A stretch of 21,339 nt of DNA from a bacterium. Lineage in GTDB: Bacteria; Lindowbacteria; 2-12-FULL-62-27. Shown piece by piece: positions 1-21,339 of this stretch; position 1 is the stretch's first letter; the number at the start of each line of letters is the position of its first letter. The stretch is from the NCBI GenBank assembly GCA_016202645.1, contig JACQOF010000024.1:1-21339 (forward strand), in the 5' to 3' direction. The position numbers and the translations under genes are program-made. The notes beneath the pieces were generated by a model. The model was not told the origin of the DNA and searched no databases. It worked only from the letters and a program-made list of their open reading frames with translations.

Positions 1-32
1 GGATAGGGGATAGGGGGATAGGGGGATAGGGG
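1..32. repeat. Short tandem G-rich word repeat (gggggata units)
   Basis: Four imperfect copies of the word ggggata/gggggata run head to tail and lead directly into the inverted repeat that begins at 29. It is one of several short-word repeats in this window. No coding function is seen. Confidence 0.6.
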
Positions 33-145
33 TCATTCCCTTAGTTTGTTAGTTTTGTTTTTCTTCAAGCTTGGTATTGACAGCATGAAGTATCTCGCCC
101 ATTGCGGAACCGGCTCTGAAACTAACAAACTAAGGGAATGACCCC
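29..145. repeat. REP/MITE-like element with 26-bp perfect inverted arms
   Basis: Positions 29-54 and 120-145 are perfect reverse complements (ggggtcattcccttag at the outer end), enclosing 65 bp. On the minus strand the interior reads as a short peptide, EILHAVNTKLEEKQN then stop, with no start and an upstream stop in the same frame. It could be a gene relic or chance. The layout fits a non-autonomous element mobilised in trans by a REP-associated (IS200-like, Y1) transposase. No transposase is present here, so that link is inference. Confidence 0.7.
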
Positions 146-218
146 CTGACTCCCCCTGACCTGAAACGATACGGCGGCTCTCGACACCGACCCCGGCGTC
201 ATTTATGATCTCCGCAAG

Positions 219-1340
219 ATGGATCCGATCGAAAGAGCTGTTATCCGAATTCTCCTGGTCGAGGATCATCCCGCGGACGCCGAATATATTGTGGAACGGC
301 TGGGGGAGGTTCGGGAGCCGCGGTTTGAAATCCGGTGCGCGCAGCGGCTTGCCGAGGCCGTTCAAAGTCTCCGGGAGGCGGGGGACCCGGACGTCATTAT
401 TTTGGACCTCTCCCTGCCTGATTCGGCGGGACACGCGACGGTGGTCGAGATGAGGAAGGCTGCGCCGGACGTGCCGATTGTCATCCTCACCGGGACCGAT
501 GATGAACGTCTGTGGCGGGCCGCGCTCGAATCCGGCGCGCAGGATTATCTGGTCAAAACCCGCATCAGCCCGGACGCCCTGGTCCGGTCGGTCAAGTATG
601 CCCTCATCCGAAAACGCCTCCACGACGAACTCCGGCGGCGGCAGGAACGGCTCGAGGAAATCGACCGGCTGAAAAATGACTTCATCCACATGGCCCATCA
701 CGAACTCATGACCCCCATCGTCAATATCACCGAGTCCCTCGCCCGCCTGGATCAAAACGCCATCGCGGCCGACCAGAAAGACTACTTGGACATCGCCCGG
801 CGCAGCGCCGAACGGCTCTTTCGCCTCACCGGCGATCTTCGGGAACTGACGGCGATCGAGTCCGACTCCTTCAGCGTCCGGCCCACGCCCACGCCCTTGT
901 CCCATCTCATCCGGACGGTTTGCCGGACAGTGGAGGACAGCGCCCGGCAGGCGGGTGTGCGCATCCTGTTTGACGAAGGGCCCGACCGGACAGCCCCGGT
1001 TGATTCCCAGCGAATCGAGCAGGTGCTCCTGAATCTGCTCCGGAACGCCATCCGCTACGCGCGCGCCGAGGTGCGGGTTGACCTCTCCGAAGCCAAGGAC
1101 AGCATCCAGATCCGGGTTGAAGACGACGGCCCCGGCATCGACCCCCGGGACCTGCCCCGCATCTTCGACAAATTTTTCCGGGGTCAGAGAGCCGGAAAAA
1201 CCAAATCCGGCAGTGGTCTGGGCCTTGCCGTCGCCAAACGGATCATCGAAGCCCACGGCGGATCCATCAGCGCGCAAAACCGGGACCAGTCCAGCCTGAC
1301 CTCCTCGGGAGCTGTGTTTACCGTCACCCTTCCGATTTGA
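219..1340 (+). CDS. REC-histidine kinase hybrid (receiver at N-terminus)
   Basis: This is a soluble two-component protein of 373 residues. A receiver domain (about 9-125) has the acidic pocket E15/D16, phospho-acceptor D63, T91 and K113. A short coiled-coil linker (about 130-155) leads to a HisKA helix with the H-box HHELMTP (phospho-His H161). A HATPase domain follows, with N-box (NLLRNAIRYA), G1 (DDGPGI), F (FDKFF) and G2 (GSGLGLAVAKR) motifs. There is no membrane segment or PAS sensor. In this layout the kinase is normally controlled by phosphorylation of its own receiver, so it would relay rather than sense (family knowledge). The start is the first ATG that leaves the receiver intact; no strong ribosome site is visible. 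A 160-bp gap with a half repeat and a promoter separates it from the next gene, so it is probably its own transcription unit. Confidence 0.92.
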   Translation: MDPIERAVIRILLVEDHPADAEYIVERLGEVREPRFEIRCAQRLAEAVQSLREAGDPDVIILDLSLPDSAGHATVVEMRKAAPDVPIVILTGTDDERLWRAALESGAQDYLVKTRISPDALVRSVKYALIRKRLHDELRRRQERLEEIDRLKNDFIHMAHHELMTPIVNITESLARLDQNAIAADQKDYLDIARRSAERLFRLTGDLRELTAIESDSFSVRPTPTPLSHLIRTVCRTVEDSARQAGVRILFDEGPDRTAPVDSQRIEQVLLNLLRNAIRYARAEVRVDLSEAKDSIQIRVEDDGPGIDPRDLPRIFDKFFRGQRAGKTKSGSGLGLAVAKRIIEAHGGSISAQNRDQSSLTSSGAVFTVTLPI

Positions 1341-1373
1341 CCGCATAATTATGTATGTGTGCCAAAGTTGTAA

Positions 1374-1407
1374 CCCCCCTCCCTGCCTCCCCCTCAAGGG
1401 GGGAGGA
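1374..1407. repeat. Solo right half of the C/G-rich bipartite palindrome
   Basis: This matches the right-hand hairpin of the larger elements at 6561, 11456 and 18694: cccccctccc, then a stem of cctccccc and ggggggagg around a TCAA loop. The left half is absent. It lies downstream of the first kinase gene and could act as a transcript-end hairpin, but no U-run follows. Confidence 0.7.
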
Positions 1408-1420
1408 TATCCCGAAGAAT

Positions 1421-1449
1421 TTGACTTTTTCAGAGACTTGGGGTAAAAA
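1421..1449 (+). promoter_or_regulatory. Candidate sigma-70 promoter for the signalling operon
   Basis: TTGACT (1421-1426), a 17-bp spacer and TAAAAA (1444-1449) lie in an AT-rich patch that contrasts with the GC-rich surroundings. About 50 bp remain to the ATG at 1501, which is preceded by a good ribosome site (gaggag, 1491-1496). It would drive the operon 1501-6531. Confidence 0.5.
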
Positions 1450-1500
1450 TAGTTAATTCTATAAATAGTGTAAAAACCATTAAAACTCGCAGAGGAGATT

Positions 1501-2085
1501 ATGAATCCGAGCGTAGATGAGTCAGAGTTGCTGACCACGACCGAGATTTCAAAATTTTTCAAGGTCAACCGGGTGACCGTGAATTTGTGGATCAATTCCG
1601 GCAAACTGCCCGCCATTCGGACTCTGGGCGGGTATCTTCGTGTGCCCAAGGAGGGTCTCATCCGGTTTTTGCAGTCGAAGCGGATGCCCATCCCCAAAGG
1701 TCTGCGGGCCGACCGGTCGAAGATTTTGCTCGTGGATGACGACGCCGATTTTTTGAACCTTTTGAAGAAGGGCCTTCAGGAGAAGTTCGGGGAGATCGAC
1801 ATTGAAACGGCCGACAACGGCATCCAGGCGCTGATGAAGGTCGGGGAGTTCCGGCCGGTCGTTCTTGTCCTCGACATTGTCATGCCCGAAATGGACGGGC
1901 TTGAAGTGGTCCGCCGCATCAAGGCCGATCCCGGGCATTCCGGGATGCGCGTGATTGCCATGTCCGGCCACGCGAAGAAATTGGGGGAGGCGCTGGCCGC
2001 CGGTGCCGACGCGTTTTTTTCCAAACGATCCGGGATCGACGAGTTGGCCGAGAAAATGCGTTTGTACGTCCATGCGTCTTCATAG
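1501..2085 (+). CDS. Response regulator with N-terminal excisionase/MerR-type HTH and C-terminal receiver
   Basis: A 194-residue protein. Residues about 11-60 (LTTTEISKFFKVNRVTV..., with LGGYLRVP) match the excisionase-type winged HTH: helix-turn-helix, then the wing that reads a short DNA site. Residues about 73-192 form a receiver with D79/D80, phospho-acceptor D125 (LVLDIVMPEMDG), S155 and K175. In most DNA-binding response regulators the receiver comes first; here the order is reversed. It is the only recognisable DNA-binding output in the window, so it may execute signals from the kinases around it (inference). The start is set by a clear Shine-Dalgarno sequence, gaggag. The next kinase starts 58 bp downstream, probably in the same operon. 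Confidence 0.92.
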   Translation: MNPSVDESELLTTTEISKFFKVNRVTVNLWINSGKLPAIRTLGGYLRVPKEGLIRFLQSKRMPIPKGLRADRSKILLVDDDADFLNLLKKGLQEKFGEIDIETADNGIQALMKVGEFRPVVLVLDIVMPEMDGLEVVRRIKADPGHSGMRVIAMSGHAKKLGEALAAGADAFFSKRSGIDELAEKMRLYVHASS

Positions 2086-2143
2086 ATGGCGCTGATCCTT
2101 TTTGAAGGGCCGGGGGTATTCCATCAAGCAGGGGGGATAGGCC

Positions 2144-4072
2144 ATGTCCATGACCAGTTTTCAAACGCAGACCATCGCCGACACGGACCGGCAGGATTGC
2201 AGGATTCTGCTGGTGGAGGACAATCCTGACGACGCGATCTTCATTCGGGAAATCCTGTCCCCGGATCTGGCCTTTGACGTCGTGTGGGTCACGACCCTCG
2301 CCAAGGCCGCCGGCATTCTGGACCACGTGACCTTTGCCGCCGCGCTCCTTGATCTCAGCCTGCCGGACAGCACCGGCATCGATACCGTCCGGCGGTTTCA
2401 CCAGGCCGCGCCGGACCTTCCCGTGATCGTCCTGACCGGCATGGAGAGCGAGACCCTGGGGATCGAGTCCATCCAAAACGGCGCGCAGGATTATCTTCAG
2501 AAGGGCTCCGCAGTCCGAGATTTTTTGCCGAGGGCCGTCCGCTACGCCATCCAGCGGGCGCAGATGCAGATTACCCTGAAGGAAAGCGAGGAGCGTTACC
2601 GCGATCTTTTCGACAACGCCGGGGACCTCATCTCCCTCACCACGCACGATGACCGCTTCCTCTACGTCAACCGCGCCTGGGAGACCGCCTTGGGATTCGG
2701 GACTCAGGAACTCGCCGCCATTTCGATGTCGGACATCATCCATCCGGACGACCAGGGCCGATGGCGGGACATGCGTCTCAAGGTCTGGGCCGGGCACGGC
2801 GAGGGACCCTTCGAAATCCGCTTCGTGCCGAAACGATCGGGCTGTGTGACGGTTGAAGCCCATCTCGGCCTCAATCTCAAGCGCGGCCGGGCGGACGCGA
2901 TCCGCGGGATTTTCATGGACATCACGGAACGAAAGCGGATGGAGAGCATGAAGGAGGAATTCATCGGGATCCTGTCCCACGAGCTTCGAAGCCCCCTCAC
3001 GGTCATCTGCGGCGCCATCGAGTCCCTCAAACCCTTCGATATCCCCCGGGAGCCGGACCGGCAGATGGAATTTTTGGGGATGATCGACCGCAACGCCGTG
3101 CGGCTCAACAAAACCATCGAGAATGTGCTCGCCCTCACGCGGCTTGAGTCGGGCAAAGCGCTCATTCACCGGCGCGCCCTGGACCTGGCGCCGCTTCTCT
3201 CCGAGGCCGTGGTCAACGCCCATGGACTGTCGGGGGGCCGCCCCATCCGGATCGACAAGGACGTCCCATCGGACCTGCCGCCCTGCCACGCCGACGGGGA
3301 AATGGTGATGCAGGTTCTCTCCAACCTGCTCAGCAACGCCATGCGGTTCGCCAAGTCCGCTGTCTGGGTGAAGGCGTGCGCCGATCCGGATGGCGTCCGG
3401 ATCAGCGTCATCGACGACGGCGACGGGATTCCCGGCGATCGCATGGGATCTCTCTTCGACAAATTCGTCCAAGTCAGCCGCAGCGCCGGCCGCTCGGGCG
3501 AATACAAAGGCACGGGACTGGGACTGGCCATCTGCAAGCTGATCGTCCGGGCGCATAAGGGAGACATCCGGGCGGAAAATTCGCCGGGGAAGGGCGCGGC
3601 GTTTCATGTCCGCCTGCCGGTCTACGATGAAGGGGTCGCTCTGAAGGAGGCGTTCGAAACCCTTCGCAATCATCCCGTCGGCAAGGTAAACCCCGTCTCC
3701 CTGATTCTCGTCACCCTTGAACGCCAGGAATCTGTCGAGGGAGCGCAGGTCGGCGGGGATGCCGACAAAATCCTCCGGCTCCTGGAAGAGCGCCTGAAGG
3801 ATGTCCTTCGGGAGCAGGACCGGATCGTCCGGACCGGACAACGGATCGCCATCCTGTCCGACACGGACCAGCAGGAGGCGGAACTCATCTGCAAACGGGT
3901 CATCCACAAACTGAAGCCCACCAAGCGGCAAAAATCCGATGTCACCGGGCCCCTCGTCGCGGTGGGCCGGGCGACCTATCCGGACGACGGAGGAAATGTT
4001 TCGGCTCTCCTCGATGCCGCCGCGCGCGAAAGACGCGCCATCCTGGAGATCGGGACGGATCCTTCGCCATGA
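2144..4072 (+). CDS. REC-PAS-histidine kinase with degenerate GGDEF-like C-terminus
   Basis: A 642-residue soluble protein. The receiver (about 19-135) has E25/D26, phospho-acceptor D70, T98 and K120. A PAS domain (about 150-265) ends in MDITERKRME. HisKA carries the H-box SHELRSPL (H279). HATPase (about 383-492) shows N-box NLLSNAMRFA, G1 DDGDGI, F FDKFVQ and G2 GTGLGLAICK. After the usual kinase end, residues about 510-635 follow the GGDEF pattern: a helix of about 30 residues ending REQDRIVR, the motif position as RTGQRIAIL (563-571) where RxGGDEFxxL is expected, TDQQEAELICKRV, then VAVGRATYPDDG. The catalytic GG(D/E)EF residues are gone, so cyclase activity is not expected. A GGGGGATAGG stretch just upstream serves as ribosome site. 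It overlaps the next gene by 4 nt (ATGA). Confidence 0.9.
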   Translation: MSMTSFQTQTIADTDRQDCRILLVEDNPDDAIFIREILSPDLAFDVVWVTTLAKAAGILDHVTFAAALLDLSLPDSTGIDTVRRFHQAAPDLPVIVLTGMESETLGIESIQNGAQDYLQKGSAVRDFLPRAVRYAIQRAQMQITLKESEERYRDLFDNAGDLISLTTHDDRFLYVNRAWETALGFGTQELAAISMSDIIHPDDQGRWRDMRLKVWAGHGEGPFEIRFVPKRSGCVTVEAHLGLNLKRGRADAIRGIFMDITERKRMESMKEEFIGILSHELRSPLTVICGAIESLKPFDIPREPDRQMEFLGMIDRNAVRLNKTIENVLALTRLESGKALIHRRALDLAPLLSEAVVNAHGLSGGRPIRIDKDVPSDLPPCHADGEMVMQVLSNLLSNAMRFAKSAVWVKACADPDGVRISVIDDGDGIPGDRMGSLFDKFVQVSRSAGRSGEYKGTGLGLAICKLIVRAHKGDIRAENSPGKGAAFHVRLPVYDEGVALKEAFETLRNHPVGKVNPVSLILVTLERQESVEGAQVGGDADKILRLLEERLKDVLREQDRIVRTGQRIAILSDTDQQEAELICKRVIHKLKPTKRQKSDVTGPLVAVGRATYPDDGGNVSALLDAAARERRAILEIGTDPSP

Positions 4073-5508
4073 ACCCCGCGGGCACGCCCGGGGGGACGAG
4101 ACCGGCGTGGCTCCGGCTCCAAGTCCGCGCCCTGGCGAGCCGCGTCCGGAAATGGGTGTCATTCCGGATTGATGTCGGCCTCACTCTCATTCTTCTGCCG
4201 GCCCTGCTGATCGCCGCGTCGCTCGGAGGACTCATCTACACCATCGACATGTCCTGGGAACAAAAAAATTATTCGAGAATGGTGTCCCTCGCGGCCCACC
4301 AACAGCTTCAGATTCAGCAGTACATCACGGACGCCCTGCTCGCCTCGCGGGGAGTCGCCGTCAATCTGGAAGATCGCCGGCGAAACATCGACCGGACGTT
4401 GGACTCGCTGATGAAGGGAAAGGCGCCGCCGCCGACGGAGGCGATCCGCGGCAAACTGGAGACCCAGCGCCGGCTCCTGGACTCCTTTTACCGTGAAACC
4501 GGGCGGCCGGAGGCGATGCTTGATCTGGGCCGCCAGCTGGACATTGTCGCCGGCGAAGCCGCTGGATTGTACCGTCTTCACGCCAACCAGCGCCTCACGC
4601 GCATGATCACGTACGAATCCCTCATCATCGGAAATCTCGTCCTCATCGCGGTCATTCTGACCTTTTACGCCCGGCGGGAACAAAGACAGCTCCAGGCGGA
4701 AATGAAAACCCGCCGGCGGATCATCTGGCAGCTCCGGCAGTCGGAGGAACAGATCCGCCGGGCCCGGGACGATTTGGAAACGCGGGTCGAAGAGCGGACC
4801 CGCGAACTCGAAACGCTCCTCTTCGTCATTTCGCACGACCTCAAGGAGCCCCTTCGAACCATCGAAAATTTTTCGACGCTTCTCTGCGAACGCTACGCGG
4901 ACCGCCTGGACGATAAGGCGAAAAAATTCCTCGGATACATGACCGGCGGCGTCGACCGGATTCACCGGCTCCTCGACGACATCCTGACCCTGTCCCGCGC
5001 TAGAAAAATGGGCGGGGACCGGCAGGACACCCCGGGCGAGGCGATCGTCGGGGAGGCGCTGACGCGGCTGGAGGGAAAAATCAAACGGGCCGGCGCGCGG
5101 TTCAATCTGGAACCCGGTCTGCCGGTTCTGCGGGTCGACAAGACTTGGGCGGTGGAAGCTCTCTACAATCTGCTGGCCAACGCCCTGAAATTTACAATAG
5201 ACGGTGCCGCGCCCGACATCGAAATCGGCGCCTTTCGGGCGGATCCGGCGCGCGGTCCGGGGCGGGAGGCCGGCTTTGTCGTCCGGGATCGCGGGCCCGG
5301 AGTCCCCGCGGACCAGGCGGAACGGATTTTTCAACTTTTCCAGAGGGGCGTCGGCCGGGAAGTGGAAGGTACGGGCGCAGGTCTCGCCATCGTCCGGCAA
5401 ATTGCCTTGAATCACGGGGGCCGAACCTGGGTCGAACCCCGGGAGGGCGGCGGCTCGGCCTTTTATCTGACGTTTCTCTCTCCGGAGGAACCGGGGGCCG
5501 TGTCATGA
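4069..5508 (+). CDS. Two-TM membrane sensor histidine kinase (Cph1-type HisKA)
   Basis: A 479-residue inner-membrane sensor kinase. Transmembrane helices lie at about 36-58 (LTLILLPALLIAASLGGLIY) and 183-200. The roughly 125 residues between them would face the periplasm and are mostly helical, with no domain I can name. A coiled coil (about 205-250) leads to a HisKA of the HDLKEPLRTI type (H256), seen in phytochrome-like kinases. HATPase has N-box NLLANALKFT, G1 DRGPGV, F FQLFQRG and G2 GTGAGLAIVRQ. It is translationally coupled on both sides: it starts 4 nt inside the upstream kinase gene, and its stop overlaps the ATG of the Rcp1-like regulator. That makes the downstream regulator the likely phosphorylation partner (inference from coupling and from the Cph1/Rcp1 family pairing). 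Confidence 0.92.
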   Translation: MNPAGTPGGTRPAWLRLQVRALASRVRKWVSFRIDVGLTLILLPALLIAASLGGLIYTIDMSWEQKNYSRMVSLAAHQQLQIQQYITDALLASRGVAVNLEDRRRNIDRTLDSLMKGKAPPPTEAIRGKLETQRRLLDSFYRETGRPEAMLDLGRQLDIVAGEAAGLYRLHANQRLTRMITYESLIIGNLVLIAVILTFYARREQRQLQAEMKTRRRIIWQLRQSEEQIRRARDDLETRVEERTRELETLLFVISHDLKEPLRTIENFSTLLCERYADRLDDKAKKFLGYMTGGVDRIHRLLDDILTLSRARKMGGDRQDTPGEAIVGEALTRLEGKIKRAGARFNLEPGLPVLRVDKTWAVEALYNLLANALKFTIDGAAPDIEIGAFRADPARGPGREAGFVVRDRGPGVPADQAERIFQLFQRGVGREVEGTGAGLAIVRQIALNHGGRTWVEPREGGGSAFYLTFLSPEEPGAVS

Positions 5509-6038
5509 CGTCGCTCTTTTTGGACATCCTCCTCGTGGACGACAGCGACACGGACGTCGAGATCATCCGGGAAGCCATTTCCGAAATTCAAAACGGCCGG
5601 CCGGGCGTACAGGGAAGTCCAGTCCCCAACGCGTCAGTCTCAGGAAATTCCAGGAGGGAATTTCCCTCATTGCGCGTTGGGGGCGTGACGGTAAACGCGG
5701 TCCGGGACGGCGATGAGGCCCTGAAATATCTCCGACGGGAAGGCCCTTACGCGGACAAACCCCAACCCCGCTTGATGATCCTCGACATCAACATGCCGAA
5801 GAAAACCGGCTTCGAGATCCTGCGGATTCTGAAATCGGATCCGGTCCTGAAATCCCTGCCGGTGATTATTCTGACCACCAGCCGGCGTCCGCAGGACGTT
5901 CGGATGGCCTATGAGGAAGGCGCCGCGTCCTACATCGTCAAGCCCCTCAAATACGCCGACCTCCGGGAAGTTCTGGCGACGGCCCTGAAATACTGGAACC
6001 GGGTATGCCTCCTGCCGGATCCGCCCGAGGGAGATTGA
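5505..6038 (+). CDS. Rcp1-like single-domain response regulator with an in-frame insertion
   Basis: A 177-residue receiver of the Rcp1 type, recognised by VRDGDEALKYLRREGPYAD, the acceptor segment LMILDINMPKKTG (D94), LTTSR (T124/T125) and K146. The acidic pocket is D12/D13. The start is the ATG at 5505 that overlaps the kinase stop (ATGA). Extending the reading frame upstream would run through the kinase gene, so it is rejected. Residues about 31-60, between helix 1 and strand 2, are extra relative to the family, where about 20 fewer to 30 fewer residues separate these elements. The insert is encoded by a palindromic DNA element (5624-5682). It should extend a surface loop away from the active site. 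No output domain is present. Confidence 0.9.
   Translation: MTSLFLDILLVDDSDTDVEIIREAISEIQNGRPGVQGSPVPNASVSGNSRREFPSLRVGGVTVNAVRDGDEALKYLRREGPYADKPQPRLMILDINMPKKTGFEILRILKSDPVLKSLPVIILTTSRRPQDVRMAYEEGAASYIVKPLKYADLREVLATALKYWNRVCLLPDPPEGD
5624..5682. repeat. Palindromic element inserted in frame within a receiver gene
   Basis: The outer arms ccccaacgcg (5624-5633) and cgcgttgggg (5673-5682) are exact reverse complements. Inside them ggaaattcc (5643-5651) pairs with ggaatttcc (5657-5665). The 59 bp encode about 20 residues that the receiver family lacks. The surrounding frame is preserved. Confidence 0.75.
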
Positions 6039-6039
6039 A

Positions 6040-6531
6040 ATGTTCTGGACAAAACAGGCCCAGACCGGCCTGACCCTCGTCGAGCTTCTCGTCGTGACGG
6101 TCATCCTCGGCCTCCTCAGCGCCGCTGTGGTTTCCAAGATCGGCGCCGCCATCAACAGGGCCAAAAAAGCCGCGATGATGAGTTACATGGTATCGGAACT
6201 CCGCGGCGCCCTGCGCGATTACCGGATCGACCATGGGAGTTACCCGGCCGGCGCCGGGCCCGTCGATCCGACGGTGGTGCTGAAGGCCGAGGGATATCTC
6301 ACGTCGACACTCAGCGACAAATCCATCGACCTCAACGTCACCCTGAACGCCCTCTATTACGCCGGGCCGTTCCCGTCCGTATCCCTACCCGGCGTCGCGC
6401 CGATCATCGCCGCGGACGACTACTGGTATGTCTGGTGTTTCCTTTCGCCGGTCGCCGACGGTCTGGATCTTCCCTGCGCGAAAGTGACCGCGTATACGCT
6501 GGAGGAGTCGGCCAGCTTGGCAACACCCTGA
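6040..6531 (+). CDS. Prepilin-like protein (type IV pilin/pseudopilin fold N-terminus)
   Basis: A 163-residue protein with a class III signal: a short leader with basic K5, then TG|LTLVELLVV, where prepilin peptidase would cut after G10. The mature protein starts with Leu in place of the common Phe/Met, and Glu is at +5. A hydrophobic helix (about 11-30) is followed by an amphipathic helix with a KKAAMMSYMVSEL run, as in major pseudopilins (GspG-like). The C-terminal globular part has two Cys (WCF and LPCAK) that could form a disulfide. The gene starts 1 nt after the response regulator stop, with gaggga as ribosome site. No other pilus assembly gene is nearby. It may be an output or structural partner of the signalling operon, or a stray pilin. 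C-terminal domain not identified. Confidence 0.85.
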   Translation: MFWTKQAQTGLTLVELLVVTVILGLLSAAVVSKIGAAINRAKKAAMMSYMVSELRGALRDYRIDHGSYPAGAGPVDPTVVLKAEGYLTSTLSDKSIDLNVTLNALYYAGPFPSVSLPGVAPIIAADDYWYVWCFLSPVADGLDLPCAKVTAYTLEESASLATP

Positions 6532-6560
6532 ACCTATTGACGGCAGTGTATTCAAATTCA

Positions 6561-6644
6561 CCTCTTCCCCCCTTGAGGGGGAAGCCGGATGGGGGGTTTC
6601 CGAGTGGAGTTCCCCCCTCCCAACCTCCCCCTCAAGGGGGGAGG
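6561..6644. repeat. C/G-rich bipartite palindrome, copy A
   Basis: Left hairpin cctcttccccccttgagg..., then gatggggggt, a roughly 15-bp centre, cccccctccc, and the right hairpin cctccccctcaagg.... The two halves are also complementary to each other, so the whole unit is a long palindrome. The same family recurs at 11456-11553 and 18694-18795, with a half copy at 1374. It lies 29 bp after the pilin stop. 6532-6734 holds no gene. Confidence 0.85.
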
Positions 6645-6681
6645 ATGAAATTAGAAATGCCGAGGTCAATAAAAAGATGAA

Positions 6682-6714
6682 AATTGAGCCTTGAACATTG
6701 AGAATTGAGCCTTG
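6682..6714. repeat. 12-bp direct repeat (aattgagccttg) upstream of DUF4438 gene
   Basis: aattgagccttg occurs at 6682-6693 and 6703-6714, separated by aacattgag, a related word. It is another short-word repeat. A possible TTG codon within the second copy would extend the next gene by 10 residues. Confidence 0.6.
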
Positions 6715-6734
6715 TCCTGATACAAGTGCGCCTT

Positions 6735-7631
6735 ATGTCTCTACGACTGAACGAACCGGAACTCATCGAAATGGCCGTCCAGGGCCAGGTCATTTTTCCG
6801 CGCTGTTTCGGGTGGGAGATCAGCCACGAGGGGCGGGTCAAGATTTTGCCGTCGGTTGGCGGGATTACCTACAACGTCCGCGTCGGGGACAGCGTCTACG
6901 GCTGGGCCGCCGACCACATCGAGCCGTGCGTTTCCTGCACCGCATCGCCGGACAAGCTGACCGAAAACCCCAACCGCGCCTTCAACGCCTACGCCTGCAT
7001 CGGAAATGAGGTGACGCTCCTGTCCGGCGCGGCCAAAAAGGTCAAAGGCGTCGTGACCGGGCATCACGGCGGGGTCGAACACGTCATTGTCGATTTTCCG
7101 GACGACGCTGTAGAAAAAATGACTCTAGACGACAAACTGATCGTCCGCGCCGTGGGCCAGGGGCTTCAGCTGGTCGACCATGCCGACATCACGATCCACG
7201 GGATCGCGCCGGACCTCGTCAAAAAACTGCGGATGCGCGAGACCGGAAAATACATCGAAATCCCCGTCGCCGCGCGAGTGCCCGGCGCCCTCATGGGATC
7301 GGGACTCGGGCACAACGACTCCTTCAAAGGCGACTACGACATCCAGACCAGCGACCCCAGGGTCGTCCGGGAACACGGCCTGGAACGGCTGAAACTCGGG
7401 GACGTCGTCGCCATCCTGGACCACAAATCGCCCTACGGCTGGTCCTACAAAAAAGGCGCCGTCACCATCGCCGTCGTCATCCACGGCGACTCGCACCTCG
7501 CGGGCCACGGCCCCGGCGTGCAGACCGTCCTCACCAGCCCAGGCGGCTGGTTCAAGCCCAAACTCGACCCGAACGCCAATATCGGCCGGTATCTGGGAAT
7601 CGGCCGCTTCCGGAAAAAGAGGCGACGCTGA
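6735..7631 (+). CDS. DUF4438 family protein
   Basis: A 298-residue protein that I recognise as the DUF4438 family: VGGITYNVRVGDSVYGWAAD near the N-terminus, then VSGAAKK-like and VTGHHGGVEHVIVDF, GQGLQLVDH, MGSGLGHNDSFKGDYDIQTS, GDVVAILDH, GAVTIAVVIHGDSHLAGHGPGVQT. Several conserved His and Asp (HHGG, DH, HGDSHLAGHG) suggest metal or phosphate-ligand binding, but the biochemical role of this family is not established to my knowledge. I chose the ATG at 6735. The upstream TTG at 6705 lies inside a direct repeat and adds residues outside the conserved part. No strong ribosome site is visible. The C-terminus ends in a basic tail (RFRKKRRR). Eighty-one bp containing a hairpin repeat separate it from typA. 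Confidence 0.82.
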   Translation: MSLRLNEPELIEMAVQGQVIFPRCFGWEISHEGRVKILPSVGGITYNVRVGDSVYGWAADHIEPCVSCTASPDKLTENPNRAFNAYACIGNEVTLLSGAAKKVKGVVTGHHGGVEHVIVDFPDDAVEKMTLDDKLIVRAVGQGLQLVDHADITIHGIAPDLVKKLRMRETGKYIEIPVAARVPGALMGSGLGHNDSFKGDYDIQTSDPRVVREHGLERLKLGDVVAILDHKSPYGWSYKKGAVTIAVVIHGDSHLAGHGPGVQTVLTSPGGWFKPKLDPNANIGRYLGIGRFRKKRRR

Positions 7632-7638
7632 GTTTGCC

Positions 7639-7690
7639 GTTTGCTGGTTGCTGTTAGCTATTAGCCAATAGCCAATAGCCAACAGCAAAC
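7639..7690. repeat. Hairpin of 'ccaatagc' words between DUF4438 gene and typA
   Basis: gtttgctg...gctatt on the left pairs imperfectly with aatagccaatagccaacagcaaac on the right (rc begins gtttgctgttggctatt). The right arm contains tandem copies of the word ccaatag. No U-run follows. It may attenuate read-through into typA or only be a mobile palindrome. Confidence 0.65.
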
Positions 7691-7712
7691 AGCCATCAGC
7701 GCCCTTTCTCTC

Positions 7713-9542
<1,830 letters not shown>

Positions 9543-9609
9543 TTCACTTCAAAATAGAATGCCGGCAGTACACCCGCCTTTCTCCCTCTCTCCCTTTCTC
9601 CCTCTCTCC

Positions 9610-10296
9610 CTACAGAGATTTAAGGCGGATCAGGCATTCCCGGACGGCGGCGTTGCCCGGACTGATTCTCAGAAAAGTTTCCAGCCGCGAAATGGCTTCG
9701 GGGACGAATTCCTGTTCCAGAAGGACGTCCGCGAGGAGGATGACGGCGTCGGTGTAGTCGGGCTTCACGGCCAGCGCCGATTCCAGAAATCGGGCCGCAT
9801 CCGTGGGGCGGCCGCATTCCTGGGCCGCACAGCCGGCCAGGTACAGCGCATAGGCGTTGCCCGGATCGATCTCGATCGCGCCACCCAGCGCCTCCAGCGC
9901 TTTCGCCGGTTCCTCCATGTGCCGGTACGTGATCCCAAGATTCAGCCGCGGCTGGAGGAGCCGCGGATTGCTCCGGACCGCGCGGTTCAGAAACGGAAGC
10001 GCGATGGCATGGCGGCCGTGATTGGAATGCAGGGCCCCGACGTTCGTGAGACATTCGGCGTGTTCGGGATTATGTTTCAGCGCAAGCGAGTAGTATTTCA
10101 AGGCCTCGTCGGGGTTTTTTTGGAGATCGGAAATCACACCAAGATTGTAGTACGCGTCGGCAAACCGGGGCGCCGCCTCCGTAACTTTCAGAAACAGCCC
10201 TTTGGCGTCGTCCAGCCTCCCGCCCCGCAAAGCCGCCACCGCATCCCGGATCCAATCGTTTACGCGCGTAGATGCCGTTTCTCGTTCGTCGGGCAT
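9610..10296 (-). CDS. TPR-repeat protein
   Basis: A 228-residue protein made of about six tetratricopeptide repeats, roughly at 13-46, 47-79, 80-113, 114-147, 148-181 and 182-215. Each has the spacing of W/L, G/A, Y/F and A positions (for example ADAYYNLGVISDLQKNPDEALKYYS). TPR arrays form superhelical protein-binding scaffolds. No signal peptide, membrane segment or enzymatic domain is visible, so the partner is unknown. I start at the ATG at 10296 (MPDERET). The open frame continues 21 codons upstream, but those are encoded by the pyrimidine repeat (FLPFSLSPFLPP) and look non-biological. The gene sits between two copies of the same hairpin repeat and is convergent with typA and divergent from dusB. 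Confidence 0.85.
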   Translation of the reverse strand: MPDERETASTRVNDWIRDAVAALRGGRLDDAKGLFLKVTEAAPRFADAYYNLGVISDLQKNPDEALKYYSLALKHNPEHAECLTNVGALHSNHGRHAIALPFLNRAVRSNPRLLQPRLNLGITYRHMEEPAKALEALGGAIEIDPGNAYALYLAGCAAQECGRPTDAARFLESALAVKPDYTDAVILLADVLLEQEFVPEAISRLETFLRISPGNAAVRECLIRLKSL

Positions 10297-10314
10297 GTGT
10301 GCGCAGAGTAGCTT

Positions 10315-10425
10315 ATTGGGAGGGAGAAAGGGAGAGAGGGAGAAAGGGAGAAAGTACAAATCCGTTCAAAGCAGAAATGCTGCGGTAATCCCGCCTATCT
10401 CCCTATCTCCCTTTCTCCCTCCCAA
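10315..10425. repeat. Purine/pyrimidine hairpin repeat, copy 2
   Basis: The ends attgggagggagaaaggga (10315-10333) and its exact reverse complement (10407-10425) form a 19-bp perfect terminal match. The centre (10355-10395) aligns with the centre of copy 1 at 9501-9611. It lies in the divergent space between the TPR gene (minus) and dusB (plus), where promoters for both would be expected. Confidence 0.82.
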
Positions 10426-10442
10426 TCATGTAGACTCCCAAC

Positions 10443-11459
10443 ATGAACGCGTTGATGTTGAAGACGCTGACCATCGGGCCGGCGGTAATGCAGTCACCCA
10501 TGTCCGGGTGGACCGATCTGCCGTTCCGGCTGATCGCCCGGGAGAAGGGAGCCGGATTCGCGTTTCTCGAGATGATTCTCGCTGACGCGGTCGTCGCTTC
10601 ATCGGACCGGACCTTCGACCGGATGCAGACCCTGCCGGAGGACCGGCCCCTCGGGGCGCAGCTGGTCGGCTACACGCCCGAGTCCATCGCGGCCGCCGCG
10701 CGGATTCTGGAGGAATCCGGCGTGGACCTCATCGATCTCAATTTCGGCTGTCCGGTTCCGAAAGTCACCTGCAAGGGCGGAGGGTCGGCGATGCTGAGGG
10801 ACCCGGACCTCGCCCGGGACATTTTCCGGGAGACCGTCTCGGCGGTCTCGGCCGTTCCGGTCACGGTCAAGATGCGTCTGGGATACGACGACCCGAGCGG
10901 GGACGAGGCGCTTGGGATCGCGAAGATCGCGGAGGATTGCGGGATCGCCGCTGTGACGATCCACGGCCGGAGCCGCAGGCAGGGATATAGCGGCGAGGCG
11001 GATTATGCGGCGATCGGCCGGATCAAACAGGGGATCGGTATCCCCGTCATCGGCAACGGCGACGTGACTGACGGCGCACGGGCGCGGCGTCTTCTGGAAA
11101 TCAGCGGCTGTGACGGCATCATGATCGGCCGCGGCGGCATCGGATATCCGTGGATTTATCGCGAGGTCGCCGCCGCCCTCGCGGGTCTTCCACAACCGGC
11201 GCCTCCGGATTCCGAGGAGGTCCGGTCCACGCTCCTGCGCCACATCGATCTTCAGATCCAATACACGCCCCGCCAGGCACATCTTCTCCTGCGCCGCATC
11301 GCCTGCGGATACTTCAAACGACTCCCGGGCGCGGCGGAATACCGCGCGCGGATCAACGCGGCCGCCAGCGTCGCGGAAATCCGGCGAATCGTCGAGGAAC
11401 TTTCGCCGCACTTCAGCCATCAGCCATGTTCCAGATTCCCGTCGGTTCATTCAAAGTAA
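10443..11459 (+). CDS. dusB: tRNA-dihydrouridine synthase (DusB-like)
   Basis: A 338-residue FMN-dependent TIM barrel that reduces specific uridines in tRNA to dihydrouridine. The Dus signature DLNFGCPVPKV holds the conserved Cys (C103). Other family blocks are PMSGWTDLPFR, VTVKMRLGYDD (K143), VTIHGRSRRQGYSG (H174), PVIGNGDV and GIMIGRGGIGYPWI (flavin-phosphate site). The C-terminal helical tRNA-binding domain is present (about 245-320). The start ATG at 10443 has no clear ribosome site, and the ATG at 10455 is an alternative. The stop TAA (11457-11459) lies within the end of a C/G-rich palindrome, and the last residues (QPCSRFPSVHSK) are not family-like, so the native terminus may have been altered. 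Assignment to DusB rather than DusA/C rests on overall resemblance. Confidence 0.93.
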   Translation: MNALMLKTLTIGPAVMQSPMSGWTDLPFRLIAREKGAGFAFLEMILADAVVASSDRTFDRMQTLPEDRPLGAQLVGYTPESIAAAARILEESGVDLIDLNFGCPVPKVTCKGGGSAMLRDPDLARDIFRETVSAVSAVPVTVKMRLGYDDPSGDEALGIAKIAEDCGIAAVTIHGRSRRQGYSGEADYAAIGRIKQGIGIPVIGNGDVTDGARARRLLEISGCDGIMIGRGGIGYPWIYREVAAALAGLPQPAPPDSEEVRSTLLRHIDLQIQYTPRQAHLLLRRIACGYFKRLPGAAEYRARINAAASVAEIRRIVEELSPHFSHQPCSRFPSVHSK

Positions 11460-11553
11460 CCTCTTCCCCCCGTTTGGGGGGAAGCTGGATGGGGGGATTT
11501 TCCGAGAGATGTACCCCCCTCCCAACCTCCCCCTCAAGGGGGGAGGAGGTTAC
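11456..11553. repeat. C/G-rich bipartite palindrome, copy B (between dusB and maf)
   Basis: Perfect termini gtaacctc (11456-11463) and gaggttac (11546-11553) bracket the same two-hairpin unit as copies A and C. It contains the stop codon of dusB at its left end and a ggaggaggt stretch at its right end that resembles a ribosome site for maf. An ATG inside the unit (11509) opens the longest possible maf frame. Confidence 0.85.
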
Positions 11554-11571
11554 TTCACCGAAGACCGTCGT

Positions 11572-12129
11572 TTGATTCTTCTCGCCTCAACGTCACCCCG
11601 ACGGCGGACGATTCTCAAGTCACTGGGTCTAAAGTTCCGTGTCGTGAAGAGCCTATACCGCGAGATAGATCGACGGAGCCAGAATCCCTCGCGACTGGCG
11701 CTGCGGCATGCGATCGGGAAGGCCCAGATGGCGCGGGTCCGACGCAAATGCGGTGTCGTCCTTGGCGCGGACACCGTCGTCAGCATCGACGGCCGGATCC
11801 TCGGGAAACCCCGGAACCTTCGGGAGGCATTCCGCATGCTGAAACTGCTATCGGGCCGAATCCATACCGTCCACACCGGCGTCGCGCTCATCGATCTGGC
11901 GTCCGGCCGCTCGGCGACCGGAACGGCCCGAACCCGCGTGACCTTCAAGCGTCTCGACACCGGCGCCATCCGGCGGTATCTCGCGCGGATCCATCCGCTC
12001 GACAAAGCCGCCGCGTACGCCATCCAGGACGGCAAGGACGTCATCAAATCCATCCGCGGGTCCTTCACCAACGTCATGGGCCTTCCGGCCGAGCTTTTGA
12101 AAAAACTTCTCCAGAAACTTGGAAAGTAG
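11572..12129 (+). CDS. maf: Maf/YhdE-type nucleotide pyrophosphatase
   Basis: Maf proteins hydrolyse non-canonical or modified NTPs (dTTP/UTP or m7GTP classes) to NMP and PPi. Seen here: LLASTSPRR at the N-terminus (nucleotide-binding loop), VVLGADTVVSIDGRILGKP, RIHTVHTGVALID, and near the C-terminus AAAYAIQDGKDVIKSIRGSFTNVMGLP. Starting at TTG 11572 gives 185 residues, close to the family length and beginning exactly at the conserved block. The alternative ATG at 11509 would add 21 residues translated from the palindromic repeat (MYPPPNLPLKGGGG...), which is not family-like. The start remains uncertain because no well-spaced ribosome site precedes TTG. It follows dusB and precedes the nuclease gene by 15 bp, so the three are probably co-transcribed. 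Confidence 0.9.
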   Translation: MILLASTSPRRRTILKSLGLKFRVVKSLYREIDRRSQNPSRLALRHAIGKAQMARVRRKCGVVLGADTVVSIDGRILGKPRNLREAFRMLKLLSGRIHTVHTGVALIDLASGRSATGTARTRVTFKRLDTGAIRRYLARIHPLDKAAAYAIQDGKDVIKSIRGSFTNVMGLPAELLKKLLQKLGK

Positions 12130-12144
12130 GGTAAGCTTGAGCCG

Positions 12145-13650
12145 ATGAGTTCACAGACATCCGTCCGGGCGCCGTACCTGACCAAAAGCAAGTACATGAA
12201 CGGCCGGCAGTGCTTGAAACTTCTCTGGTACGCCGCAAACGACACTTCCGTCTTCCCGCCGCTCGGCGCGTCGACCCGGGCGCTCTTTGACCAGGGCAAC
12301 GAGATCAACATCCACGCGCGGCAGGTTTTTCCGGGGGGGATCCTCATTCCGCAGAACGCCGGGTTCAGCGCCGCCCTGACCGCGACGCGGAAGGCCGTCG
12401 AAAAACGTGTCCCGGTCTTCGAGGCGTCGGTCTCGCACGACCAGCTCTTTGCCCGCGTCGACGTTCTGCGTCCGGGAGAAACCGGCTGGCACCTGATCGA
12501 GGTCAAGAGCTCGACCCAGGTCAAGGACGAGCATCTGGAGGAAGTCGCGTTTCAGAAACTGCTCTGCGACCGCGCCGGCATACCCATCGAAAAATGTTTT
12601 GTCATGCACGTCGACAACACCTACGTCCGGCGGGGCGGCGTCGAGCCTTCAAAACTCCTCGCCCTGCAGGAAGTGACGCGGCCAGTCGGGAAACTCATCG
12701 GCAAGGTGGACGGATACATCGAAGAGATGCGTTCCCGGATGCAGGCGCCGCGGGCGCCGGATGTGCCCATCGGCGGCCATTGCAATGCCCCGTATGCGTG
12801 CCCCCTGAAGAGCATGTGCTGGGCCGGCATGCCGGAGCACCATGTTTTCACCCTGAAAATCGGGGGGAGTCTTTCCGAGGAACTCTTCAAGGCCGGCATC
12901 CTCGACATCAAGGACATCCCGGACGGCATTGAACTCACGCCGCACCAGGCGATCCAAGTGGCGTGCCGCCGGAGCGAGACGCCCCACGTCGATCCCGGAA
13001 GCCTCAAGACATTTCTGGACGAATGGATCGACCCGCTGTATCTGCTCGATTTCGAGACCCTGAGTCCCGCCGTCCCGGCCTACGACCTGTCCAGTCCCTA
13101 CGAGCAGGTTCCTTTTCAGTATTCATTGAAACGTGTTTCCCGGAAGCGCCGGGAGGACTCCTCCTGGGAGTATCTGCACGAAGGCTGTGCCGATCCCCGG
13201 CCGGAAGTTCTCCGCCGCCTGAAGCGGGAAATCGGGCCGGAGGGAACAATCATCGCGTACAACTCCAAATTTGAAATCAAGGTCCTGCGGTCCGCGGCGG
13301 TTGCCTATCCGGAGTACGGCGACTGGGTGGAATCCCTCGTGCCGCGGTTCTCGGATCTCTATCAGCCCTTCCGGAATTTCCACTACTACAACCCCTCCCA
13401 GCTCGGCAGCGCCTCTCTCAAGGTGGTCATGCCGGCCCTGACCGGCAAGAGTTACTCGAGCCTGGAAATCGGCGCGGGGGACCTGGCCAGCCGGGAATTT
13501 TGCCGGATCACCTTCGGAGACGCGGACGACACCGACTGCCGGAAAGTCCGCGACGCTCTGATCCGCTACTGCCGGCAGGACACGGAGGGGCTGGTCGAAG
13601 TGATCAACGAGATGGAAAGGCTGTCAGGTTCAACCCGGAAGATTCTTTGA
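12145..13650 (+). CDS. DUF2779 protein: Cas4/RecB-like Fe-S nuclease fused to DEDD-type exonuclease-like domain
   Basis: A 501-residue protein. The N-terminal half looks like a PD-(D/E)XK nuclease of the Cas4/RecB type: FARVDVLRPGETGWHLIEVKSS supplies D106, E119 and K121. C23 plus C213, C219 and C225 (HCNAPYACPLKSMCW) fit a Fe-S cluster that staples the fold. The C-terminal half is DUF2779: LLDFETLSPAVP (D302, E304), FQYSLK, IIAYNSKFE (N373, E377), DLYQPF (D404), GSASLKVVMPALTGKSY, and YCRQDTEGLV (D479), a pattern like DEDD 3'-5' exonucleases. Together these suggest a nuclease acting on DNA or RNA ends; substrate unknown. It is downstream of maf by 15 bp and overlaps the convergent ligase-like gene by 21 bp. 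No CRISPR or toxin gene is adjacent. Confidence 0.85.
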   Translation: MSSQTSVRAPYLTKSKYMNGRQCLKLLWYAANDTSVFPPLGASTRALFDQGNEINIHARQVFPGGILIPQNAGFSAALTATRKAVEKRVPVFEASVSHDQLFARVDVLRPGETGWHLIEVKSSTQVKDEHLEEVAFQKLLCDRAGIPIEKCFVMHVDNTYVRRGGVEPSKLLALQEVTRPVGKLIGKVDGYIEEMRSRMQAPRAPDVPIGGHCNAPYACPLKSMCWAGMPEHHVFTLKIGGSLSEELFKAGILDIKDIPDGIELTPHQAIQVACRRSETPHVDPGSLKTFLDEWIDPLYLLDFETLSPAVPAYDLSSPYEQVPFQYSLKRVSRKRREDSSWEYLHEGCADPRPEVLRRLKREIGPEGTIIAYNSKFEIKVLRSAAVAYPEYGDWVESLVPRFSDLYQPFRNFHYYNPSQLGSASLKVVMPALTGKSYSSLEIGAGDLASREFCRITFGDADDTDCRKVRDALIRYCRQDTEGLVEVINEMERLSGSTRKIL

Positions 13651-14706
13651 CCGGGCCAGGGAATACTCGACGATTTTCTGAATGAGACCCGGATAACCCC
13701 AGCCGAGGACCTTGGCCATTTCAGCCAGGGAGGAATTCGGCGAGATGTCCGGGTTGGGATTGACTTCAAGCACGTACGGCCTGCCCCGCAGGTCCATCCG
13801 AAAATCGATTTTCGCGTAGCCGTCCAGCCGGAGCGCCGCCATCGTCCGGCGCGCGATCGCACGGATCTTTGACCGCTTGCGCTTGGACAGCCGCGCCGGG
13901 CAGTGAGTCCGGGTCATGCGGCAATAGACGGAGGCGTACTTCCACTTGGTCGTATAGGAAATCAGCGGCGGCAGATGTTCCGGAAGCCTCGAAAAATCGA
14001 TTTCACCGATGGGCATTTCGGTGTTGCCCACCATCACAAAGGCGTATTCGGCGCCGCGGACAAAAGATTCTATCAAAATGGGCTGACGAAAGCGGTCGAA
14101 CTGCCCGGAAACCGCGGACCTCAGCTCCGCTTTCGATTTGATGACCACGTTGCGGTCGATCCCGATCGACCCGTCCTCCAGGCTCGGCTTGACGATCCAG
14201 GGCCTGGGCGGCAGGTCCGGCGGGCACCGGCCGTCCGGCGAGATCGCGTAGGCGGGAGTAGGGATGCCGTAGCCGTCGAGAACGGTCTTGGTCCGGAACT
14301 TGTCCCTGCACAAAAACAGCGCCTCGGACGAAACCGACGTGGAGGGCTGACCGAGATCCTCGAGGAGACCCGCCAGGCGACCCTCGCCGCGGGTGTCGCC
14401 GAAAACCGTTTCGGCCAGATGAAACACCAGCGCGGGCCGAAACCGGCGGATCTGCCGGACCAGGTCGGGAATGGTTTTGATGTGCGCCCGCGCAACCGTA
14501 TGCCCCAGCCACCGCAAGGTCTCCTCGATCGGCGCAATGGCCTCCCAGACGCCAATGTTCGCCTCCGCGGCGTCGCCGCCGCGAAAGACGTCCGTGTCGT
14601 CGTGCACGATCATCACGCGGGCCGGCTTCACATGCCGGCGGATTTTTTTTTCAATCCGGGCGGTGAATTTGACGGGCTTGACGAACAGCGGGTTCGATTT
14701 TTGCAT
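13630..14706 (-). CDS. D-Ala-D-Ala ligase-like ATP-grasp enzyme
   Basis: A 358-residue ATP-grasp protein. Family features: LVFHLAE, LLEDLGQPSTSVSSEALFLCRDKFRTK (K136), GIPTP, PWIVKPSLEDGSIGI (K173), ILIESFVRGAEYA (E213, E220), KIDFRMDLRGRPYVLEVNPNPDIS (D301, E314, N316, the Mg-binding set). These fit Ddl-type carboxylate-amine ligases. The N-terminus differs: the Ddl signature GGxSxEHEVS is missing and replaced by VMIVHDDTDVFRGGDAAEANIG after about 30 basic residues. It may therefore ligate another amino acid or peptide rather than make D-Ala-D-Ala. It starts 9 bp after the stop of the PAS-kinase-REC gene on the same strand, so the two are an operon. Convergent 21-bp overlap with the DUF2779 gene. 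Confidence 0.83.
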   Translation of the reverse strand: MQKSNPLFVKPVKFTARIEKKIRRHVKPARVMIVHDDTDVFRGGDAAEANIGVWEAIAPIEETLRWLGHTVARAHIKTIPDLVRQIRRFRPALVFHLAETVFGDTRGEGRLAGLLEDLGQPSTSVSSEALFLCRDKFRTKTVLDGYGIPTPAYAISPDGRCPPDLPPRPWIVKPSLEDGSIGIDRNVVIKSKAELRSAVSGQFDRFRQPILIESFVRGAEYAFVMVGNTEMPIGEIDFSRLPEHLPPLISYTTKWKYASVYCRMTRTHCPARLSKRKRSKIRAIARRTMAALRLDGYAKIDFRMDLRGRPYVLEVNPNPDISPNSSLAEMAKVLGWGYPGLIQKIVEYSLARSKNLPG

Positions 14707-14715
14707 GCAGTCCGG

Positions 14716-16386
14716 TCAGACTGATCCCTGCTCGAGCTCGGCCAGGAACCGGTCGTCCATCGGCGGCGCCGCCACGGACGGAGATTCATTCAGAACCCGG
14801 TCGATCAGGCCGGAGAGGGCGGCCAGGGTAAAGGGTTTCAGGAGATACGCCTTGAGGCCAAGCCGGAACATCGCGTCGGTGTCGCCCCGGATCGAATAGC
14901 CGGTCATGAGGATGGCCCGTACGCCAGGCCGCATATTTTTCATTTCCTGAAATGCCTCCAGTCCGCTCTTGCCGGGCATTTTCATGTCGACCAGCACAAG
15001 GGCGATCTCGTCCCGGCGGACGTCGAAAATTTTCACGCCTTCCTCGCCCCCCGACGCGGTGTAGACGGTGTAGCCGATTCCGCCCAGAAGTTTTGACGTG
15101 GTTTCAAGAACGGGCGGTTCGTCGTCGACGACCAGAATCGTTCCCGTTCCGCGGACGACTTTTTCCTCCGCCGGCGCCGCCGGTTTCGCATCCGCCGAGA
15201 GCGCCGGAAAATAAATCCGGACCGCGGTGCCCTTGCCCGGCTCGCTCTCGACCGCCACATATCCGCCGTGGTTTTTCACTGTCTTGTAAACCAGCGTCAG
15301 CCCGAGCCCGGCGCCGCCCTGGTCGGACTTGGTCGTGAAAAACGGCTCGAAGACTTTTCGGAGAACCTCCTCCGGCATGCCCTTGCCGGTGTCCCGAACG
15401 CACAGTTGAACGAGTTGGCCCGACGGCATCCCCGGATGCGTCCGCAGATGTTCCGCGTCGGCCGTGAAGGCCGACGTTTCAAGACTCAGGACGCCCCCGT
15501 CCGGCATGGCGTCCCGCGCGTTGATGCAGACGTCCATGATGGCTTTGTCGAACTGGTCCAGGTCCGCGTTGATCAGCGGGAGGTTGTCCGTCAGTTTCGG
15601 CTCGATCACGATGTTGCCGCCGATGGCCCTCAGCAGAAATTCCCGCAGGCGGATGATGGACGCGTTCAGGTCGACCGGCGCGAGTTTCGACTTGTCATCC
15701 GCCCGGCCGCCGGCCCGGGCGAATCCCCGGAGGTCCCGCATGAGCGCCCCGCCTTTCCGGACCAGCCCCTCGATGTCCTTGACGTACTGCTCCCGGTCGG
15801 CGTCGTTGGTGGTCTGCTTCATGAGTTCCGCGTATCCCTGAACGCTGACCAGCAGGTTGTTCACGTCATGCGCGACTTCGCCGGCCAGCCGGTCGATTAC
15901 TTCCATCTTTTGCGCCTCATGTAGTTTCTGCGCCGCCTTGCGCCGTTCCGTCACGTCCCGAAACAGCCCCATCACCTGCAGGCCGTCCCGGACGGGGAAA
16001 CTCGTCAATTGAATCTCGCACCGGATGGGCGTGCCCTGGCCCCGGATTGCCGTCACTTCCAGAGCCGTGCGCGTCAAGGCATTCTCTTTTTCAAAAAACC
16101 GCCCCAGGACCTTCACGAACGCCTCGCGCTGGGTCTCCGCCACGAAATGGTCGATCCGGTCCCCGATTGCCTGCTCCTCCGACACACGGAACATCCGGGC
16201 GGCGGCCGGACTGAAATGAAGGATCTGGAGTTTCGCGTCGATGGCCACAACCGCGTCCTTGCAGACGGCGTAAAGATGGTTCCCGAGGGCGGATCGGTCA
16301 ATCGACGGCGGCGAGGGCGGCCCGCCCGCGGCGGGCGGGGGTGCGGGTGCGGGTGCGTGTTTTTTGATGTCCGGCATATCCACCAT
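14716..16386 (-). CDS. PAS-histidine kinase-REC hybrid sensor
   Basis: A soluble hybrid kinase of 556 residues from the ATG at 16386. A Pro/Ala/Gly-rich low-complexity segment (about 11-27, APAPAPPPAAGGPPSPP) precedes a PAS domain (about 30-145, ending FRDVTERRKAA). HisKA carries EVAHDVNNLL (phospho-His H173), the NtrB-like class. HATPase has N-box NARDAMPDGG, G1 DTGKGM, F FEPFFTTK and G2 GGAGLGLTLVYK. A C-terminal receiver has VVDDE, D467 (LVDMKMPGKSG), T495 and K517. It is missing membrane segments, so it senses a cytosolic cue through PAS. The start could also be ATG 16377 (preceded by ggtgg) or TTG 16413. It is the first gene of an operon with the ligase-like gene. Confidence 0.9.
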   Translation of the reverse strand: MVDMPDIKKHAPAPAPPPAAGGPPSPPSIDRSALGNHLYAVCKDAVVAIDAKLQILHFSPAAARMFRVSEEQAIGDRIDHFVAETQREAFVKVLGRFFEKENALTRTALEVTAIRGQGTPIRCEIQLTSFPVRDGLQVMGLFRDVTERRKAAQKLHEAQKMEVIDRLAGEVAHDVNNLLVSVQGYAELMKQTTNDADREQYVKDIEGLVRKGGALMRDLRGFARAGGRADDKSKLAPVDLNASIIRLREFLLRAIGGNIVIEPKLTDNLPLINADLDQFDKAIMDVCINARDAMPDGGVLSLETSAFTADAEHLRTHPGMPSGQLVQLCVRDTGKGMPEEVLRKVFEPFFTTKSDQGGAGLGLTLVYKTVKNHGGYVAVESEPGKGTAVRIYFPALSADAKPAAPAEEKVVRGTGTILVVDDEPPVLETTSKLLGGIGYTVYTASGGEEGVKIFDVRRDEIALVLVDMKMPGKSGLEAFQEMKNMRPGVRAILMTGYSIRGDTDAMFRLGLKAYLLKPFTLAALSGLIDRVLNESPSVAAPPMDDRFLAELEQGSV

Positions 16387-16423
16387 AAAACCACAAACCG
16401 GCAGCGACTTCAATTCCCGCGCC

Positions 16424-16537
16424 GTTACTATTCAGTCCTCTCCGTCATTCCCGCGAAAGCGTCCGCCTAAGGCGGACAGTCTGCATGGCGATGGTCTGGA
16501 TTCCCGCTTTCGCGGGAATGACGACCTGAATAGTTAC
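16424..16537. repeat. dRS3-like palindromic element, copy 1 (with long outer arms)
   Basis: The outer arms gttactattcag (16424-16435) and ctgaatagttac (16526-16537) pair with one mismatch. Within are gtcattcccgcgaaagcg and its inverted mate ctttcgcgggaatgac, plus a small palindrome gtccgcctaaggcggac. The core word resembles the attcccN8gggaat of Neisseria dRS3 repeats, although this is a different lineage. It fills the divergent space between the PAS-kinase and the membrane protein gene. Confidence 0.8.
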
Positions 16538-16597
16538 CCCGCGCCGGAGAATTCATCCTTGATTGCCCGGCGTGAGTGTGTTTCCATTGGAGCTTCG

Positions 16598-18409
16598 ATG
16601 AATTCACCCGATGCCGTTCCCGGTTCAGTTCCCGGAACATCCCCGGCCCACGGAATGTTTCGGTCGATCTATTTTTTGCTCTTTGTCTTCAGCCTCCCGG
16701 TTTTTCTCGGCGTTTCCTTCTGGATCAACGGGACGACGAGGTCCATCCTGGAAAAAAACCGGCGCACTCTTGAACAACAGTCGGCCCTCGCTGTCCTCAA
16801 CCGCGGCGTCCTCCAAAGCCGCGGCGGCCCGAATGGGATCATGCCGGGCCTCAAGGCCCTCATCGAGGAGGCCAACCGGACTCAGACGGATTTCAAGTTT
16901 CTGAACGCCGGTCTGTATGATTTCTCCGTGATCGAAAGCCGGCAGTACATCTTCAAGGCCGCCGATCTGCACACCACCAGCGTCCTTTATCCTCTTCCGG
17001 ACGCGCTTTCGGTGAGTCCGTCCGAGCTCATGGCGTATGGCAGGCCGGGCGCGCCGCGAGCGCCGCTCGCCCTGCACTGGATTCCTCTGCCGTCCATCGA
17101 GACTCCCCGGCAGCTTCTGGCGGTGACAACCCAGGACGCGATGCTATCCACCCTGTTGCAAGACCGCCTGATTGTCTTCTGGCTGGCGGCCGTTCCGCTG
17201 TTTGTCCTCTTTTATATGGCCATCTGCGGGGCCGTTTTTTGGACCATCAAAAAACCGCTCCGGCGGCTGGAGGGACTTCTGCTTTCCGAAACCGAACCGA
17301 TCGAGTCGGCGGCGCCGGAGGAATTCGGCGATCTCGGGGACCTCGTCGACGCGCTGAGAATCCGTCTCCGGCGGATCGAGACCCATGTCGCCAGAGCCCA
17401 AAGCGTGGATCCGGTGACGGGTCTGATGTCAGGCGACCGCGCCCGGGCGGCCTATGAGGAGGCGCGGCAGGCAACCGGGGAGAATCTTGCGGTGTTCTAC
17501 AGGGCGAATTTCGCGAAGGAGTACGTCAAGACCTTTGGGCGCGAGTATCGCGCCGCGATCATTCGGGCCGTCGCGCAGTCCCTGGTGGAGAGCCTCCCGC
17601 GAAGCGCGACGGTCTATGCCCTTCAGGACCATTTCTTCCTTGCATTTCTGACCGAAGAATCCTTCCAACAATCCTACGCCCGGGTGCAGAGTTCCTTCGC
17701 CCAGAAGATCCGGCCGCTGTATCAAAAAGGCCAAAGCCCAAAGTCGCCGCGCCTCACGGTGTCGGCGGCGGCCGTTTCGAACAAGAGCGCCGGCTACCTG
17801 GAACTCTCCGGGATGCTTCAGAAACTCCACGACGAATGGGATTCCCTCGTGAACCGCGCCGCCGGGGGCTGGGCGATGATGAACGAGGACGATCAGTGGG
17901 TGAAGGGCACCGCGGACAGTCTCGAAGGGGCCACGGAGGAAATCATCCCGGAGGAACCCGAGTCTCTCAAGGATCCGGCGTTTGCGCGGAAGGCTTTCAT
18001 CGTCAAGCTTGCTTTCATGTTTAAATTCGAACCCAAAAAGGCCGCGAAACTTTTCACCATGGGGTTTACCCGCCTCTACACCCTGCTGGATGAGGGGGCT
18101 CTGGAGAAAATCAAGATATACGGCCCGGAGGCCGAGGCCGAAGTCGGGGCGCTCATCGAAAAAATGCGGCTGATCCCCAGGGCCAGGCTTTATTTCACGG
18201 AAAGCGATTTCAAGCAGGTTTTCATTACCGACGTCCGCATGGTCCGGAAAATACCGAGGGACATCGCGGGCAAGTGGTTCGCCGCGGGATACCGCCGCCT
18301 CGAGGACCTCGCCGACTCCGGCGTCGAGGAACTCCGGGCCGTTGACGGATCCGTCGATCCGGCCGACATCGCGGCCGTCATCGAGAACGCGCAGGCCCCA
18401 CGCGGCTGA
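16598..18409 (+). CDS. Membrane protein with degenerate GGDEF and two C-terminal HhH-like repeats
   Basis: A 603-residue inner-membrane protein. TM1 is about 23-43 and TM2 about 192-216. The roughly 145 residues between (helical, then IESRQYIFKAADLHTTSVLYPLP) should be periplasmic and resemble a dCACHE/sCACHE-like sensor only loosely. A HAMP-like helix (217-268) leads to a GGDEF fold: SVDPVTGLMSGDR (270-281, normally DxLTGLxNR), a KTFGREYRAAIIRAVAQSL helix, then VYALQDHFFLAFL (339-351) where RxGGDEFxxL is expected. The catalytic signature is lost. The C-terminus holds two similar units, 482-524 (AAKLFTMGFTRLYTLLDEGA) and 556-599 (AGKWFAAGYRRLEDLADSGV), like helix-hairpin-helix repeats. The start is ATG 16598 with GGAG 5 bp upstream. 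The open frame reaches further up only through a repeat. Confidence 0.85.
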   Translation: MNSPDAVPGSVPGTSPAHGMFRSIYFLLFVFSLPVFLGVSFWINGTTRSILEKNRRTLEQQSALAVLNRGVLQSRGGPNGIMPGLKALIEEANRTQTDFKFLNAGLYDFSVIESRQYIFKAADLHTTSVLYPLPDALSVSPSELMAYGRPGAPRAPLALHWIPLPSIETPRQLLAVTTQDAMLSTLLQDRLIVFWLAAVPLFVLFYMAICGAVFWTIKKPLRRLEGLLLSETEPIESAAPEEFGDLGDLVDALRIRLRRIETHVARAQSVDPVTGLMSGDRARAAYEEARQATGENLAVFYRANFAKEYVKTFGREYRAAIIRAVAQSLVESLPRSATVYALQDHFFLAFLTEESFQQSYARVQSSFAQKIRPLYQKGQSPKSPRLTVSAAAVSNKSAGYLELSGMLQKLHDEWDSLVNRAAGGWAMMNEDDQWVKGTADSLEGATEEIIPEEPESLKDPAFARKAFIVKLAFMFKFEPKKAAKLFTMGFTRLYTLLDEGALEKIKIYGPEAEAEVGALIEKMRLIPRARLYFTESDFKQVFITDVRMVRKIPRDIAGKWFAAGYRRLEDLADSGVEELRAVDGSVDPADIAAVIENAQAPRG

Positions 18410-18419
18410 GGCGCCGGCA

Positions 18420-18644
18420 TCAACCCAGAAGGTCGATCCGGCTCCCAACGTCCATCGGCAGACGCGCGTTATCGCGCTGGGCCGCCATGGTGATGTTCAT
18501 ATCGACGCCGGCGCGCCCCGGCGGACCCACCGGCACGGTCTTGGCGAGCTGCTGCCGGAGGAAATCGAACTGAAGCGCCGCGTTCGAAGCCCGCGGGATG
18601 ACCACCTGGTTCGGGACCACATCGTTCGGAATGACTCCACCCAT
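18420..18644 (-). CDS. Possible small hypothetical protein
   Basis: A 74-residue reading frame in a 435-bp space without other genes. It begins MGGVIPNDVVPNQVVIPR and ends VGSRIDLLG, with stop at 18420. Third codon positions are strongly G/C, as in the neighbouring genes, and the composition is ordinary, which argues for coding. Against it, no ribosome site is seen before the ATG, and the frame extends upstream into the palindrome at 18694. No domain, signal peptide or membrane segment is recognised. It is convergent with the membrane protein gene, 10 bp between their stops. Confidence 0.45.
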   Translation of the reverse strand: MGGVIPNDVVPNQVVIPRASNAALQFDFLRQQLAKTVPVGPPGRAGVDMNITMAAQRDNARLPMDVGSRIDLLG

Positions 18645-18693
18645 GGACTGATTGGAACACAAACACGCCGAAGATTCAATCCGGAAACCGATC

Positions 18694-18795
18694 AACTCTT
18701 CCCCCCTTGAGGGGGAAGCTGGATGGGGGGTATCCATCAAAATTGCGCCAATGCGGCACCCCCCTCCCAGCCTCCCCCTCAAGGGGGGAGGAGTT
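18694..18795. repeat. C/G-rich bipartite palindrome, copy C
   Basis: Outer ends aactc (18694-18698) and gagtt (18791-18795) match each other, as gtaacctc/gaggttac match in copy B, although the two copies differ in these bases. Inside are the left hairpin ttccccccttgagggggaa, gatgggggg, a roughly 30-bp centre, cacccccctccc and the right hairpin cctccccctcaagg.... Confidence 0.85.
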
Positions 18796-18807
18796 ATAGA
18801 AAACGAT

Positions 18808-18836
18808 TTGACGGCGGCGGCGATCAAAACTAGACT
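18808..18836 (+). promoter_or_regulatory. Candidate sigma-70 promoter giving a near-leaderless transcript
   Basis: TTGACG (18808-18813), a 17-bp spacer and TAGACT (18831-18836) would start transcription about 7 bp later, at or next to the ATG at 18845. There is no Shine-Dalgarno sequence before that ATG, consistent with leaderless translation (inference). Confidence 0.4.
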
Positions 18837-18844
18837 CATCAGGC

Positions 18845-19249
18845 ATGAGCGAGCCGAAAATCTCCATCCTCGTAGTCGATGATGATCGTGCGATCTGCGA
18901 GGTCATCCGAAGAACTCTGCAGGCCTCGTTTGCCGGGGCGGCGGTCCAGGTCGCGCATGACGGCGTGGCGGCGGTCGACCTTCTCGATCCCGCCATCGAC
19001 CTCATCATTCTCGATCTGGGCCTTCCCAAACTCCGGGGCGAGGGCGTCGCGCTGGCCAATGAACTGAAACACGCGAACTCGCCGATCCTGATCATCACCG
19101 GCGAGCCAAGCCCCGATCTCTCCTACATGGGCGACGTCAACGTCATGGGCCTGCTCAAAAAACCCTTCGAGATGCCGGACCTTGTGAAGGCCGTGCGGGC
19201 CATTCTCGACGGCGGCGAACACAACCTTCCGGCAGGCAAACTTTCTTGA
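18845..19249 (+). CDS. Single-domain response regulator (receiver only)
   Basis: A 134-residue stand-alone receiver. The fold starts ISILVVDDD (D12/D13), with acceptor D57 in LIILDLGLP, T85 in LIITGEP and K106 in LLKKPFEMPDLVKAV. The total length leaves no room for an output domain, so it would act by protein contact, as a CheY/Spo0F-like carrier. The following gene encodes a kinase-REC hybrid 126 bp away, with a repeat between. A phosphorelay between the two is plausible but not shown by the sequence. A palindromic repeat lies just upstream, and a candidate promoter overlaps the start region. Confidence 0.9.
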   Translation: MSEPKISILVVDDDRAICEVIRRTLQASFAGAAVQVAHDGVAAVDLLDPAIDLIILDLGLPKLRGEGVALANELKHANSPILIITGEPSPDLSYMGDVNVMGLLKKPFEMPDLVKAVRAILDGGEHNLPAGKLS

Positions 19250-19255
19250 AAGGTC

Positions 19256-19378
19256 GTCATTCCCGCGAAAGCGGGAATCCAGTCACATCGTCATTCCCGC
19301 GAAAGCGGGAATCCAGACTAATCGCAAAGCAATCTGGATTCCCGCTTTCGCGGGAATGACGGAGAGGGCTGAATAGTG
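19256..19378. repeat. dRS3-like palindromic element, copy 2 (three units)
   Basis: Two direct units gtcattcccgcgaaagcggg... at 19256-19282 and 19290-19316 are followed by an inverted unit at 19334-19360. The right flank ggagagggctgaatagtgac is the reverse complement (near-exact) of the left flank of copy 1, so the mobile unit extends beyond the core word. The GTG start of the next gene is the last codon-sized piece of this flank. Confidence 0.85.
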
Positions 19379-20500
19379 ACCTTGAAAGAAGATGCATCGC
19401 CCGACGACCTGCGCGCCCTCGGGGACATGCTCGCGGGCGTGGCCCACGAGATCAATAATCCCCTGACGTCCATCCTGGGCTACGCGCAGTTGCTTCTGGC
19501 CCGAACGGACCTCCCCGAAGAGGCTCGGGAGGACATCACGTCGATTTTGGAGGAATCCCGGCGGGGCGCCAAGATCGTCCATGGCATCTCATCCATGGCC
19601 CGGAGGAGGGGCGGGAAGCGCGAGATCTGCGACATCAGCGAGATTCTTGCCGACACGGTGAAGATCAACGCGCAGAGAATCAGCCAGACCGGCATCCGGC
19701 TTGATCTCTCCCTGGAGCGGAACATCGGCCGGACCATGGCCGACCCCGGCCAGCTCCAGCAGGTGTTCATGAACCTCATCACCAACGCCGTTCAGGCGCT
19801 TCAACGAAAAAACTCCGGAGAACGAAGCCTCCGCATCGCCGCCCGGCAACGGGGGGAGACGGCCGTCATCACCATCGAAGACACCGGACCCGGCATCGCG
19901 CCGGAGCACATGGCCAGAATATTTGATCCGTTCTTCACCACCAGAGAACGCGGACAAGGCATGGGCCTCGGGCTTTCGCTGAGCCGCGCGATCATCGCCG
20001 GCCACGGGGGGACCATCCGCGCGGAAAGCCGCGTCGGCGAGGGCGCAACGTTCAGGATTGACCTGCCGATCGTGGAACCGGCGCCGATTATGAGTTACGA
20101 GGCCGAGCCCGCCGGGAAGACACCGCCCGGAAAAGGCGAGGTAATCGTGGTGGTGGACGACGAGCGGACCAACCGGGACATTTTCAAGCGGTTTCTGGAG
20201 GGCCGCGGCTACCGGGTGGAAGCATTTTCAAACGTCGAGGACGCAATCCAGGCTCTGCCGGGCTTGTCGGCCCGCGCGGTGATCTCGGATTTCAAACTTC
20301 CCGGAAAAACCGGCCGGGACTTGTACGCGCATCTTGGGTCCCGGCATCCAGACTTGGCCAAAAAATTTATTTTGATTTCAGGAGACGTTCTTTCCGAGGA
20401 AGTCAGCCGGTTCATCGAGGAAACCCGCGTGGCGGTCATCGAAAAACCATTCGCCCTCGACAGACTGGCGGAGAGGCTTGCGGATATCATCCATCGGTAA
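19376..20500 (+). CDS. NtrB-like histidine kinase-REC hybrid
   Basis: A 374-residue soluble kinase with no sensor domain. HisKA begins almost at once: GVAHEINNPLTSILGYAQLL (phospho-His H24). HATPase has N-box NLITNAVQAL, G1 DTGPGI, F FDPFFTTRERG and G2 GMGLGLSLSRAI. A C-terminal receiver (about 255-372) has VVDDE, acceptor D305 (VISDFKLPGKTG), S335 and K357. The start is GTG 19376, because an ATG at 19427 would cut six residues before the H-box. The GTG and a GGAGAGGG stretch that could serve as ribosome site both lie in the flank of a palindromic repeat. An N-terminal sensor may have been lost when the repeat inserted (inference), or the protein may receive input through partner proteins. 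Convergent with the rRNA operon. Confidence 0.88.
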   Translation: MTLKEDASPDDLRALGDMLAGVAHEINNPLTSILGYAQLLLARTDLPEEAREDITSILEESRRGAKIVHGISSMARRRGGKREICDISEILADTVKINAQRISQTGIRLDLSLERNIGRTMADPGQLQQVFMNLITNAVQALQRKNSGERSLRIAARQRGETAVITIEDTGPGIAPEHMARIFDPFFTTRERGQGMGLGLSLSRAIIAGHGGTIRAESRVGEGATFRIDLPIVEPAPIMSYEAEPAGKTPPGKGEVIVVVDDERTNRDIFKRFLEGRGYRVEAFSNVEDAIQALPGLSARAVISDFKLPGKTGRDLYAHLGSRHPDLAKKFILISGDVLSEEVSRFIEETRVAVIEKPFALDRLAERLADIIHR

Positions 20501-20519
20501 ATAAAAAGCGCCGCTCTCC

Positions 20520-20638
20520 GTCATTCCTGCGAAAGCGGGAATCCAGCTTGGTTTGCAATTGTTTTTGATGCACACCGGAGTTCACCCCGTGCTGGATTCC
20601 CGCTTTCGCGGGAATGACGAACACAGGCGGGAATGACA
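20520..20638. repeat. dRS3-like palindromic element, copy 3
   Basis: A direct unit (20520-20546, with one change, cctgcg for cccgcg) and an inverted unit (20592-20618) form a long hairpin. A partial third unit, ggcgggaatgac, is at 20627-20638. It lies between the convergent ends of the kinase gene and the rRNA operon. Nothing else is seen in 20501-20651. Confidence 0.85.
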
Positions 20639-20651
20639 ACCTAAAAAAAAA

Positions 20652-20772
20652 GGCCTGGCGGCGTCCTACTCTCCCGGGAGGCTGCCCTCCGAGTACCATC
20701 GGCCCTGATCGGCTTAACTGCTGGGTTCGGAATGGAGTCCAGGTGTGTCCCGATCGGCATGGCCACCAAGCC
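20652..20772 (-). rRNA. rrf: 5S ribosomal RNA
   Basis: On the minus strand the 121 bases start GGCTTGGTGGCC and end GCCGCCAGGCC, which pair as helix I. The conserved loop reads CCATTCCGAACCCAGCAGTTAAGCC in two parts: ccattccgaaccc and agcagttaagcc. The GATGGTACT and GGGAGAGTAGGACG segments are typical of bacterial 5S. A run of nine T follows directly on the minus strand (20643-20651), which may be part of the operon terminator. Confidence 0.95.
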
Positions 20773-20797
20773 GCATATATTCTGAATCTATTGAGCG

Positions 20798-20884
20798 ATG
20801 CTGGATACTGGATTCTGGATGCTGGATACTGGATGCTCGATTCTGAATGAATTATCCAGCATCGAGGATCCAGTATCCAGTATC
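20798..20884. repeat. 'ctggat' word palindrome in the 23S-5S spacer
   Basis: The left arm (20798-20842) is built of ctggatact/ctggattct/ctggatgct words. The right arm (20854-20884) is atccagcatcgaggatcc followed by agtatccagtatc. The two arms pair imperfectly into a long hairpin that would form in the precursor rRNA between 23S and 5S. The spacer 20773-20998 carries no tRNA and no other recognised feature. Confidence 0.75.
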
Positions 20885-20998
20885 TGTCCATGTGTCCGAG
20901 CATCGAACATCAAGAAAAAAACATAGCGTGTAAGTCCCAAACACGGCATATCACGTCGGACGACATTGCATCTCGTCCACGCGAAAGTAAAAAAAAGG

Positions 20999-21339
<341 letters not shown>

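Follow-up and report, generated by a model that had tools for sequence, protein, structure and literature searches.

What is a palindrome doing inside the receiver domain of a response regulator? In the window analyzed here, the 21,339 nucleotides of a Lindowbacteria contig (JACQOF010000024.1), the gene for an Rcp1-like regulator carries an in-frame segment that its relatives lack and whose DNA can fold into hairpins. We consider it very probable that this segment is one copy of a non-autonomous two-hairpin mobile element, here called class A, that has spread recently and is read through in genes. The features that bear on this reading are collected in Table 1.

Table 1. The class A copy, its host gene and the neighboring kinase gene in the window, with the loci at which the sister class B adjoins tRNA genes
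Feature	Position or locus	Strand	Basis
Histidine kinase gene, likely partner of the regulator	4069..5508	+	upstream; its stop overlaps the regulator start by four bases
Host gene, Rcp1-like response regulator, 177 aa	5505..6038	+	PF00072; PDB relatives; model
Complete unit of the putative mobile element, class A, 78 bp = 26 codons	5607..5684	+	boundaries from 47 aligned copies
Left mini-hairpin, consensus GGACA-GGGA-TGTCC	5607..5620	+	alignment, pair counts
Main palindrome, outer arms CCCCAACGCG / CGCGTTGGGG	5624..5682	+	sequence, folding
Inner hairpin GGAAATTCC-AGGAG-GGAATTTCC, perfect 9-bp stem	5643..5665	+	pair counts
Class B at tRNAs, genome G001	L142, L144, L146, L150, L152, L154, L188		
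Class B at tRNAs, host genome	L171/L179		

The encoded protein has the receiver fold with the acidic pocket, phosphorylated Asp and Lys that define Rcp1-like regulators, and D13, D94 and K146 do not vary when it is aligned with the other receiver domains of the window, which agrees with the original prediction that the catalytic residues are kept despite the insert. Ten homologues of the regulator from other genomes all show a 29-column gap at the insert (10/10), and the segment is absent from all three PDB relatives (RcpA, RcpB and Rcp1), so that none of these homologues carries the same loop and the predicted absence of roughly 30 residues from the family holds. The unit itself accounts for 26 of the 29 extra residues, the other 3 probably being ordinary length variation. 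A loop that is unique to this regulator family or conserved in it was considered and ruled out, since the homologues lack it. When viral relatives of the regulator were looked for, none came up.

An AlphaFold2 model of the regulator, for which the window's own receiver domains served as alignment input, has a normal receiver fold (pTM 0.76), which in a structure comparison resembles CheY and RcpA/Rcp1 with Z scores of about 18 (RcpA 1k68: Z 18.5, rmsd 2.5, 137 aligned); all matches listed there are receiver domains and bear on the fold, not on the loop. Residues 37-48 have pLDDT <50, and residues 31-55 are without assigned secondary structure. This low-confidence loop sits after the helix formed by residues 15-30 and before the strands that follow, and the predicted location between helix 1 and strand 2, next to the kinase-contact helix, is thus topologically right in the model. 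As modeled, the insert is most likely a tolerated flexible passenger loop.

At the DNA level, the outer arms of the main palindrome (5624-5633 and 5673-5682) pair perfectly over 10 bp, and the stretch has a folding energy of -43.6 kcal/mol against a mean of -22.7 in 200 dinucleotide shuffles, none of which is equally stable (z = -6.6; 0/200). The palindrome, its perfect arms and its frame within the regulator were therefore correctly described at the outset, but its 59 bp are only the core of the repeated unit, which is 78 bp long and includes the left mini-hairpin. This hairpin lies outside the 59 bp first noted, and in the window copy it has partly decayed, to GTACAGGGAAGTCC. Class A as a whole is laid out as a left mini-hairpin, an outer stem and an inner stem, with the consensus GGACAGGGATGTCC(A/T)GTCCCC...GGGGGC, mostly preceded by GGC and mostly followed by GG; the insertion point in the regulator gene is directly after GGC (5604-5606). 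A search of Rfam 15 with the unit gave no family above its gathering score.

The host genome (2.9 Mb, GC-rich, 82% complete, in 146 contigs) proved to be rich in this unit. Searching it with the palindrome returned about 40 strong further matches, and a profile search of the retrieved loci raised the further copies to about 50. A covariance model built from 38 distinct copies, whose E-values are rough, matched the window unit at C142:5605-5686 with 95.3 bits and returned 58 hits from the host genome, including a few on the sister class described below, 11 from the nearest relative compared, a genome of the same family (G001), and none from a further genome (G002). With about 50 further copies found by profile and covariance model, the unit is not the single-copy sequence that would have spoken against a mobile element. 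The identity of 15 copies at 99-100% to one consensus points to recent spread; the window copy is older, its nearest copies being 91% identical to it.

The hairpins of class A covary, and their structure is conserved as well as their sequence. When the 38 distinct copies are aligned, every cell of the inner helix is paired (100%), and three of its pairs have changed on both sides. Over the whole structure there are 44 double-change cells, a number that no shuffle reaches (mean 13; 0/500) and that collapses once the partners are slid by one to three columns. The outer stem is only 84% paired across copies because one large subfamily has three central non-pairs. Some copies have altered forms. 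At L131 (1549-1597; C99:41448-41496), a shortened class A unit is missing the inner hairpin and is 33 bp shorter, leaving 45 bp, a length that is likewise divisible by three; it lies in frame close to the start of a protein. At L133 (C106:121493-121592) and L130 (C48:33687-33782), a class A copy is fused to the head or tail of a second one, which looks like an insertion of one copy into the other.

How these copies relate to genes was assessed for 54 of them, classed by the open frame that spans the copy and by a codon-usage score on both sides; the score is home-made and trained on the window's genes, and the frame assignments given here rest partly on it. By this measure, at least 31 of the 54 copies are internal to coding frames (28 pass the threshold, and for the window regulator, RibF and one hybrid kinase the assignment comes from domains or structure), 13 lie at protein ends or edges, and 10 are unclear or intergenic. 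Hosts with Pfam domains around or across the insert include LeuRS, ValRS, an E2 acyltransferase, riboflavin kinase (RibF), GcvT, RecG, CbiB, NAD-glutamate dehydrogenase, transketolase, a UvrD-like helicase, a glutaredoxin-reductase fusion and several sensor kinases, and some of the interrupted genes are essential.

An indication that these copies are translated comes from their frames. The internal copies are distributed as 9/4/10 over the sense frames and 7/1/0 over the antisense frames, and the only frame that none of them uses is interrupted by a stop in 46 of 47 copies, the five others all being used. Translation predicts a stop-bearing frame without any internal copy, and skipping does not. 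A mechanism that removes or skips the insert at the RNA or ribosome level, by splicing or translational bypassing, would leave a protein without the loop; the strong structure and uniform length of the unit speak for it, and bypassed palindromes in coding genes are known from Magnusiomyces mitochondria, as mentioned in a citation within PMC6649704. Were all frames hit with equal probability, however, the 31 internal copies would all miss the stop frame in only about (5/6)^31 = 0.4% of cases, and the length is a multiple of three in the 45-bp variant too, so that skipping appears highly improbable. In-gene copies are probably translated as an extra 26-amino-acid loop; we infer that this peptide is made and that the loops are near neutral.

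Orthologues and solved homologues of several hosts have an empty site. For the LeuRS orthologue in G001, the match covers query residues 375-489 and 516-631 on adjoining DNA (220936|220937), and since the two segments are contiguous in the G001 DNA, exactly 26 residues are absent. This is the only empty site that is exact at both the protein and the DNA level. For E2, a solved homologue passes from residue 465 to 467 of its chain where the query passes from 101 to 127, and solved homologues of RibF and ValRS are likewise without the insert segment. The difference in RecG is about 33 residues, not 26.

A further possibility is recruitment: the hairpin would serve the host at the level of mRNA or protein, for instance in RNA stability or kinase specificity, and selection would maintain it. 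The conserved pairing and the fact that the window copy, for all its age, is still open would both suit recruitment, but descent from source elements that were themselves structured can also explain the pairing, the host proteins have unrelated functions, the peptide is read in five different frames, and the left mini-hairpin has decayed in the very copy that raised the question. We regard recruitment as unlikely. According to the reading of a mobile element translated in place, the length of 78 bp, divisible by three, and the lack of stops in five of the six frames would let an in-gene insertion be translated as a flexible loop of 26 residues, and copies would survive where the protein tolerates the loop.

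The boundaries of the unit also bear on how it might move. Class A would insert at its target consensus, GGC^GG, adding exactly 78 bp without a target-site duplication: no duplication rises above shuffled pairing at any boundary tried. The unit has no terminal inverted repeats, its ends being GGACAGGG and GGGGGC. These two properties disfavor DDE transposition, and although a short, dispersed, structured and non-autonomous unit is what a classical MITE of a DDE transposase looks like, we think this origin improbable. They fit single-strand HUH chemistry, without proving it. Mobility could instead proceed through hairpins in single-stranded DNA with an enzyme acting in trans, and this enzyme may possibly be of the IS200/IS605-RAYT (HUH) kind, a suggestion we make with some reserve.

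Candidates for such an enzyme are present. The host genome encodes ten Y1_Tnp proteins whose best NCBIfam match is the REP-associated tyrosine transposase, all below the curated cut-off. The ten RAYT-like Y1 transposase genes (L109-L118) are diverse, about 290-330 codons long with stop-free matches, and nearly all are without a palindromic element nearby. No class A copy was found at the ends of transposase genes, and the class B model gave nothing convincing across 24 Y1_Tnp loci from three genomes, of which one, L112, adjoins a related hairpin beside a tRNA-Arg gene. RAYT genes flanking the elements were thus essentially absent among the loci checked.

Among the matches of the class A model there is also a divergent group, class B, which shares the two-hairpin design (ATACAGGGATGTAT...GTCCC...GGGAC, some 82-86 nt in the alignment) and is a putative mobile sister class. 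Six class B copies in G001 start at a tRNA 3' end, 0-2 nt from the discriminator base of the gene (tRNA-Leu, Lys, Arg, Trp, Leu and Lys), two more abut tRNA 5' ends in antisense (tRNA-Gly in G001 and tRNA-Glu in the host genome), and at tRNAs the left mini-hairpin always faces the tRNA. Five other copies start right after a T-run (L148, L185, L186, L189 and L191), three of them (L186, L189 and L191) preceded by a strong terminator-like hairpin. No tRNAs were found in the flanks of class A in 53 loci scanned. The left stem tracks the target, being mostly (A/G)TAC at tRNAs, (A/G)TCC after T-runs and GGAC in class A. A tentative extension, which we hold to be rather doubtful, is that a single lineage-specific two-hairpin family has split into target-specialized classes whose insertion sites are set by pairing inside the element itself, as in an undescribed reprogrammable single-strand (HUH) or RNA-end-directed mobility system; one class would then enter genes at GGC^GG as translated inserts, and the other would dock at tRNA ends and downstream of intrinsic terminators.

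A third palindromic class, GTCCCCGGAGC...AACCAGGGATGGTGAGC...GCGGAGGGGAC, occurs in tandem with class B at L172, L186 and L190, and a hairpin related to it lies at about 2010-2055 of L112, between the tRNA-Arg and the RAYT-like gene.

The distribution of the element is narrow. An exact scan for the left end over 84,980 GTDB species matched only Candidatus Lindowbacteria, on a sole contig (MFPR01000004.1 of Candidatus Lindowbacteria bacterium RIFCSPLOWO2_12_FULL_62_27) where the match is the same sequence as the G001 copy L063. Neither the class A sequence nor the class B model matched anything in the 57 genomes searched outside the group. Carriage by phages or plasmids finds no support: neither gave a match to the element, and a scan of viral contigs did not find the exact left-end pattern.

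Among known systems, the closest parallel in behavior is that of the Rickettsia palindromic elements (RPEs), which lie in frame in conserved genes in several frames, leave guanylate kinase active, measure 105-146 bp and are presumed selfish, with the mobilizing enzyme unknown (PMC2229807). Class A shares with RPEs and the protein-coding palindromes of Wolbachia the dispersed, multi-copy, in-frame insertion into conserved genes. It differs in its 78-bp length, its GGC^GG target and its extra left mini-hairpin; it is found only in Lindowbacteria, whereas the RPE hosts are obligate intracellular alphaproteobacteria; and it has no sequence relation to RPEs as far as the left-end scan of 84,980 species can tell. 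The likeness first proposed therefore stands for the phenomenon and fails for sequence family and length.

Other families share other traits. Enterobacterial ERIC/IRU (127 bp) and Yersinia YPAL/RU-2 (about 168 bp) have open frames that are sometimes fused in frame to genes (PMC2229807), and class A is likewise a small non-autonomous repeat with open frames, but YPAL makes target-site duplications and class A makes none. DDE-type MITEs are recognized by target-site duplications and terminal inverted repeats, and class A has neither. REP/RAYT systems resemble it in being short hairpin repeats, some of them intragenic (intragenic GTAG- and CGTC-tagged REPs are known; PMC3733652), in a genome with RAYT-like genes. 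The class A unit, however, has no terminal GTAG or CGTC tag beside its hairpin, it does not flank the RAYT genes, and it is mostly intragenic where REPs are mostly extragenic.

The window contains other repeats as well. Copies of CGTCATTCCCGCGAAAGCGGGAATCC form head-to-head pairs at 16438-16523, 19254-19361 and 20514-20619 that look like CGTC-tagged REPs (family per PMC3733652). A dispersed intergenic palindrome, CCCCCCTCCC..CCTCCCCCTCAAGGGGGGAGGA, occurs partly as inverted pairs at 1353-1407, 6555-6645, 11493-11555 and 18694-18795, and purine-rich AGGGAGAAAGGGAGAGAGGG stretches in both orientations (9504-9604 and 10298-10443) lie around the gene at 9610-10359.

Gene-internal translated palindromes have so far been reported chiefly from Rickettsia and Wolbachia, whose members are obligate intracellular bacteria. 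That an unrelated family occurs in dozens of genes, those of tRNA synthetases among them, in an uncultured lineage with a GC-rich genome of 2.9 Mb suggests that the rise of selfish DNA that adds peptides to proteins is a recurrent event. With its near-identical copies, its defined target and a sister class that adjoins tRNAs, the family offers a handle on how such elements move, and class A amounts to a natural test of the sites at which a protein can accept 26 additional residues as a loop.
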